The notes below the pieces were generated by a model, which ran no database searches, had not been told where the DNA came from, and was given only the letters and a program-made list of their open reading frames with translations. Of a stretch of 64,000 nucleotides of DNA, positions 1 through 64,000 are shown piece after piece. Within the stretch, counting starts at the first letter, position 1. Every line of letters begins with the position of its first letter. This stretch comes from Candidatus Nitrospira neomarina. Lineage in GTDB: Bacteria > Nitrospirota > Nitrospiria > Nitrospirales > UBA8639. The translations under genes and the position numbers were made by a program. The stretch spans positions 4,581,001 through 4,645,000 of the forward strand of contig NZ_CP116968.1 in the NCBI RefSeq assembly GCF_032051675.1, given 5' to 3'.

Positions 1-481
1 CGGCGACACAAATCCCCGCTGCGGTACAGATCAGGGCCTCAGCCACACCCCCGGTGACTGCATGGGGATTACCTAAACCCGTTTCGGCCATAATGCCAAA
101 GGAACTGATCATCCCGATAATCGTGCCAAGTAGCCCGAGTAAAGGCCCCAACGTAATCACCGTATCCAGGATGGATAAGCCGCGTTTAAGTTGAGACACT
201 TCTGCGATTCCCGCCGCTTCCATGGCTTTGTCTGGCTGTTTCGCGCGGTGAAATATACCTGCAGCCAGAACCCGTAAGGTCGGACTTTGTCGTTGTTCGG
301 CTACTGCCAGTGCATCGGACCATTTTCCCTGCCCGGCCAGCTTAATTATCCGATCTGCGAGGCGGCTGAAGCGTAACGATCGGAATTTAAGGCCTCGTTC
401 AATGGTGATGGTCAGCGCTAACAATGAGCAGCCTAAGATGGGGATCATCATCCATCCGCCCTTGATAAGTATTTGAATCAT
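1..481 (-). CDS. exbB: MotA/TolQ/ExbB proton channel family protein (partial, C-terminus off the left edge)
   Basis: Inner-membrane proton channel subunit that powers TonB- or Tol-type periplasmic energy transduction. Read on the minus strand, the protein starts at 481 with a hydrophobic N-terminal helix (WMMIPILGCSLLALTITIE). It continues with a basic cytoplasmic segment and the family's second-helix signature, LDTVITLGPLLGLLGTIIGMI, followed by a GGVAEALICTAAGI stretch that opens the third helix before the window ends. A purine-rich ribosome site precedes the ATG. It lies 26 bp downstream of tonB in the same direction, so it belongs to the TonB operon; an ExbD gene is expected just outside the window. 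About 160 residues are visible. TolQ is the alternative, but the TonB neighbour favours ExbB. Confidence 0.88.
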   Translation of the reverse strand, partial: MIQILIKGGWMMIPILGCSLLALTITIERGLKFRSLRFSRLADRIIKLAGQGKWSDALAVAEQRQSPTLRVLAAGIFHRAKQPDKAMEAAGIAEVSQLKRGLSILDTVITLGPLLGLLGTIIGMISSFGIMAETGLGNPHAVTGGVAEALICTAAGICVA

Positions 482-507
482 TTCTATCTTCCTTTTCCTT
501 TTTTCAC

Positions 508-1401
508 TTAACTGTTCAGGTCAAATCTAATGGGAATGTCGACCCATTTGGCGATGGGGATGTTCCCGTCTTTGGCTGGCAGAAATTTCCAGTTTTTAAT
601 GGCTTCTTGGGCAGCCAGATCTAAAGCTTCATGCCCGCAGCTCTTTCGAATTTCTACCTGGCTCGGTGCGCCGTCGGCGGTAATCAATGTTCGCACAATA
701 ACCGTGCCTTCCCAACCAGATTCCCGCGCCACACGGGGATACAATGGCTTGGATGAGGCCACGATTTTCGGCTTGGAAGTTGAGGATCCGGCCGCCATTG
801 GTGGCGGAGTTTTTAATGCGGGACGAGCCGCCGGGCTTGGCGGAGGGGGCAGCGTGTGTTGGGCTTTTGGTTCGCGACTGTTCATTGGTAAGGGAGTTCT
901 GGCAATGGGTTGTTCCTGCTGTGGCGGCGCTGTTGCAAGCGGAGGCCTTTGCTGGTGTTGTGAAGGCACTGCCATTTTCATCATTTGACGACTCTTCATG
1001 GCCTGCTCCGTTCGCGTGTCTTTGAGCATCGGCTGTGCCTGAGGAAGAGGCGGCGGCGGAGTCAGAGGTTTGGATGGGGTTTGTTTGATCGATGCCTGCA
1101 TCGGAGGCGCCGGCATGGACGGTGTAGGTTCGGTCCGGGGGGGCGGTGGCGCTGGTTTGGCAAAATGTGGTGTGGTTGGCGTGAGGGGTTTCGTGATCGG
1201 TTGTGGGGTGGGACTGATCTCTTGGAGAGCCGGGACCAACGTCACCTGAACCGTTGGTGTGGGGTCATTCAATGCGGGAGGACTTGGAATATAGGCCAGG
1301 GCCGCAAGAATGGCCGCATGAAGAATGGCGCTGCCCAGAGCGCTCAGGAGAAAAACCCGATTATTCACATCAGAAGAGGAATCTTCAAACGTGGAGTTCA
1401 C
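508..1401 (-). CDS. tonB: TonB family energy transducer
   Basis: Periplasm-spanning protein that passes the energy of the inner-membrane proton gradient to outer-membrane TonB-dependent receptors. The 297-residue protein has one N-terminal membrane anchor (about residues 18-40), then a long Pro-rich and basic spacer (about 45-210) with many PP, KP and PxP motifs. It ends in a TonB C-terminal domain with the typical YPRVARESGWEG and VRTLITADG segments and a final IPIRFDL strand. The start codon overlaps the stop of the upstream TPR gene by 4 bp (ATGA type), and exbB follows after 26 bp, so the genes are probably co-translated. The family assignment is firm; which receptors it serves cannot be seen here. 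Confidence 0.9.
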   Translation of the reverse strand: MNSTFEDSSSDVNNRVFLLSALGSAILHAAILAALAYIPSPPALNDPTPTVQVTLVPALQEISPTPQPITKPLTPTTPHFAKPAPPPPRTEPTPSMPAPPMQASIKQTPSKPLTPPPPLPQAQPMLKDTRTEQAMKSRQMMKMAVPSQHQQRPPLATAPPQQEQPIARTPLPMNSREPKAQHTLPPPPSPAARPALKTPPPMAAGSSTSKPKIVASSKPLYPRVARESGWEGTVIVRTLITADGAPSQVEIRKSCGHEALDLAAQEAIKNWKFLPAKDGNIPIAKWVDIPIRFDLNS

Positions 1402-2450
1402 GATTTGCTCCGTTGTAATAATGTTTGAATTCGTTCGTCCTGTCCCCCAAGCCTCAAGAATTCTTCGTAGTGTTTGAGAGCTTTTTGGGGAGTATTGCGA
1501 TGAAATTCATACAACATGCCAAGATTATAGTGGGCTTCGGCCAACTGATCATTCAAGGACAAAGCTGTTTGATATTCCTTTTCTGCTTGATCAATTTTTG
1601 ATAAGGCTGCATAGACGACCCCTAGATTGACGTGCGCCTCCGAATTGTTGGGATCGAGTTTCGTAACCTGTTCAAACGCTTGCGCCGCTTCCTTGAGGGC
1701 TTCCTTTTGCTGGTAAAGGATGCCTAAGTTGAAATAGGCGCTGACTAAATCATGGTTTAATTTCACGGCATGTTGGTAGGCCTGAATGGCGTTGTCCACG
1801 TGATCAGATTGTTGAGCGAGTGATCCGGCCATTAACCATCCATTTACATACGTGGGATGGAGGGAGACGAGCTGGTCGACGTAATGTTGGGCCTCATCAG
1901 GCTTGTGTTCCTGGGCCAGCCAAAACGCGATGCCGTATAACGAATCGACGCGATGTGGCTCGAGTTCCAAGACGGCCTGATGGGCCTTGATGGCCTGTGG
2001 CGCTTGTTGTTGTTGATCATAGAACGCTGCCAACGCGATGCGGGCTTCCGCAAACTTGGGATAGGCCTTTAAGGCCAGATTGAATGATTGCTCGGCTTTT
2101 GGGAATTGGGCCTGTTGCTGGTAAATGGAGCCGAGATCCACATAGGCTTGGGCAAATTGGGGATAGTCCTCCACCGCCCGTTGCAACTCCATGATGGCCT
2201 TAGCAGGCTGATCAAGATTATTGAGAATTAATCCCAACAGATGGTGCGCTTCAGCATATCCCGGGTACAAGGTCAGGGCGCGCTCTAAGGGGGCAATGGC
2301 CGCAGTCCATTGTTCGTGTTCATAGGACGAAAAGGCCTGAGCCAGAAGGTCATGAGCTTCTCCAGCCTGACTTGAGGGGCTGCCCATGCCGATATGGATG
2401 AGAAGGAGAAAAACGGCGATGAGTCTGAGCTTTGGGAAAAGAGGTATCAT
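1398..2450 (-). CDS. Exported tetratricopeptide-repeat protein
   Basis: A 350-residue protein with an N-terminal signal peptide (hydrophobic LRLIAVFLLLIHIGMG) followed almost entirely by about nine 34-residue TPR units. They are recognisable by repeated A-x-(Y/F)-x-(N/D)-L-G and P-x-(F/Y/N)-A-x-A segments, for example YVDLGSIYQQQ, YFNLGILYQQ and HYNLGMLYEF. TPR arrays form helical scaffolds that bind other proteins, so a periplasmic adaptor role in the TonB/ExbB complex is likely. Its stop overlaps the tonB start, and a second TonB-C gene sits 36 bp upstream, so it is sandwiched between two TonB-type genes. No enzymatic domain is visible and its exact partner is unknown. Confidence 0.85.
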   Translation of the reverse strand: MIPLFPKLRLIAVFLLLIHIGMGSPSSQAGEAHDLLAQAFSSYEHEQWTAAIAPLERALTLYPGYAEAHHLLGLILNNLDQPAKAIMELQRAVEDYPQFAQAYVDLGSIYQQQAQFPKAEQSFNLALKAYPKFAEARIALAAFYDQQQQAPQAIKAHQAVLELEPHRVDSLYGIAFWLAQEHKPDEAQHYVDQLVSLHPTYVNGWLMAGSLAQQSDHVDNAIQAYQHAVKLNHDLVSAYFNLGILYQQKEALKEAAQAFEQVTKLDPNNSEAHVNLGVVYAALSKIDQAEKEYQTALSLNDQLAEAHYNLGMLYEFHRNTPQKALKHYEEFLRLGGQDERIQTLLQRSKS

Positions 2451-2486
2451 GGGTTAACCTTATTAATAGTGGCAATTTCCACGGAT

Positions 2487-3074
2487 TTATTGAAGCAAAT
2501 CAAATCGAATGGGTAAATCCACAGTGGACGCCACTGCGAATTCTCCATTTTTTGCTGGTTCAAACAACCAGGTTTTTACTGATTGCACGGCGCTCTCATC
2601 CAGGAGAGAAAATCCCGAACTTTCTTGAACTATGGCATTCCTGACTATTCCATCGGCGGTTATCTGCGTTCGTAGCACCACCTTCCCCTGCCAGCCTTGC
2701 TCTCTGGCCATTCTCGGATAGAGAGGACGTTCGGTTTTCAGGGGTTTGACACCTGTCTTTCGCCCGCGTGTTGTTCCGATCTGGTCCAGGAGAATACGGG
2801 GCAGGGGCTGCTGTGGCAGGTCAACGAAATGGAGATCAGGAACAGCCAGGTGGTGAAAGGTCGTGGGTGTCCCTGAGTGGTTGAAAGAGGGCAACGGAAA
2901 TGAATAGGTGATACTGGTTTTTGTCACCGTTGTCCCAGTCACTTCAATGACCTCTAGTGTTTCAATAGGTTCAGAGCTTTCAGGTGGGTTTCCTGCCAAA
3001 GAAATTGGGTTGGAGGTCAGCGTGCACCAGAGAAATACAAAAATATAGAACATTAGATTGTGGCGACGTACCAT
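2487..3074 (-). CDS. Short exported protein with TonB C-terminal domain
   Basis: Second TonB-C protein of this operon. The open frame extends upstream to 3161, but the start at 3074 (MVRRHNLMFYIFVFLW) is preceded by a GGGAAAGA-type ribosome site and opens directly into a hydrophobic signal/anchor, so I chose it (195 residues). The C-terminal ~85 residues match the neighbouring TonB in layout: YPRMAREQGWQGKVVLRTQITADG near the beginning of the domain and IPIRFDL-like LPIRFDLL at the end. It lacks the long Pro-rich spacer needed to span the periplasm. It may therefore act as a local periplasmic partner of the TPR protein rather than as a classic transducer; that is inference. Confidence 0.8.
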   Translation of the reverse strand: MVRRHNLMFYIFVFLWCTLTSNPISLAGNPPESSEPIETLEVIEVTGTTVTKTSITYSFPLPSFNHSGTPTTFHHLAVPDLHFVDLPQQPLPRILLDQIGTTRGRKTGVKPLKTERPLYPRMAREQGWQGKVVLRTQITADGIVRNAIVQESSGFSLLDESAVQSVKTWLFEPAKNGEFAVASTVDLPIRFDLLQ

Positions 3075-3167
3075 AAGATCTCTTTCCCTTAGGTAGCTTG
3101 CCCACTGGTCGTGTTGCTTTGTATCCATCATGTATCTTTTTATATTTTCGGGTATTGGCACATCGAG

Positions 3168-3195
3168 AATAAAACCGGCTGGTTTTTTTGCCGGT
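3168..3195 (-). terminator. Putative Rho-independent terminator
   Basis: On the minus strand ACCGGC and GCCGGT (plus-strand 3190-3195 and 3174-3179) can form a 6-bp stem around an A-rich loop, followed by TTTTATT. It lies about 160 bp past the stop of the small His-rich gene (3353-3646) and before the TonB-C gene, so it probably separates the two units. The stem is short. Confidence 0.42.
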
Positions 3196-3352
3196 AAAAA
3201 CTCACTCTCCCCTTAAGAAGTTTCCCCCTCGTTCGGTCTCTCCTGATCAGGAAGATATACGTCGCCACCTCCTCTGATCGCGCTCTGTGGAACCGTTCTC
3301 CAACTCCACGGGTTTTGGTGAAAACGGTTTAGGAGACAAACTTAGTTTAATT

Positions 3353-3646
3353 TTACCGGGGTGGAGCTCTGGTTGTAAGAAAATGAGTGGAAACGAGAGA
3401 AGGGACTGAAGGCGATGGCCATTCCATGATGGTAAGGAGTTGAAAACTGGGGGAAATATCCAGGTTGTCTCCTGAAATGGTTTGTGCGGCAGCGCACATC
3501 CAGGAACAGACTCCCGTGCTGTGGGTGGAGGGTGTGTGGTGATGAGTATGGTCGGTAATATGCGAAGCGTAGGTCCGATGCATGCTCCCCATGATGAGGA
3601 AGAGCATCAGAATAAAAACGATGGTGAGACTTTTTCGACAGGTCAT
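3353..3646 (-). CDS. Small His-rich exported protein of unknown function
   Basis: A 97-residue protein with an N-terminal signal peptide (TIVFILMLFLIMG). Right after the predicted cleavage region comes a His cluster (HITDHTHHHTPSTHST) followed by CSWMCAAAQ, a Cys-x3-Cys pair; the rest is hydrophobic and Pro-rich. His clusters with paired Cys suggest metal binding in the periplasm or membrane, but I do not recognise a named family. It sits just upstream of the TonB/TPR/ExbB unit in the same direction, which would fit metal uptake or sensing. The start has no clear ribosome site, and an internal Met at residue 14 is possible. Confidence 0.6.
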   Translation of the reverse strand: MTCRKSLTIVFILMLFLIMGSMHRTYASHITDHTHHHTPSTHSTGVCSWMCAAAQTISGDNLDISPSFQLLTIMEWPSPSVPSLVSTHFLTTRAPPR

Positions 3647-3804
3647 GGTATCTACAGGCCGGAAACGACTGAAACCCCGAATAATAAAGGATGCTTATGC
3701 TAGGGAAATATCAAAGATTCTGTCAAGCAAATGGCCGCCCTCCGCATCGTGTCGTCGTTTGTCACATGATGAACCGTTGCCGCCATAAATCCCTTTCCCG
3801 TGAG

Positions 3805-3832
3805 TTGATTCCCACCGGTAATTCGGTATACT
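3805..3832 (+). promoter_or_regulatory. Sigma-70-like promoter upstream of secA
   Basis: TTGATT (3805-3810) and TATACT (3827-3832) are separated by 16 bp, about 100 bp before the secA start. The -10 hexamer matches the consensus in 5 of 6 positions. No other promoter candidate is visible between the divergent His-rich gene and secA. Confidence 0.5.
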
Positions 3833-3931
3833 AAGATAACTGTACGGCTTGGAAAGGTGTATCTAGTCCTCCATCCCTATCCATCGTGAGTTTCTCCAAC
3901 CCTATTTCTGTATCCGAGGTGTAAGGTCGAT

Positions 3932-6652
3932 ATGTTTGTTCGTCTATTAAATATCCTGTTTGGAAGCAAAAATGATCGAGAGCTGAAGCGGCTCAAGCCT
4001 CTGGTGGTTCGAGCCAATGAAATTGAAGATTCGTTGCAACCTCTTGATGACGCGGGATTGGCGGCAAAGACTTCAATTTTTAAAAAAAGACTGGAGGCCG
4101 GAGAGACCTTAGACGATTTACTCCCGGAGGCGTTTGCCGTGTGCCGGGAAATGTCCAAGCGCCGGCTTGGCATGCGCCACTTTGATGTCCAGTTGTTAGG
4201 GGGTATGGTCTTACATCAGGGCCGCATTGCTGAAATGCGCACGGGAGAAGGAAAAACCCTCGTCGCGACCCTTCCCGTCTATTTGAATGCGTTGGAGGGA
4301 AAAGGGGTTCATCTGGTTACCGTTAACGATTATCTGGCGAAGCGGGATGCCCAATGGATGGGACCGCTGTACCATGGCTTAGGTTTATCCGTCGGGACCA
4401 TCCAACACGACGCCTCGTTTCTATTCGATCCGACTTATGATGCACCGGATAAACGGTTGCAATTCCTTCGACCGTGTTCTCGACGTGAGGCCTACGGGGC
4501 CGATATTACCTACGGGACCAATAATGAATTTGGCTTTGATTATCTGAGGGATAATCTCGTGGTCACGGATTTGAGTCAGGGCGTTCAACGGGAGTTGAAC
4601 TTTGCCATTGTTGACGAAGTTGACAGTATTCTCATCGACGAGGCTCGAACGCCGCTGATTATTTCCGGGCCTGCCGAACAAAGCACAGACCTCTATTTCC
4701 AAGTGGACCGGATCATTCCCCATCTCAAACGGGAAGAGGATTATACGGTTGAAGAGAAAACAAAAACGGTGTCGTTGACCGAGGAAGGCAATGCGCATGT
4801 TGAGAAACTCTTGGGTGTCGATAATCTCTATGACTTGAAACACCTGAGTTTGGTGCATCATGTCATTAAGGCCCTCCAGGCCCATGTGCTCTACCACCGG
4901 GATGTCGAGTATGTGGTGAAAGATGGCGAGGTGATGATCGTTGATGAGTTTACCGGTCGATTAATGCCGGGACGGCGCTGGAGTGATGGGCTTCATCAGG
5001 CTGTGGAGGCCAAAGAAGGGGTAAAAATTGCCAATGAAAACCAGACTTTGGCATCCGTGACGTTCCAGAATTATTTCCGTATGTACAATAAGCTGGCGGG
5101 CATGACCGGGACAGCGGACACCGAAGCCGCGGAATTTGCGAAGATTTACAACCTCGAAGTGAATGTGGTGCCCACCAATAGCACCATGATACGCATTGAT
5201 AATCCGGATGTGGTCTACCGGACGGAAAAGGAAAAATTCGAAGCCATTGCCGACGAAATCAAAGAGTATCATGAGAAGGGCCAACCGGTTCTGATTGGCA
5301 CGATTTCCATTGAAAAATCAGAGCGTCTTGCGGCCCTATTGAAGCATCGGGGCGTGAAGCATCATGTCTTGAATGCCAAGTTCCATGAAAAAGAAGCCGA
5401 AATTATTGCCCAGGCGGGGCAAAAGGGTGCGGTGACGATCGCGACCAACATGGCCGGCCGAGGCACCGATATTTTATTGGGAGGCAATGCTGAAGCGCTC
5501 TTCAAACAACAGGTGATTTATCGGGGGGAAGAACTCACAGAAGAGGAGCAGCAAAAGGCCTACAACACGATAAAAGCCGCGTGTGATCAGAATAAAAAGG
5601 AAGTGTTGGCGGCTGGAGGGTTACATATCGTCGGGACCGAGCGTCATGAGAGCCGTCGGATCGACAATCAGTTGAGAGGCCGGGCGGGTCGGCAGGGAGA
5701 TCCTGGCTCCTCGCGGTTTTTCCTGTCCCTGGAAGATGACTTGCTTCGTATTTTTGCGTCTGAACGGGTCTCAAACCTTATGCTCAAGCTCGGCATGGAG
5801 GAGGGGGTGCCCATTGAGCACAAAATGGTCACCAAATCGATTGAAAACGCGCAAAAGAAAGTCGAAGGCCATAACTTTGAAATACGCAAACATCTTCTTG
5901 AATATGATGATGTGATGAGTAAGCAGCGGGAGGTTATCTATAAACATCGACAGAATGTGTTACATGCCACCGATGTGACAGAAGACGTTTTCGGTATGAT
6001 TGAGGAAGTGGGCGAGCGCTTCGTGGATACCTATTGTCCTGAGGAGCAATATGCCGAGGAATGGGATATTGCGGGATTAGTCGAATCGGTGCAGGGACAA
6101 TTCGGCGTGGAAGTGATTCAAGCTGAGGAGATTAAAGACATTGGTCGAGACGCACTCAAGGAAGAAATTCCAGAAAAATTAAAGCAGGCCTATCGGAACA
6201 AAGTCCAAACCTTAATTCATGAGCATGGCGCCACCGAGGATTTAGTGCATTATGTGGAGCGCACAATTCTGCTTCAAATGATTGACCATCATTGGAAGGA
6301 TCACTTGTGGGGAATGGACCAATTGAAGGATGGAATCGGCCTGCGCGGGTATGGGCAAAAGGATCCCCTCGCCGAATATAAGCGTGAAGGCTATGACATG
6401 TTTGCAGGTATGATGGAACGGATTAAAAATGATACCTTGGAACGGCTTTTTAAATTTCAATTGGTTCGCGGGGAACGGCCTGAGCCTGAGCGGGAAACGC
6501 CCCGTCCGGCACAATTAAATTTGAACCGCGGAGGTGAATCTGCTGCCACTCCTCAACAACGCACCGTTCACCGTGCCGAAGAGAAAGTCGGACGGAACGA
6601 TCCCTGCCCATGTGGGAGCGGAAAAAAATATAAGAAATGCCATGGGACCTAA
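3932..6652 (+). CDS. secA: Preprotein translocase ATPase SecA
   Basis: Cytoplasmic/peripheral motor that drives unfolded preproteins through SecYEG using ATP. The 906 residues are normal for the family. Walker A is at about 103-109 (RTGEGKT) and the DEAD-type Walker B is [14 protein letters not shown]. Helicase motifs TMAGRGTDI ([13 protein letters not shown]) and [11 protein letters not shown] are intact, and the C-terminal zinc-binding SEC-C motif is [19 protein letters not shown] ribosome site precedes the ATG at 3932. An extra segment around residues 165-185 ([20 protein letters not shown]) between the nucleotide-binding motifs is longer than in E. coli. The gene stands alone, with its own promoter and no same-strand partner within 230 bp. 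Confidence 0.98.
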
Positions 6653-6812
6653 CACATGAAAGGCCCTCCTTGCTCTGCTCATTGATGCCTATCTTGTTGT
6701 GACGGCACTCCCTTTCTGTTAACCGCTACTCTTCCTTTCTCTCCTGACCAGGGTCGTATTCATAACATATTGAATCTATTGTTTTTTATTGCCTTAAAAA
6801 GTACGAAATTGC

Positions 6813-6841
6813 TTGACTTGGCTGAAGGTAGGCCGTTATCG
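6813..6841 (+). promoter_or_regulatory. Possible promoter of the midA-nuo operon
   Basis: TTGACT (6813-6818) is a good -35 element; 17 bp further a weak TTATCG can serve as -10. The site lies about 50 bp before the GTG start at 6889, in an AT-rich gap after secA. The weak -10 keeps this tentative. Confidence 0.32.
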
Positions 6842-6888
6842 TAACCGATTCTCCATAGGCATATTGAAGGAGTGACCATAGTCCATTC

Positions 6889-8091
6889 GTGCCATCCGAA
6901 CCACAGAAAATACAGAGTAAGCCAGACCTTATCGAGAAGATTTTGTCTGAAATTGGCCTTCAAGGGCCCATGAGTTTTGCGCGTTTCATGGAATTGGCCC
7001 TCTACGATGTTCCACACGGATATTATATGACCAAAAAGTTTGAACCTGACCTCTCCTCCTCAGACCGAATCGGATGGGGTGGTGATTATTTTACTGCACC
7101 TGAACTCTCTCCTATTTTGGCGAAAACATTGGTTCGTCAGATTTTGGCTATCGATGAGCAGTTAGGCCATCCCTCTCAGTTTACTTTTATGGAGATTGGT
7201 GCAGGGAATGGAACTTTTGCCTTCGATTTCATTCAAGAATGCCGAACGATCGCTTCTGATTTCTTTCACCGCCTCTCTTATCAAATCATTGAGCGGAGTT
7301 CGCATCTCCAATCGCGACAGGCAGCCAGACTCAGCACCTTGGGGAGGGAATGGGGGGAAAGTCACCTGAGTTGGAAGTCTGCCATAGAGGAGGTTGACCC
7401 GGATTCCATAACCGGAGTTGTCTTTTCCAACGAATTAGTTGATGCGTTACCTGTCCACCGCGTCCGAATGGCTGACCAACGCCTTCATGAAATATGTGTG
7501 GCCTACAAAAGCGGGCGTTTTGTTGAATGTCTGGATCATCGTCTGTCTCCGGAATTGATCGAATACATCGAGACGCATAAGGTAGTCTTGAGTGAAGGGC
7601 AAACCTCCGAACTCCATCTTGCCGCTGAGCTTTGGATGAAGCACGTGGCTCGTCTTCTCCACCGTGGTATCGTCATGACCGTTGACTATGGCCATACGCA
7701 TCGGGATTATTATCGGACCGACCGAAAGGACGGGACCTTCTTATGTTATCATCGGCATGCCATCTCGACCGATCCCTATGTAAGGGTTGGAGAGCAGGAT
7801 ATGACGGCTCACGTCAACTTTTCCGTGTTGGCAAGCGTTGGGATGACCAATGGGTTGGACCTCGTCGGATTGACGACTATGGCCAATTGGCTGATCGGGT
7901 TAGGAGTCGAAGAATTGGTGCGAGACCACGATCAGGAGTCTGATGATGTAAGGGCGTTAGCGCATTTATTGCGTCCTCATGGTATGGGGACCACGTTTAA
8001 GGTTCTGGTTCAGCGAAAAGGGATGGAGGCTTTCGCCCTTCAAGGGTTGCGTTATCCGGCTTTTTTTGATGACGTGGTGTTCTCGAATTGA
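6889..8091 (+). CDS. MidA/NDUFAF7-type SAM-dependent methyltransferase (complex I assembly factor family, DUF185)
   Basis: Class I methyltransferase of the MidA/NDUFAF7 family (COG1565). Members in mitochondria dimethylate an Arg of the NDUFS2 (NuoD) subunit and are needed for complex I assembly. The 400-residue length fits. The family's N-terminal region MSFARFMELALYDVPHGYY is present, the SAM-binding loop is EIGAGNGT at 102-109, and the conserved MTVDYGHTHRDYY motif follows later. The start is GTG; an AAGGAG lies 16 nt upstream, rather far, but no closer in-frame start exists. It is the first gene before nuoA, 70 bp away and in the same direction, so it is probably transcribed with the complex I genes. 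Activity on this NuoCD is an inference from family and position. Confidence 0.88.
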   Translation: MPSEPQKIQSKPDLIEKILSEIGLQGPMSFARFMELALYDVPHGYYMTKKFEPDLSSSDRIGWGGDYFTAPELSPILAKTLVRQILAIDEQLGHPSQFTFMEIGAGNGTFAFDFIQECRTIASDFFHRLSYQIIERSSHLQSRQAARLSTLGREWGESHLSWKSAIEEVDPDSITGVVFSNELVDALPVHRVRMADQRLHEICVAYKSGRFVECLDHRLSPELIEYIETHKVVLSEGQTSELHLAAELWMKHVARLLHRGIVMTVDYGHTHRDYYRTDRKDGTFLCYHRHAISTDPYVRVGEQDMTAHVNFSVLASVGMTNGLDLVGLTTMANWLIGLGVEELVRDHDQESDDVRALAHLLRPHGMGTTFKVLVQRKGMEAFALQGLRYPAFFDDVVFSN

Positions 8092-8161
8092 AGAAGGCGG
8101 AGAAGAATGGTAAGCGGAATTAGGGTCGTGCGTATGACTCATTTTGGAATGAGAGTGATCT

Positions 8162-8533
8162 ATGGGTAGTGAACCGGTTCCTTCTAATTATCTCCCCATT
8201 ATCATCTTCATGGTTCTTGGGGCACTGTTTGGAGTGGGTTCTTTGGTGGTGGGGTGGATTGTCCGTCCGAGCCGGCCCTATCGGGCGAAATTGCTTCCTT
8301 ACGAAAGTGGCGCTCCATTGTTTATGGACGCCAGGGTGCAGTTTCCGATGCGGTATTACATCATTGCCATGCTTTTTGTCATATTTGATATTGAGGTCGT
8401 GTTCTTATTTCCTTGGGCGGTGGTGTTTAAGAAGCTTGGCCTTCTTGGCCTTGTTGAAATGGGAGTGTTCCTGGCCATTCTCATTGTGGGATTCTGGTAT
8501 GCCTGGAAAAAAGGTGCGTTAGATTGGGATTAA
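8162..8533 (+). CDS. nuoA: NADH-quinone oxidoreductase subunit A
   Basis: Small membrane subunit of complex I near the quinone-binding junction. The 123 residues contain three transmembrane helices, at about 8-30, 60-82 and 92-112. The family signature LLPYESGAP sits in the first loop, with the acidic FVIFDIEVVFLFPWA segment in helix 2 (conserved FDxE). A GAGAGTGA ribosome site precedes the ATG. It is followed by nuoB after 117 bp, an unusually wide gap for this operon that contains a hairpin. Confidence 0.97.
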   Translation: MGSEPVPSNYLPIIIFMVLGALFGVGSLVVGWIVRPSRPYRAKLLPYESGAPLFMDARVQFPMRYYIIAMLFVIFDIEVVFLFPWAVVFKKLGLLGLVEMGVFLAILIVGFWYAWKKGALDWD

Positions 8534-8585
8534 GAAAATAGTTCTTTTCTCCTGGAAAAAACCGGAGTCCACCCAGTACAATGGC

Positions 8586-8604
8586 ACCCCAATCTTTTTG
8601 GGGT
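8586..8604 (+). other. Intercistronic hairpin between nuoA and nuoB
   Basis: ACCCCAA (8586-8592) and TTGGGGT (8598-8604) form a perfect 7-bp stem with a TCTTT loop. No T-run follows, so it is not a typical terminator; it could be an mRNA-stability or processing element, or a weak attenuator. Confidence 0.4.
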
Positions 8605-8650
8605 AGGCAACGAGTTTTCTACAGAACATTGAGGTACCCACGATAATCTT

Positions 8651-9130
8651 ATGGGGATGCTTGAACGACAGCTTGAACCGAATATTATTACGACTAACCT
8701 GGACTATTGTATTGCCTGGTGCCGGAAATCAGCCCTTTGGCCGATGACCTTCGGGTTAGCCTGTTGTGCGATTGAAATGATCGCATCGGTGTCTTCCAAG
8801 TATGACATCGATCGTTTTGGGGCCGGGGTGTTTCGTGCGTCACCACGTCAGTCCGATTTGATGATTGTGGCTGGGACGGTTTGTCGGAAAATGGCACCGG
8901 TAATCCGTCGAATTTATGATCAAATGGCGGAGCCCAGATATGTGATCTCCATGGGATCCTGCGCGACATCCGGAAATCATTACAATAGTTACAGTGTGGT
9001 TCAGGGTGTGGATCAAATTGTCCCTGTGGATGTCTATATCGCAGGTTGTCCCCCAAGACCTGAGGCACTCATGGATGGTCTCATTAAACTCCAGGAAAAA
9101 ATTCAGAAAGAAAAATATTTCGTGAAATAA
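8651..9130 (+). CDS. nuoB: NADH-quinone oxidoreductase subunit B
   Basis: Peripheral-arm subunit that carries the terminal 4Fe-4S cluster N2, the direct electron donor to quinone. The 159-residue protein shows all four cluster ligands: the adjacent pair C38-C39 ([10 protein letters not shown]), C104 in MGSCATSG and C133 in AGCPPRPE. The [14 protein letters not shown] motif next to the cluster is intact. The length is typical of the short bacterial form. It lies second in the nuo operon, directly before the fused nuoCD, whose D domain forms the quinone pocket with it. Confidence 0.98.
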
Positions 9131-9189
9131 CTCTGGAAGTTGTGTAGACGGTCTTTCGATATTCCACGATTCAGCAACACATCAGATTT

Positions 9190-10941
9190 ATGCATGCTTT
9201 TCTCGAATCTCTGGTCAACCGCTTTCCTCAGGCTGTGCTGACGGCGCAGCAGGATCCCGTGCGTTTGGATTTGTGGGCACAAGTACAAGCCGATCATTGG
9301 CTGGAAATTGCGCAATTTCTTCATGACGATCCCGCGATGGCGTTGGATCATATTACCGATATCTGTTCGGCGGATTATCCTGATGCCCTCGAACGATTTG
9401 AAGTCATTTATCATTTTCTCTCCCTTCCCCATGGAACCCGAATCCGGATTAAAGCGCGGGTGACAGAGGATCATCCGGAAATCGCCTCGATCAGCGGGAT
9501 CTGGAAAGGGGCCAATTTCCTTGAACGTGAAGTGTACGACTTGATGGGCATCCGCTTTACCGGGCATCCCGACCTTCGTCGAATTTTGATGCCTGATGAT
9601 TATGATGAAGGGTATCCGTTACGAAAAGATTTTCCGGCTGAAGGGAAAGGGTGGAGAAGCCGGTTCGATTTTCTTCCCAGGTTGGATGAACCGATCGGCG
9701 AGTGGTCGGAATCCGAGGTGTCCGATGATCAACGCCATCAATTCATGGCGGATGATCATCCAGGTGACACCAAACGCACAACGGAAATGCTTCTCAATAT
9801 GGGTCCCCAGCATCCCAGTACGCATGGGGTGCTTCGAGTCGTGTTGGAGTTGGATGGTGAACGGGTCAGCAAGGCCACGCCCGATCTTGGATATTTGCAC
9901 CGGGGAGTAGAAAAACTTGCTGAAGGCCTGACGTATATGCAAATGGTCCCGCATACCGATCGCTTGGACTACGTCTGTGCCATGACCAATAACTACGCGT
10001 ATGTGCGGGCCGTAGAAAAATTGATAGATATGACCGTTCCGGAACGGGCGGAATATGTACGGACCATCGTTGCCGAAATGCAACGCATCATCGGGCATTT
10101 ATTCTGGTTGGGAACACAGGCCCTGGATATTGGGGCGATGACCGTGTTCTTCTGGACCTTCCGGGAACGTGAAATCTTGTTGGATATGTTTGAGAAACTG
10201 TGTGGCGCTCGTCTGACATTGAATTATTATCGTATTGGAGGGGTGGATGCGGACCTCACGCCGGAAATTATTACGTCTCTCCGGAGTTTTTTGAAAACGT
10301 TTCCTGAACACATTCGGGAATACGACACGCTCTTGCAAAAAAATAGGATTTGGGTCGCCCGCACAAAAGGCGTAGCTCTCCTTTCTGCGGAGGATGCCAT
10401 CAATTTCGGGTGCACAGGGCCGGTTCTGCGGGGGTCCGGAGTGTCCTATGATATTCGGAAGTTGGAGCCGTATGGCGTGTATGATCGAGTGGATTGGGAA
10501 GTGCCCCTTGGAAAAGACGGGGATACCTACGACCGGTATTGGATCAGAATGGAAGAAATGTGGCAAAGCGCCCGCATCATTGAACAATGCCTCAATCAAA
10601 TGCCTGAGGGGCCGATTATGGCGGTCGATGCTCAAGCCATTCCGCCTCCCAAGCCAGAGGTGATGAGGGATATGCAAAGCCTGATTCATCATTTCATTAT
10701 CTTTACGCAAGGGTTTAAGCCACCGAAGGGCGAAACGTATTGTGCGACGGAGGTGCCTAAAGGTGAATTGGGATTTTTTATCATTAGTGACGGGAGTTCG
10801 CGTCCCTATCGGTTGAAAATCCGATCTCCTTCCTTTATTCATATGGGCGCCTTTGATCATATGGCCCGTGGATATTTGATCTCGGATATTGTCACGATTT
10901 TCGGAACGTACGATATCGTGATGGGGGAGTGTGATCGATAA
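9190..10941 (+). CDS. nuoCD: NADH-quinone oxidoreductase, fused subunits C and D
   Basis: Natural fusion of NuoC (30 kDa) and NuoD (49 kDa), as in E. coli. Residues 1 to about 185 are the C domain, with SGIWKGANFLEREVYDLMGI and the HPDLRRILMPDD signature. Residues about 195-583 are the D domain, starting with MLLNMGPQHPSTHGVLR and ending in IFGTYDIVMGECDR. The quinone-site His pair is in PQHPSTHG. The GYLHRGVEKL motif carries Arg238, equivalent to bovine NDUFS2 Arg85, the residue methylated by NDUFAF7; a gene of that methyltransferase family heads this operon. It follows nuoB after 59 bp and precedes nuoE by 86 bp. Confidence 0.97.
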   Translation: MHAFLESLVNRFPQAVLTAQQDPVRLDLWAQVQADHWLEIAQFLHDDPAMALDHITDICSADYPDALERFEVIYHFLSLPHGTRIRIKARVTEDHPEIASISGIWKGANFLEREVYDLMGIRFTGHPDLRRILMPDDYDEGYPLRKDFPAEGKGWRSRFDFLPRLDEPIGEWSESEVSDDQRHQFMADDHPGDTKRTTEMLLNMGPQHPSTHGVLRVVLELDGERVSKATPDLGYLHRGVEKLAEGLTYMQMVPHTDRLDYVCAMTNNYAYVRAVEKLIDMTVPERAEYVRTIVAEMQRIIGHLFWLGTQALDIGAMTVFFWTFREREILLDMFEKLCGARLTLNYYRIGGVDADLTPEIITSLRSFLKTFPEHIREYDTLLQKNRIWVARTKGVALLSAEDAINFGCTGPVLRGSGVSYDIRKLEPYGVYDRVDWEVPLGKDGDTYDRYWIRMEEMWQSARIIEQCLNQMPEGPIMAVDAQAIPPPKPEVMRDMQSLIHHFIIFTQGFKPPKGETYCATEVPKGELGFFIISDGSSRPYRLKIRSPSFIHMGAFDHMARGYLISDIVTIFGTYDIVMGECDR

Positions 10942-11027
10942 CATGGAGAATGGTGTGATGAAGGTAAGAGCGTACGGACACCATGGCCATTGGACGTTGA
11001 CTGCTGGCCTCAACTTACGAGCGTTCT

Positions 11028-11552
11028 ATGCTATTTGAGCGATTCAAAAACGAAGTGAATGATATTCTGTCCCGCTATCCCGTCAAGCGATCGGCGTTGT
11101 TGCCGTTATTGAACTTGGCGCAGCGGGAAGAGGGATTTGTGAGTGAAGAGGCCATGCAGGAGATTGCCAAAATTTTGGGTTTGACTCCGGCACAAGTGTT
11201 TGAGACTGTCACGTTTTATACCATGTTCAATCTCAAGCCGATCGGGAAGTTTCATCTACAAGTGTGCAAATCGCTTATGTGTGCGTTAGTCGGATCTGAT
11301 GATGTGGTGGTATGGATCCAGAAAAAGCTTGGCATTGCACAGGGTCAGACATCGTCAGATAATCTCTTTACCCTCAGTGTGGTGGAGTGCCTTGGGTCCT
11401 GTGGTACAGGTCCCATGATGCAAGTGAATGATGACTATTATGAGCAATTATCCGAAGAAAAGGTTGGACGTGTCCTGGACGATTTAAAACGAGACGGAAC
11501 CTGTTCGCTTAAAACAGGACCCTTCATGTATCCTCAGCCTCTTGCTAAATGA
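11028..11552 (+). CDS. nuoE: NADH-quinone oxidoreductase subunit E
   Basis: Thioredoxin-fold 2Fe-2S protein (24-kDa subunit, cluster N1a) of the NADH-oxidising module. The four ligands are visible: C80 and C85 in QVCKSLMC, and C121 and C125 in VECLGSCG. The N-terminal helical region (ALLPLLNLAQREEGFVSEEAM) that docks to NuoF is present. The 174 residues are normal. It sits directly before nuoF, with which it forms the NADH dehydrogenase tip. Four residues between the first two Cys, CKSLMC, match the usual pattern. Confidence 0.96.
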   Translation: MLFERFKNEVNDILSRYPVKRSALLPLLNLAQREEGFVSEEAMQEIAKILGLTPAQVFETVTFYTMFNLKPIGKFHLQVCKSLMCALVGSDDVVVWIQKKLGIAQGQTSSDNLFTLSVVECLGSCGTGPMMQVNDDYYEQLSEEKVGRVLDDLKRDGTCSLKTGPFMYPQPLAK

Positions 11553-11632
11553 CAGAAGTCTTTGCAGGGAAAAATCGTGGATAAGCCATTCATGAGTTAT
11601 CAATAACTGCCCGTTCACGAAACAGTGTTTTT

Positions 11633-12940
11633 ATGGCTACTTACGAAAAAATCTTATTGAAGAATATGGAGCAACCGGGATACACCGGTTCGTTGTCCGA
11701 CTATGAAGGGACCGGTGGGTATCAAGCTCTCCGGACCGTGCTCAAGGATATGCAGCCCGATCAGGTGATTGAGGTGGTAAAAAAGTCAGGTCTTCGCGGT
11801 CGTGGGGGAGCCGGGTTCCCCACCGGCGTAAAATGGGGGTTTATTCCGAAGAATCATCCTGGTCCTAAATATCTGTGCTGTAACGCCGATGAAAGCGAAC
11901 CGGGGACATTTAAAGACCGGCAACTTATGGAACGTGATCCGCATCAAATGCTGGAAGGGATGGCCATAACCTGTTTCGCTATTGGCGCACAAACGGCTTA
12001 CATCTACATTCGGGGAGAGTTTCGTCTCGGCGCGAAAATTCTGGAGCAGGCTCTTCGGGAGGCCTATGCGGCCGGGTATCTGGGTGACAACATTCTCGGG
12101 AGCGGGTTGAGGATTAATATTTATGTTCACCTTGGTGCCGGAGCCTATATTTGTGGGGAAGAAACGGCACTTCTCGAATCGTTAGAGGGCAAACGGGGCA
12201 TGCCTCGCTTTAAGCCGCCGTTTCCTGCAACGCATGGGTTGTATCAAAACCCCACTGTGGTGAATAACGTCGAGACGATGGCGAATATACCTCATATTAT
12301 CAATCGGGGGGGAGAGTGGTTTGCCTCGATTGGCTCTCCGCCTAAAAGTTGCGGAACACGGGTGTTTTGTTTAAGCGGACATGTGAAGCGGCCTGGTAAT
12401 TATGAGACGCCCATGGGCATCACCTTCCGTGAATTGATTTATGATTTGGGCGGGGGTATGCGATCGGATAAGCCCCTGAAGGCTTTTATCCCCGGGGGAG
12501 CATCGGCTCCATTTCTGACGCCTGATCATTTAGATGTGAAAATGGATTTTGAGTCAGTGGCGTTAGCGGGGTCTATGCTGGGATCCGGCGGTGTCACCGT
12601 AATGGAAGAAGGCACGAATATGGTTTGGGCCGCTCTGCGATTGATGGAATTTTTCTACCATGAATCGTGTGGAAAATGTACACCCTGCCGGGAAGGAACC
12701 TCCTGGCTGGTTCAGACTCTTCAGCGGATCTGGAACAAACGAGGGCGTCCTGAAGATATTGGAGTTCTTGATGAACTCTGCGGAAATATTCCTGGCCGGA
12801 CGGTCTGCGCGTTTGGTGATGCGGCCGTATCTCCCATTGTAAGCACGCTGCACCATTGGCGTGGGGAATATGAGGCCCTTATTCGTGAGGCTCAAGAGAC
12901 GATGCCTCGCAACAAGGAAATTCCAGTTTTCACGCATTGA
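11633..12940 (+). CDS. nuoF: NADH-quinone oxidoreductase subunit F
   Basis: 51-kDa flavoprotein subunit that oxidises NADH through FMN and passes electrons to a 4Fe-4S cluster (N3). The FMN/NADH glycine-rich region RGRGGAGFPTG lies at about 55-65 and NADESEPGTFKDR forms the nucleotide pocket. The second signature GAGAYICGEETALLESLEG is present. The cluster ligands are in ESCGKCTPCREG and LCGNIPGRTVCAFGD near the C-terminus. The 435-residue length is typical. Its 3' end touches nuoG: a TTG codon overlaps the stop, although I prefer the downstream ATG as the nuoG start. Confidence 0.98.
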   Translation: MATYEKILLKNMEQPGYTGSLSDYEGTGGYQALRTVLKDMQPDQVIEVVKKSGLRGRGGAGFPTGVKWGFIPKNHPGPKYLCCNADESEPGTFKDRQLMERDPHQMLEGMAITCFAIGAQTAYIYIRGEFRLGAKILEQALREAYAAGYLGDNILGSGLRINIYVHLGAGAYICGEETALLESLEGKRGMPRFKPPFPATHGLYQNPTVVNNVETMANIPHIINRGGEWFASIGSPPKSCGTRVFCLSGHVKRPGNYETPMGITFRELIYDLGGGMRSDKPLKAFIPGGASAPFLTPDHLDVKMDFESVALAGSMLGSGGVTVMEEGTNMVWAALRLMEFFYHESCGKCTPCREGTSWLVQTLQRIWNKRGRPEDIGVLDELCGNIPGRTVCAFGDAAVSPIVSTLHHWRGEYEALIREAQETMPRNKEIPVFTH

Positions 12941-12951
12941 GTGTAACCAAA

Positions 12952-15654
12952 ATGGCAACAACTCCAACTCCAACTCCAACTCCAACCCCAGACATGATTA
13001 CGCTGACGATTGATGGAAAACCGGCAACGGTTGCCAAGGGGACGCTGGTCATTGAGGCTGCGCGGCAGGTTGGGGTCATGGTGCCGCACTTTTGCTATCA
13101 CCCGAAACTGACACCAGACGCTAATTGCCGGATGTGTTTAGTGGAAATTGAAAAAATGCCCCGGTTGCAAACCTCCTGTAGTACGCAAGTGGCGGAGGGC
13201 ATGGTGGTGAAATCGGCTTCATCTTCGGTGGTGCAGGACGCCCGTAAATCGGTGTTGGATTTTATTTTGGCCAATCACCCGTTGGATTGTCCCGTCTGCG
13301 ATCAAGGCGGGCGCTGCGATCTTCAGGACTTTTCCCATGAATACACTGCGACGACCAGCGGATTTAAGGAACTCAAACGGGTCTTTCCGAAGGAGTATTT
13401 CAGTCCGCTGATTGAAACGCAGATGAACCGGTGTGTCCAATGTTTGCGATGCGTGCGCTATTGTGATCAGGTCATGGATGTGAAAGCCCTGGCGCCTGTG
13501 GGACGCGGCACCATGACGGAAATTAAAGCCTTCGGGGCCCATGAACTGGATTGTGAGTTTTGTGGTGGATGTATCCAGATTTGCCCGGTCGGAGCCATTA
13601 CCAGTCGAGTCTCTATGTATGAATTTCGTCCATGGATGCTAAAGCGGACTGAATCTGTTTGTGGCTATTGTGGAGATGGGTGCCAAATTACCTTTCAAAC
13701 CAAGAATAATGACTTAATCGAAGTGAATTCCACTCACGGGGCCGGACGAAATAATGGTGACCTCTGTGCCCGAGGCTACTTTGGCTATCATGTCAGCGTT
13801 CATCCAGATCGCCTGACTTCACCCCTCATTCGTCAAGGGAATGATTTTCAGTCGGTGCAATGGGAAGAGGCCTTGGAGCTGGTTGGACAGCGATTATTGG
13901 AGATCAAAGCCAAGTACGGTCCCGATGCAATTGGCGGATTAATTACGGGACGATGTACCAATGAAGATATTTATGTTTTTCAGAAATTCATGCGCAGCGT
14001 GGTCGGGACCAACCGGATTGATAGCAGTGTTCGGTATGGCCATCTGAACGCTGTACATGCCATGCAACGAGTGCAAGGCACTCATCGTTGGACGGTGAGC
14101 TTTGACGATATTGTATCGGCAGATACGCTCTTACTTGTCGGAACCAATATTACCGAAACCAATCCGATTACAGGGTTAAAGGTGAAAGAAGCGGTAAAGC
14201 GGCGAGGGGCGAAGCTGATCACCATTGAAGCGTTGGAACCGGCTATTGGGACCATTAGCAATATTGTGAATCTGGCCCACCATCATCTGGCCGTCAAACC
14301 GACGGCCTATGCCGGAGCAATTTTGGGGTTGCTGAAAGCGGCGATCGATCAGCAAATGGTGGATCCTGAACTTCAGGCCAACGGCCAGTCATATTACGAA
14401 GACCTCACCGCCAATCTGCAGGCATTGTCCTGGGATGCCATACAGGCGCAAACCGGGCTGGCTTCGGATACGTTTACGCAAGCCGGCCAGGTGTTTGGTC
14501 AGGGGCAGAAGGTGGTTGTTCTTGTCGGGCAAGGAGTCCTCAGGTCTGCGGGTGGATTCGGAATGACCATGAATTTGTTGGACCTGTTATTGGTCACGGG
14601 AAAACTCACTAAACCCGGCTGTGGCCTTGCTCCCCTGGCAGAAGAAAATAATGATCAAGGAGCCTTCGAAATGGGGGGAACAGGGTCGGTATTGCCTGGT
14701 GGACAATCCCTCGGTGACCCGGATGTGCGGAAACGCTTGGCGCAAGCGTGGGGTCGGCCAATTCCCGATACACCAGGCTCATCACTCCCACAGATGATTG
14801 AAGATGCGCAACACGGTAGACTCAAAGCCTTGTTTGTGGTTGGTGAAAATCCCCTGGCCTCCTTGCCTCCGTCCTCGGGCATTCATTCGGCATTGGACAA
14901 GCTTGATTTTCTGGTGTGTCAGGAATTGTTTCTCACCGAAACGGCCCAGCAGGCTCATGTCGTTCTGCCGGCCTGTTCCTATGCTGAGAAGGACGGGACA
15001 TTTACCAACTCGGAAGGCCATAATCAGTCCGTACGAAAAGCCATTGATCTGGTTGGGGAAAGCCGACCGGACTGGGAAGTGTTTTCCGCGCTGTCGGTCA
15101 TGATGAATGACCCGATGGAATATGGAGACGTCAAGGACATTGGCAAAGAAATACACAATCTCCTCCCTGGTACGCGCACATTAGGGCCTGCTCCCTTGCC
15201 CGCTCAACCTGATTCCAAGGCCATCTCCCGATATCTCAAGACCGATTATCAGCGGGATATCGCTACGCGGTATCAATTGCCGACAGAGGATGCGATTGCT
15301 GGTGCGGAAGACATGATCTTGCAGGTTTCGCAATCCTTGTTTCATTCCGGGAAATTTTCGCGAAAGGCCAAAGGCCTCATGCAAGTTGAAGCGAACGGCA
15401 AACTCAATTTGCATCCGGAAGACGCCGCGCGACGTGGTATTGGTGAAGGGGACATCGTGAAGGTGAGCAATCGTTTGGGTGAGGTGATCACCCCGGTCGG
15501 GCTTCGTGAGCGGATCCCGCAGGGAGTCGTGATGTTTCCCGAGCATTTTGATGAGGAGGTCCGCCGTCTCCTGTCGTATCGTGTTGATGCGGAAACGCAG
15601 GTGCCCTATTGCAAGGTGACTCGCGTTCGTGTTGAAAAAGTGGTGGGAACATGA
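12952..15654 (+). CDS. nuoG: NADH-quinone oxidoreductase subunit G
   Basis: 75-kDa subunit carrying the electron wire of the peripheral arm. About 900 residues, in this order: the 2Fe-2S domain (HFCYHPKLTPDANCRMC, cluster N1b), the His-Cys3 motif HPLDCPVCDQGGRC (N5), RCVQCLRCVRYC and CEFCGGCIQICP (N4-type clusters), then CGYCGDGC with a later LCARG (extra cluster N7 of bacterial NuoG) and a molybdopterin-oxidoreductase-like domain to the end. I chose ATG 12952; TTG 12937 overlapping the nuoF stop, or Met at 12994, are alternatives. Before the ferredoxin domain it has a (TP)n tail encoded by a hexanucleotide repeat, which is unusual. Confidence 0.96.
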   Translation: MATTPTPTPTPTPDMITLTIDGKPATVAKGTLVIEAARQVGVMVPHFCYHPKLTPDANCRMCLVEIEKMPRLQTSCSTQVAEGMVVKSASSSVVQDARKSVLDFILANHPLDCPVCDQGGRCDLQDFSHEYTATTSGFKELKRVFPKEYFSPLIETQMNRCVQCLRCVRYCDQVMDVKALAPVGRGTMTEIKAFGAHELDCEFCGGCIQICPVGAITSRVSMYEFRPWMLKRTESVCGYCGDGCQITFQTKNNDLIEVNSTHGAGRNNGDLCARGYFGYHVSVHPDRLTSPLIRQGNDFQSVQWEEALELVGQRLLEIKAKYGPDAIGGLITGRCTNEDIYVFQKFMRSVVGTNRIDSSVRYGHLNAVHAMQRVQGTHRWTVSFDDIVSADTLLLVGTNITETNPITGLKVKEAVKRRGAKLITIEALEPAIGTISNIVNLAHHHLAVKPTAYAGAILGLLKAAIDQQMVDPELQANGQSYYEDLTANLQALSWDAIQAQTGLASDTFTQAGQVFGQGQKVVVLVGQGVLRSAGGFGMTMNLLDLLLVTGKLTKPGCGLAPLAEENNDQGAFEMGGTGSVLPGGQSLGDPDVRKRLAQAWGRPIPDTPGSSLPQMIEDAQHGRLKALFVVGENPLASLPPSSGIHSALDKLDFLVCQELFLTETAQQAHVVLPACSYAEKDGTFTNSEGHNQSVRKAIDLVGESRPDWEVFSALSVMMNDPMEYGDVKDIGKEIHNLLPGTRTLGPAPLPAQPDSKAISRYLKTDYQRDIATRYQLPTEDAIAGAEDMILQVSQSLFHSGKFSRKAKGLMQVEANGKLNLHPEDAARRGIGEGDIVKVSNRLGEVITPVGLRERIPQGVVMFPEHFDEEVRRLLSYRVDAETQVPYCKVTRVRVEKVVGT
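12959..12986 (+). repeat. CAACTC hexanucleotide tandem repeat in the 5' end of nuoG
   Basis: Four exact copies of CAACTC plus a partial fifth (CAAC), encoding alternating Thr-Pro residues before the MITLTIDG start of the ferredoxin domain. Because the unit is 6 bp, copy-number change would keep the frame and only lengthen or shorten the tail. Confidence 0.9.
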
Positions 15655-15705
15655 GGCGGTTCTCAGCATGTGGGTCGGTATATAGAGGAGAGGAGTGAAT
15701 CCGGC

Positions 15706-16779
15706 ATGGATACGGGAATTCGATTAGCCCTAACGTTAAGCCAGATTGGCGTGGTGATGGTGGCGGTGCTTTTGACTGTTGCAGCACTCACCCTCCTGGA
15801 GCGAAAGGTGTTGGGTTGGATGCAGGATCGGATGGGGCCGATGGAAGTCGGGCCTTATGGCATCTTGCAACCGGTCGCGGACGGCTTAAAGCTTTTTTTT
15901 AAAGAAGACATCATCCCTGCCGGAGCGAATAAGTTCATGTTTAGCATGGCCCCGGTGTTATCATTAGTTCCTGCCCTCATCGGATTCGCGGTGATTCCGT
16001 TTGGCCCGGATTGGACGGTTGATGTCGGCGGCGTCAACTTTAAACCGTTTGTGATTACCGACATCAACATCGGCGTTCTCTATATCCTGGCGTTTGCTTC
16101 AATCGGGGCGTACGGCATTATTTTGGGCGGGTGGTCATCAAACAGTAAGTATTCCCTTCTGGGAGGCCTGCGGTCTGCGGCCCAATTGATTAGTTACGAA
16201 TTGAATGTGGGGCTTTCAATTGTCGGCGTACTGCTCCTATCAAGCTCCTTGAGTCTCGTGACGATTACCAATGCGCAGGCAGGAGGATTTTGGAACTGGT
16301 ACTTTTTCGGGGGAGGGGGGTTCCCTCAAGCCGTGGCGTTCATCGTGTTTATTATTTCCGCGGTAGCGGAAACGAATCGAACTCCATTTGATTTGCCGGA
16401 AGCGGAAAGTGAGTTGGTCGCCGGATTCTTTACGGAATATAGCGGCATGCGATTCGCCTTCTTCTTTCTGGCCGAATACGGCAATATGATTTTGGTGTCT
16501 TGCGTGGCGACTGTCTTGTTTTTTGGTGGTTGGCATCCTCCCTATCCAGGCACTCTTATGGAGTACATCGGGATGGGCCATCTCCTCTGGATTGAGGGCA
16601 TCATGTGGTTTGTCTTTAAAGTGGCGTTTTTTCTTTTTTTATTCTTTTGGTTGCGCGCGACGTTACCGCGATTACGATATGACCAGCTCATGCGGTTCGG
16701 GTGGAAGGTCCTCCTTCCCATCGCGTTGGCTAATATTGTGGTGACGTCGATTGTTGCATTTCTCTTTCCTGGGAGCTAA
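15706..16779 (+). CDS. nuoH: NADH-quinone oxidoreductase subunit H
   Basis: Membrane subunit forming most of the quinone tunnel between the peripheral arm and the pumping arm. About 357 residues with eight or nine hydrophobic helices. The [33 protein letters not shown] loop is the family signature, and the acidic loop [21 protein letters not shown] is intact. An in-frame GTG at 15670 exists, but AGGAGAGGAG lies just before ATG 15706, so I took that start. It follows nuoG after 51 bp and precedes nuoI by 14 bp. Confidence 0.97.
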
Positions 16780-16793
16780 GAAGGTTGAAGGGT

Positions 16794-17333
16794 ATGAAAA
16801 TCAAGGAGTGGGTCAAAACGCTTCTATTTTATGAGATTGCGTTAGGGATGAAGGCCACCTTATCCCATCTCCTTCGTTATAAGCCAATCACCGTACAATA
16901 CCCGCATGAAAAGAAACAGTTACCGTCCAACTATCGCGGCATGCTGGCGTTATTGCGCTACGATGATGGAACGGAAAAATGCGTGGGATGTGATTTATGT
17001 GAGGCGGCTTGTCCCTCCCGTGTCATCCGTGTGGTGAGTGCCGAGGTACCGGGAGAACCCACGAAGCGGTATTCCAAGGAATATTACATGGACATGACCC
17101 GATGCTTGTTTTGCGGGTTGTGCGTGAAGGCATGTCCGGTTGATGCGTTGGGCATGACTCAAGAATATGAATGGGCGGTCTATGATAAGCGCCAGCTACA
17201 ATTAAACAAGGAGCAGCTTCTGGCTATTGGCGATCGCAACTTTCCTGTTCGGGAAAAGCGACTCGAATTTCAACATCCCAATGTGGCCTATTTTAACGTC
17301 GGGTTTAAAGAGATTCCTCATAAAGAATTGTAG
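16794..17333 (+). CDS. nuoI: NADH-quinone oxidoreductase subunit I
   Basis: TYKY-type ferredoxin subunit with two 4Fe-4S clusters (N6a and N6b) that hand electrons to NuoB. The two cluster motifs are CVGCDLCEAACP and CLFCGLCVKACP. The segment between and after them (DMTRCLFCG, MTQEYEWAVYDK) fits the family. An upstream TTG at 16785 is in frame, but AAGAAGG sits right against it and at a good distance from ATG 16794, so the ATG was chosen (179 residues). It follows nuoH immediately. Confidence 0.97.
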   Translation: MKIKEWVKTLLFYEIALGMKATLSHLLRYKPITVQYPHEKKQLPSNYRGMLALLRYDDGTEKCVGCDLCEAACPSRVIRVVSAEVPGEPTKRYSKEYYMDMTRCLFCGLCVKACPVDALGMTQEYEWAVYDKRQLQLNKEQLLAIGDRNFPVREKRLEFQHPNVAYFNVGFKEIPHKEL

Positions 17334-17408
17334 CCGTTATGGCCTGGCGGTGCACTCGGTCCACATGCCGGCCAAAAAATATCGCCAAAAATTTTGAATG
17401 AACCGGTG

Positions 17409-17927
17409 ATGGGAACGATAGTTTTTTTCTATTTTGCCAGTGTGATTGTGGTGACGGCGGCTCTCGTCGTGGCCCTGAGGAGTCCGGTGTTTAGTGCTCT
17501 GGCGCTCCTGGTCATGTTCTTTCACGTCGCCGGGCTTTTTGTCACGTTGCATGCGGAATTCCTGGCCGTGATTCAAATCCTGGTGTATGCGGGCGCCATT
17601 CTGGTGCTCTATCTTTTTGTGGTGATGTTGCTCAATTTGAAGGGTGAAGTACATTTTCACCACCAATTGACCGTAGGCCTCTTTCTGGGATGTATGGTCT
17701 TTGCAGAGGCGGTCCTGCTGGTGGTGAAAGGTGAATCCCCATTGGGTGCCAACCTCCCTGATCCGAGAGAACCGACCCATTTGACTCAGGGCAATACGGA
17801 ATCGATCGGTGAGCTCCTGTATTCCACGTATCTATTTCCATTCGAAATCGCGTCTCTCATTCTCTTAGTGGCGATGGTGGGTGCGGTTATCCTCACCAAA
17901 AAGGGGATATTGGAGGCCAAGGGGTAA
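17409..17927 (+). CDS. nuoJ: NADH-quinone oxidoreductase subunit J
   Basis: Membrane subunit of the pump arm with five predicted helices. The helix-3 signature [27 protein letters not shown]-type segment ([17 protein letters not shown]) with the pi-bulge region is present. The protein is about 172 residues. The start is uncertain: an in-frame TTG at 17394 and a GTG at 17406 are alternatives, and none has a strong ribosome site. Its stop codon overlaps the ATG of nuoK by one base (TAATG), typical of coupled nuoJ-nuoK translation. Confidence 0.95.
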
Positions 17928-18232
17928 TGGACGTTCCAGTGAGCTACTACCTTGTGCTGAGCGGAATCGTCTTCTCAATCGGGTTGGTAGGAGTACTCAT
18001 CCGTCGCAATATCATCATTATTTTATTATCCATTGAGTTGATGTTGAATGCCACGAATATTAATTTTGTGGCCTTTTCTTCCTATTTGGGTAATCTTTCC
18101 GGACAGGTGTTCGTGTTTTTTGCGCTTACCGTGGCTGCTGCGGAGGTTGCGGTAGGGCTGGCGATTATCATCGCGCTCTATCGGCATTCGTCCAGTACCA
18201 ACATTGACGACTTCCGGTTGCTGAAATGGTAA
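17927..18232 (+). CDS. nuoK: NADH-quinone oxidoreductase subunit K
   Basis: Small MrpC-like subunit with three transmembrane helices that takes part in proton translocation. The 101-residue length is standard. The two conserved membrane Glu residues appear in [16 protein letters not shown] (helix 2) and [18 protein letters not shown] (helix 3). It overlaps nuoJ by one base and precedes nuoL by 4 bp. Confidence 0.97.
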
Positions 18233-18236
18233 GGCG

Positions 18237-20138
18237 ATGCTCTACGCCTTAATTCCTCTCCTCCCACTCCTGGCCTTTGTCATCCTCGGGCTGTTCGGTC
18301 ATTGGATCAAAGACCGAAGCCATTGGGTGGCCGTGCCTGCCGTCCTGGGATCGTTCCTTCTTTCCATCATGGCGCTTGCCGACGTGGCGGGTGGTCAGGC
18401 GCTTCAGATACCTCTCTATACGTGGGCGGATTCGGGAAACCTTCATATTGCCTTAGGGTTATTCATCGATCAGCTTACGGTCGCGATGTTGTTGCTTGTC
18501 ACCATTGTGAGTTCGTTGGTCCATGTCTATACGATTGGCTACATGCATGGAGAGCCGGGTTACGCTAGGTTTTTTAGCAATATCGCGCTCTTTACCTTTT
18601 CTATGTTGATGCTGGTGATGTCCGATAATTTCCTGCAACTTTTTGTTTTTTGGGAAGCCGTGGGTCTTTGCTCCTACCTGTTAATCGGCCATTGGTATGA
18701 GCGCGAGTCTGCCAGAGCAGCGGCCACCAAAGCGTTTCTGGTGAATCGAGTCGGGGACTTCGGATTTATGTTGGGTATTCTGCTGATCTTTGTCACCTTC
18801 GGCAGTTTGCACTATCAGGAGGTGTTTCCTCAGTTGGATCAAAAGTCTGGAGGCCTGGTAAATCTTCTTGGTTCTGTCGGAGGTCATTGGGAAATATCGG
18901 TGATGACCTTGATCTGCCTGTTGTTATTCGTCGGGGCGGTTGGAAAATCTGCTCAAGTGCCTCTGCATGTGTGGTTACCGGATGCGATGGAGGGTCCCAC
19001 TCCGATATCAGCACTTATTCATGCGGCGACGATGGTGACGGCAGGGGTCTTTATGGTTGCCAGATTTGCTCCGTTGTTTAACCTTTCTCCCGTGGCTATG
19101 GATGTAGTGGCAGTGGTGGGTGGAGCCACGATGTTTATTGGCGCGACCATCGCGTTGACGCAAACCGATATCAAACGGGTTGTGGCCTATTCCACGCTCA
19201 GTCAACTCGGCTACATGATGATGGCCTGTGGGCTGGGTGGCTATATTGCCGGAATGTATCATCTTCTGACCCATGGAGCATTTAAGGCCTTGTTATTCCT
19301 CGGGTGTGGGTCGGTGATTATTGCTCTTCATCATGAACAAGATATGAAACATATGGGTGGACTCAAGGATAAGCTGCCTGTGACGTATTGGACCTTTCTT
19401 ATTGGGGCTCTGGCGCTGTCCGGTTTTCCTCTCACTGCGGGATATTTCAGTAAAGATGAATTACTCCTGGCTGCCTGGATGTCTAGTGGCCTGGGTAAAG
19501 TTCTGGCCGTCTTAGGATTACTGACGGCTCTCATGACAGCTTTTTACAGTTTTCGATTGGTATTTGTGACATTTTGGGGAGAATCACGAGTGGATCCTCA
19601 CCATGCCAACCATGTGCATGAACCGTCAAAAGCGATGACGATTCCTCTTCTGTTTCTTGCCGTGCTGAGTATCCTCACAGGATATATTGGAATTCCGGAA
19701 TTTTTGGCTCCCGCATTTCCCGGTGCTGGGAGTGTTGGAGGTCATCACGAAGGATCGGCGGCCTTGGGCATTATGGCGACGGCCACCGCAATGGGCCTGT
19801 TAGGGATTGCGGGCGCCTATTGGGTCTATGTCAAATCGCCAGGCTTGCCGGACCGTTTGGCGAATCAGTGGCGATCGCTGTATCAGTTCTCCTTGAATAA
19901 ATGGTTTGTGGATGAGGCCTATGACCGGACCGTGGTCATACCAACATTGAATTTTGCGGATCGGTTATGGAAACGGGTGGATATTGCGGTGATTGATGGT
20001 GCGGTCAATGGAGTGGCGCGAGCCGTGGCCTGGGGAGGATGGGTGACGCGAAGACTTCAAAGCGGACAAGCACAGAATTATGCGCTGGCCATGACTGTCG
20101 GCGCGGCGGTTATTTTAGGTGCGATGATCTTTTATTAA
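18237..20138 (+). CDS. nuoL: NADH-quinone oxidoreductase subunit L
   Basis: Largest antiporter-like pump subunit (MrpA-like), at the far end of the membrane arm. The 633 residues have about 16 hydrophobic helices. The conserved Glu is in FVFWEAVGLCSYLLIG, and Lys sits in the broken helix region LLFVGAVGKSAQVPLHVWLPDAMEGPTPISALIHAATMV. The C-terminal stretch from about residue 520 fits the long amphipathic lateral helix and last anchor. It begins 4 bp after nuoK. Only one L-type gene is present in this operon. Confidence 0.97.
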   Translation: MLYALIPLLPLLAFVILGLFGHWIKDRSHWVAVPAVLGSFLLSIMALADVAGGQALQIPLYTWADSGNLHIALGLFIDQLTVAMLLLVTIVSSLVHVYTIGYMHGEPGYARFFSNIALFTFSMLMLVMSDNFLQLFVFWEAVGLCSYLLIGHWYERESARAAATKAFLVNRVGDFGFMLGILLIFVTFGSLHYQEVFPQLDQKSGGLVNLLGSVGGHWEISVMTLICLLLFVGAVGKSAQVPLHVWLPDAMEGPTPISALIHAATMVTAGVFMVARFAPLFNLSPVAMDVVAVVGGATMFIGATIALTQTDIKRVVAYSTLSQLGYMMMACGLGGYIAGMYHLLTHGAFKALLFLGCGSVIIALHHEQDMKHMGGLKDKLPVTYWTFLIGALALSGFPLTAGYFSKDELLLAAWMSSGLGKVLAVLGLLTALMTAFYSFRLVFVTFWGESRVDPHHANHVHEPSKAMTIPLLFLAVLSILTGYIGIPEFLAPAFPGAGSVGGHHEGSAALGIMATATAMGLLGIAGAYWVYVKSPGLPDRLANQWRSLYQFSLNKWFVDEAYDRTVVIPTLNFADRLWKRVDIAVIDGAVNGVARAVAWGGWVTRRLQSGQAQNYALAMTVGAAVILGAMIFY

Positions 20139-20213
20139 TATGTATGGCCGAACGTAGGATGGAATACGCGTTATGGTTCAACAGACAACCGTATGGCAGG
20201 AGATCTTTCAATC

Positions 20214-21797
20214 GTGACTGAGATGGTCATTCCAACAGGAGGGATACCCTGGCTCACGATTGTGCTGATTTTCCCGCTGCTCGGAGTGGTCGCGGTCTTG
20301 CTCGCTCAGGAGGCACTTTCACGATCTATTGCGTTGACGGTCTCCATTCTGACTTTGCTGGCCTCATTGCCTCTGTGGGTTGCGTTCGACAATGCTCAGG
20401 CCGGCATGCAATTTGTGGAAAAGCATCTCTGGATTGATTCTCCCGCCATTCATTATTCACTGGGTGTGGATGGGATCAGCATGCCGCTTGTCCTCTTAAC
20501 CACCTTGCTCACTCCCCTTTGTATCCTGGTCTCCTGGACGTCGGTTCAAACCAGAATGAAAGAATTCCTGATCAGTCTGTTGGTGATGGAAACGGCGACG
20601 ATCGGCGTGTTTGCGGCGTTAGATTTTGTGCTGTTTTATGTGTTTTGGGAAGCCATGCTGATTCCCATGTATCTCCTGATTGGCGTCTGGGGTGGGCCGA
20701 ACCGGGTCTATGCGGCGATTAAGTTTTTCCTGTATACCCTGGCCGGGAGTTTCTTGCTCCTGGTAGCGATTTTGGTGCTGTTTTTTGAAGGTGGACGAAC
20801 CTTTGATATTTTGGCGTTAACCCACGCGTCCTATGCTCCCGGGTTGCAATCCCTGTTATTCTGGGCCTTTTTTGCGGCCTTTGCGGTGAAAGTCCCTATG
20901 TTTCCCTTTCATACGTGGCTCCCGGACGCCCATGTTGAAGCACCCACTGCCGGGAGCATCATCCTCGCCAGTGTCTTGCTTAAAATGGGAACCTATGGGT
21001 TTTTACGATTTTCCTTGCCCATGTTGCCTGATGCCTCAGTTGCCTATACTCCCGTCATCATGACCTTGTCGGTCATCGCCATTATTTATGGCGCCTACAT
21101 GGCGTTAGCGCAATCGGACCTCAAGAAACTTATTGCCTATTCCAGTGTCAGTCACATGGGGTTTGTCACCCTGGGAATTTTTGCGTTAAATGCCCAGGGT
21201 ATTGAAGGTGCGATCCTTCAGATGATCAACCACGGCATTACGACCGGCGCGCTCTTTATGTGTGTGGGCATCATTTACGAACGGACGCATAGCCGGCAAA
21301 TTACCGATAACGGCGGGTTGGCGAACGCCATGCCTAAATATGCAACATTTTTTGTGATTTTTGCGTTGTCTTCTGTTGGCCTTCCAGGCATGAACAGTTT
21401 TGTCGGAGAGTTTTTAGTTCTGGTTGGCACCTTTGCCTGGAGCAAACTGACAGGAACCCTTGCGGCTTTGGGGATTATTTTGGCTGCCGCCTATATTTTG
21501 TATTTGGTGCAACGGATGATCTATGGGCCGGCCTCTCCGCAGATGCTCCCCAAATTAACTGATTTGAATGTCCGTGAATTCGGCCTGCTGGTCCCGTTGG
21601 TGGTGTTGGTGTTTTGGATCGGGCTCTATCCGAAACCGTTACTGGATGTGATGCATGCGAGCGTGGCGCGGGTCATCGCGTCTCAATCTACATCAGTCAT
21701 GGTTCAGGAGGGGGGAGATGGCCGAGGGCACACCCTGGCGATGACGGCCGAGGCATCCGGGCATCGGCTCATCATGAAGGGTGATGTTGCCCCATGA
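20214..21797 (+). CDS. nuoM: NADH-quinone oxidoreductase subunit M
   Basis: Antiporter-like proton pump subunit of complex I, about 527 residues with 14 helices. The conserved Glu is in LFYVFWEAMLIPMYLLIG and the pump Lys in FAAFAVKVPMFPFHTWLPDAHVEAPT. The reading frame is open from ATG 20193, but an AGGAG (20199-20203) inside that extension points to GTG 20214 as the start; ATG 20223 is also possible. The final 40 residues are polar. The stop overlaps the nuoN start by 4 bp (ATGA). Confidence 0.96.
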   Translation: MTEMVIPTGGIPWLTIVLIFPLLGVVAVLLAQEALSRSIALTVSILTLLASLPLWVAFDNAQAGMQFVEKHLWIDSPAIHYSLGVDGISMPLVLLTTLLTPLCILVSWTSVQTRMKEFLISLLVMETATIGVFAALDFVLFYVFWEAMLIPMYLLIGVWGGPNRVYAAIKFFLYTLAGSFLLLVAILVLFFEGGRTFDILALTHASYAPGLQSLLFWAFFAAFAVKVPMFPFHTWLPDAHVEAPTAGSIILASVLLKMGTYGFLRFSLPMLPDASVAYTPVIMTLSVIAIIYGAYMALAQSDLKKLIAYSSVSHMGFVTLGIFALNAQGIEGAILQMINHGITTGALFMCVGIIYERTHSRQITDNGGLANAMPKYATFFVIFALSSVGLPGMNSFVGEFLVLVGTFAWSKLTGTLAALGIILAAAYILYLVQRMIYGPASPQMLPKLTDLNVREFGLLVPLVVLVFWIGLYPKPLLDVMHASVARVIASQSTSVMVQEGGDGRGHTLAMTAEASGHRLIMKGDVAP

Positions 21798-23275
21798 CGC
21801 TTCCTCTGGCCGATCTCGTTCTCATTCTTCCTGAATTGCTCATTGTGGGCATGGCCTGTCTGATTCTCGTTCTTGATCCCATTACGCCTGCACACAAAAA
21901 AGATCTCCTGGCGTGGATGAGTCTTGGCATTCTGGTAGTCAGCAGCGTGGTGACGCTGAGTGGTTTTGGTGAGCGGGTGATGGCCTTCAGTGATTTAGTG
22001 GTCGTGGATTCGTATGCGGTATTTTGGAAAATGTTGCTGTATCTGGTGAGCGGCCTGACCATTTTATTGTCAATGGGGTACCTCAAAGAGGAAAAGATCC
22101 AACTCGCGGAATACTACGCATTTGTCCTGTTGGCATTGACCGGAATGATGGTGATGGTATCGGGGGCTGATTTGCTCACGATCTATCTGGGAATCGAACT
22201 GATGTCGATTACCCTCTATATTATGGCCGGGTTCAAGCGATTTGAGCTGCGGTCAATCGAATCTTCGGCTAAATATTTTGTGTTGGGAGCCTTTTCCTCA
22301 GGAATTTTGCTCTATGGGATTTCGATTATTTTCGGTGTCACTGGAAGTACGCGGCTGGTGGAAATCGCAGCGGTGGTTAATGGGCGCGGGATCGATGACC
22401 CGTTGGTCTTCATTTCGCTCATGCTGCTGATCGTGGGATTTGGATTTAAAGTTGCGGCAGTGCCCTTCCATATGTGGACGCCCGATGTGTATGAAGGGGC
22501 CCCGACGTCTGTGACGGCGTTTATGGCGGTGGCTTCCAAGGCGGCCAGCTTTGCTGCGTTCCTTCGTGTTCTTCTGGAAGCCTTCGGTGGAATCAAACCG
22601 GATTGGAATCTGTTGATCCTGGTTATCTGTATTATCACGGTGGCCCTTGGCAATCTTGTGGCCATTGTTCAGACCAACGTGAAACGGATGCTGGCTTATT
22701 CCAGCATTGCCCATGCGGGTTATGCATTGATTGGTGTCGTGGTCGCCGGGTGGGCCGGGATAGAAGGGGCGGTGTCGTCTCAGGGCGTCTCGAGCCTGAT
22801 GCTCTATCTGGCCATTTATTCGTTTATGACGATAGGCGCATTTTCCATGGTGGCCGTTTTACGGAAGGGTGGCCTGGAAGGCGAGGAAATAGAAGATTTT
22901 ACCGGATTAGCCAAGCGACATAAGGGTGGCGCGTTTCTCATGTTGGTGTTTATGGTGTCGTTGGCGGGAATTCCTCCCACCGCCGGGTTCATTGGGAAAT
23001 TGTATCTTTTCATGGCGGCGGTTAATGCCGGATTGGCATGGCTGGCGATCATTGGATTGATCTTTGCCGCCATTTCAGCTTTTTTCTATTTGCGCATTGT
23101 CATGGTGATGTATATGCGTGAGCCATCTTCCGAACAGGAATTGCATACCCGATTGATTCTTTCTCCCCAGGTATCGTTTGTGTTGGCTTGCGCCGTTGCC
23201 GGTGTGGTTTTACTCGGGATCTTTCCAGGTCCGCTGGTTTCGGTTGCAGACCTTTCCTCTCTCTCCCTGAAATAA
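21794..23275 (+). CDS. nuoN: NADH-quinone oxidoreductase subunit N
   Basis: Third antiporter-like pump subunit, 493 residues with 14 helices. The conserved Glu lies in LLTIYLGIELMSITLYIMAGF and the pump Lys in IVGFGFKVAAVPFHMWTPDVYEGAPT. Its ATG overlaps the nuoM stop. It ends the nuo operon; 55 bp further on begins a convergent permease gene, with no clear terminator between them. With this gene all 14 complex I subunits (13 genes, C and D fused) are present. Confidence 0.97.
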   Translation: MTLPLADLVLILPELLIVGMACLILVLDPITPAHKKDLLAWMSLGILVVSSVVTLSGFGERVMAFSDLVVVDSYAVFWKMLLYLVSGLTILLSMGYLKEEKIQLAEYYAFVLLALTGMMVMVSGADLLTIYLGIELMSITLYIMAGFKRFELRSIESSAKYFVLGAFSSGILLYGISIIFGVTGSTRLVEIAAVVNGRGIDDPLVFISLMLLIVGFGFKVAAVPFHMWTPDVYEGAPTSVTAFMAVASKAASFAAFLRVLLEAFGGIKPDWNLLILVICIITVALGNLVAIVQTNVKRMLAYSSIAHAGYALIGVVVAGWAGIEGAVSSQGVSSLMLYLAIYSFMTIGAFSMVAVLRKGGLEGEEIEDFTGLAKRHKGGAFLMLVFMVSLAGIPPTAGFIGKLYLFMAAVNAGLAWLAIIGLIFAAISAFFYLRIVMVMYMREPSSEQELHTRLILSPQVSFVLACAVAGVVLLGIFPGPLVSVADLSSLSLK

Positions 23276-23330
23276 CTCTCGGTTGTGTGATTCAACTCCT
23301 GTCTTTCAGTTTGTCGTCGGGCTGACAAGA

Positions 23331-24209
23331 TTAGTCCGTTTGCCCGAAACCTAATACGACCACTCCGATCATCATCAACACTGCACCAATCAACCGCTCC
23401 CCTGCGTATTTTTCCTTCAAAAACATCCATCCCCACATAACGGCGAAGAGAATACTCGATCGCTTTATGGCGATGACGGAAGGAACCGGTCCCAGACTGA
23501 GAGCGGTATTGTGGACGAGGAGGCCTATGGTCTGAAAGAGGCCGACGAGCAACAGGGTGCCGAGAGTGGTCCGGCGAGGAGCGGCAATATTCTTTCCCGG
23601 CAGGAATCGTAGCAAGAACAGAAATCCGATCGTCATCACGCTGGAAATGGAGAGGCTCCAAAAGAGAGGAGAGGAATTCTGCACGCCGATTTTGTCAAAA
23701 TTCGACGTGAGGCTATATATGAACGCCACGGACAGCATTCGCCTTGGACCCGGTTCCCGGAAGATCGCGAACAATGGCGCAAGAAGACCATGGTGTATTG
23801 ATTGGATGTGGAGGACATACGCTCCCCCCACAATACAGAAGATGCCCACGATATCCTGTGTCGTCGGGATATCCCCGACCAGGAAAGGTGAGGTGATCAA
23901 TAAAAAAAGAGGAGTAAATGAAACGAAGGGAATGGCCAGGGACAGATCGGAACTTTGTAAGGCTCTCATGAATTGGAACAGGGCCAAAACATTCAATGTT
24001 CCTCCAATGAGCAGTGCCCACCCATACCCGGGGCCCAGCAAAGGGACTGAATCCGTGAACAGGACAATGCTCAGAAGTATGGGAATGGGAGTCGCACCAG
24101 CGGCTAAAGCCGCCAGTTGAGGGGAGACGGATCGCAGTCCCTGCTTACTCAGGAGGTCTTTCAGGGATTCGCTGAGTGCCGCCAACAGAGCAAAATACAT
24201 CCAGCTCAT
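23331..24209 (-). CDS. EamA/DMT-superfamily permease
   Basis: Inner-membrane protein of the drug/metabolite transporter superfamily, 292 residues with about ten hydrophobic helices arranged as two five-helix EamA repeats. The end of the second repeat, SSILFAVMWGWMFLKEKYAGERLIGAVLMMIGVVVLGF, is the most typical EamA segment, and FTPLFLLITSPFLVGDIPTTQDIVGIFCIVGGAYVL is its counterpart in the first repeat. The substrate cannot be predicted. It is convergent with nuoN and stands at the end of a minus-strand group with no functional link visible. Confidence 0.85.
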   Translation of the reverse strand: MSWMYFALLAALSESLKDLLSKQGLRSVSPQLAALAAGATPIPILLSIVLFTDSVPLLGPGYGWALLIGGTLNVLALFQFMRALQSSDLSLAIPFVSFTPLFLLITSPFLVGDIPTTQDIVGIFCIVGGAYVLHIQSIHHGLLAPLFAIFREPGPRRMLSVAFIYSLTSNFDKIGVQNSSPLFWSLSISSVMTIGFLFLLRFLPGKNIAAPRRTTLGTLLLVGLFQTIGLLVHNTALSLGPVPSVIAIKRSSILFAVMWGWMFLKEKYAGERLIGAVLMMIGVVVLGFGQTD

Positions 24210-24405
24210 GTAGGGATCCCCAATTCAGAAGATTTCGAGGTGAAATAATTGATCACAAATATGGTTGAAATGCAGGTTGCTAGGAACGCGTGTCCAGGAT
24301 CTTACAATGAATACCTGCATGCCACCAGTGGATTCATCTGATGTTCCCGGGACGATGCGGAAACGAATAGGAAAGGGTCCGTCGTCAGGGTCTTACGGCG
24401 AGGAC

Positions 24406-25191
24406 TTAGGAAGCCAGGAGGTTAGGACAGTGCTGGAAGACTTCCTGAAGAGCCGCATACAGTTGGCCGGATGCGGTAAACATGGGGCTTTGGAGTGGTT
24501 GTGAGGGAAGAGAACAAGTGGCTCCACGTGACAGTAGATAGTGGGTCAGATTCCGTTGGCCGGAAAGAGCGGCAGAATGGAGGGGCGTGATGCCAATGGC
24601 ATTAGTGGCATCGATCGGCGCGCCGGAATCCAGAAGTAGGCGAGTCATGTCGGCATCTCCGGTTTGTGCGGCGATGTGCAGTGCCGTCCAGCCTTCTTGA
24701 AATGAGGATTGAACGGTTGCGCCGCGAGCTAACAGAAAAGACGCCATCCGGTGGTGATGCTCTTGCACGGCAATGTGGAGGGGCGTGATGTTTCCTTTAA
24801 AGCCATCTATGGGCGCACCGTGCTGGAGGAGGAGATCGGCGATATCCACATGTCCTCCCTTCGCGGCGAAATGGAGAGGCGTCCATTCGGACTGATAAAT
24901 CGCCTCAGGGTCTGCTCCTTTTTGTAACAGGAGACGAGTAATCGTAAATTGCCCGGATCTTGCGGAAAAATGGAGAGGCGTCGCCCCTTGTGGGGTGCGC
25001 TGATTGACATCGGATCCTTGAACGACCAGCTTCTGAACCAGGGGTAAATTGCGATTTTGGATGGCTTGAAGAAGATCGGGTTCCTGGGAAAAAGAAAAGG
25101 TGTTCCACTCTGACGCCAATGCATAGGACAGAAGAATGCCAATACATACCATCACATATTTGACTATGGTGAATTCACGTGATTGCGACAT
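24406..25191 (-). CDS. Exported ankyrin-repeat protein
   Basis: A 261-residue protein with an N-terminal hydrophobic signal/anchor (YVMVCIGILLSYALA) followed by about six ankyrin repeats. The consensus G-x-TPLHxAA is clear in TPQGATPLHFSARSGQ, WTPLHFAAKGGHVDIADLLLQHGAPIDG, ITPLHIAVQEHHH, WTALHIAAQTGDADMTRLLLDSGAPIDA and ITPLHSAALSGQ. Ankyrin arrays bind other proteins; a periplasmic scaffold is likely, with no enzymatic domain. In several bacteria exported ankyrin proteins are tied to catalase or stress functions, but nothing nearby supports a specific role. The ribosome site is weak. Confidence 0.82.
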   Translation of the reverse strand: MSQSREFTIVKYVMVCIGILLSYALASEWNTFSFSQEPDLLQAIQNRNLPLVQKLVVQGSDVNQRTPQGATPLHFSARSGQFTITRLLLQKGADPEAIYQSEWTPLHFAAKGGHVDIADLLLQHGAPIDGFKGNITPLHIAVQEHHHRMASFLLARGATVQSSFQEGWTALHIAAQTGDADMTRLLLDSGAPIDATNAIGITPLHSAALSGQRNLTHYLLSRGATCSLPSQPLQSPMFTASGQLYAALQEVFQHCPNLLAS

Positions 25192-25556
25192 GAGAGAACG
25201 GTTTCTTTGCTTGAAAGATGAATGGAAACGGCATCAGGAGTCGCCCAATGAGCATTAAGATGTAGCGAACGTCAAAGCGGTGGCCTACACCATTCCCCAT
25301 TTGAAGGGGTGCGTTCCCCGCGCTCTTTTTGTGGTGCTTGTGGGTTGCGTGGGGAATCTATGCTGCAAAAAATTACAAGTGATTTTTGGAAATTCTGGAA
25401 GAGCTGAGTAGGTCAGGCCCGGTATTCACGAATGGGTAGGGGTACGGACAACGCTGTCAATTCTTCACGAACTCAAAAAAAAAGGGATTTACGGAAGTGG
25501 GGAAGAGAGGAGCTATGGATTATGGGGATACGGCGGGTGAGACAGGAGCGCGGGAA
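25192..25556. other. Gene-free gap with nested inverted repeat
   Basis: No supported gene between the divergent-side end of the ankyrin gene and the next minus-strand gene. ATTCCCCA (25292-25299) and TGGGGAAT (25350-25357) form a perfect 8-bp inverted repeat that encloses a GGGG-CCCC hairpin (25306-25319). No clear promoter was seen, so whether this is transcribed is unknown. Confidence 0.4.
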
Positions 25557-26213
25557 CTATGGGGCTGCGCTGGTTAAAGCCGGGTTCTTTGTCGGCTGTT
25601 CTGAGTCATTATGGTCTGATTCCATCTGGAGACACGGGAACTGGTCGGCTTGGTGTATCAGTCCCTTCAAAACCTTGTGCCAATGTGTTGCCGTATCTAA
25701 GGATTTTTCAAAGAGAATGCCCCCTTCCTTGGTTTCCATATTGAGGAAATTGACAGCATGGAACGGTTCGTCTTCATCATGGATCCACACCATGAGGTCG
25801 ATTCGCTGGTTATCTTTTTGGGAAGAGGAGGTCTGCCAACTCTTGATCAGTCTTTCCGCGTTTGGGTGCATGAGTTCTTGAAATGAGATAAGGGACTTCG
25901 GGGCAGTTCGTAACGTTTCGTTAAGGACTGCTCCATTTTTTACCAGAAACGAACCGACCAGGTTTGAAATATGAAGTAATCGTGGTGGGACCGTCGGAGT
26001 CTGTAACAGGCAAATATTGAGATTGTGTTCGTTGACAGCAATACCTCCATGCCCATCGGTGCTCATGAACATTTGTGAGGGAACGAAGCTTGTGCCCTGG
26101 ATTCGGGTTTCTTCTTTTTTGTTTTTCGTTTTAGGACTCAGGCTTAATGTGAGCATAATGGCCCCGAGTGCAAGGTATACCACCAACACTATGAACATCA
26201 GGACGAAATCCAT
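25557..26213 (-). CDS. Membrane-anchored protein of unknown function
   Basis: A 218-residue protein I do not recognise. It has one N-terminal transmembrane helix (residues about 3-26, FVLMFIVLVVYLALGAIMLTLSL), a short basic linker (SPKTKNKKEE) and then a soluble domain of mixed alpha/beta character, with LLHISNLVGSFLVKNGAVL and RIDLMVWIHDEDEPFHAVNFLNME. The N-terminal anchor plus periplasmic-type domain is reminiscent of ExbD-like topology, but the sequence does not show the ExbD signature. AAAAGGA lies 8 nt before the ATG. It stands alone between two gene-free stretches. Confidence 0.62.
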   Translation of the reverse strand: MDFVLMFIVLVVYLALGAIMLTLSLSPKTKNKKEETRIQGTSFVPSQMFMSTDGHGGIAVNEHNLNICLLQTPTVPPRLLHISNLVGSFLVKNGAVLNETLRTAPKSLISFQELMHPNAERLIKSWQTSSSQKDNQRIDLMVWIHDEDEPFHAVNFLNMETKEGGILFEKSLDTATHWHKVLKGLIHQADQFPCLQMESDHNDSEQPTKNPALTSAAP

Positions 26214-26780
26214 CGATGAATCCTTTTGACTGGGAGAGTTCTTACAGTGTTGTTAATAGATCGAAACGGGATATGACTCGTGAGTATTGTGAAATTTTGC
26301 TTGTCACCCTTAAGCCGTAGGTGGCTTTCGCTAGCCAGAATAAGGGAGAACATGCAGCAATCCCCTGGTACTCATGGCTCTCCCTTTCGCGTACCCTGTG
26401 ATGAGAAAATGTTGTTATCGCAACCAAAAAGTCAGAGGGGGTGTCCAAAATATTGGTACTGCCATTATTTCGAACCGGCTTTCAATATATTATTTCGGCA
26501 GAATCGGAAATTGGCTTTATGGGTGTATGAAGAAATATGTTGTGGATAAAAATCAGCCTCTTCTTGATAAGAGGTTTATAAGAAAATAGGGGGTGCTGAA
26601 ACATCAAAACTTCAAGATTCGCAAAGGAAGATGTCGCTGGTGTGGAATAGGGGAACGAGCCGGTATAGGGTGCTGGTCCTTAGGGTATGATCTTCAGGAT
26701 TCGTTGAAGTTCCTCAGGTCATTTGCTAAGCTGACCTTCATTTTTTTACCCATCAATAGAGACACGTGGCAGGAGAACAC
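26214..26780. other. Gene-free upstream region of purH with stacked hairpins
   Basis: About 570 bp with no supported gene. CCCTTA (26307-26312) and TAAGGG (26341-26346) enclose two overlapping inner hairpins, AAGCC/GGCTT and GGCT/AGCC. GGGAGA (26344-26349) can alternatively pair with TCTCCC (26379-26384), so two exclusive folds are possible. The rest is AT-rich and featureless to me. No known riboswitch consensus was recognised. Confidence 0.38.
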
Positions 26781-28337
26781 ATGGCAAAATTGGCAAAGGC
26801 GCTGATCAGCGTATCCGATAAAACCGGTCTAGAGAAAATGGCCAAGGGGTTGGCGGCACTTGATGCGGATATTTTGTCGACAGGTGGAACTGCCAAGATG
26901 CTCCGGGACGCCGGGGTTGCCGTGACCGAGGTGGCAGATTACACCGGGTTTCCTGAAATCTTGAACGGACGGGTGAAAACGTTACATCCGAAGATTCATG
27001 GCGGGTTATTAGGGCGGCGTTCGGTGGATGCGCATGTACGGCAAATGGAAGATCAAGGGATTGAGCCCATTGATGTCGTGATCGTCAATCTTTACCCATT
27101 TGAAGCGACCATTGCGAAGCCTGGCTGTACGTTTGAAGAAGCCATTGAAAACATTGATATCGGGGGACCGTCCATGCTCCGGTCGGCGGCCAAGAACCAT
27201 GAAGATGTCCTGGTGGTAGTCGATCCTCAGGATTATGAGCGGGTCCTGGAAGCCTTGCAGTCGGGAACGGTCTCTTTAGGCTTGCGACGCGAGTTAGCCA
27301 AAAAAGTTTTTGACCATACCGCCAGGTATGACAGCCTGATCGCCAATTATCTCACCACCAAGTTAGCCGATACCTCAGAGCAAAAATTCCCCTCGTTGTT
27401 GTGTCTGTCGTATGAAAAGGTCGAAGATCTGCGGTATGGAGAGAATCCGCATCAGGCTGGTGCGGTGTACCGGGACCGGCAGACCAAAGAAGCCTCGCTT
27501 TGCCAGGCCAAACAACTTCATGGCAAGGCCATGTCTTATAATAATTACTTAGATGCGAATGCGGCGTTGGAACTTGTGAAGGAGTTTGATGAAACGGCGG
27601 TCGTCATCGTCAAACACAATAATCCCTGCGGGGTCGCTATCGGGGATATGCCGGTGGAGGCCTATGTCCGGGCGCGAGAAACGGATCCGGTTTCGGCTTT
27701 TGGCGGGGTTATTGCCTGTAATCGAAACGTCGATCTGGCCATGGCCAAAGAAATCACCTCGACATTTGTGGAGGTATTGATTGCGCCGGCATTTTCGGAA
27801 GAGGCTCTGGCTGAACTTCAACGAAAAAAAGATTTGAGGCTATTAGCGGTGGGTGCGTTGGAAAGTGCTCAACGGGATGCCTTGGACATGAAAAAAATTG
27901 TGGGCGGGATCTTAGTGCAGGACCGGGATCTTGGGTCGTTGCGTGAGATGGGTGAATTATCCATGCCAAGTGAACGACAGCCGACCGACTACGAGTATCA
28001 AGCCTGCGATTTTGCCTGGAAAGTCTGCAAGCACGTCAAGTCCAATGCCATTGTTTTTGCCACGCAGACCCAAACCGTCGGCATTGGCGCCGGCCAAATG
28101 AGCCGGGTTGATTCGGTGAAACTGGCTCAAATGAAAGCGAATCTTCCCATCAAAGGGTGCGTGATGGCTTCCGATGCCTTTTTCCCGTTTCGTGATGGCA
28201 TTGATGCCGCCGCAGGCGCAGGGATTACCGCCGTGATTCAGCCAGGAGGGTCTATTCGGGATAAGGAGATCATCCAAGCCGTTGATGAGCATAAGATGGC
28301 CATGATTATGACGGGCATGCGCCACTTCCGTCATTAA
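26781..28337 (+). CDS. purH: Bifunctional AICAR transformylase / IMP cyclohydrolase
   Basis: Catalyses the last two steps of de novo IMP synthesis: formylation of AICAR and ring closure to IMP. The N-terminal MGS-like cyclohydrolase domain covers about residues 1-195 ([35 protein letters not shown]). The C-terminal transformylase domain covers the rest, with the catalytic KHNNPCGVA and [12 protein letters not shown] motifs. An in-frame GTG at 26766 exists, but AGGAG lies 5 nt before ATG 26781, which gives the usual 518-residue protein. purD follows on the same strand after 219 bp. Confidence 0.97.
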
Positions 28338-28556
28338 CAGATCCAACCTCGACATTTTTCACTATCTTCTGTAGTTCATTTGTTCTGACTTGACAGGTTT
28401 TATTCTGTTGTTTCGTCTCTTTTCGGCTTTCTGGATTCGTGAGGAAAATGTGTGGAAGCGATTATCAGGGCATAGCGTAGGTGAAAGTAAGAAGATTGGG
28501 GCAATGTTCCTGACCTCCGTATGTTGAAGGGATGACGTGAGGCACAAATTTTTCCG

Positions 28557-29831
28557 GTGAACATTTTAATCATAGGCAACGGTGGCCGCGAGCATGCCCT
28601 GGCATGGAAGCTTGCCCAATCCCCACGTGTGGGGAAACTTTTTTGTGCCCCGGGCAATGCGGGGATCGCCCAGGTAGCCGAATGTGTGTCACTTCAGGTC
28701 GATGACATTGAAGGGCTTAAGCACTTTGCCCAAACCCACGAGATCAACCTCACGGTGGTCGGACCCGAGCTGCCGCTCTCCCTCGGCATCGCCGACGAAT
28801 TCCGAAAATCGCACTTGAGGATTTTTGGCCCCACTCGCAATGCGGCTCTTATTGAATCCAGCAAATCGTTTGCCAAAGAACTCATGGTGCGGGAAAACAT
28901 TCCCACCCCTTCTTCCCGCACATTTGACCAGCTGGAGCCGGCTTTACTCTGGCTTGAATCCTGCCCCCTCCCGATCGTGGTGAAAGCCGATGGACTGGCG
29001 CAAGGGAAGGGGGTCATCATCTGTGCGACCAGGGCGGATGCCCGTGAAGCGGTTCGCAGCATGCTGGAGGAGCAGCGTTTTGGAGTCGCCGGCGCCCGGG
29101 TGGTGCTGGAAGAATTTCTTGAGGGAGAAGAACTCACTGTCATGGCCTTTGCCGATGGCCGAACGGTCATCCCTATGATCCCCGCCCAGGATCATAAGCG
29201 AATCGGTGAAGGGGACACGGGTCTGAATACTGGAGGGATGGGGGCCTATGCGCCGGCTCCATTGGGAACACCGGAACTCCGTCAGCGTATTCTTGATGAA
29301 GTGCTGTCTCCGGCGGTGACCGGGTTGTCCCGGGTGGGGAGTCCGTTTTACGGCGTGTTATATGCGGGGATTATGGTGAAGGATGGCAAACCCTATGTAT
29401 TGGAATTTAACTCCCGCTTTGGCGATCCCGAAACTCAAGTGGTCCTGCCACTCTTAAAAACAGATTTATTAGACGTGCTTGAAGCCGTGGTCGAACATCG
29501 TTTGGACCAACTGCATGTTGAGTGGCACAATCAGGCAGCGGTGTGCGTGGTGTTGACCTCCGGCGGATATCCCGGGTCCTACCAAACGGGATTGCCGATT
29601 ACCGGCCTCCCGGAAAAAGAGTCGAAGTCGGTCATGGTGTTCCACGCCGGGACCTCCTATGTTAATGAAAAGATTGTCACGAATGGCGGGAGAGTCTTAG
29701 GCGTGACCGGGATTGATTCAACCCTGGCCGGTGCCAGAAATCATGCTCATCAGGCACTCGCTCCGATTAAATTTGAAGGCCGGTATTTCCGTTCAGACAT
29801 TGGCCACCGCGTGCTGCAGGTTTCATCCTGA
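28557..29831 (+). CDS. purD: Phosphoribosylamine-glycine ligase
   Basis: ATP-grasp enzyme joining phosphoribosylamine and glycine in purine synthesis. The 424-residue protein begins with the dinucleotide-like IIGNGGREHALAWKL. It continues with the GPELPLSLGIADEF substrate region, the ATP-grasp core (VKADGLAQGKGVII, EEFLEGEELTVMAF, DTGLNTGGMGAY) and the Mg-binding LEFNSRFGDPETQ. The start is GTG at 28557 with no strong ribosome site; Met-Asn-Ile-Leu follows, typical for the family. It is grouped with purH and followed 17 bp later by a YrdC-domain gene. Confidence 0.97.
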   Translation: MNILIIGNGGREHALAWKLAQSPRVGKLFCAPGNAGIAQVAECVSLQVDDIEGLKHFAQTHEINLTVVGPELPLSLGIADEFRKSHLRIFGPTRNAALIESSKSFAKELMVRENIPTPSSRTFDQLEPALLWLESCPLPIVVKADGLAQGKGVIICATRADAREAVRSMLEEQRFGVAGARVVLEEFLEGEELTVMAFADGRTVIPMIPAQDHKRIGEGDTGLNTGGMGAYAPAPLGTPELRQRILDEVLSPAVTGLSRVGSPFYGVLYAGIMVKDGKPYVLEFNSRFGDPETQVVLPLLKTDLLDVLEAVVEHRLDQLHVEWHNQAAVCVVLTSGGYPGSYQTGLPITGLPEKESKSVMVFHAGTSYVNEKIVTNGGRVLGVTGIDSTLAGARNHAHQALAPIKFEGRYFRSDIGHRVLQVSS

Positions 29832-29848
29832 TTCAAGGGCCCCCTACC

Positions 29849-30493
29849 GTGGCCACGGTTCTCCAACTCAATTCCCCACCACAGCCTCAACTGATTCATC
29901 AGGTTGCGCAATGCCTGCAAGAGGGCGGAGTCGTCGCTGTGCCGACCGACAGCTTTTACGCGCTGTCGGTCAGTCCCTTCAATGAAATGGCATTAAAGCG
30001 GCTGATGGATATCAAAGGCGAACGCAGCCACAAACCCTTTCCGGTGTTAGTGGGTGACCCATCGCAACTGGACTGGCTGACGGAAGTGATTCCCGATGTC
30101 GCTCGAACACTCATGAAAGAGTTCTGGCCGGGTTTGCTCACGTTGATCCTGCAGGCTCGTCCCACTCTTTCGCCTATCCTGACCGGCGGACAGGGAACCA
30201 TAGGTGTCCGGCAACCGAATGATCCACGAGTTTGCGAACTCATGACGCACATCGGGCCGCTCACCGGCACCAGCGCCAATCGAAGCGGACAGCCGCCGGC
30301 GCAATCCGCGGGAGATGTGATGGAACATTTGGGGGCAGTGGTTGATGTGGTTGTCGATGGCGGACCTGCGCCGGGAGGTCAACCCTCCACGGTGCTACAA
30401 ATTCTGCCGGAACTCTGCATCCTTCGTCAGGGGGCCATTTCCCGCCTGAAACTTCAAGAAGTCCTTGACCGTAACGAAAAACCCATTTCCTAG
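29849..30493 (+). CDS. tsaC: L-threonylcarbamoyladenylate synthase (Sua5/YrdC/YwlC family)
   Basis: Makes threonylcarbamoyl-AMP from Thr, bicarbonate and ATP for t6A37 modification of ANN-decoding tRNAs. The 214 residues are mostly one YrdC domain: GGVVAVPTDSFYALS near the N-terminus, KGERSHKPFPVLVGD, RQPNDP, and the TGTSANRSGQPP motif that closes the active site. It lacks the extra C-terminal Sua5 domain. The start is GTG, 17 bp after purD, so co-transcription with purHD is likely. Some YrdC paralogues (YciO) act elsewhere, so the symbol is slightly uncertain. Confidence 0.85.
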   Translation: MATVLQLNSPPQPQLIHQVAQCLQEGGVVAVPTDSFYALSVSPFNEMALKRLMDIKGERSHKPFPVLVGDPSQLDWLTEVIPDVARTLMKEFWPGLLTLILQARPTLSPILTGGQGTIGVRQPNDPRVCELMTHIGPLTGTSANRSGQPPAQSAGDVMEHLGAVVDVVVDGGPAPGGQPSTVLQILPELCILRQGAISRLKLQEVLDRNEKPIS

Positions 30494-30626
30494 TAGGTTT
30501 CTGAGAAATTCTCATACATCATTGAATGAATGAGATGGGCCCTCTCCACCATCTGCTCTCCTGTTTTGCCTGCACGGGTCGTTGTCCTTAGGCAACCAGG
30601 GAAATTGTTGTGCTTAAGAAAAACTC

Positions 30627-30654
30627 TTGAAGTATCTGATCTATTGGGTATAAT
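30627..30654 (+). promoter_or_regulatory. Promoter of the toxin-antitoxin pair
   Basis: TTGAAG (30627-30632), a 16-bp spacer and a perfect TATAAT (30649-30654), about 34 bp before the antitoxin start. It is the best -10 element in the window. Confidence 0.7.
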
Positions 30655-30666
30655 CTTACTAGTAAG
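30655..30666 (+). promoter_or_regulatory. Palindromic operator at the transcription start of the toxin-antitoxin pair
   Basis: CTTACTAGTAAG is a perfect 12-bp palindrome directly after the TATAAT box, covering the expected +1. AbrB/MazE-type antitoxins repress their own promoters by binding such palindromes, so this is the likely autoregulatory site; binding itself is inferred. Confidence 0.55.
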
Positions 30667-30687
30667 TTTAAAGAAAAGGAGGCTGGC

Positions 30688-30951
30688 ATGGCATCTATAG
30701 CCACAACAAAACTTTCATCCAAGGGCCAAGTCGTCATTCCGGAAGAGATACGAAAGCAACTGGGTTTAAAGGAAGGCGATCAATTTGTGGTAGTGGGGCA
30801 AGATGACGCGGTCATTCTGAAAAGCATAAAAAAGCCCGTCTTGAATGAATTTGATTCGCTAATCGATAAGGCCAGGCGGCAAGCGAGGGACGCCAGGTTG
30901 AAGCGTTCAGACATTGGGAAGGCCATTGCCAAAGTCAGAACCGCATCATGA
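30688..30951 (+). CDS. AbrB/MazE-type antitoxin
   Basis: An 87-residue DNA-binding antitoxin. Residues about 5-50 form a SpoVT/AbrB swapped-hairpin domain (TTKLSSKGQVVIPEEIRKQLGLKEGDQFVVV), followed by a polar helical tail rich in Arg and Lys that would neutralise the toxin. AAAGGAGG lies 5 nt before the ATG, the strongest ribosome site of this region. Its last codons overlap the PIN toxin start by 4 bp, the standard arrangement for a type II pair. Promoter and palindrome lie just upstream. Confidence 0.9.
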   Translation: MASIATTKLSSKGQVVIPEEIRKQLGLKEGDQFVVVGQDDAVILKSIKKPVLNEFDSLIDKARRQARDARLKRSDIGKAIAKVRTAS

Positions 30952-31361
30952 GGCTCGTCCTTGACACCAATGTCTTTATTTCTGGTGTGTTTTTCGCTGG
31001 ACCGCCTTTTGACATTCTGAAATCTTGGAGAGTTGGCCAAGTTGAAATTGTCGTCTCTGCTGAAATTCTGGACGAATACCGACGAGTTGGTGTTGAGCTG
31101 TCCGAGAAATACACAGCCGTTGACCTTACTCCGTTTCTCGAGCTTCTGATCTCCCATGCCATCGTCGTTCATGCACCCCCTTTGGATGAGCGTGTGTGCT
31201 CCGATCCTGATGATGATAAATTTATGGCTTGTGCTCTGGCAGGCGGGTCAAAATTTATTTGTAGTGGTGATAAAGCCCTCTTGAAGATATCGGGATACAA
31301 GGGGATTTCGGTCGTGACACCCAGAGTATTCGTGGATCGATACCTGCCACACAAGAAATAA
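30948..31361 (+). CDS. PIN-domain toxin (putative ribonuclease, COG1569 type)
   Basis: A 137-residue PIN-fold Mg-dependent RNase and toxin half of a type II pair with the overlapping AbrB gene. Candidate catalytic acids are D6 (VLDTNVFISG), E43 (EILDEY), D88-D90 (DPDDDKFMACAL) and D108 (CSGDKALL). The start shares an ATGA overlap with the antitoxin stop. It resembles the chromosomal PIN_3 group, whose members cleave RNA, sometimes tRNA; the target here is unknown. It marks the left end of the accessory stretch. Confidence 0.88.
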   Translation: MRLVLDTNVFISGVFFAGPPFDILKSWRVGQVEIVVSAEILDEYRRVGVELSEKYTAVDLTPFLELLISHAIVVHAPPLDERVCSDPDDDKFMACALAGGSKFICSGDKALLKISGYKGISVVTPRVFVDRYLPHKK

Positions 31362-32126
31362 ACGTCTATTAGGTTGTTGACTTCCTTTACCAACCAAGTC
31401 TCTTGGCAGGGTTCTGTCATGTTGAAGCGGTTGACCAATTGACATATTCCGCTGATTGAGCAAGGATTCGGCTGGCCAATACTAGTGGTTCCAATATGGT
31501 TCTGGCCTACAGATTGACGATATTTGTCGGGAATCCATTTTGGTATTTATCACTAAAAAAGGCCGGTAGAAAATGCATGATACTTGTGTTTCTAGCTCTC
31601 GTGGCACAACTTGATTTTCTGTATTGCCGGGTTTCGTCCCGGCGGCCGAGGTCCTTTTCTTTCGGGAAAAGGACCCAAAACCATTGACGCCCCGTCTGGC
31701 CTCAATGAGGTGAATGGACGCCAGCCTGAGGAGGGCGGACCAACTCGCTCCGCTCAAACAAGGCCCGCCAGCGGATGAGAGCGTCCCTCCCTTGGGCCAG
31801 ACGGCAGGCGTCGGATCATGGGAGACGAACCTTTTAGGGACTCTCATGAAAAAGCGAGGAGCCATGTAATCTGTGTGATCTGTTCGGAGTCCGGCAAATG
31901 GTCTTATCATCCCGTCCGATGCGGAAAGCAGGAAAGACTGACCCGCCTTGTGGTATTTGTCTTTGACAACGGCGTTTGGGATGGTTCTAAGCAATAAGAA
32001 ACATGAAGAAATCGCAGACAAGAGGATTTGGGTTTAGCTGAATAGACTGCATTAGCCAGGGTGAGCTATGAAGACCAATATGCTGCCTAGTTAGACGCCG
32101 AAATCCTACTTCGTTCGTTAGAGTTC
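31362..32126. other. Gene-free accessory spacer
   Basis: A 765-bp stretch with no convincing gene; a 179-codon minus-strand frame here only reads through the folded element at 31626-31812. A GTTAGAC box (32090-32096), like the integron R' consensus GTTRRRY, lies 30 bp before the next gene. The remainder shows no features I can name. Confidence 0.45.
31626..31812. repeat. Highly folded intergenic element (likely dispersed repeat)
   Basis: Three nested perfect stems in 187 bp: GCCGGG/CCCGGC (31626-31643, loop TTTCGT); GGTCCTTTTC/GAAAAGGACC (31650-31675, loop TTTCGG); and a long stem of GACGCC plus CCGTCTGGCC (31686-31701) against GGCCAGACGG and GGCGTC (31795-31812) with a 2-nt bulge. Inside the last, GGACGC (31716-31721) pairs with GCGTCC (31781-31786). 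I recall similar sequences as intergenic repeats in many environmental genomes, often misannotated as proteins; that memory needs a search. Confidence 0.6.
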
Positions 32127-32870
32127 ATGATGACCCAGATCACCGAAGATCAGAATCCCGCACCACCGGGAGTCATACATGTCTGGGTGAGTCCGCCCAA
32201 CGCTCCAATTCCAACAACGCGAGATCCGGTCAGGATCGCGGTTGGCACACCAGATGGTGTTAGCAGCAACTCTTGGCGTGTGTGGGTGAAAGGACTCGAC
32301 ACCTATGTCATGTGCCGGGACAACTTTCGGGAAATCAAGATAAGCTTGCACGCCTCGGGGATTTGGCGGGTGGCCCTAACTGAAGGGACCATCAAGGCCC
32401 GTCCAGAGCTTGTTCTCGGTGGGGGTGATCGGGTTATCCATCGACGGCGTCCAGATCTTTCGCACGCCACCAAAGCTTTAATTGGATTTCAGATTATCTT
32501 CCTGAAGGAGGGGCTGTATCTCCAAAGGTCTGACCGAACCAAATGGCCAAAGTCTGTCGTGTTTGTTGAGCCTCCGCAAGCCGACACCGACATGACGGTT
32601 CTGTCAGTAACGGTCGTGCCTAGCACCGCGCCTTTGGTGTTGCGTCCAAACACTCGCGGAATTGTTGTGGCCCTACTTCCCCTCGGACAGGATCACACCG
32701 TTCAGGTTGTGGCGACCCATGAGAACGACGCTGTCTTCAAGCCACTCCTACGAGATGCGTTCCGACGGAGTGTGTACTCTCTACCGGAAGGCGCGATATT
32801 TACTGCTCATGGCCATCGTCCTGACCAAACGCCTTGGTTCTCCGCGGTTCCGTTCCGCAAATTTGCATGA
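32127..32870 (+). CDS. Protein of unknown function (cassette-like gene 1)
   Basis: A 247-residue protein without signal peptide or membrane helix that I do not recognise. The composition is rich in beta-forming segments (VIHVWVSPPNAPIPTT, DPVRIAVGTPDG, TVLSVTVVPSTAPLVLRP, GIVVALLPLG). It has a conserved-looking middle part (VWVKGLDTYVMCRDNFREIKISLHASGIWRVALTE) and a C-terminus GHRPDQTPWFSAVPFRKFA. This suggests two beta-sandwich-like halves. Start ATG 32127 lies 30 bp after a GTTAGAC box. Codon use looks like a normal gene. Its orphan position between an integron-like box and a folded repeat suggests it is mobile cargo. Confidence 0.72.
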   Translation: MMTQITEDQNPAPPGVIHVWVSPPNAPIPTTRDPVRIAVGTPDGVSSNSWRVWVKGLDTYVMCRDNFREIKISLHASGIWRVALTEGTIKARPELVLGGGDRVIHRRRPDLSHATKALIGFQIIFLKEGLYLQRSDRTKWPKSVVFVEPPQADTDMTVLSVTVVPSTAPLVLRPNTRGIVVALLPLGQDHTVQVVATHENDAVFKPLLRDAFRRSVYSLPEGAIFTAHGHRPDQTPWFSAVPFRKFA

Positions 32871-33212
32871 AATTAACCGCTGCGGTGCATGCAGCGCAAC
32901 TGAAATTGCCAAACATGGCGCTGAATCTGTAGAGCAGATGAGACTGCAAGGTAGGAGGTGAACAGGCTCGCAGGTGAGCTTAGATGCGTTCAGCCGACCG
33001 CAGGCAGTGGACGGGAAGCTGAGGGGGTTGAGTGGGCCGCAGCTGTTCGATGTGAGAGAGAGGGGAATGATGAGCGGTCGGCTGAACGGGGTTCGCGTCT
33101 GGCCGTGCATCCCAGCGGCCTGCGGCGGCCGAACGCGGGGATCGAATCGACGAGCCTTCGACCCGCCACTCAGCCGCAGGCTCTTTTAGCATTTAATCAG
33201 AGAGAGCATCAT
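32871..33212. other. Intercassette spacer containing repeat copy A
   Basis: No gene is supported here. A continuous open frame runs through it into the next gene, but its first 85 codons translate the repeat and look random (Arg/Pro/Ala-rich). The stretch begins with a CGCTGC/GCAGCG hairpin directly after the stop of the previous gene and then holds repeat copy A (32988-33191). Confidence 0.5.
32988..33191 (+). repeat. Diverged ~205-bp repeat, copy A (attC-like)
   Basis: Aligns by eye with copy B (34256-34462) over its whole length, roughly two thirds identical in the first 100 bp and less after that. It contains a perfect 14-bp inverted repeat: GTTCAGCCGACCGC (32988-33001) and GCGGTCGGCTGAAC (33074-33087). 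It ends at TTTAGCA (33185-33191), which aligns with GTTAGGC of copy B, 22 bp before the next gene. Confidence 0.6.
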
Positions 33213-34181
33213 TTGTTTAGCCACGAGTTGTTTGACAATTACGGCTTTGAAGATATCCCGCTTAACCGGGATATTTTCATTGTTGATGAAATCTATCTTG
33301 GCGACTACGAAAATTCGATGCTTCGGTTTTTTGAGGGAGCGGAGTATGAGCACGTAGGCTATGTTAGCTATGCGGCAGCAAGGGCGATCAATAACAATTC
33401 CATTGAGCTTTCTTGGTATGCGGAACGACATGATCGGTTTCACGAAATTGCCATAATTTTATCTCGTGATCAATTCGTTGCGTGTGTTGGCTCGTGGCAA
33501 TGGGATGAAAAACCCAGAATTTTTGTCAAAAGCGAATGGCTCTCAAATATTTATTTGAGAACTTATTCGGTATTTGCCTTAATTGATGCGGCAGACGTCA
33601 AAAAAGCATTGCATGACGGCTCGATAACTAGGTCGCGCCTCATCAAGTTAAGAAAAGGAATCGATGATCTTTCCGAGAAATACAAAGACATCTCTTTTAT
33701 TTCCTTTGCCGACAGTCTTTTGCTGAAAAGTAATTGGTCTGTAGGTGACTTTAAAAGCGAATACACATACTCCCCTGAGGTATTTATCTATCTAGCTGGC
33801 GAAATCGATGCTATTTATCAGTCAATTCTGGGGCTCAAGACATATGCAGTAATCGCTCAAGGCAGCAATGAATATTACGATGATGCCCTGTTGCATATAT
33901 CGCCATCTCATAATCACATTTGTCTTAACAGTTTAGGAGTTCCGTTTGCCCAGTTAATGGAGATTGAGGGAACGGCGAGAAAAGCTATTAAGGCAGAGAT
34001 TCATCTTCCTTCTGATCTGTATATGGATGAACAATATTTTCATTCTCTAAAATTCAAGTATGGTTTTGAAAAGAAAGCAGAGCCAAGCAATAAATATCAA
34101 GCGAAAATGATGTCAACTCCGTCTAAGTATTACTACACGGCACGTAGTGTTGTTATCAGCAATCTAGGGGTGGAGAAATGA
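33213..34181 (+). CDS. Protein of unknown function (cassette-like gene 2, AT-rich)
   Basis: About 322 residues if it starts at TTG 33213; the open frame continues to 32958 but that part lies in repeat copy A and is not protein-like. An AGAGAGAG run precedes the TTG, and TTG 33228 is another option. The product looks soluble, with FDNYGFEDIPLNRDIFIVDEI, YVSYAAARAINNNSIELSWYAE, FVACVGSWQWDEKP, DDLSEKYKDISFISFADSLLLKSNW and YVYLAGEIDAIYQSI-like segments. The last resembles nucleotide-sensing or immunity-type proteins only superficially; I do not recognise the family. The gene is visibly AT-richer than its neighbours, a sign of transfer. Confidence 0.68.
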   Translation: MFSHELFDNYGFEDIPLNRDIFIVDEIYLGDYENSMLRFFEGAEYEHVGYVSYAAARAINNNSIELSWYAERHDRFHEIAIILSRDQFVACVGSWQWDEKPRIFVKSEWLSNIYLRTYSVFALIDAADVKKALHDGSITRSRLIKLRKGIDDLSEKYKDISFISFADSLLLKSNWSVGDFKSEYTYSPEVFIYLAGEIDAIYQSILGLKTYAVIAQGSNEYYDDALLHISPSHNHICLNSLGVPFAQLMEIEGTARKAIKAEIHLPSDLYMDEQYFHSLKFKYGFEKKAEPSNKYQAKMMSTPSKYYYTARSVVISNLGVEK

Positions 34182-34485
34182 ATGGTAATAATGCCTTCAA
34201 TAAGGACGTATTTTCCGTCCGCTGCGCTGGAAAAAATGCGCTGGTTACGGCAGGTGTTCAGCCGACTGCAGGCGGCTGACGGGGGGCTAACGGGTATAAA
34301 TGGGAGCCGTGGCTGCTTGATGGGGGATGGAGTGAAATTGATGAATGGTTGGCTAAACTGAGCCCGCGCTTGGAACTGCTTGTCGTATGTCTGCGGGAAC
34401 CGAAAGCGCGGCTCAATTCTAAAATTCTCGGGTTCGCGACTCAACCATGCGCTCTGTTAGGCTTTCATCCGATTGGACACCGCTA
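34182..34485. other. Intercassette spacer containing repeat copy B
   Basis: No gene. A GGACG/CGTCC hairpin (34204-34219 region) follows the stop of gene 2; repeat copy B (34256-34462) fills the rest and ends 23 bp before the VOC gene. Confidence 0.5.
34256..34462 (+). repeat. Diverged ~205-bp repeat, copy B (attC-like)
   Basis: Second copy of the repeat that also precedes gene 2. Its left arm GTTCAGCCGACT (34256-34267) and right arm GGTTGGCTAAAC (34347-34358) keep the pairing of copy A with two G-T wobbles and one mismatch. A second small stem CAGCCG/CGGCTG lies at the left end. It ends with GTTAGGC (34456-34462), an exact match to the integron R' consensus GTTRRRY. Confidence 0.6.
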
Positions 34486-34848
34486 ATGAAGATTGTTGAA
34501 TTTGCTTTTATTGTATATCCGGCCACGGATCTGGCGCGGTCCTGTGCCTTTTATGAGGGCGTTCTCGGGCTTACCAGCGCGACTTCCATGGATCTCGCCG
34601 ACGGATTCTGGGTCGAGTATGAGATCGGTCCTCACACGCTCGCCATCGGCAAAGAACCATTCCTGAAGGCATCGGGCGATGGTCCTCAGCTTGTGTTGGA
34701 AGTGGATGACTTCGACAAGACGATAGAACATCTCAGACATCACAACGTGCCGTTCGCCCTTGAGCCTTTCGACCTTCCTCACTGCCGGGCAGCCATTGTC
34801 CTGGACCCCGACGGTAATAAGCTCGGTATTCATAAACGAAAGGCCTAA
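34486..34848 (+). CDS. VOC superfamily (glyoxalase/bleomycin-resistance-like) protein
   Basis: A 120-residue one-domain VOC protein made of two beta-alpha-beta-beta-beta units. The first begins MKIVEFAFIVYPATDLARSCAFYEGVLGL and the second LVLEVDDFDKTIEHLRHHNVPFALEPFDLPHCRAAIVLDPDGNKLGIH. Candidate metal ligands are unclear, so it may be an enzyme or a binding protein. ATG 34486 begins exactly at the family start; the open frame extends upstream to 34447 but that part overlaps the R'-like GTTAGGC box. Its stop codon lies inside GCCTAAC, a sequence like the integron R'' box. VOC genes are frequent integron cargo. Confidence 0.85.
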   Translation: MKIVEFAFIVYPATDLARSCAFYEGVLGLTSATSMDLADGFWVEYEIGPHTLAIGKEPFLKASGDGPQLVLEVDDFDKTIEHLRHHNVPFALEPFDLPHCRAAIVLDPDGNKLGIHKRKA

Positions 34849-34870
34849 CATGTGCTAGGCCCATGTTTTT
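34842..34870 (+). terminator. Hairpin terminator overlapping the VOC stop codon
   Basis: GGCCTA (34842-34847) and TAGGCC (34856-34861) form a 6-bp stem; CCATG and five T follow. It lies between convergent genes. The left arm contains GCCTAAC, so the same bases could also be an attC R'' box. Confidence 0.45.
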
Positions 34871-34904
34871 AGGAGTCTTTGGAATGTGAGTTATGGAAAA
34901 TAAT

Positions 34905-35768
34905 TCAAATTTTGGATGTAGCTGCCATCTTGCGGGCTTCTTGTAGCGAGAGAAGCGGTGTTTGGAGGAGCTGTTGAGCGCGAGTGGAGTCCATGGTGAG
35001 GTTTTTGGGGCGGACCAGTCCGGATTCTTCGATGGTTCCCTGTTGAATAGACGATGTCTGTGTGATCCCAAAGTGCTGGAGCAACCCCATCCCCAAATCC
35101 CACCGGTTCAGGCTTTCAGGGCCCCCGAGATGTACGAGCCCTGGCACATCTTTGGTGGCGACTTCCAGTAACACTTCGGCAAGATTTTCCACCCAGACGG
35201 GACAGCGAAGTTCATCCATGAACAAGCGATACGGTTCGCCGGTTTGTGTGGCCTTGATTAAGCGTGTCGTCTGCCGGTCCGGCGTGCACAAATCATAGAG
35301 CAACGAGGTGCGGATAATGGTGGCCTTCGGGTTCAGGGAGCGGATGAGTTCCTCCGCCTGGGCTTTGGCATGGCCATAGGGGTTGATGGGGTTCGTGGGG
35401 CTCTTTTCGGTATAGGGCGCTGAAGTCCCATCAAAGACTTGATCTGTCGAGAGGTGAATGAAGCGAATATTTCGTTCCGACGATTGCATGGCGAGGAGTC
35501 CTGCTGCAGGGAGGATCGCTTCAATGCCTTTTCCCTGCTCCGAGCAGGCGGTATGAATAATGACGTCTGGTTGCACACGATCCATGAGGATTCGAACTTC
35601 CTCAGGGCTTTGGAGATCACACACATGAAAGGTGACGCCGGGAAGGGATGTGGAGGGTGTGACGTGCAGCGTTCCGGCTGCGACAAATTGATTGGCGCGA
35701 CGTAGGAGGTGATTTCCTAAAAAGCCTGCTCCGCCGGTGACGAGGAGACGTGTTTTCATCGCCCGCAT
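34905..35768 (-). CDS. RmlD-like NAD(P)-dependent sugar-nucleotide reductase/epimerase family protein
   Basis: Extended SDR protein of the RmlD (dTDP-4-dehydrorhamnose reductase) group, 287 residues. The nucleotide-binding motif is VTGGAGFLGNHLL near the N-terminus. The catalytic Tyr-Lys is in YGHAKAQAEE and the preceding Ser-Thr in HLSTDQVFDG. The C-terminal part (PVWVENLAEVLLEVA, LVHLGGPESLNRWDLG) also fits RmlD. No other nucleotide-sugar genes are near, so rhamnose synthesis is not assured; related proteins serve other 4-keto sugars. An internal Met at 35759 is an equally good start. Confidence 0.8.
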   Translation of the reverse strand: MRAMKTRLLVTGGAGFLGNHLLRRANQFVAAGTLHVTPSTSLPGVTFHVCDLQSPEEVRILMDRVQPDVIIHTACSEQGKGIEAILPAAGLLAMQSSERNIRFIHLSTDQVFDGTSAPYTEKSPTNPINPYGHAKAQAEELIRSLNPKATIIRTSLLYDLCTPDRQTTRLIKATQTGEPYRLFMDELRCPVWVENLAEVLLEVATKDVPGLVHLGGPESLNRWDLGMGLLQHFGITQTSSIQQGTIEESGLVRPKNLTMDSTRAQQLLQTPLLSLQEARKMAATSKI

Positions 35769-35859
35769 TGTAGACCAATGCCAAAAGGAAAATCTTGTGT
35801 GAAGACAGACGGTTCCTTAGAATACCTGCAGGGGCAATATTTTTGGAAGGAACCGACTC

Positions 35860-36900
35860 ATGCAGAAGATTGATTTGCGCAGTGATACCGTGACGAAACC
35901 AACGCCCGCCATGCGGGAGGCGATGGCTCAGGCCGAGGTGGGCGATGATGTGTATGGAGAAGATCCGACCGTGAATCGATTAGAAGCCATGGCCGCTGAA
36001 ATGTTAGGCAAGGAGGCCGCGGTGTTTGTTCCCTCAGGGGTAATGGGAAATCAATTGGCTCTCCGCTTGCACACGCGACCCGGAGATGAAGTGATTGTGG
36101 ATAGTACATCCCATCTCATTCGCTATGAAGGGGGATCGGCATCTTCTCTCTCCGGTGTCCAATTGGTTTGCGTGCCGGGTGATCGCGGTCGCCTTTCGCC
36201 GGAATCGGTTGAAGCCGCCATTCGGCCAAAAGGACTTCATAACCCTCCAACCACGTTGGTGTGTCTGGAGCAGACGCATAATGTGGGTGGCGGATCGATT
36301 TATTCCTTGGAGCTTATCCATCAAATTGCAGAGCTGGCCCGCACCCATGGATTGGCCCTGCATTTGGATGGTGCTCGGTTGTTCAATGCCGTGGTCTCAA
36401 CCGGTGTGGCGGCTGCTGACTATGCCCGTCCCTTTGATACGGTGTCGTTTTGTTTGTCGAAAGGTTTGGGTGCTCCCGTCGGGTCGATGGTGGTGTCGGA
36501 TGCGGCCCGTGTTCAAACATTGCGCCGTCTTCGCAAAGTGTTTGGCGGAGGGATGCGGCAGGTGGGCATTCTGGCCGCTGCCGGTGTGTATGCACTTGAG
36601 CATCATATTGCCCGATTGGCTGAGGATCATGTGAATGCGCATTATCTGGCGACACTCTTGGAAGACATCCCGGGTGTGGTCGTTGATGTCAAGGCAGTGG
36701 AGACCAATATGGTGATGTTTCAGGTCCCCCATTCTTCTAAAACGACCGACACGTTGTTAGCTGACTGCCGGGAGGCCGGAGTCCTGTTGAATGCCATGGG
36801 GGATCGGGCGTTTCGGGTGGTGACGCATTTGGATGTCAATCATGAAGATATGGTTGCTGCCGGGAGGGTGTTCAGGCAGGTTTTTTCAGCCGCGGTGTGA
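35860..36900 (+). CDS. ltaE: Low-specificity L-threonine aldolase
   Basis: PLP enzyme cleaving L-threonine or L-allo-threonine to glycine and acetaldehyde. The 346 residues show the family start [33 protein letters not shown], the [15 protein letters not shown] region, [11 protein letters not shown] (cofactor Asp) and the PLP lysine K201 in [14 protein letters not shown]. It is divergent from the RmlD-like gene and followed by a small unknown gene after 79 bp. A possible role is supply of glycine or threonine breakdown. Confidence 0.93.
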
Positions 36901-36979
36901 ATGTCTCCCCTGAGTTCGTTGACAGGGTCCGGGACAGTTCCTACAATTTCTATTGATCAGCCTGATGAAGGGAGCCAAC

Positions 36980-37213
36980 GTGAGTTTATTGGATACGGTT
37001 TCGTTTCAGCATATCACGAGAATTTTAGAAGTGACGGATGAGTTGGATATTTCCCGGGAGGCCGTGGAAATTCCCCTCGCCCCGGCAAGTCCAGGGGTGG
37101 TTCGTCGGTTGTCCAACGGCAAGCTGGAAATTGTCGTTGATGCCGATCTGCCCTTCGATGATTGGGTACGGACACTGCCTGAAAAGATTCAGGCGGAAAT
37201 GCCGGACGATTAA
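36980..37213 (+). CDS. Small protein of unknown function
   Basis: About 77 residues, acidic and without membrane helices. The frame opens at 36953, but AGGGAG lies 6 nt before GTG 36980, which gives MSLLDTVSFQHITRILEVTDELDISREAVEIP. The C-terminal part (LPFDDWVRTLPEKIQAEMPDD) is acidic. It looks like a small regulatory or adaptor protein, but I do not know the family. It is followed by the zinc-ribbon gene after 52 bp, with which it may be co-transcribed. Confidence 0.6.
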   Translation: MSLLDTVSFQHITRILEVTDELDISREAVEIPLAPASPGVVRRLSNGKLEIVVDADLPFDDWVRTLPEKIQAEMPDD

Positions 37214-37265
37214 GTCCGATTAGTCAGCATGTGTAACCAAGAGGTAGGCAAAGGAGACCGTACTC

Positions 37266-37472
37266 ATGGCTGTGCGTGATCGAGAGTGGCCTGGGTATAC
37301 CATTTGGTACTGTTGTCAGGAATGTGGCCGCTTGTGGACGTATCAAGGGTCAGATGTTGTGGCGCTGGACCTCTCCAGTTCATTGGGACCGGCCATGGTC
37401 GGGGACGGCGTCCGCGGGCGGATGTGTGCAATTTGTGAGGGGCGATGTCACGCCCCATCGGCTGAAATTTGA
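37266..37472 (+). CDS. Small zinc-ribbon-like protein
   Basis: A 68-residue protein with AAAGGAG at a good distance before the ATG. Two Cys pairs (WYCCQECGRLW near residue 16 and RMCAICEGRC near residue 55) fit a zinc ribbon with four Cys ligands; the middle part is small and Gly-rich. Such proteins bind nucleic acid or act as adaptors. I do not recognise a family. It is convergent with the next minus-strand gene. Confidence 0.6.
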   Translation: MAVRDREWPGYTIWYCCQECGRLWTYQGSDVVALDLSSSLGPAMVGDGVRGRMCAICEGRCHAPSAEI

Positions 37473-37535
37473 CGACCGTGATGGTCTGGGGAAGACAGGC
37501 GTTTGGCCCAACGACCCCGCGCTTCCCTGACTCAT

Positions 37536-37970
37536 TTATTGAGAACCAACCGCAACGGGTTGTCCCTTCATGTCTGTCTCGCCGGACTGTTTCGTGGTTT
37601 TTTCCACTGACCATTCATGGGGCGTAATCTTTAGGAGATGTCCTTTAAGCGTATAGAATTCGCCTTCCGGTATTTCCACCTGATCCGCGCCAGTCACGTT
37701 AATAGCCAGCACCCGTTTCTTGTCTCCTCTGTTGGATAAAATGATGCCGTTCTCCAATCGTTCCAGTTGATAGGCTCCTTGTTCGTTAATGACCAGGGAA
37801 TTGGCTTCTATCTTTGCGTGCATTTTTCCAACTTTATCGAAAATGGCAAAGTTGACTCGAACAGGGGTTCCTCCGGTTTTTCGGAGCTTCATTTCAATTT
37901 GGGGGAGTCCGTCAATTTCTACAATTCCATTGGAATTGCGGTACCAATGCGGTCCGACTTTCACATCCAT
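37536..37970 (-). CDS. Conserved protein of unknown function, beta-rich
   Basis: About 144 residues, soluble, without signal peptide. GGAGG (plus-strand CCTCC just above 37980) lies 1 nt before the Met at 37979 and 10 nt before Met 37970, so the latter was chosen. The sequence is nearly all beta: a WYRNSNGIVEIDGLP opening, IEMKLRKTGGTPVRVNFAIFDKVGKMHAKIEANSLVINEQGAYQLERL, then NRGDKKRVLAIN and FYTLKGHLLKITPHEW. It resembles the beta-sandwich proteins found as orphans in many genomes, but I cannot name it. Confidence 0.65.
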   Translation of the reverse strand: MDVKVGPHWYRNSNGIVEIDGLPQIEMKLRKTGGTPVRVNFAIFDKVGKMHAKIEANSLVINEQGAYQLERLENGIILSNRGDKKRVLAINVTGADQVEIPEGEFYTLKGHLLKITPHEWSVEKTTKQSGETDMKGQPVAVGSQ

Positions 37971-38324
37971 GCCCACCATGCCTCCTTTGTTCTTCAGTGA
38001 ATAAACTCCAAACTGATCCGTATTGTACTGACCGGATCAGCCTGGTGGCTAGAGGAAATGTTCCTTGGATGAGTGTTGAAAACATATGTGGTACCTCGGG
38101 ATGGTTGTAGGAATGCGTATGGGCGGCTTGCCCCTGCTCACATACTCCTTCGTGCGCTCCGCTCGTCCAAACGGGCAGCGGCTTTTTTTGAGCATCCTCA
38201 GGACAGGGCTGGGCGGGACTTCTTTCGGTCAGGCTCAGGACAGGATTTGAGCATTCCTTGAAATGGTGAGGGGGCTTGGGATGTGTGGGAAAGAATGCGG
38301 GAAGGTCGTCACACGTAAATGGAG
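37971..38324. other. Gene-free stretch containing a second repetitive element
   Basis: About 350 bp, without a supported gene; the 62-codon plus-strand frame at 38073-38261 reads through the repetitive element (38110-38260). Confidence 0.5.
38110..38260. repeat. Second intergenic element with internal repeats
   Basis: CTCAGGACAGG occurs twice (38197-38207 and 38234-38244), and TTGAGCAT also occurs twice around 38188 and 38247. Before them a CCGCT/AGCGG stem (near 38163-38180) is followed by a T-run, terminator-like. I recall related sequences as dispersed noncoding repeats; this needs a genome search. Confidence 0.45.
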
Positions 38325-38540
38325 TTAGGACTTATCCTTTATTCGATTCAAGATGAGGGCTATGCATCCACCCAAGAGGCCTCCCCCAAAGATCGGCGGT
38401 CCCAATTCGACCAGTTTAATTTCCCAAATAGGTTCATTAGCCAGCATGAGATCGCGAATCCCGCCTTGAATCATGATGACAGCTAGTGCCATGAGCGCGC
38501 CAATCATGAACCACCATCGAAACACTTTAAACGAATCCAT
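38325..38540 (-). CDS. Small membrane protein of unknown function
   Basis: 71 residues with two hydrophobic helices, WWFMIGALMALAVIMIQGGI and LGPPIFGGGLLGGCIALIL, and a basic C-terminal tail (NRIKDKS). No named family is recognised. It lies 18 bp downstream of the yifB gene in the same direction, so the two are probably co-transcribed. Confidence 0.6.
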   Translation of the reverse strand: MDSFKVFRWWFMIGALMALAVIMIQGGIRDLMLANEPIWEIKLVELGPPIFGGGLLGGCIALILNRIKDKS

Positions 38541-38558
38541 GAAATGTCCTTATGCCAA

Positions 38559-40085
38559 TTATGCTTGAATGGGTCGATCTAATGTTCGGTACTGAATCGC
38601 TTCGGCAACATGTGTGGATGAAATCATAACCGATTCTCCTAAGTCGGCAATAGTTCGGGCCACACGTAAAATCCGCCCATAGGCCCGTGCGGACAACCCC
38701 AGGCGGGTGACGGCTTGATCCAACAGGGTGTTTCCGGCTTGATCCAGTTGGCAATATTTTTTGAGCAAGCGAGGCTTCAGCTGGGCATTGTTGAGGGTCT
38801 GCTCAGCGCGGTAGCGGTCGATTTGACGATGTCGTGCCTGGATCACTCGTTGACGAATGGTTGAAGAGGCTTCACCGGTTATCCTGCCCGATAGCTCTTT
38901 GACCGGGACTGCGGGGACTTCGATGTGGATATCCAGCCGATCAAGGAGTGGACCGGACAGACGGCTTCGATACCGTTGAATGTGATAGGGCGTACACACG
39001 CATTCATGGGTAGGGTCTCCGCAATATCCACATGGGCAGGGATTCATCGCGACGATCAACATAAGTTTGGCGGGAAACGTGAGGCTGGCCTGTGCGCGGG
39101 TCAATGTGACGGTTCCATTTTCCAGAGGCTGGCGTAAGCTATCCAAGAGGGACCGCTTAAATTCCAAGGCTTCATCTAAAAAAAGGACGCCATGATGGGC
39201 CAGAGAGACTTCTCCGGGACGGGGGATGGATCCTCCTCCAACGAGGCCGGCTTCCGAAATGGTGTGATGGGGGGCACGAAAGGGGCGATGGGCGAGGAGG
39301 GCCGCATGAGGTGGAAGGTTTCCCGCCACACTGTGGACCTGACTGGCTTCCAAACATTCCTGAAAGCTCATGGGTGGAAGAATACCTGTTAACCGTTGGG
39401 CTAACATGGTTTTTCCTGACCCTGGCGGACCCACCATGAGAAGATTGTGCCCACCTGCCGCAGCCACCTCCAGGGCACGCTTGGCCTGATATTGTCCCAC
39501 CACATCGGCAAAGTCCTCCTCAGTGGAGGAGAGTCCGGGGTGCACAAGGGGGAAGGTGTTTTTTGCAGGAAGGAGAGTGAGCGCCTCCTGGAGAAATTCC
39601 ACCACCTGAGGAAGGGTCGAGACGCCAAACACGGTGGCGTGGTCGACCACGGCAGCCTGTGAAGCATTGTCGTGAGGCAGGATCAATGAAAAGGGGTGAT
39701 GAGTGGCAATAGCCATGGACAGCGCCCCGGGTACCGCTTTGATTCTGCCATCCAGTGCCAGTTCTCCGACAAAAATATAGGAGGTAACGGCGTCTTGGGA
39801 CAGGACCCCTTCGGCTACCAAAATGCCGATGGCAATTCCCAACTCAAGACCGGCCCCTTCCTTTTTTAATCCGGCTGGCGCCAAATTGACGGTGATTTTT
39901 TTTGCAGGAAAATGGAACCCTGTGTTTTTGAGAGCGGATCGAACCCGGTCCCGGCTTTCACGAACGGTCGCATCGGGTAACCCCACGATGGAAAATTGTG
40001 GAAGGCCTCCACCAATATCCACCTCAATTTCAATGAGATTGGCTTCTAATCCCACCAATCCCACACTTTGAATTTTGGCTAACAT
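38559..40085 (-). CDS. comM: YifB/ComM family Mg-chelatase-like AAA+ ATPase
   Basis: AAA+ ATPase of the YifB/ComM family. In naturally transformable bacteria ComM is a branch-migration helicase needed for integration of divergent DNA; in others its role is unknown. The frame opens at 40130, but the family start is MLAKIQSVGLVGLEANLIEIEVDIGGGLP, so Met 40085 was chosen (508 residues). The N-terminal ChlI-like domain covers about 1-190. Walker A GPPGSGKTMLAQRL, GGGSIPRPGEVSLAHHGVLFLDEALEF (Walker B) and a Mg-chelatase C-terminal domain follow. A four-Cys zinc segment (CPCGYCGDPTHEC) is present. Confidence 0.93.
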   Translation of the reverse strand: MLAKIQSVGLVGLEANLIEIEVDIGGGLPQFSIVGLPDATVRESRDRVRSALKNTGFHFPAKKITVNLAPAGLKKEGAGLELGIAIGILVAEGVLSQDAVTSYIFVGELALDGRIKAVPGALSMAIATHHPFSLILPHDNASQAAVVDHATVFGVSTLPQVVEFLQEALTLLPAKNTFPLVHPGLSSTEEDFADVVGQYQAKRALEVAAAGGHNLLMVGPPGSGKTMLAQRLTGILPPMSFQECLEASQVHSVAGNLPPHAALLAHRPFRAPHHTISEAGLVGGGSIPRPGEVSLAHHGVLFLDEALEFKRSLLDSLRQPLENGTVTLTRAQASLTFPAKLMLIVAMNPCPCGYCGDPTHECVCTPYHIQRYRSRLSGPLLDRLDIHIEVPAVPVKELSGRITGEASSTIRQRVIQARHRQIDRYRAEQTLNNAQLKPRLLKKYCQLDQAGNTLLDQAVTRLGLSARAYGRILRVARTIADLGESVMISSTHVAEAIQYRTLDRPIQA

Positions 40086-40292
40086 GTTTGTCTTATCTAT
40101 CCCCGTTTCCGAAGTGTGGTGGCTGTGCATTCACGAATCTTAGGTCACGTTTTTTTGAAAACTCCAACCAACTCATGTGGCGGGTTCGGCCTGCGGGTTG
40201 CTGAAAGTTTCTGCCGTCCATAAGGGTTCACAGATATTGTGTAATGGGCTCATGCATGGGGCTTCTGAAAAATTTGCACTGTGAGCGAGTGC

Positions 40293-42176
40293 TTAGGGGG
40301 AAGATACGGGCGGTGAAAGAGCGGGGAGTTTCGGTGCAGGGGTAAGAGACGGGGGATTCGGAGGGGACGGAAGTACAGGACTTGGTCCCTCCGTGGAAAG
40401 GGTAGTTCCCTTCTCAGGGATCTGAACGGAATCCAATATGTCTTTGAGTTCCTTGCTTTCAATATTGTCTAACGACTCTGCGTTCGGGGGGGGAGCAGTT
40501 GAGTCCTCTAAGGATTGCGGTCTCTTGGGAGTAAGCGCTGAAGACTGTTCAGATTGAGACGCAGGTTTCTCCGTGACTGTGGGGACAGTTCTTTGTTCCG
40601 TTGCTGGAGGATTTGTTTTCAATGCCGGTGTCGTGACCGGAGTAACCGGTTTTTGGGAAGATGGTGGATTGGCGAGGTTGGAATGGCCTTGGGATGGCGC
40701 CGAGTTTGGTTGATCCGAAACCCGGGTGTCTTCAGATGTATGTTGTGGGCTCGGGTTCAGAGATTGTGTAATAGTGCGTGCCGGAGGAGCAGGCAATGGT
40801 GTTTCAGGATGATGTGATGCATCAGGTCTCAGGGAGCGATCCTCCACCACCGTTGTCGGGGATGGGGGTGTCGGGATTGCCCGGTTTGAATTGTCACCAT
40901 TTGGTGTGTCGCTGGTGTTCACGTGGGGAACTTCTGTCGTTGAGGTATTGAGCGGAGAAGAAATCGGGTTGTCAGGAGGTATGGTCGTGAATGAGTCTCT
41001 TGGCGGAACGACAGGAACCGGTTCGTTGATGAGTGGCTGCTCGGGGACCCTGAGCTGATTCGATGCCAGAAAAGGGATGCCGAGTTGTTCCTTATATATA
41101 TAACCCATGGTGCCACCAATAAAAAGAAACAAGGTGATTCCAATCGTTACGCCTAATTTTTTTCTCGTCTTGGCTCGGTGTATTTCTTGATAGTCGGTAG
41201 AGTGTTTCGGCCGGGTCACGGCCGGCGGTTGGTTGGGAGGGGGTACTGATATGGGTGCCTGTGGTGCAAGGCTCGGTGTCTCTATCTTGGCTGTTTGGAT
41301 TTCTGGCGTTGGTTGAGGTTCTGCAGGGACCTCTGGCGGCCTCAACACTTCAGGGGCAATTTTTACCAATTGCTGATTCAAAATGGTGAGAACATGGGTG
41401 GCATCTTGAAGTCGCTGTGAGGACTGATTCCGGGTCATTTGGCGGATAAGCTCACAGATGGCTTTCGGGACATGGTCCGGGAAGTCAAACATCGGGTCAG
41501 CCTGGTCGAAAGCCAGTTTCCCCATAATCGATGTCTTCGGAAGACCGGAATAGGGCACTCGCTTGGTGAGCATGTCGTACATCATGAAACCCAAGCAGTA
41601 CAAATCACTGCCGAGGGTCAGAAGTTCGCTTTTGGCAGTTTCCGGAAGCAAGTAGGGTAATGGTCTGAGTAACTCAGCGTCACCGTTTTTCAGGATGTCC
41701 ATCAGGATCCATGAAAGTCCGAGGTCCATGACTTTGATCTGGCCTTGAGGGCCGACCAGGACGTGCCCCGGATGGAGTGTGCCGTGAATGATGCCTTGAA
41801 AGTGGATATGAACTAACACTTCCGCAATTTCACGTGCCAGCAAGAGCATTTTTTCGACTGAAAGAGGCCCTTCATTCTGAATGACGTGTTGGAGACTGGG
41901 CGCGTCAAAAAATTCCATGCAGACGACAGGGGTGCCGTCCTGCTCTTCCACTTTGAAGATTTTAATGAGATTGGGGTGTTCTAATCGAAGGAGGGATTTG
42001 GCTTTTTCGATAAAGGCTTTTCCACGAATGAGCCGACCATTGATATGGGTGTGATACACCTTAATCGCCATTTCCTGCCGCAGTTCGAGATCATACCCAT
42101 AGTAAATGGTTCCGGTTTGGCCTTTGGCAATTTCTCCCTGTATTTCAATTTTTCCAGGCAACAGTTGTGTAGTCAT
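40293..42176 (-). CDS. Transmembrane kinase-like protein lacking the catalytic Asp (probable pseudokinase)
   Basis: 627 residues: a Ser/Thr-kinase-fold domain (about 10-270), Pro-rich linker, one transmembrane helix (341-361, LGVTIGITLFLFIGGTMGYIY) and a long Pro/Ser/Thr-rich external region to the end. The ATP lysine K39 is kept (MAIKVY), as are DLG at 151-153, LPE and the SDLYCLG Asp. But the catalytic loop reads HGTLHPGHV at 131-139, where active kinases have HRDLKPxN, so Asp, Lys and Asn are all replaced. The Gly-loop is also altered (AKGQTG). This points to a pseudokinase that binds rather than phosphorylates. No PASTA repeats were seen. Confidence 0.88.
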   Translation of the reverse strand: MTTQLLPGKIEIQGEIAKGQTGTIYYGYDLELRQEMAIKVYHTHINGRLIRGKAFIEKAKSLLRLEHPNLIKIFKVEEQDGTPVVCMEFFDAPSLQHVIQNEGPLSVEKMLLLAREIAEVLVHIHFQGIIHGTLHPGHVLVGPQGQIKVMDLGLSWILMDILKNGDAELLRPLPYLLPETAKSELLTLGSDLYCLGFMMYDMLTKRVPYSGLPKTSIMGKLAFDQADPMFDFPDHVPKAICELIRQMTRNQSSQRLQDATHVLTILNQQLVKIAPEVLRPPEVPAEPQPTPEIQTAKIETPSLAPQAPISVPPPNQPPAVTRPKHSTDYQEIHRAKTRKKLGVTIGITLFLFIGGTMGYIYKEQLGIPFLASNQLRVPEQPLINEPVPVVPPRDSFTTIPPDNPISSPLNTSTTEVPHVNTSDTPNGDNSNRAIPTPPSPTTVVEDRSLRPDASHHPETPLPAPPARTITQSLNPSPQHTSEDTRVSDQPNSAPSQGHSNLANPPSSQKPVTPVTTPALKTNPPATEQRTVPTVTEKPASQSEQSSALTPKRPQSLEDSTAPPPNAESLDNIESKELKDILDSVQIPEKGTTLSTEGPSPVLPSPPNPPSLTPAPKLPALSPPVSSP

Positions 42177-42444
42177 ACAAAAAAACCTAATTCTTTACAG
42201 AAAATTTGTGATGAATGAGTGCGTCTGGTGGTCGTGGCTCATTGAAACGAAGGCACCCCTAATAATCAAATGTGGAAATCTCGGAGCCATGGAATTCCTG
42301 CTCATCTTGTCGGAATACCGTTTGATTTTCTTGAATGGAGGGGATTCTTGGTCTCTTGGAGGTTTCGAATGTAGGACGTAAAGAGAGGGCGTTTCTCAGA
42401 ATCGGATGGCAGGCATAAGAGGAGCACAGGGGACAATCCTTCGC

Positions 42445-43617
42445 TCAGAGAACCTTAAGGGCTGTTCCTACCTTCCGTAATGCTCTGAGGGCGGTCTCGA
42501 GATGCTCAAGCGAATGATCGGCTGTCACCGTGATGCGGAGGCGGCTGGTCCCTTTAGGGACCGTGGGGGGGCGGACAGCCGGAATCCACACGCCCTCTGC
42601 CCGTAAGTGTTGGCTCATCTGGACCCCGATTTCCGGGTCGTTCACCATGATCGGGAGAATAGGGCTCTGAGTGTCGGTCAGTTGGAATCCCATGGTTACT
42701 AAGCCATGATGCAAATAATCTCGATTTCGCCAGAGCATCACTCTGCGTTGGGGTTCTTGACGGATGACACCCAGGGCTGCGCTCGCTGCGGCGGCAATGG
42801 CGGGTGGTGGGGCAGTAGTATAGATAAATGAGCGTGCGGTATTAACCAGATAGGCCACGAAATCTTTCGGCCCGGCAATAAAACCGCCGCTGGACCCAAG
42901 GGCTTTACTGAGGGTGCCCATCTGCAGGATGTGGCGGGAGTCTAAGCCAAAATGTTCCAGCGTGCCTCGACCGGTTGCGCCCATGACCCCGGTGCCATGC
43001 GCGTCATCAATGAGCAGAGTGGCACCATACTCTTCTGCCAATCCGGCTATCTCGGGCAGCGGAGCCACATCTCCATCCATACTAAACACCCCTTCAGTCA
43101 GAATGAGCGTCGAAGTCCGGGAGCGTGTTTTTGTCAGAAGACGCTTGAGATGGCTGACGTCGTTATGATGGAAGACGCGTAGCGTGGCCCGGCTGAGACG
43201 GCAACCATCGATCAGGCTGGCATGGCATAACCGATCCGCCAAAATCAGGCTATCTGCCCTGGCAAGATTTGGGATCACTCCTAAATTGGTGGCATAACCT
43301 GAAGAAAAGGTGAGAGCCGCCTCTGTTTCCTTAAAACTGGCCAATTCATCTTCTAAAACGTGGTGAGGCGTGACGTTGCCGGAAATTAACCGTGAGGCTC
43401 CAGATCCTACTCCAAATTTTTCGATGGCTTTTATGGCGGCATCTTTTACCTGTGGATGGTTGGCCAGCCCAAGATAGTTATTGGAGGCAAAAAGTAGGAC
43501 TTCCTGCCCTTCCACTGAAATGACCGGAGCCGAGGGGGAGTTGATGAGAGATAACTCCCTCAACAGGTGTTGTTGCGCTAAGGTTTGGAGGTCTTCTTTG
43601 AACATTGAGAGGGCCAC
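42445..43617 (-). CDS. bioF: 8-amino-7-oxononanoate synthase
   Basis: PLP enzyme joining pimeloyl-ACP/CoA and alanine in biotin synthesis. 390 residues, with the SNNYLGLANHP motif near residue 46, FGVGSGASRLISG, the DDAHGTGVMG pocket and the PLP lysine K238 in LSKALGSSGG. The start is GTG at 43617; an in-frame ATG at 43605 is equally possible, as neither has a strong ribosome site. Glycine C-acetyltransferase is closely related, but the overall pattern favours BioF. It is alone, without bioA/D/B nearby, and divergent from ilvB. Confidence 0.85.
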   Translation of the reverse strand: MALSMFKEDLQTLAQQHLLRELSLINSPSAPVISVEGQEVLLFASNNYLGLANHPQVKDAAIKAIEKFGVGSGASRLISGNVTPHHVLEDELASFKETEAALTFSSGYATNLGVIPNLARADSLILADRLCHASLIDGCRLSRATLRVFHHNDVSHLKRLLTKTRSRTSTLILTEGVFSMDGDVAPLPEIAGLAEEYGATLLIDDAHGTGVMGATGRGTLEHFGLDSRHILQMGTLSKALGSSGGFIAGPKDFVAYLVNTARSFIYTTAPPPAIAAAASAALGVIRQEPQRRVMLWRNRDYLHHGLVTMGFQLTDTQSPILPIMVNDPEIGVQMSQHLRAEGVWIPAVRPPTVPKGTSRLRITVTADHSLEHLETALRALRKVGTALKVL

Positions 43618-43694
43618 AGGATTTTGAAATATTACCTATAGGATCTGTCGTCCACAGGTATTTCGTAATGCGATCAACCCTGTTACAATAAATA

Positions 43695-43724
43695 TTGACT
43701 TGAAAAAACCATAATGATTACAAT
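43695..43724 (+). promoter_or_regulatory. Sigma-70 promoter of the ilv-leu operon
   Basis: TTGACT (43695-43700), 18-bp spacer, TACAAT (43719-43724). The predicted leader is about 130 nt to the ilvB start and contains a GGACGA/TCGTCC stem (43803-43808 with 43825-43830) just before the ribosome site. Confidence 0.6.
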
Positions 43725-43859
43725 GGTTTATTTATACAGACAATAAATTTACCACAAATGGGGAATTTTTTTTATCGGAGAGGTGATTGAGGGGTTTTCC
43801 CGGGACGATGTGGTTCACCAGGTTTCGTCCGTCGTCAAATTAACCAGAGGGTGAGAATT

Positions 43860-45635
43860 ATGAAAATCACTGGTGCAGAAATCTTCTTAGAAGCATTAAA
43901 GCGTGAGGGTGTGAAAACCATGTTTGCCTTACCAGGCGGAGTGGTTCTCAAAATATTCGATGTCTTGCACCAGCAAAAAGATATTCGGGTAATTCTGACA
44001 CGACATGAGCAAGGTGCCGGGTTTATGGCCGTCGGATATGCGAAAGCCATGGGCAAACCCGGCGTGGCGCTGATTACATCCGGCCCCGGCATGACAAATG
44101 TTATCACGTCTCTCGCAGATGCGTATATGGATTCAGTTCCCATAGTCGTCTTTTCAGGGCAGGTTCCGACCGCCTTAATCGGCAACGATGCCTTTCAAGA
44201 GGCCGACAATATCGGTCTCAGTCGTCCGTGCACCAAATACAATTTCCTGGTCAAGGACGTGAAAGATTTAGCACAGACGATTAAGGAGGCCTTTTATATT
44301 GCCACTACTGGTCGCCCTGGCCCGGTTTTAGTCGATATCCCTAAAGACATTTCGCTCGATAAAGCGGACTTTCATTACCCGACTTCTGTTTCCATTCGCG
44401 GGTACAACCCCACCTACGACGGAAGTCGGTGGAAAATTAAGCAAGCGGCGGACGCGATCATGAAAGCCAAGCGTCCAATTTTATATGTGGGTGGAGGAGT
44501 CGTGTTATCCGGGGCCTCTCCGGAGGTGAAAGAGCTGGCCGAGTTGACGCAAATTCCCGTCGATATGACGTTGATGGCGCTTGGGGCATTTCCTGGAAAC
44601 CATCCACTCTCTCTGGGCATGCTGGGTATGCATGGGACGTATGTCGCGAACATGGCCATGCATTATTCTGATCTGGTTATTGCCGTTGGGGCACGATTTG
44701 ATGATCGGGTGACGGGCAAGGTTTCAGAGTTTTGTCCCGATGCGAAAATTATTCACATTGATATTGATCCGACCTCTATTCGGAAAAATATTCAGGTAGA
44801 TATTCCTATTGTCGGTGACTGTAAGCGAGTGCTCATCGAATTGAATAATATTCTTCGCGCCACGGTGAATGGGAATCAAAAAGAGCAAAGGAAGCCTTGG
44901 TGGGATCAACTGAATGCCTGGAGGCAAGCACACCCTCTGCGCTATGATCAAGATCCTGACGGACAAATTAAGCCACAATTTCTTATTGATCGCCTGTATC
45001 AGCTGACGAGCGACCGAAATCCTATTTTGGCCACCGACGTGGGTCAACATCAGATGTGGGCAGCTCAATATTTTAAATTACAAAATCCTCAATCCTGGTT
45101 AACATCAGGGGGATTGGGGACCATGGGTTTTGGATTGCCGGCCGCTATGGGTGCGCAAGCTGCGTTTCCGGATCGACTGGTTCTGTGTGTCGCCGGTGAT
45201 GGCAGTATTCAAATGAATACTCAAGAATTGGCGACCGCAGTTGTCGAGCAACTACCGGTTAAAGTTTTTATTATTAATAACCGGTTCCATGGCATGGTTC
45301 GGCAGTGGCAGGATTTGTTTTATGAGGGCCGGTATGCGTCAAGTTACCTGGGGACCGTTCCTGATTTTGTGAAATTAGCGGAAGCCTATGGGGCTGCTGG
45401 TATTCGAATTGAAAAGGTTTCGGAAATGGATAGCGGGATTCGTGAAGCGCTTTCCATTAAGGGTCCGGTCGTGATTGACGTCCCGACTTATCAGTTTGAA
45501 AATTGTTATCCTATGATTCCGGCCGGAGGCTGTAATCACGAAATGTTATTAGCAGATCCCCCGGACTTAAAAAAGCCCAATGCCATGCAAAAAATTGGTA
45601 CTCAGGCGGATTCGGATTCTGTCATCACAGCTTAG
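43860..45635 (+). CDS. ilvB: Acetolactate synthase large subunit
   Basis: ThDP enzyme that condenses two pyruvates, or pyruvate with 2-oxobutyrate, as the first common step of Ile/Val/Leu synthesis. About 591 residues. The catalytic Glu is E50 ([12 protein letters not shown]), with [12 protein letters not shown] in the N-terminal domain and the ThDP site [12 protein letters not shown] with IINN downstream. An in-frame GTG lies at 43851, but GAGGGTGA sits 6 nt before ATG 43860. It begins a seven-gene plus-strand run, ilvB-ilvN-ilvC-psd-pssA-leuA-leuB, and its small subunit ilvN follows after 21 bp. Confidence 0.97.
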
Positions 45636-45656
45636 AGTACAACCATAAAGGGTGTT

Positions 45657-46178
45657 ATGGAACACATTATTTCGTTGACGGTAGAGAATAAATTCGGATC
45701 TTTGTCCCGAATAGCGGGCCTCTTCAGCGGGCGAGGGTTTAATATCGAAAGTTTGTCAGTTGCCCCGACGCTGGATCCCTCTGTGTCCATGATGACCTTG
45801 GTCACCAAGGGGGATGATCCGATTATCGAACAAATCCTGAAGCAGCTGAACAAACTCATTGATGTGATTAAAGTCGTTGATATTAGCGAAAGCGAGTTTG
45901 TTGAACGAGAAACTGCACTAATTAAGGTTCATACCCGGCCAGAGGATCGAGCGGAAGCTCTTCGCATTGCGGATATTTTTCGAGCTAATGTTCTGGATTC
46001 CTCTCCTACCAGCTACACCATTGAAGTCACGGGAGATGTGAGGAAAGTCCAGGCGATCATCAATCTCCTACAGCCACTTGGCATCAAAGAGCTGGTACGA
46101 ACCGGCAGGATTGCCATTGGGCGCGAACCGACACGCTCGACACAAACCCAATCCCGACCGCTTGCGAAAGCGAATTAA
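45657..46178 (+). CDS. ilvN: Acetolactate synthase small (regulatory) subunit
   Basis: ACT-domain regulatory subunit that activates IlvB and gives valine feedback inhibition. 173 residues: N-terminal ACT domain (HIISLTVENKFGSLSRIAGLFSGRGFNIESL) and a C-terminal domain (FRANVLDSSPTSYTIEVTGDVRKVQAIINLL). This is the long IlvH-like form rather than the short E. coli IlvN. It lies 21 bp after ilvB and 93 bp before ilvC. Confidence 0.96.
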   Translation: MEHIISLTVENKFGSLSRIAGLFSGRGFNIESLSVAPTLDPSVSMMTLVTKGDDPIIEQILKQLNKLIDVIKVVDISESEFVERETALIKVHTRPEDRAEALRIADIFRANVLDSSPTSYTIEVTGDVRKVQAIINLLQPLGIKELVRTGRIAIGREPTRSTQTQSRPLAKAN

Positions 46179-46271
46179 TCAGGCCAACCAACATCTGCCT
46201 TTAGACTAAGGGGATCCGTCCACCCTGATCGACGGAACGACTAAGGACTATTTTATCTTTATGAGGAGTGC

Positions 46272-47288
46272 ATGATGAAAATTTATTATGAACAAGACGC
46301 AGATCGACAGATTTTAGCCAAAAAAACTGTGGTCGTAGTGGGGTTCGGTAGCCAAGGCCATGCTCATGCCTTGAACATGCGGGATAGTGGTCTTCAAGTG
46401 GTCGTGGGCTGTCGGGAGGGTTCGTCATGGAATAAGGCGGAAGCGGCTGGGTTGAAAGTCATGCCGACTGCGGATGCGGTTAAGAGTGCCGATGTGGTGA
46501 TGCTGTTAGCTCCAGATGAAGCCCAAGCCGCCATTTACAATAAAGATATTGGTCCAAACTTGAAACAGGGAGCCTATCTAGCCTTTGGGCACGGGTTTAA
46601 TATCCATTTTGGGCAAATTCAACCTGCCAGCCACGTGAATGTGTTTATGGTGGCTCCCAAGGGTCCAGGGCATCTGGTCAGGTCGGAATATACCAAGGGG
46701 ACGGGCGTACCGTGTTTGTTAGCCATTCACCAGGATCCCGGCGGGCAGACAACGAAGGTCGGATTGGCCTATGCCTGTGCGATTGGCGGAGCCAGAGCGG
46801 GTGTCATTGAGACATCCTTTCGAGAAGAGACGGAAACGGATCTTTTTGGGGAGCAGGCGGTCTTATGTGGAGGGCTTACCTCCCTGATTCAGGCAGGATT
46901 TGAAACCTTGGTTGAAGCCGGTTATTCGCCTGAAATGGCCTATTTCGAGTGTTTACATGAAGTGAAGCTCATTGTGGATTTGATCTATCAGGGTGGCATT
47001 GCCAATATGCGCTATTCTATTAGCACGACGGCCAAATATGGCGATGTGACACGAGGGCCACGTGTGGTAACCGATGAGACTAAGAAAGTGATGAAAGAGA
47101 TTTTGGGAGAGATCCAAAGCGGTCGATTCGCCAGAGAGTGGGTGCTGGAAAATCAAGCGAACCGGCCCGTGTATAATGCTCTCTTGAGAAGGGGAGAGGA
47201 GCACCCGATTGAAGAGGTCGGTTCACGGTTGCGAGGAATGATGCCATGGCTGCAAAAAGATCAGCTTGTGGATAAACAGAAAAATTGA
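46272..47288 (+). CDS. ilvC: Ketol-acid reductoisomerase
   Basis: Mg- and NAD(P)H-dependent enzyme converting acetolactate to 2,3-dihydroxyisovalerate. The 338 residues make it a class I (short) enzyme. The Rossmann motif is [15 protein letters not shown] and the cofactor-specificity loop reads [15 protein letters not shown]. The metal-binding acids are in [16 protein letters not shown] and the C-terminal knotted domain follows. GAGGAG precedes the ATG at 46272; the next codon is another ATG. It follows ilvN in the BCAA operon. Confidence 0.97.
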
Positions 47289-47321
47289 TGAGAAGATTGC
47301 GGGACGTGAGACCCATTCCCA

Positions 47322-47987
47322 ATGGCTGATCAGGCAAAAGGGATTCCTGTTGCCAAAGAAGGCATCCCTTTTATCGCAGGGGGAGGGCTTCTGACGCTTG
47401 GGAGTTGGATGGCCGGATCGGTCTGGCTCACTTGCCTGATGGGATCGTTAACCCTGTTTACAGCCTGGTTTTTTAGAAACCCGGCCAGAACGATTCCTCA
47501 GGGGAAAAACCTCATTGTGTCTCCTGGGGATGGGACGGTGGTAGCGGTGGAAGAGGAATTCGAGCACCGGTTCCTCAAAGAACCCAGTATCAGAATCAGT
47601 ATTTTTTTAAATGTATTCAATGTCCATATTAACCGGATGCCAGCTGCAGGAGTGCTCCAGGATGTCGTCTATGCTCCCGGGAAGTTTTTAGTAGCCAGTC
47701 GTCCGGAGGCATCAGCGGAAAATGAGCAAAATGCGCTGATGCTCAGGCGTTCCGATGGAAAAAAAATTCTGTGCGTCCAAATTGCCGGATTAATTGCCAG
47801 ACGAATTGTCTGTTGGGTCACCCCCGGTGAACGGGTTGAGGCAGGCGAACGGTTTGGACTTATTCGGTTTGGATCTCGGATGGATTTGTATCTTCCTCAC
47901 GATAGTGCCATTCACGTCAAGGTTGGCGAGAAGGTAAAGGGAGGATCGTCCATCGTGGCGGAGCTGCTATGCGTGGAGCCTTCATGA
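47322..47987 (+). CDS. psd: Phosphatidylserine decarboxylase (short proenzyme form)
   Basis: Pyruvoyl enzyme that decarboxylates phosphatidylserine to phosphatidylethanolamine at the inner membrane. 221 residues, with two hydrophobic segments near the N-terminus (residues 16-50). SPGDGTVVAVEE and NVFNVHINRMP carry the conserved Asp and His. Self-cleavage would occur at Gly184-Ser185 in RFGSRMDLYLP. The FGSR form is typical of the short PSD-B group, in contrast to LGST in E. coli. It lies between ilvC (33 bp) and pssA (4-bp overlap), which makes its substrate. Confidence 0.93.
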   Translation: MADQAKGIPVAKEGIPFIAGGGLLTLGSWMAGSVWLTCLMGSLTLFTAWFFRNPARTIPQGKNLIVSPGDGTVVAVEEEFEHRFLKEPSIRISIFLNVFNVHINRMPAAGVLQDVVYAPGKFLVASRPEASAENEQNALMLRRSDGKKILCVQIAGLIARRIVCWVTPGERVEAGERFGLIRFGSRMDLYLPHDSAIHVKVGEKVKGGSSIVAELLCVEPS

Positions 47988-48754
47988 AACAGCCCAAAAA
48001 ACGACGTGTCGTCTATTTAATTCCCAATCTGCTGACCACAGGAAATCTCTTTAGTGGCCTGGCCTCAATCCTGTTTGTCTTTGGAGGAGATTATGGGGCT
48101 GCGGCCATTGCGATCCTTGTGGCGATCGTCTTTGATGTATTGGATGGGACGTCAGCCCGTCTGATGAAAAGTACGAGTGACTTCGGGTTGCAATATGATT
48201 CGTTGGCAGATGTCGTGGCTTTCGGCGTGGCTCCGGGCTTGCTGATGTATTCGTGGGCGCTGAGTGGTCCGAAGATGTTGGGCGCGGCGGTGATGTTTGC
48301 CTTTGTCGCATGTGGTGCCCTGCGTCTGGCCAGGCATAACGTTTTGGCGACAACAGGTGGAGACGGCAAGCCGTTTACCGGGCTCCCTATTCCCGGTGCA
48401 GCAGGGGTAATGGCCACGTTGGTAATTTTTGATCAGCATGTTGCGCCGTTAGGGGAGAAGGTGAAGCCTATTCTTGGGATTATCTTGACCCTGGTGCTGG
48501 CGTTTCTCATGGTGAGTACGTTTCGTTATCGTAGTCTGAAAGAATTGAAAACGCAGGAGCACCACCACTTTAATTATTTGGTGTATGCAGTCCTCATTCT
48601 CATGGCGGTCTTAGCGTATCCACAGGCGATGCTATTTGTCGTGTTTGCAGCCTATGCGCTTTCGGGCGTATTGGAGCAAGGCTGGAAGCTGGTGGCAGGT
48701 ATGATGGGAAAAAAGCCGGGAGAAGAGGTTAGGCCGGATGGACTCCATAAATGA
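47984..48754 (+). CDS. pssA: CDP-diacylglycerol-serine O-phosphatidyltransferase
   Basis: Integral membrane CDP-alcohol phosphotransferase that makes phosphatidylserine. About 256 residues with seven or eight hydrophobic helices. The catalytic motif DGTSARLMKSTSDFGLQYDSLAD fits D-G-x2-A-R-x8-G-x3-D-x3-D. The frame begins at 47969, but ATG 47984 overlaps the psd stop by 4 bp (ATGA) and has GGAG 7 nt upstream, so I chose it. The pair psd-pssA gives the PS-to-PE pathway in one translationally coupled unit. Confidence 0.94.
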   Translation: MKQPKKRRVVYLIPNLLTTGNLFSGLASILFVFGGDYGAAAIAILVAIVFDVLDGTSARLMKSTSDFGLQYDSLADVVAFGVAPGLLMYSWALSGPKMLGAAVMFAFVACGALRLARHNVLATTGGDGKPFTGLPIPGAAGVMATLVIFDQHVAPLGEKVKPILGIILTLVLAFLMVSTFRYRSLKELKTQEHHHFNYLVYAVLILMAVLAYPQAMLFVVFAAYALSGVLEQGWKLVAGMMGKKPGEEVRPDGLHK

Positions 48755-48816
48755 ATGATCCGCCATGCAGAGGAGAAGGGGCGTTAGTTGAAGACCAAAT
48801 GTGGGGGTAATGTGCC

Positions 48817-50364
48817 ATGACACGGATGATTCGAATTTTTGATACCACCTTGCGGGATGGAGAGCAGTCTCCTGGCGCGAGCATGAACATCGAAGAAAAA
48901 ATCCTCGTGGCGAAGCAATTAGCCCGGTTAAATGTAGATATTATCGAAGCCGGTTTTGCGTTCAGTTCTCCTGGTGATTTTGAAGCGATTCATCGTATTG
49001 CCCAGGAAGTGGAAGGTCCGGTTATTTGCAGTCTGGCCCGGGCGAAACCGGAAGATATAGACCGGGCTTGGGAGGCACTCAAAGGCGCACCCAAATGCCG
49101 AATTCATACGTTTTTGTCTTCTTCGGATATCCACCTGAAACATCAATTTCGTATGACCAGGGACGAAGCCCTTAAGAGGGCAGTGGAGATGGTTCGCCAT
49201 GCCCGGGGGTATGTTGAGGACGTGGAATATTCTCCCATGGATGCCACTCGCTCCGATTTGACCTATCTCTGTGAAGTGGTGGAAGCCGTAGTGGAGGCTG
49301 GAGCGGGAACGGTGAACATTCCGGATACGGTGGGGTATACCACTCCCGAGGAGTTTGGAAAGATTATTCGGACATTAAGAGAGCGAGTCCGGGGGATGGA
49401 GACGGCCATTATTTCCGTCCATTGCCATAACGACTTGGGGTTAGCTGTCGCAAATTCCATGGCCGCCATATATGCGGGAGCAGGGCAGGTGGAATGTACG
49501 ATCAACGGGATTGGTGAACGAGCCGGCAATGCGTCGTTAGAAGAAATCGCGATGGGACTCCGTACGCGTACCGATTTTTACCAGTCCGATACCAACATAC
49601 GCACGGAGGAAATCTCCAAAGCCAGTCGGTTGGTCAGCAATATCACTGGAATGGTGGTTCAGCCCAATAAAGCGATTGTGGGTGCCAATGCCTTTGCGCA
49701 TACGTCCGGTATTCATCAGGACGGGTTGCTCAAGGACAAAAGTACTTATGAGATCATGCGTCCGGAATCAGTCGGATTAACTCAAAGTCGGTTGGTGATG
49801 GGCAAATTGTCCGGTCGGCATGCCTTTCGTGAAGAACTGGCGAATCTGGGGTACACCCTTTCTGATCAGGAATTGCAAGAAGCCTTTGAACGCTTTAAGC
49901 GTCTGGCGGATCAAAAGAAGGAATTATTTGAAGAAGATCTGGAAACAATCGTCAATAAGGCAATCACCAAAGTTCCTGAGCGCTATGCCTTAAAGGGGTT
50001 GCATGTGGAAAGTGGCCTGGATCAGCGCCCGTCCGCAATGGTGGAATTGATGATGGATGGGCGAATTGCGAAACTGACGGGTACGGGTGATGGACCGGTG
50101 GATGCGGTGTACCGGACCATTGCGGCCCTGACTGAAACGAAAAGTCTTCTTCGTGCCTATATCGTGAAGGCGATTACAGGTGGTACCGATGCCCAGGGAG
50201 AAGTGTCGGTCCGCGTCGAGGAAAATAGTGAAACCGTTACCGGTCACGGATCAGATACGGATATTATTCTTGCTTCTGCCCAGGCCTACCTCAATGCGCT
50301 CAATAAATTGGCGGATTTGGCGGAACGGCATGCCAGAGCCGAACAAAAAATCGGGTTGTGTTGA
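48817..50364 (+). CDS. leuA: 2-isopropylmalate synthase
   Basis: First committed enzyme of leucine synthesis, condensing acetyl-CoA with 2-oxoisovalerate. 515 residues. The TIM barrel begins FDTTLRDGEQSPGASM; the metal-binding His pair is in ISVHCHNDLGLAVANS; GNASLEEIAMGLRTR follows. The C-terminal LeuA allosteric domain (about 390-515) binds leucine. The length and presence of this domain indicate a feedback-sensitive synthase. Citramalate synthase is a less likely alternative. It lies 62 bp after pssA and 149 bp before leuB. Confidence 0.96.
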   Translation: MTRMIRIFDTTLRDGEQSPGASMNIEEKILVAKQLARLNVDIIEAGFAFSSPGDFEAIHRIAQEVEGPVICSLARAKPEDIDRAWEALKGAPKCRIHTFLSSSDIHLKHQFRMTRDEALKRAVEMVRHARGYVEDVEYSPMDATRSDLTYLCEVVEAVVEAGAGTVNIPDTVGYTTPEEFGKIIRTLRERVRGMETAIISVHCHNDLGLAVANSMAAIYAGAGQVECTINGIGERAGNASLEEIAMGLRTRTDFYQSDTNIRTEEISKASRLVSNITGMVVQPNKAIVGANAFAHTSGIHQDGLLKDKSTYEIMRPESVGLTQSRLVMGKLSGRHAFREELANLGYTLSDQELQEAFERFKRLADQKKELFEEDLETIVNKAITKVPERYALKGLHVESGLDQRPSAMVELMMDGRIAKLTGTGDGPVDAVYRTIAALTETKSLLRAYIVKAITGGTDAQGEVSVRVEENSETVTGHGSDTDIILASAQAYLNALNKLADLAERHARAEQKIGLC

Positions 50365-50513
50365 AGAAGGCGTTCCCTTCATCTCAGTCAATGAGCTACT
50401 GATATCCTGCCATTTTCTTCTTCCATGGGTGTGTGCTTTCTCTCAGACCGTTTAGGATGCGCGTTTATCGCCGGAATCAAACCAAATATGTTCATAATAC
50501 TATTGGGGGAATC

Positions 50514-51587
50514 ATGAAGAAACGGATTGCCGTATTGCCGGGTGATGGGATCGGGCCTGAAATCATGCCACAAGCGATTCGGGTTCTCGAGGCCATTGGA
50601 CAGAAGTGTGGGCATCAATTTACCTTTACCTATGGGCAGGTTGGCGGGGAGGCGATTGACGCGACGGGCTTTCCATTACCGGCCGAGACCCTGAAATTGG
50701 CTCAATCGAGTGATGCCGTCCTTTTGGGAGCTGTGGGGGGCCCGAAGTGGGAAGGCCTCGAGTATGAGCGGCGGCCGGAGCGAGCTTTACTCGGGTTGCG
50801 AGAACAGCTTGGGCTTTTCGCTAACCTCCGACCGGCCAAAATGTATTCAGCGTTGGTAGGGGCGTCCAGTCTCAAGCCTGAAGTCGTGGCAGGTATAGAT
50901 ATTCTGGTTGTTCGGGAATTGACCGGTGGGATTTATTTTGGCAAACCGAAAGGCATTGAACAAACGGCGACAGGACATCGGGGATTCAATACCGAAGTCT
51001 ACACGACGGAGGAAATCCGACGGATCGCGGAAGTGGCTTTTCAGGCAGCCCGGAAGCGGCGTGGCCTTGTTCACTCAATCGATAAGGCCAACGTGCTGGA
51101 GTCGTCCGAGCTCTGGCGGCGAGAAGTGATCAAGGTGCATCAGGACTTTCAAGATGTGGAATTGCGTCACATGTATGTCGATAACTGTGCTATGCAACTC
51201 GTTCGCTATCCGAAGCAATTCGACGTGGTGGTGACGACCAATTTGTTCGGGGATATTCTGAGTGATGAAGCGGCGATGCTGACCGGGTCGATAGGCATGC
51301 TCCCTTCTGCCAGCGTCGGAGCGACAGTGGGGATGTTTGAACCTATCCATGGAAGCGCTCCGGATATTGCGGGAAAAAACATCGCCAATCCTATTGGGAC
51401 CATTGCTTCCGCCGCCATGATGTTGTGCTATGCGTTCGAATTGACGAACGAAGCCGAGATGATTGAATCCGCTATCCAAACGACTCTAGACCAGGGATAC
51501 CGCACGAAAGATATTGAGAGTCACGGGTGTATGCTGGTTGGAACCGCTGAAATGGGCGATCACATCGTAACGCAGTTAGGACACTAA
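50514..51587 (+). CDS. leuB: 3-isopropylmalate dehydrogenase
   Basis: NAD-dependent oxidative decarboxylase of leucine synthesis, 357 residues. The frame is open from 50433, but GGGGGA lies just before ATG 50514, where the family start ([26 protein letters not shown]) begins. Other signatures are [12 protein letters not shown], the [13 protein letters not shown] active-site Lys-Asp region, and [22 protein letters not shown] near the NAD site. leuC and leuD are not in the window, so the isomerase must be elsewhere. Confidence 0.97.
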
Positions 51588-51591
51588 TCAG

Positions 51592-52806
51592 ATGATTGGG
51601 CAAGGACAGAGTGGGCAGATTCTTACGATAGCGGGAACGGGGGAGCCCGGATATGAGGGCGATGGACAGCTGGGGACTCAAGCGGTCCTGAATGAACCCA
51701 AAAATGTGTGCTTTGACGCTGAAGGCAACCTCCTGATTGCCGATTCAGAAAATCATGTCATTCGCCGTTTGCGGCATTCGACCGGTGTCATCGAAACGAT
51801 AGCCGGGTTTATGGTCATGCGACGCGCCGGAGGAGAAAATCCACAGTCTCCGACATCATCTCCAACTTCTCACGTCGAAGGGGAGATTGATCCTCTTGCG
51901 GATGTGGATGAGATTCCTGGCCAGGCCTACTCTCAAACGCCTGATTTGAGTGGAACGGTGCGCTACATAGTTGGACGGGGGATGGGCAAAGATCGGTTTG
52001 CGGGAGATGGGACCTTGGCCACAAAAGCACAATTAAATTTTCCCTCTGCCGTCGCCGTTGATGCGGCAGGTAATCTCTTTATTGCCGATACGTGGAACCA
52101 CCGCATTCGGCGTGTAGATTCCAAAACGGGGATAATCCAGACCGTAGCCGGGACCGGCCAGGCAAAGTGGACGGGGGACGGCGGTCCAGGAGCTTCCGCT
52201 TCCTTGAATGAACCGGTGGCATTAGTCGTGGATGGTACGCGACTCTATATTGCCGATCAGAGTAATAATCGCATCCGTATGCTGGATTTGGAATCGGGTG
52301 TCCTTACAACCATCGCAGGAACCGGAGAGTCCGGATATACGGGGGATGGCATGCCTGCGATTGAGTCTGCGCTTGCGGGACCCAGCGGGTTGGCACTGGA
52401 TCGCTATGGAAATCTCTATATTGCCGATACTTTTAATGGCCGTATTCGAATGCTTGATCATCGCACAGGGATTCTGTCCACGGTGGCGGGGGATGGCGCC
52501 GAGTTTCGCTACGAGCGTGGGGCAAATGAACAATCTCAGGCGTTGGCCAGACCTTATGGCATCGCGATAACACCACAAGGCCATGTGCTTATCACGGATT
52601 CCGATCATCACTTAATCCGGAAGTGGGATGCCGTCAATAAAGAAATGACTCTGGTCGCCGGCAATGGCCAATCGACATGGGCTGGTGATGGAGGCCCGTC
52701 TTCGAATAGTAGCCTCAGTTTTCCGTTTGGTGTGGCTGTTGACGCCTTGGGCAATATTGCGATTGCCGATACCTTTAATCATCGCATCCGCTATATTCCC
52801 GTCTAA
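51592..52806 (+). CDS. NHL-repeat beta-propeller protein
   Basis: 404 residues, nearly all NHL repeats of about 55 residues. The repeating core is LxxPxGVAVDxxGNLFIADTxNHRIRxxD followed by TVAGTGxxGxxGDGxxAxxAxLN. Six units are clear, so it should fold as a six-bladed propeller. A polar insert (about residues 80-115, Ser/Pro/Glu-rich) interrupts the first blades. No signal peptide is seen, so it is probably cytoplasmic or non-classically exported. It begins 4 bp after leuB and is translated with it, but its function is not known. Confidence 0.85.
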   Translation: MIGQGQSGQILTIAGTGEPGYEGDGQLGTQAVLNEPKNVCFDAEGNLLIADSENHVIRRLRHSTGVIETIAGFMVMRRAGGENPQSPTSSPTSHVEGEIDPLADVDEIPGQAYSQTPDLSGTVRYIVGRGMGKDRFAGDGTLATKAQLNFPSAVAVDAAGNLFIADTWNHRIRRVDSKTGIIQTVAGTGQAKWTGDGGPGASASLNEPVALVVDGTRLYIADQSNNRIRMLDLESGVLTTIAGTGESGYTGDGMPAIESALAGPSGLALDRYGNLYIADTFNGRIRMLDHRTGILSTVAGDGAEFRYERGANEQSQALARPYGIAITPQGHVLITDSDHHLIRKWDAVNKEMTLVAGNGQSTWAGDGGPSSNSSLSFPFGVAVDALGNIAIADTFNHRIRYIPV

Positions 52807-52980
52807 GAAGAATCCCAGAGGCCATCAGGGGGTATCAGAATTTTCGGCCTCGGGCCTGGGTTGGAATGCTCTCCGGCGATGGGTTTCCCTTTCGTCTTTT
52901 TTGAGTCAAGGATTTTGAACTGATAGGATGTGTCTACTACTGAATGCCATCCGTGTTTTTCTTGAGGGAGTGCGCCTGAC

Positions 52981-53994
52981 ATGATAAAGAAAAAATCGGC
53001 CTATACGGTTGCTGTGGTGGGAGCAACCGGTGCTGTTGGTACGGAAATGATCCAGGTCCTGGAAGAACGGGATTTTCCTGTCGAGGCATTAGTCCCGCTG
53101 GCCTCCGCCCGGTCCGAAGGCAATGAGGTGATGTTTCACGGTCAGACCCTTTCCGTCAAGGTGCTGGAGCACAACTCGTTCGTGGGAGTGGATGTGGCCT
53201 TGTTTTCGGCAGGAGCCGGTGTCAGCAAAGAGTTCGGTCCAATGGCTGTAAAAGCTGGAGCCGTGGTGGTGGACAATAGTTCCGCATGGAGGATGGACCC
53301 CAACGTACCACTCGTGGTGCCTGAGGTGAATGTCCATGCTCTTTCGGGACATCGGGGGCTGATTGCTAATCCCAATTGTTCCACCATTCAAATGGTCGTG
53401 GCTTTGAAGCCGCTGCATGATGCAGTCCAAATCAAACGGATTATTGTCACGACATTTCAATCCGTGTCCGGAACCGGCAAGGATGCGATGGAAGAGTTGA
53501 TTGATCAGTCCCGGCAACTACTCAGTTTTGGAGAAGCCAAAGTGTCGGTCTATCCGCATCAAATTGCCTTTAATTGTTTGCCACATATTGATGATTTTTT
53601 ACCGAATGGGTACACCAAAGAAGAAATGAAAATGGTCAACGAAACCCGGAAAATTCTGGGTGAATCGATGTTGCCGATTACGGCAACGACGGTCAGGGTC
53701 CCGGTCTTCATCTGCCATGCGGAATCCGTGAATATTGAAACTGAGCAAAAGCTGACCGCCAATGACGCACGAGCGATACTGTCTGCCGCTCCGGGCATTC
53801 AGGTCTACGATGATCCCAGTCGCAATTTGTATCCTCTACCGATCGATGTGGTGGGAACTGATGCGGTATTTGTGGGACGGGTAAGGGAAGATGAATCGGT
53901 GACTCATGGATTGAATCTGTGGATTGTGGCGGATAATTTGCGAAAAGGTGCCGCGCTCAACGCCGTACAAATCGCCGAGGAACTTATCCGGTAA
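52981..53994 (+). CDS. asd: Aspartate-semialdehyde dehydrogenase
   Basis: NADPH-dependent enzyme reducing aspartyl phosphate to the semialdehyde in Lys, Met, Thr and diaminopimelate synthesis. 337 residues: Rossmann motif VVGATGAVGTEMIQVLEER, FSAGAGVSKEF, the catalytic Cys133 in ANPNCSTIQM, and the His in VFICHAESVNIE. The length fits the usual bacterial type. A 174-bp gap separates it from the NHL gene, so it may have its own promoter. Confidence 0.97.
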   Translation: MIKKKSAYTVAVVGATGAVGTEMIQVLEERDFPVEALVPLASARSEGNEVMFHGQTLSVKVLEHNSFVGVDVALFSAGAGVSKEFGPMAVKAGAVVVDNSSAWRMDPNVPLVVPEVNVHALSGHRGLIANPNCSTIQMVVALKPLHDAVQIKRIIVTTFQSVSGTGKDAMEELIDQSRQLLSFGEAKVSVYPHQIAFNCLPHIDDFLPNGYTKEEMKMVNETRKILGESMLPITATTVRVPVFICHAESVNIETEQKLTANDARAILSAAPGIQVYDDPSRNLYPLPIDVVGTDAVFVGRVREDESVTHGLNLWIVADNLRKGAALNAVQIAEELIR

Positions 53995-54009
53995 TGCGTG
54001 AGAGTCGAC

Positions 54010-54249
54010 ATGATGAGTGGAGTGGGAAAAGCTCTGATGCTGTTGGGGACTATCCTCCTGGTGCTGGGGGGAATAATTTGGGTCTGGGGGAAATGGTCTG
54101 ACGGTGAGGGCGGCTTGGGCTGGCTTGGCCGGTTACCCGGCGATTTTATCATCAAGCGGGATCATGTGACGTTTTACTTTCCTCTTGCGACCAGTCTCAT
54201 TCTCAGTGTGGTGGGAAGTGTGATCTTTTATCTTTTCTTCCGGCGGTAG
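54010..54249 (+). CDS. DUF2905 family small membrane protein
   Basis: 79 residues with two transmembrane helices, GKALMLLGTILLVLGGIIWVWG and FPLATSLILSVVGSVIFYLFF. Between them is the DUF2905 signature GRLPGDFIIKRDHVTFYFP. The function of the family is unknown; members often sit beside queA or ruvB genes, and queA is two genes downstream here. An in-frame GTG at 53998 is also possible. It is 9 bp before the SpoIID-like gene. Confidence 0.85.
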   Translation: MMSGVGKALMLLGTILLVLGGIIWVWGKWSDGEGGLGWLGRLPGDFIIKRDHVTFYFPLATSLILSVVGSVIFYLFFRR

Positions 54250-54258
54250 GCAAGAGTT

Positions 54259-55455
54259 ATGGCATGTGTGACACGTCGCGTCGCCCTAGGTCTACTCCTT
54301 GTGAGTGGGGTGATGTTGTATTCTCCGGTCATTTGGGCGAATGAACCGGTTATTCGCGTGGGGCTTGTCCAGGCTGCTCAGGTTCTTTCCATTCAATCTG
54401 CGGATTCGTTTTCCCTCCTCCTGCCTTCCGGGAAAAGATTTCATGCTTCAGGTCAAGTGACTGTTCGAAGGCGAGGTGCTGGTCTTCTTCTCAATGACCG
54501 TGTCGTGACTGAGTCGAGTTTGCGGATTGAAGGATCCACAGGGACCTATCAGGTACGAGTGGAGACGAAGAACGGAAAGGGTGCCCTCAACAATTCACGG
54601 CCAGTTTGGGTGGTTCGCGGTCCGCTTGAAATTCGATTGGACCCATCCGGATTCACCTTAATTAATTGGGTTGAACTTGAATCGTATGTCGCAGGCGTAG
54701 TTTCGGGGGAAGTCGGGGCCAAGTGGCCCTTGGAGGCCCTGAAAGCACAAGCCGTTGCGGCCAGAACCTATGTGTTGTACAAAAAAGTTGAAAACCAATT
54801 GCAATCCTTCGATGTCGTCGCCGGTGTGCAAGATCAAGTCTATCATGGCCATTCCGTACAAGCTGAATCCGTGCTTCAGGCCGTTAAAGCCACCAGGGGC
54901 CAAGTGGTGACGTATGAAAATCGCCCCATCTTTGCAGCCTATTCGTCGACGGCAGCTGGTCCCACTGAGGATGCGTTGTATGTGTGGGCACTGGATCTTC
55001 CCTATCTCAAAGGTGTCGACTGCCCGTTTGACGAGCAGGCCCCACGCTATGATTGGCGCACATCATTTACGTTCGACTTTCTTGAGCAGCAACTGCTCAC
55101 AGAGGGGTATGACGTTGGCAACATTGCAACCTTTACGCCCTATACTTTTACGCCATCGGGTCGTGTTGATCGTGTGCGCCTGCTCCATTCACGTGGAGAA
55201 ATTATTCTGCGTGGCCAGGACTTGCGACGAGTTGTGGGATACTCCAAAATTTTCAGCACCCAGTTTTCCATCGAATCATTGGGTCAGGAAGTGGTCGTGG
55301 TGGGTCATGGGGCGGGACATGCGGTAGGAATGTGCCAGTGGGGTATGCGCGAGATGGCCGAGTTAGGGTATGACTACCAATCGATTATCCGACATTATTA
55401 CCCCCACACGATACTTCTTCCTATTGACCGTGTACTCTTCACGGCTGTCGACTAA
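54259..55455 (+). CDS. SpoIID/LytB domain-containing exported protein
   Basis: 398 residues with an N-terminal signal peptide (VALGLLLVSGVMLYSPVIWA). A mostly beta N-terminal region (about 30-125) is followed by the SpoIID domain: ELESYVAGVVSGEVGAKWPLEALKAQAVAARTYVL, the YSSTAAGPTEDA motif, and the C-terminal GHGAGHAVGMCQWGMREMA. SpoIID of Bacillus is a lytic transglycosylase, so a peptidoglycan-remodelling role in the periplasm is likely. In non-spore-formers the substrate is unknown. It lies between DUF2905 and queA in the same direction. Confidence 0.9.
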   Translation: MACVTRRVALGLLLVSGVMLYSPVIWANEPVIRVGLVQAAQVLSIQSADSFSLLLPSGKRFHASGQVTVRRRGAGLLLNDRVVTESSLRIEGSTGTYQVRVETKNGKGALNNSRPVWVVRGPLEIRLDPSGFTLINWVELESYVAGVVSGEVGAKWPLEALKAQAVAARTYVLYKKVENQLQSFDVVAGVQDQVYHGHSVQAESVLQAVKATRGQVVTYENRPIFAAYSSTAAGPTEDALYVWALDLPYLKGVDCPFDEQAPRYDWRTSFTFDFLEQQLLTEGYDVGNIATFTPYTFTPSGRVDRVRLLHSRGEIILRGQDLRRVVGYSKIFSTQFSIESLGQEVVVVGHGAGHAVGMCQWGMREMAELGYDYQSIIRHYYPHTILLPIDRVLFTAVD

Positions 55456-55483
55456 TTCTTTTACTTTCTTTTCTTGCCTGGTC

Positions 55484-56506
55484 ATGGATCTTTCTCAATT
55501 CAACTTTCCCTTTGACCAGACCCTAGTGGCCAAATATCCGGTTCATCCACGCGATCATGCCAGATTATTAGTGCTGACCCGATCTTCTGGAGAGATTACC
55601 GATCGGCAAGTCAAAGACCTCCCAAGTTTATTACGACCAGGGGATTTGCTCGTGGTGAACAATACCAAAGTCATTCCGGCTCGCCTCTGGGCGAAGAAGA
55701 TCCCAAGTGGGGGCCGGGTGGAATTGCTGTTTGTTAAAGAAATCGGTACAGATCATGCGGAAGTCCTCATTCAGGGAAAAGTTGGAGTCGGACAGATTGT
55801 GGAATGTGAAGGGTCTGCCCGCGCGCAGGTCGTGGAAAAAGAGCCTGGTCGAACGGTGATTCATTGGCTTGGCCCGGGTGCATTGCGGACATGGTTACTG
55901 TCCCATGGAGAAATCCCCCTTCCCCCGTACTTGAAACGACAACCCGTTTCACGCGATCAAGAAGATTATCAAACCGTCTTTGCCAAAGTAGAAGGGGCTA
56001 TTGCCGCGCCAACCGCCGGATTGCATTTTACGCCACAATTGATCGCGCAACTGGCAGAGAAGGGTATCGGGACGGCCACGGTTACCCTGCACGTTGGACC
56101 TGGAACTTTTCAACCGGTCAAGACAACGAACATCACACGTCACATCATGCATCCGGAATGGTTCGAGGTGTCAGGGGTGACCGCTGAGAGGATTCGTGAG
56201 GTTCGGAAGCGAGGCGGGAGAATCGTCGCTGTCGGGACGACCGTGGCACGAAGTCTGGAGTCAGCTCTAGATGACTCCGGCGAGCTCAGGCCCTGTTCAG
56301 GAGAGACCCGCCTCTTTATCCTGCCGGGATTCAAGTTCCGGGTCATTGATGGGCTCCTGACTAATTTCCATTTTCCCGAAACGACACTCTTGATGTTAGT
56401 TGCAGCGTTTGCGGGATTAGAGGAGGCCAGGAATGCGTATGTCCATGCAGTGTGTGAGCGCTATCGGTTCTATAGCTATGGGGATGCCATGCTTATTCTT
56501 GAATAA
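55484..56506 (+). CDS. queA: tRNA preQ1(34) S-adenosylmethionine ribosyltransferase-isomerase
   Basis: Transfers and isomerises ribose from SAM to preQ1 in tRNA wobble position 34 to give epoxyqueuosine. The frame opens at 55370 inside the SpoIID gene, but the family start is MDLSQFNFPFDQTLVAKYP at 55484 (340 residues). Other signatures are LVVNNTKVIPARLW, GGRVELLFV, GAIAAPTAGLHFT, TVTLHVGPGTF and DGLLTNFHFPETTLLMLV. tgt, its usual neighbour, is not next to it. Confidence 0.95.
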   Translation: MDLSQFNFPFDQTLVAKYPVHPRDHARLLVLTRSSGEITDRQVKDLPSLLRPGDLLVVNNTKVIPARLWAKKIPSGGRVELLFVKEIGTDHAEVLIQGKVGVGQIVECEGSARAQVVEKEPGRTVIHWLGPGALRTWLLSHGEIPLPPYLKRQPVSRDQEDYQTVFAKVEGAIAAPTAGLHFTPQLIAQLAEKGIGTATVTLHVGPGTFQPVKTTNITRHIMHPEWFEVSGVTAERIREVRKRGGRIVAVGTTVARSLESALDDSGELRPCSGETRLFILPGFKFRVIDGLLTNFHFPETTLLMLVAAFAGLEEARNAYVHAVCERYRFYSYGDAMLILE

Positions 56507-56689
56507 TGGCGATGGCCGGAATAGGGGATAATCCGGAAGTCATTTTCTTTGCAAAGACTATCTCACGTATGGCCAAGGGCTCATGCTATGGAGGCAAGAG
56601 GAAAGGTCTGTGCTTACGGTGCATCCACGGGTGGCTCAGTGGGGGATTCCAAACCGATGAGAGTGTCAGGGTGAAGTCGGAGATTTTTT

Positions 56690-57391
56690 TTACAGCAGTT
56701 CCTCGTGAATCGTCACGTCTCCACGAGCTCGAAGAGCCGTCTGAACGGCCTGCATGGCTCGTTGTTTCTTTTGCATGAGGAATTGAAGGCGAATCTGTTC
56801 CAAGACGTTGGGGTCAGGTTCGGCCCCATCAAGCGTTTGTCGGTCAGCGAGTTCCTTGACTTCTTTCATTTCCGTCGGGGTGAGTGTTGTGGCTTCAGAG
56901 ACAAGGAGTCTCGCCTTTTCCGCCAGCAATTCGTTCCGGCGTTGCTCCTCATATTGATGAGGTTTCATCCGGTTGGCCGCTAGGAGTCGCTGGTAATATT
57001 CTGTATCGAAGACGCCATCTTTTTGGAAGTCCTTTTGGCTCACAATCGCATCGTGGAGTTCTTGAGCCGAGACAGCTAAATTCATTTCATCCGCCAGTAA
57101 TTGCCAGGATTTTGTGGTGATCAATCCCTCGAGAGCGAGTTGCTTAATGGTCTCCTCTTTGACGTCTTCTTGTTTGAGTTGGTCGCGATAGAATCGGAAA
57201 TAGCCTTGCTTCGTCCGAAGATATTCATCCTTGGTGACTTTATAGGGGCCGACGGTTGCCACCGCGTTGCCTTGAGTGGACTCGTACCCATACCAACCCA
57301 TGCCGATGACAAAGGTGACGGCGATGCCCAGGATGAGTAACTTGAGAATCCAGGGATATTTAGCGGAACCCTCGCGTATAATTCGAATCAT
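56690..57391 (-). CDS. SurA-N/PpiD-like exported chaperone, no PPIase domain
   Basis: 233 residues: one N-terminal transmembrane helix (YPWILKLLILGIAVTFVIGMGW), a motif GPYKVTKDEY typical of SurA/PpiD chaperone domains, then a helical SurA-N-like region (LEGLITTKSWQLLADEMNLAVSAQELHDAIVSQKDFQKDG). The parvulin PPIase domain that normally follows is absent; the protein ends about 90 residues after that region. The frame opens at 57508, but GAGGAGG precedes Met 57391. It is probably a periplasm-facing anchored chaperone. It converges with queA. Confidence 0.82.
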   Translation of the reverse strand: MIRIIREGSAKYPWILKLLILGIAVTFVIGMGWYGYESTQGNAVATVGPYKVTKDEYLRTKQGYFRFYRDQLKQEDVKEETIKQLALEGLITTKSWQLLADEMNLAVSAQELHDAIVSQKDFQKDGVFDTEYYQRLLAANRMKPHQYEEQRRNELLAEKARLLVSEATTLTPTEMKEVKELADRQTLDGAEPDPNVLEQIRLQFLMQKKQRAMQAVQTALRARGDVTIHEELL

Positions 57392-57715
57392 GCGTCCTGC
57401 CTCCTCGGAATTTCTTTGATGACCATGATGAAATTTTAAGGGCCGGTAACGGGAAAGGCAAGTAAGCAGGTCGTGCCAATTCAGTTCTTTACATCGGTAA
57501 GGCGGCATGGTAAAGCAACGGGCCGGAGAATGAGAAATATGACCATGGGAGTCGTCGTGTATGTCGTATGAGGATGTCCCGGAAAAGGCTGTCTTTGATT
57601 CTCAGGAGAAAGAGGCGTGGAGAGGCGATCATGGTGCCATGAGAAATCAATGGCACCTATCGGAGTCTCAATCATTATGGGCGTGGATGGTCAACAGAAA
57701 GATCGGTGAAAACAC
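57392..57715. promoter_or_regulatory. Divergent promoter region between the chaperone gene and gltX
   Basis: Gene-free 324 bp. GGTGCCAT (57633-57640) and ATGGCACC (57650-57657) form a perfect 8-bp stem with a 9-nt loop, about 60 bp before gltX; it could be a leader hairpin or an operator. No clear -10/-35 pair was found. Confidence 0.4.
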
Positions 57716-59146
57716 ATGAGTGAGGTTCGAGTTCGCTTTGCGCCAAGTCCCACTGGATTCCTCCATATTGGTGGGGTGCGGACAGCGTTGTTTAATTGGT
57801 TATTTGCGCGACATGAGGGTGGAACCTTTATCCTCCGTATTGAGGACACCGATCGGGACCGGTCCACGGATGAGGCTATTCAGGTCATTCTGGATGGCTT
57901 GAAATGGACCGGGTTGAATTGGGATGAGGGGCCTTTCCGCCAAACCGACCGCTTAGAGCTGTATCGTGACCGGGCGATGGATCTCTTGAATCGAAAGCTG
58001 GCTTACTGGTGCGTCTGTACGCCTGAGGAATTAGAGACGAGACGAAAAGAAGCCCAGGCTAAGGGCGAATCCATCAAATATGACGGGCGGTGTCGAGATC
58101 AAGGCATTTCCGACCCTGTCGAACCGGCGGCTCTTCGCTTTCTAACCCCGCAGGAAGGGCAGACAGTCGTCAATGATCTCATTAAAGGCCAGATTGTATT
58201 TGATAACACAGTCATGGACGACCTCATCATCCTCAGGTCCAATGGCTATCCCACCTATAATTTTTCGGTGGTGGTGGATGATGGACTGATGAATATTTCC
58301 CATGTCATTCGCGGGGATGATCATGTCAACAACACCCCGCGACAGGTCCCGCTCTTTTCAGCTTTGGGATTTCCGGTGCCTCAGTTTGCTCACCTGCCCA
58401 TGATTCTGGGGTCTGATAAAACGCGTCTATCCAAACGTCATGGAGCCACATCGGTGATGGCCTATAAAGAGATGGGGTATCTGCCGGAGGCGCTCATCAA
58501 TTATCTGGTCCGTTTGGGATGGTCCCATGGAGATCAGGAAATTTTCTCAATTCAGGAAATGGTCGAGTTTTTCGATTTCAAGCAGGTGCAGGCCTCGGCA
58601 GCCGTCTTTAATCCCGAAAAATTACGCTGGGTCAATGCGCAGTACATTAGAAACAGCGGCCCTAAATTGGTGGCCGACGCTCTCTTGCCTTTTTTGCAGA
58701 GCGCAGGCTATGGCCAGGCTGCCTTGTCTAAAATTCCTGGAGGAGCAGAGGCCTTGATCCCGCCCTTGCGAGAGCGATCGGAGACGCTATTGGACATTGT
58801 GCAAGGGGCTGTACCCTATCTGGCAGAGCCCATGACGATGGAGGAAGAGGCGGCGAACAAACATCTCACCGAGACGATCGCTCCAATTCTCAAGGAATTT
58901 GCCGATCTGGTGGAGGTTGTTGAGGACTTTGCCAAGGAGACTCTGGAGCCTATTCTTCATGGTCTTATTGAGCGTCATGGACTCAAAATGGGCAAAGTGG
59001 CTCAACCGTTACGCGTGGCATTGACAGGCCGGGCAGTCAGCCCCGGCATTTATGAGGTGATGGCGTTATTGGGAAAAGAGCGGTCACTTCAACGCATCCG
59101 TGCCGGGGTTAGGCGAGCCATCACGGGCAATAACCAGCCTTCCTGA
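57716..59146 (+). CDS. gltX: Glutamyl-tRNA synthetase
   Basis: Class I synthetase charging tRNA-Glu, and in many bacteria also tRNA-Gln for later amidation. 476 residues. The HIGH motif is HIGG at 17-20 (SPTGFLHIGG), and KMSKS is RLSKRHGATS at about residue 240. A Cys-containing insertion (WCVCTPEELETRRKEAQAKGES) lies at about 98-120, a region often binding zinc. The ATG at 57716 has a weak ribosome site. A tRNA-Gln gene follows 57 bp downstream. Confidence 0.95.
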   Translation: MSEVRVRFAPSPTGFLHIGGVRTALFNWLFARHEGGTFILRIEDTDRDRSTDEAIQVILDGLKWTGLNWDEGPFRQTDRLELYRDRAMDLLNRKLAYWCVCTPEELETRRKEAQAKGESIKYDGRCRDQGISDPVEPAALRFLTPQEGQTVVNDLIKGQIVFDNTVMDDLIILRSNGYPTYNFSVVVDDGLMNISHVIRGDDHVNNTPRQVPLFSALGFPVPQFAHLPMILGSDKTRLSKRHGATSVMAYKEMGYLPEALINYLVRLGWSHGDQEIFSIQEMVEFFDFKQVQASAAVFNPEKLRWVNAQYIRNSGPKLVADALLPFLQSAGYGQAALSKIPGGAEALIPPLRERSETLLDIVQGAVPYLAEPMTMEEEAANKHLTETIAPILKEFADLVEVVEDFAKETLEPILHGLIERHGLKMGKVAQPLRVALTGRAVSPGIYEVMALLGKERSLQRIRAGVRRAITGNNQPS

Positions 59147-59164
59147 TTTGTCTTGCTGCTTCGC

Positions 59165-59193
59165 TTGACTGCTTCTGAACAGTGAATTAAGCT
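59165..59193 (+). promoter_or_regulatory. Possible promoter of tRNA-Gln
   Basis: TTGACT (59165-59170), 17-bp spacer, TAAGCT (59188-59193), 10 bp before the tRNA. The -35 is good and the -10 poor; the position fits. Confidence 0.38.
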
Positions 59194-59203
59194 CAGCCTA
59201 GGT

Positions 59204-59277
59204 TGGGGGATCGTCTAGCGGTAGGACGCCAGATTCTGGATCTGGCTGCCCAGGTTCGATCCCTGGTCCCCCAGCCA
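59204..59277 (+). tRNA. tRNA-Gln (anticodon CTG)
   Basis: 74-nt cloverleaf: acceptor arms TGGGGGA and TCCCCCA, D-arm TAGCGGTA, anticodon stem CCAGA/TCTGG with loop TTCTGGA (anticodon CTG at 59236-59238), TTCGATC T-loop, discriminator G and an encoded CCA end. It reads CAG codons. It starts 57 bp after gltX. Confidence 0.95.
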
Positions 59278-59596
59278 ACTTTCCAAGATTCCACATTTTC
59301 TTCCAGAAAATCCATCGCTATCAGGAAATAATCCACCCGGTTTTATCTTCAATGGACGGATAGGATCCAGGTCCCCGTATTTTTGTCATTTCTTGAGTTC
59401 ACTCAACCCACGGAGACGGAAAGCTTAGGATTAGGAAGAACTGTTTTTGTCTGATTGTTGAACTGGTTAAGTAATCTTGAGAAAATTAAAGGGCAGAGGG
59501 GAATGTTCAGCTCTGAAGGAAGCCTGAGTGTTCGGGGTCGGATGGGAAAAGACACCGTGTCATATTACCAAGAATGATCATGTAAGAGGGAATGCC
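59278..59596. other. Gene-free spacer after tRNA-Gln
   Basis: 319 bp with nothing supported. ATTTTCT/AGAAAAT just after the tRNA can form a 7-bp stem but has no T-run. Confidence 0.4.
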
Positions 59597-59872
59597 ATGA
59601 ATCTTCATCAACGGGGGACCGAGCTGATTAATGCATTAAAGGGCCATGTACTCGAGGTCCTTCATGGGCATCCGGATGCAGAGCCGGGAGGAACGGGAGT
59701 TTTTCAGGAAGAAATCGCCCGTCGGGCAGGGTTGCATAATATGGGTACCGGGGAATTGGACCACACCTGTGGTGAAATGTTGCGGTTGCTCCATAAGGAA
59801 GGCAAGATCAAACTCGTTGATGAGGCCGAGCCGGATGAAAAGAGAAAGCGCTGGCGTTTAACCTCACAATAA
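59597..59872 (+). CDS. Small winged-helix-like protein of unknown function
   Basis: 91 residues. The frame opens at 59528, but GAGGG precedes ATG 59597, where the product becomes protein-like (MNLHQRGTELINALKGHVLEVLHGHP). GVFQEEIARRAGLHNMGTGELDHTCGEMLRLLHKEGKIKLV looks like a helix-turn-helix plus recognition helix, followed by a short beta wing (RKRWRLT). It probably binds nucleic acid, but the family is unknown. Confidence 0.6.
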   Translation: MNLHQRGTELINALKGHVLEVLHGHPDAEPGGTGVFQEEIARRAGLHNMGTGELDHTCGEMLRLLHKEGKIKLVDEAEPDEKRKRWRLTSQ

Positions 59873-60083
59873 GTTTTGGCTCGTTTCTCCAATTTTGCAC
59901 TTCAATTGATGAGAATTGTTTGAGGGAGGTCGCCAGGGGAAGGCGTGATCATTCACTGAACGCTTTTTTTCTTGAAAATATCCTGGATGAGATTTACTCT
60001 TATTTGCTTTTTTCTCCCAAAAGTCGTGGGAGGTCGTTTTTTCTCCAAAGAACGGCCTCTATACCTGTTTACGAAATGGCCTT

Positions 60084-60842
60084 TTAAGGAAAGGGTAATT
60101 TCACACTGATAGCCCCCGCTAACTCACCTTCTTTTCCCCCTTCTTTCTCGTAGCCAGATACATCTCTTTCACCTTTGGGACCCCCATGACAGATTAAGCA
60201 AGCTTTCTCATAGTAGAGTGGCAGCATGACCCGTACACTCTTTTCATCTTCAATGGTCTTACTGAAAACTTCATTCCGATCGCCAGGGGCAGAAGTTGCA
60301 AAGGTTTGCATCATTTCTCTTTCAAAGGCATCAGCTTTGTTTTTGGGGTTTCTTAAATAATGATCGGGAGCCGTCTGCTTTAAATAGACTTTTGACCAAT
60401 TTTGGAAACGCCTGGCCGTTTCGGTGCCAAAGGTGGCGGGAATGAGCCCTTTGAATTTGACGCCTTCAAAGTTTATGACTGTTTGATAGCTTGCTACGGT
60501 TTTCTGACTTTCTTCTACGAGTCTAGTCAATAATGGCTTGGCTTGATCTGGAATTTGTGCATTCTGCAGGTTATGCAAATCGATTCCCATTCGTTCCTTG
60601 TATAAGGCTACCATCTGTTTCTCGAATACCTCCGGGGTAAAGCCCTTGTCACCTTTGCTTGCATCATTGATTAACGCTTGATTCTGGCCGATTGTCACTC
60701 GACCTGCATCCAATAATGTGGCCAAAAGCCGACCAGTTTCCACGATGTCGGAATTGGCCTGGGCCATTAAGGGGTTGATCCATACCCACCATATCATTAA
60801 CGCACTCCATCTTCTCACAACTCGAAGGGACACCTGTTTCAT
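60084..60842 (-). CDS. DUF3365 (Tll0287-like) c-type mono-haem periplasmic protein
   Basis: 252 residues with an N-terminal signal peptide (ALMIWWVWINPLMAQA). The rest fits the DUF3365/Tll0287-like family: an N-terminal helical segment (VETGRLLATLLDAGRVTIGQNQALIN), KGLIPATFGTETARRFQ, and the haem site CLICH at 215-219 followed by GGPKGERDVSGYEKEGGKEGELAGAISV. Related domains act as haem-based redox or gas sensors or small electron carriers. It stands alone on the minus strand. Confidence 0.85.
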   Translation of the reverse strand: MKQVSLRVVRRWSALMIWWVWINPLMAQANSDIVETGRLLATLLDAGRVTIGQNQALINDASKGDKGFTPEVFEKQMVALYKERMGIDLHNLQNAQIPDQAKPLLTRLVEESQKTVASYQTVINFEGVKFKGLIPATFGTETARRFQNWSKVYLKQTAPDHYLRNPKNKADAFEREMMQTFATSAPGDRNEVFSKTIEDEKSVRVMLPLYYEKACLICHGGPKGERDVSGYEKEGGKEGELAGAISVKLPFP

Positions 60843-62241
60843 ACTGTCTCTCCCTCATAAATAAGGATATCGCAACCTTCTTGTGACAACTTCCGGATTA
60901 TTCTTTGAAACGTAATATGTAAACTTGGAAAAATAAGGGCGCACGAAAAAAAGCAAATTTGCCGTGAAGCTGAGAGAATGCTGCCTGGGATCTCCTTCAC
61001 GCTAAGCGCCAAAGAATACAAGAACCTGAAAATCTGTTCAACTCAGAAAAGCAAGTAAGGAAACTGGGAAGACGGAAACGACGTAAATTTTTGCTAACCC
61101 ATTTGGGGCATAAATAGAGAGCTCGCGGGGTCTACAGCAATTCCCTATGATCTTACACGTGACGATTAATAAATAAATGGGCGTCATTGGGATATTCAGG
61201 AAAAACCTGCCAGGTACATATTCATGCAAGGAAGTATGATCGAAGTTCAATATTGAATTTATGACCCGGATAAGTGGAAGGTCTATGATGCTCTGGCGAT
61301 TTCCGCCCCTAAACACATAAAAAAGCTTATCTTTCTCGATTTCTATCCCTTGTTAATTCTATCCACACCAAAATTTCCACGGTAAATATCCTCGAGGACC
61401 ATGGGAAGAAGTCATGTGGCTCAATGTACATCCATTCTTAAGAGATGCGTCTCACCCCTAAAGTTCATAAAAAATATGGTCGATAAAAAACCGTATTCAT
61501 ATGTATTTTGCTATTCGTTGCCATCATCGGAATCAAATTGACCTAGACGGTGCTCCTTTCCATCTTCAGAAAGGGAACACTTTTCTTTTTCCAATCCCCC
61601 GTCGGACAACAAAGAATAGTCCAATCAGAATGAAGCAATGGCAACTCAACTGCTCTCCTCTTTGAGTCATTCATCCATCCCGACATAGGATTCACTCTAA
61701 ATCCTGCCTCGAATTTTATAGGGCTGGCAGATAAAAATTGCTGAATTTTCTCTGTATTTTGGGGGAGTCTCAATACCATTTGACCCGTTTTCGCTTGTTA
61801 AGAGTAATGAAGAAGGGTTGCCTTCATAATGGTGTATGGGTAGTTTTTATCCTTCAAATTCGGAATCATAATCCCAAGCAATATTTGAACTTACCTCCCC
61901 CTAATGAAATCAAGAGAATTCCAATTTGCCGAATCCCTTGCTTTAGGACACAATTCGTGGCATCCACAAGCCTCGCACACATACTTTCTATGGAGTGGTT
62001 GGCATTCTTGAGATATACTAATTTCCCTCGCTCATGCATCTTATGCATATCTCCACACAACGTGTGGGGAAAATGGCATACATTTTCAATGAAACATCAT
62101 GTTTTTTCTTCTTTAGTTGTCATGGACCAAAGGGAATAGTAGATTGAATGAAAATCGCAGGCAAAATAGCTTTTTTGATCGGCTTCCCGCCGAATTCTCT
62201 CTCAGAGAGAGTACATAGAACTGTTGAAAGGAGGAAATACA
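60843..62241. other. AT-rich 1.4-kb stretch with no supported gene
   Basis: Short frames on both strands here show no recognisable family, no ribosome sites and no compositional sign of coding. CTCTCT/AGAGAG (62197-62211) forms a 6-bp palindrome with a 3-nt loop just before the next gene. It may be decayed mobile DNA, but no terminal repeats or transposase remnants were found. Confidence 0.55.
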
Positions 62242-62619
62242 ATGAAAATTATGATGCCGGTATCTGTCATGCTTTGGATAATGCTGATTAGTGCCCCACT
62301 CCTGAAAGCAGAGGTGATTGTTGAAATATCTGGCGGAGAAGAGGAAGGGATGTCTCTTAAACATCGCCAGGGAAACCCTCGACCTGGTAAAGCCCCAATG
62401 CGGATCGAAGAGCCGGATGGGACGCTACGACCTCTTGATTCTGGCTCGATACCCGAGAGTCGTATGAGTACGGAGGGCTTACGGGATGTTCCGGATGCGG
62501 GGGGAGGAACAATGGTGAATATTGAGGGCCGGTTTCAGTCAATTCTGAAGGTGCCTGACGGAGCGGACCATGCGATTCATCATCATGAACCTGGGGACCG
62601 AGAGCCTTTGAAACCCTGA
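62242..62619 (+). CDS. Small secreted protein of unknown function
   Basis: 125 residues. AAAGGAGG lies at a good distance from ATG 62242. A signal peptide (MMPVSVMLWIMLISAPLLKA) is followed by a polar, acidic and Gly/Pro-rich mature part (EVIVEISGGEEEGMSLKHRQGNPRPGK, DPDGTLRPLDSGS-like) ending in a His cluster (HAIHHHEPGD). The family is unknown; the His and acidic residues could bind metal. It is 26 bp before the metalloprotease gene, with which it may be co-expressed. Confidence 0.65.
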   Translation: MKIMMPVSVMLWIMLISAPLLKAEVIVEISGGEEEGMSLKHRQGNPRPGKAPMRIEEPDGTLRPLDSGSIPESRMSTEGLRDVPDAGGGTMVNIEGRFQSILKVPDGADHAIHHHEPGDREPLKP

Positions 62620-62645
62620 AGATTATTGGAAGACTCTTTTCATCC

Positions 62646-64000
62646 ATGAATTATTCTAAAGTCACCAGACTGGGAGGCCCCTCTCCTTCTCAGTTACCGA
62701 TGCCCTTCGGCCTTTGCGTGTCTGGATTTCTGGTCGTTTTATTCTTTGGCTGCTTTGGACCTTTGACCGAGACCTTCGGTGCCACCATTATTATTGTGAA
62801 TAAAGATGGTCCCGGGGAAGGATTTAACGATCCTGCGCCTTTTACGCCAGTGGGTGGAAATACGGCCACCACTCTTGGGGAGGCACGGTTGAAAGCATTT
62901 GAGTATGCGGCAAATATTTTAGCGCAGGTGCTGGTGAGCACGGTGGGCATTCGAGTCGATGCTCGAATTGATTCTTTAGGAACAGGAATACTGGGATCGG
63001 CTGGCCCTAATACTGTCCATCGGAATTTTCCCAATGCTCCTGTGGCGAATACCTGGTATGTCCAATCTCTTGCCAATAAGCTTGCAGAACAGGATCTGGA
63101 TCTTACGACCAGTGATATAAGTGCCACCTTCAGTGCAAATTTCACGAATTGGTATTTTGGGCTGGATGCCAATCCCCCATCTGGACAATTTGATTTTGTG
63201 ACCGTGGTACTTCATGAAATTATTCATGGCCTTGGATTTTTGTCACTCGTTGATGTGCAAACCGGAGAGAAATTCTTAGGAACCAATGATGTATTTATGG
63301 GTTGGTTGGAGCTTCATGGAGCCAGTCCGGCCAATTACCCCGTCATGACCGATAGCCAAAGGCAATTTGCGAATGTGGCGAACCCGGATCTTCATTTTGT
63401 CGGTGTCAATCTTCAAGGCGGCTCCGGGACCCTGACAGCCGGACGAACGGATACTCATGTTCAGATGTACGCTCCAAACCCGGCTCAATTAGGTTCATCG
63501 GTGTCTCATTTCACGAACACGATTAAGCCTGATCAGCTTATGGAGCCCGGAATAGCTTCCGGAAGGGCGATTCATGATCTCGGGTTAGCTCAACCTCTGT
63601 TGCAAGATTTAGGATGGATATTTGAGGCTGGCGTGAGTTTCCCAACTCGGAATGATGTTAATGGTGACGAGAGGGCAGACCTCGTGTGGCGCAACACGAG
63701 CACGTGGGCTCTCGCGATTTGGTTGATGAACGGTTTTACGATTGCTTCCTCCGGTTCATTAGGCGTGGTGTCGTCAAAGTGGCAGGTTGCCGGTACTGGA
63801 GATGTCAATGAGGATGGGAAAGCAGATGTTATCTGGCGTCACAGCGATACAGGAACGGTCGCGGTGTGGCTGATGAATGGTCTCACGGTCATGTCGGTGG
63901 GCTTTCCGGGTAGTGTCTCTATGGATTGGCAAATCGCGAGTGTAGGTGATGTCAACGGCGACGGGAGGGCGGACCTCGTTTGGCGCAACACGAGTAGTGG
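62646..64000 (+). CDS. Exported zinc metalloprotease-like protein with FG-GAP repeats (partial, C-terminus off the right edge)
   Basis: At least 451 residues, open to the window end. The N-terminal signal peptide/anchor is LCVSGFLVVLFFGCFGPL. The metalloprotease domain has the metzincin-like zinc site HEIIHGLGF (H190, E191, H194). From about residue 375 onwards there are FG-GAP/VCBS repeats: the unit DVNxDxRADLVWRNTxT..A.WLMNG occurs at about 63656, 63806 and 63956, one per 150 bp. These calcium-binding units build beta-propellers in secreted proteins. The full length cannot be known from this window. Confidence 0.85.
   Translation, partial: MNYSKVTRLGGPSPSQLPMPFGLCVSGFLVVLFFGCFGPLTETFGATIIIVNKDGPGEGFNDPAPFTPVGGNTATTLGEARLKAFEYAANILAQVLVSTVGIRVDARIDSLGTGILGSAGPNTVHRNFPNAPVANTWYVQSLANKLAEQDLDLTTSDISATFSANFTNWYFGLDANPPSGQFDFVTVVLHEIIHGLGFLSLVDVQTGEKFLGTNDVFMGWLELHGASPANYPVMTDSQRQFANVANPDLHFVGVNLQGGSGTLTAGRTDTHVQMYAPNPAQLGSSVSHFTNTIKPDQLMEPGIASGRAIHDLGLAQPLLQDLGWIFEAGVSFPTRNDVNGDERADLVWRNTSTWALAIWLMNGFTIASSGSLGVVSSKWQVAGTGDVNEDGKADVIWRHSDTGTVAVWLMNGLTVMSVGFPGSVSMDWQIASVGDVNGDGRADLVWRNTSS

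Follow-up and report, generated by a model that had tools for sequence, protein, structure and literature searches.

Gene and locus

The window analysed here is a 64,000-nucleotide stretch of the Candidatus Nitrospira neomarina genome. On its minus strand, positions 40293 to 42176 hold an open reading frame that starts with ATG, includes its stop codon within these coordinates and encodes a protein of 627 aa, which we refer to as P0001. PF00069 matched residues 12-262 with an E-value of 2.7e-29 and 102.8 bits (cut-off 31.7) and the predicted pseudokinase domain spans residues ~5-270 (41367..42164, minus strand). At E <= 1e-3 the only Pfam models found in the protein were Pkinase and PK_Tyr_Ser-Thr, and NCBIfam returned kinases only. 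A preliminary description of the window had proposed a transmembrane pseudokinase in which HGTLHPGHV takes the place of HRDLKPxN. Residues 130-141 read IHGTLHPGHVLV, and the degenerate loop HGTLHPGHV indeed occupies residues 131-139 (41760..41786, minus strand), in place of HRDxKPxN. The residues that were said to define the fold are all retained in P0001: the beta-3 Lys K39 within MAIK (42060..42062), DLG at residues 151-153 (41718..41726), LPE as part of LLPE at residues 176-179, and SDLYCLG at residues 190-196.

A single transmembrane (TM) helix is predicted at residues ~340-362 (41091..41159, minus strand), with a hydropathy maximum of 1.68 for the 19-residue span beginning at residue 342, and is preceded by the basic stretch RAKTRKK. 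According to the positive-inside rule the basic flank of a TM helix lies on the cytoplasmic side, so the kinase domain should be cytoplasmic and the tail outside; with the host lineage being diderm, the tail would be periplasmic. This outer tail (residues 363-627; 40296..41090, minus strand) consists of 265 residues rich in Pro, Ser and Thr, 21% of them Pro. Hydropathy and composition thus agree with the preliminary description, which gave a TM helix and a Pro-rich tail of 265 residues. No Pfam domain was detected in the tail, even at E 10. Close to the C-terminus lies a short helix-like motif, ESKELKDILDSVQ (residues 574-586; 40420..40458, minus strand), for which we identified by eye a counterpart in all complete orthologues, for example DEEIEELLQSLD in the far clade. 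The tail may serve as a spacer that presents this motif for binding.

The pseudokinase gene is flanked on the same strand by a bioF-like gene of the 8-amino-7-oxononanoate synthase type upstream (42445..43617, minus strand) and a comM/yifB-like gene for a Mg-chelatase-like AAA protein downstream (38559..40130, minus strand), both of which we used as synteny markers only. The order bioF > pseudokinase > comM was conserved at all assembled loci. An operon with either neighbour found no support: the gaps to bioF and comM measure 268 and 162 bases, respectively, terminator and promoter scans around the pseudokinase gave results near chance, a hairpin 3' of the stop codon in G000 and G001 was not conserved, and only the gene order is kept. 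Together with a hypothetical gene at 37536-37979, comM also occurred in other genera that have no pseudokinase; this pair of genes is the older arrangement. The small gene (minus strand) encodes a hypothetical protein of 147 aa and adjoins comM across the order. Other noticeable characteristics of the region were found in individual genomes. In the far clade (L042, L043, L045) extra DNA separates the pseudokinase from comM and contains membrane-protein-like ORFs, ~200 aa each in L045 and shorter in L042, that are missing from the window. In G038 (loci L154/L159) comM appears split over two frames, likely by a frameshift or an assembly error.

Orthologues were found in 17 of the 20 genus genomes, and the pseudokinase is present in every congener whose assembly spans the locus. 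In the other three genomes, as comM is absent from the assemblies of G005 and G015 and truncated by the contig start in G004, the missing orthologue is no evidence of gene loss. One further genus of the same family (G038) carries an orthologue, and no others were found among 235 genomes of the order. In a scan of the genome contigs of 84,980 species (genome_contigs) the orthologue was confined to Nitrospirota MAGs, with close orthologues in Nitrospirales/Nitrospirota MAGs; the scan otherwise gave three distant ordinary matches. A plasmid search returned ordinary kinases only, at <60% identity, and a literature search for a Nitrospira pseudokinase gave nothing relevant.

Loss of the catalytic residues

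We aligned 66 sequences, comprising 20 distinct orthologous sequences and 46 other kinases. HGTLHPGH[V/I] recurs in each of the orthologues (20/20), which excludes chance or a sequencing error, and all eight HGTLHPGH residues are invariant. The position of the HRD Asp is T133 in P0001 and Thr in 20/20 orthologues, while the catalytic Asp and Asn were intact in 46/46 of the other kinases. The preliminary description had regarded the catalytic Asp, Lys and Asn as all changed and had proposed an alignment of homologues, in which intact HRD loops would speak for a sequence error in this genome; the three changes are real and are conserved in 20/20 orthologues.

The differences extend beyond the catalytic loop. 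The alpha-C Glu position is K58 in P0001, with Lys in 18/20 orthologues and Glu in 45/46 of the other kinases, and an invariant new Glu appears one residue N-terminal to position 58 in the orthologues. The GT of the activation segment is replaced by R171-P172 in 20/20 orthologues; the alignment shows the usual length for this segment in P0001. Where the Gly-rich loop has its first Gly, the orthologues have Ala or Ser, and Ala is also frequent there in active relatives. In the DLG motif the DFG Asp is kept in 20/20, whereas Phe is replaced by Leu in 18/20 (Phe in 46/46 active relatives). Further residues kept in 20/20 orthologues besides D151 are K39, the APE Glu E179, the alpha-F Asp D191 and R255.

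P0001 has a kinase fold and has lost at least one of the beta-3 Lys, HRD Asp and DFG Asp, two features of a Hanks-type pseudokinase. Judged by these comparisons it appears to be dead by three catalytic-loop residues and the alpha-C Glu, and it retains 2/3 of the pseudokinase-defining residues. The alignment confirms P0001 as a predicted transmembrane Hanks-type pseudokinase with a conserved catalytic-loop loss.

Predicted structure

For residues 1-277 AF2 predicted a complete kinase fold (pLDDT 89.8, pTM 0.89) when it was given the 66-sequence alignment; with the 18 close orthologues only, the pLDDT was 49. The top Foldseek match was S. aureus Stk1/PknB (E 1.9e-20, 24% identity), and Mtb PknB and PknA were also matched. 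The VIA-align scores were tied at Z 27-29 for active and inactive kinases alike (RAF, PknA, Stk1, Src-like Abl), and hence neither the conformation nor a close family can be read from them.

DSSP on the AF2 model assigned a helix to LSWILMDIL, residues 154-162 (41691..41717, minus strand), immediately C-terminal to DLG. In the 66-sequence alignment we observed family-specific constraints in this helix at L154, S155, W156, M159, D160, I161 and L162. In BIR2 a helix at the place right after the DFG-equivalent accompanies an inactive, occluded state (PMC4718504). The predicted helix of P0001 may resemble that state, which we treat as a lead and not as a test.

Phylogeny and constraint

In a tree that was built without the catalytic loop the 20 orthologous sequences formed one clade with a support of 100/100. 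The stem of this clade is long, with 1.41 changes per column, compared to mostly 0.01-0.2 at the tips. Its neighbours in the tree are the active kinases L070, L072 and L077 from the same family, with moderate support, where long-branch effects on the exact sister are possible. The catalytic loss thus occurred once, long ago, and the domain has changed very little since then throughout the genus. The succession of loss, a burst of change and then strong constraint is the pattern expected for a new function.

Members of the near clade share 90-97% identity. Their median dN/dS was ~0.08 for the kinase domain, ~0.65 for the tail and ~0.41 for the stretch around the C-terminal motif; purifying selection on the kinase domain is strong. 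Furthermore, 28 of 41 pocket residues are invariant compared to 103 of 225 elsewhere (p = 0.006, which is indicative only as the rows are related). The hinge residues 87-93 and K39 are nearly invariant in the orthologues, and 16 of the 24 residues in the alpha-F/alpha-G stretch 205-228 are invariant.

Kinases, FHA domains and phosphatases in the genomes

Across the 4.80-Mb single-contig genome PF00069 matched one protein, the pseudokinase. A profile of active Nitrospirales kinases detected no other Hanks kinases at E <= 1 in G000, G001, G019 and G009, so that in these four good genomes, which include the source genome, no Hanks-fold protein besides the pseudokinase was detectable. Of the 17 genomes of the genus in which PF00069 matched, 11 have it as their sole PF00069 protein and six have additional ones. 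An FHA domain was not detected in the source genome. The MviN-FhaA scheme requires an active eSTK and an FHA protein, and the allosteric-activator scheme requires a partner kinase. With neither an FHA domain nor a second Hanks kinase detected, both the MviN-FhaA role and that of an allosteric activator of a partner kinase are unlikely here, unless the partner is of a non-Hanks type. The linked active kinases or FHA proteins that had been suggested as a check did not turn up in the profile searches.

The genome also encodes a PP2C-type Ser/Thr phosphatase (L091, G000:C1:1527395-1527985), although it has no detectable active Hanks kinase. We rejected it as a specific partner. PP2C occurs family-wide (41/48 family genomes, though about half lack a PF00069 match), and its presence in genomes where no Hanks kinase was found indicates no specific link to the pseudokinase. 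As a separate observation, active Hanks kinases occur in pairs 4-7 kb apart on contig C9 of G041 (L070, L072) and in G072, G077, G081, G088 and G099.

Relation to known families

Seven bacterial pseudokinase families have been described in a 2025 review, namely ActPs1, ActPs2, ActPs3, GLW, CP1, DYD and DLHK, several of them with a C-terminal TM helix (PMC12599244). Judged by the descriptions given there P0001 appears to match none of them, as none has Lys+/HRD-Asp-/DFG-Asp+ with a C-terminal TM as its signature. In ActPs1 all three catalytic residues are substituted, whereas P0001 keeps K39 and D151. ActPs2 has Arg for the beta-3 Lys, Asn for the HRD Asp and a deleted DFG; in P0001 the Lys is kept, the Asp is Thr and DLG is present. 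The canonical motifs of ActPs3 (MviN) are fully degraded (VALT, no DFG) and its activation loop carries a deletion (PMC12599244), none of which applies to P0001. The GLW family shows GLW for HRD and Leu or Trp for the beta-3 Lys, where P0001 has HGT and K39. CP1 proteins have no TM helix, a fusion to a COG3899 ATPase and motifs that vary by member, in contrast to the TM helix at 340-362 and the lack of a second Pfam domain in P0001. DYD proteins replace the beta-3 Lys by Arg and carry the DYD motif (Lys kept and DLG in P0001), and DLHK proteins keep the HRD Asp and have no TM helix, both the opposite of P0001.

Two further groups share its general layout. EssB/YukC also combines a cytoplasmic pseudokinase, one TM helix and an extracytoplasmic part, and acts as a scaffold; it has lost all three motifs and has a shortened activation loop (PMC12599244), while P0001 keeps the Lys and the DFG Asp. 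The PASTA kinases PknB, StkP and Stk1 have the same kinase-domain fold and the same topology of kinase, TM helix and outer tail. P0001 differs in that its loop is dead and no PASTA domain was found; the NCBIfam model NF033483 scored 168 bits, below its cut-off of 450. Nearest by the tree are the active Nitrospirales eSTKs L070, L072 and L077 (also L080-L090), which share the order of kinase domain and TM helix where the frame is complete. In these HRD[IV]KPxN is intact, and the outer parts of L070 and L072 look helical or coiled-coil rather than Pro-rich. P0001 would therefore represent a new lineage-specific family, bacterial pseudokinases as such being already known. The earlier view that few bacterial examples of the type have been described apart from MviN-like ones does not hold, given the seven families in PMC12599244 and EssB/YukC. 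The parallel to MviN itself is limited to both being membrane-linked bacterial pseudokinases: MviN requires PknB and FhaA, neither of which was detected here, and P0001 keeps the beta-3 Lys and the DFG Asp.

Proposed function of the pseudokinase

A scaffold role is the default assumption for pseudokinases. Here, too, we consider the protein probably a binding or sensing scaffold rather than an enzyme, and a catalytically dead transmembrane Hanks-type protein serving as a regulated scaffold for binding is the reading to which we give somewhat more than an even chance. The scaffold or sensor suggested in the preliminary description is likewise the best-fitting candidate. The sequences show that the catalytic Asp, Lys and Asn disappeared along with the alpha-C Glu from a single ancestral active eSTK of the family, which then evolved fast along the stem before it became frozen. 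Under the scaffold reading the cytoplasmic domain would no longer be able to transfer phosphate; it would hold a fixed, partly closed conformation and may take up nucleotide without Mg2+. Its invariant C-lobe surfaces (activation segment, alpha-F/alpha-G loop) would bind a cytoplasmic partner. A second partner would meet the short terminal peptide in the periplasm, where the TM helix and Pro-rich tail would place it. In this way the pseudokinase could couple the state of the envelope to that of the cytoplasm, with partners that would be neither Hanks kinases nor FHA proteins in the source genome.

An unusual enzyme could account for the conserved pocket as well. Like P0001, the eukaryotic STRAD-alpha has lost the catalytic Asp. 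It also carries His instead of Asn171, another feature of P0001, and binds ATP without a cation (PMC4718504). This shared His, the conserved pocket and K39 make nucleotide binding by P0001 plausible by analogy. With Lys39 and the hinge 87-93 nearly invariant, the domain could go further and act as a STRAD-alpha-like switch whose cation-free binding of ATP/ADP reports the energy state of the cell to an envelope partner. We consider such a switch rather unlikely, as STRAD-alpha has no DFG Asp and relies in addition on an Arg of its DFG-equivalent motif, which P0001 lacks, and as STRAD acts on an active partner kinase (LKB1), of which no counterpart was found here. The pocket could instead catalyse another ATP-dependent reaction, in which metal or phosphate would newly be bound by H135, H138 and D151. 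SelO carries out AMPylation and SidJ glutamylation. Both retain the Lys and the DFG Asp (table in PMC12599244), as P0001 does, so that a repurposed enzyme remains a candidate, and the invariance of all eight HGTLHPGH residues exceeds what a scaffold would need. We nevertheless regard it as unlikely: no relative with such an activity was found, no match to a SelO- or SidJ-like family was obtained in Pfam or NCBIfam, the alpha-C Glu is lost and the model predicts the extra post-DLG helix as in occluded pseudokinases. The more specific proposal that HGTLHPGH, D151 and K39 form a metal/phosphate pocket for a non-phosphotransfer reaction at the inner membrane, e.g. nucleotidyl or amino-acid transfer, in lineages mostly without an active Hanks kinase, is decidedly doubtful.

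Loss of the HRD Asp is not always fatal to activity and certain so-called pseudokinases prove to be active. Lys39 and Asp151 are kept in P0001 and its conserved residues could complete both spines, but a weakly active kinase is very unlikely with the catalytic Asp, Lys and Asn, the alpha-C Glu and the activation-segment GT lost across all orthologues. An MviN-like phospho-scaffold, in which an active eSTK phosphorylates the pseudokinase or its tail and an FHA protein is recruited, shares the broad plan of a membrane protein with a pseudokinase domain, and six of the 17 congeners with a match do have additional PF00069 proteins. For the source genome it is already contradicted by the lack of any detectable second Hanks kinase (also in the three other good genomes) and FHA domain; moreover the tail is predicted to be extracytoplasmic, and MviN has lost the Lys and DFG that P0001 kept. 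We thus consider it highly improbable. A decaying gene, at which the lost catalytic residues might hint, has practically no chance of being the correct reading and is refuted by the dN/dS of 0.08, the open frames, the fixed locus and the 90-97% identity among near-clade members.

With one origin, a fully fixed loop and strong purifying selection, the family would be a clear-cut example in nature of a kinase domain retained for a role other than phosphorylation. As no active Hanks kinase was found in these genomes, the usual explanation, a role beside a partner kinase, is unlikely. With its Lys+/HRD-Asp-/DFG-Asp+ signature the family lends itself to a direct test of nucleotide binding. Bacterial pseudokinase families, so far mostly from actinobacteria, proteobacteria, cyanobacteria and firmicutes, would be extended to the Nitrospirales by a family with an uncommon feature, namely that no other Hanks-fold protein was detectable in the source genome.
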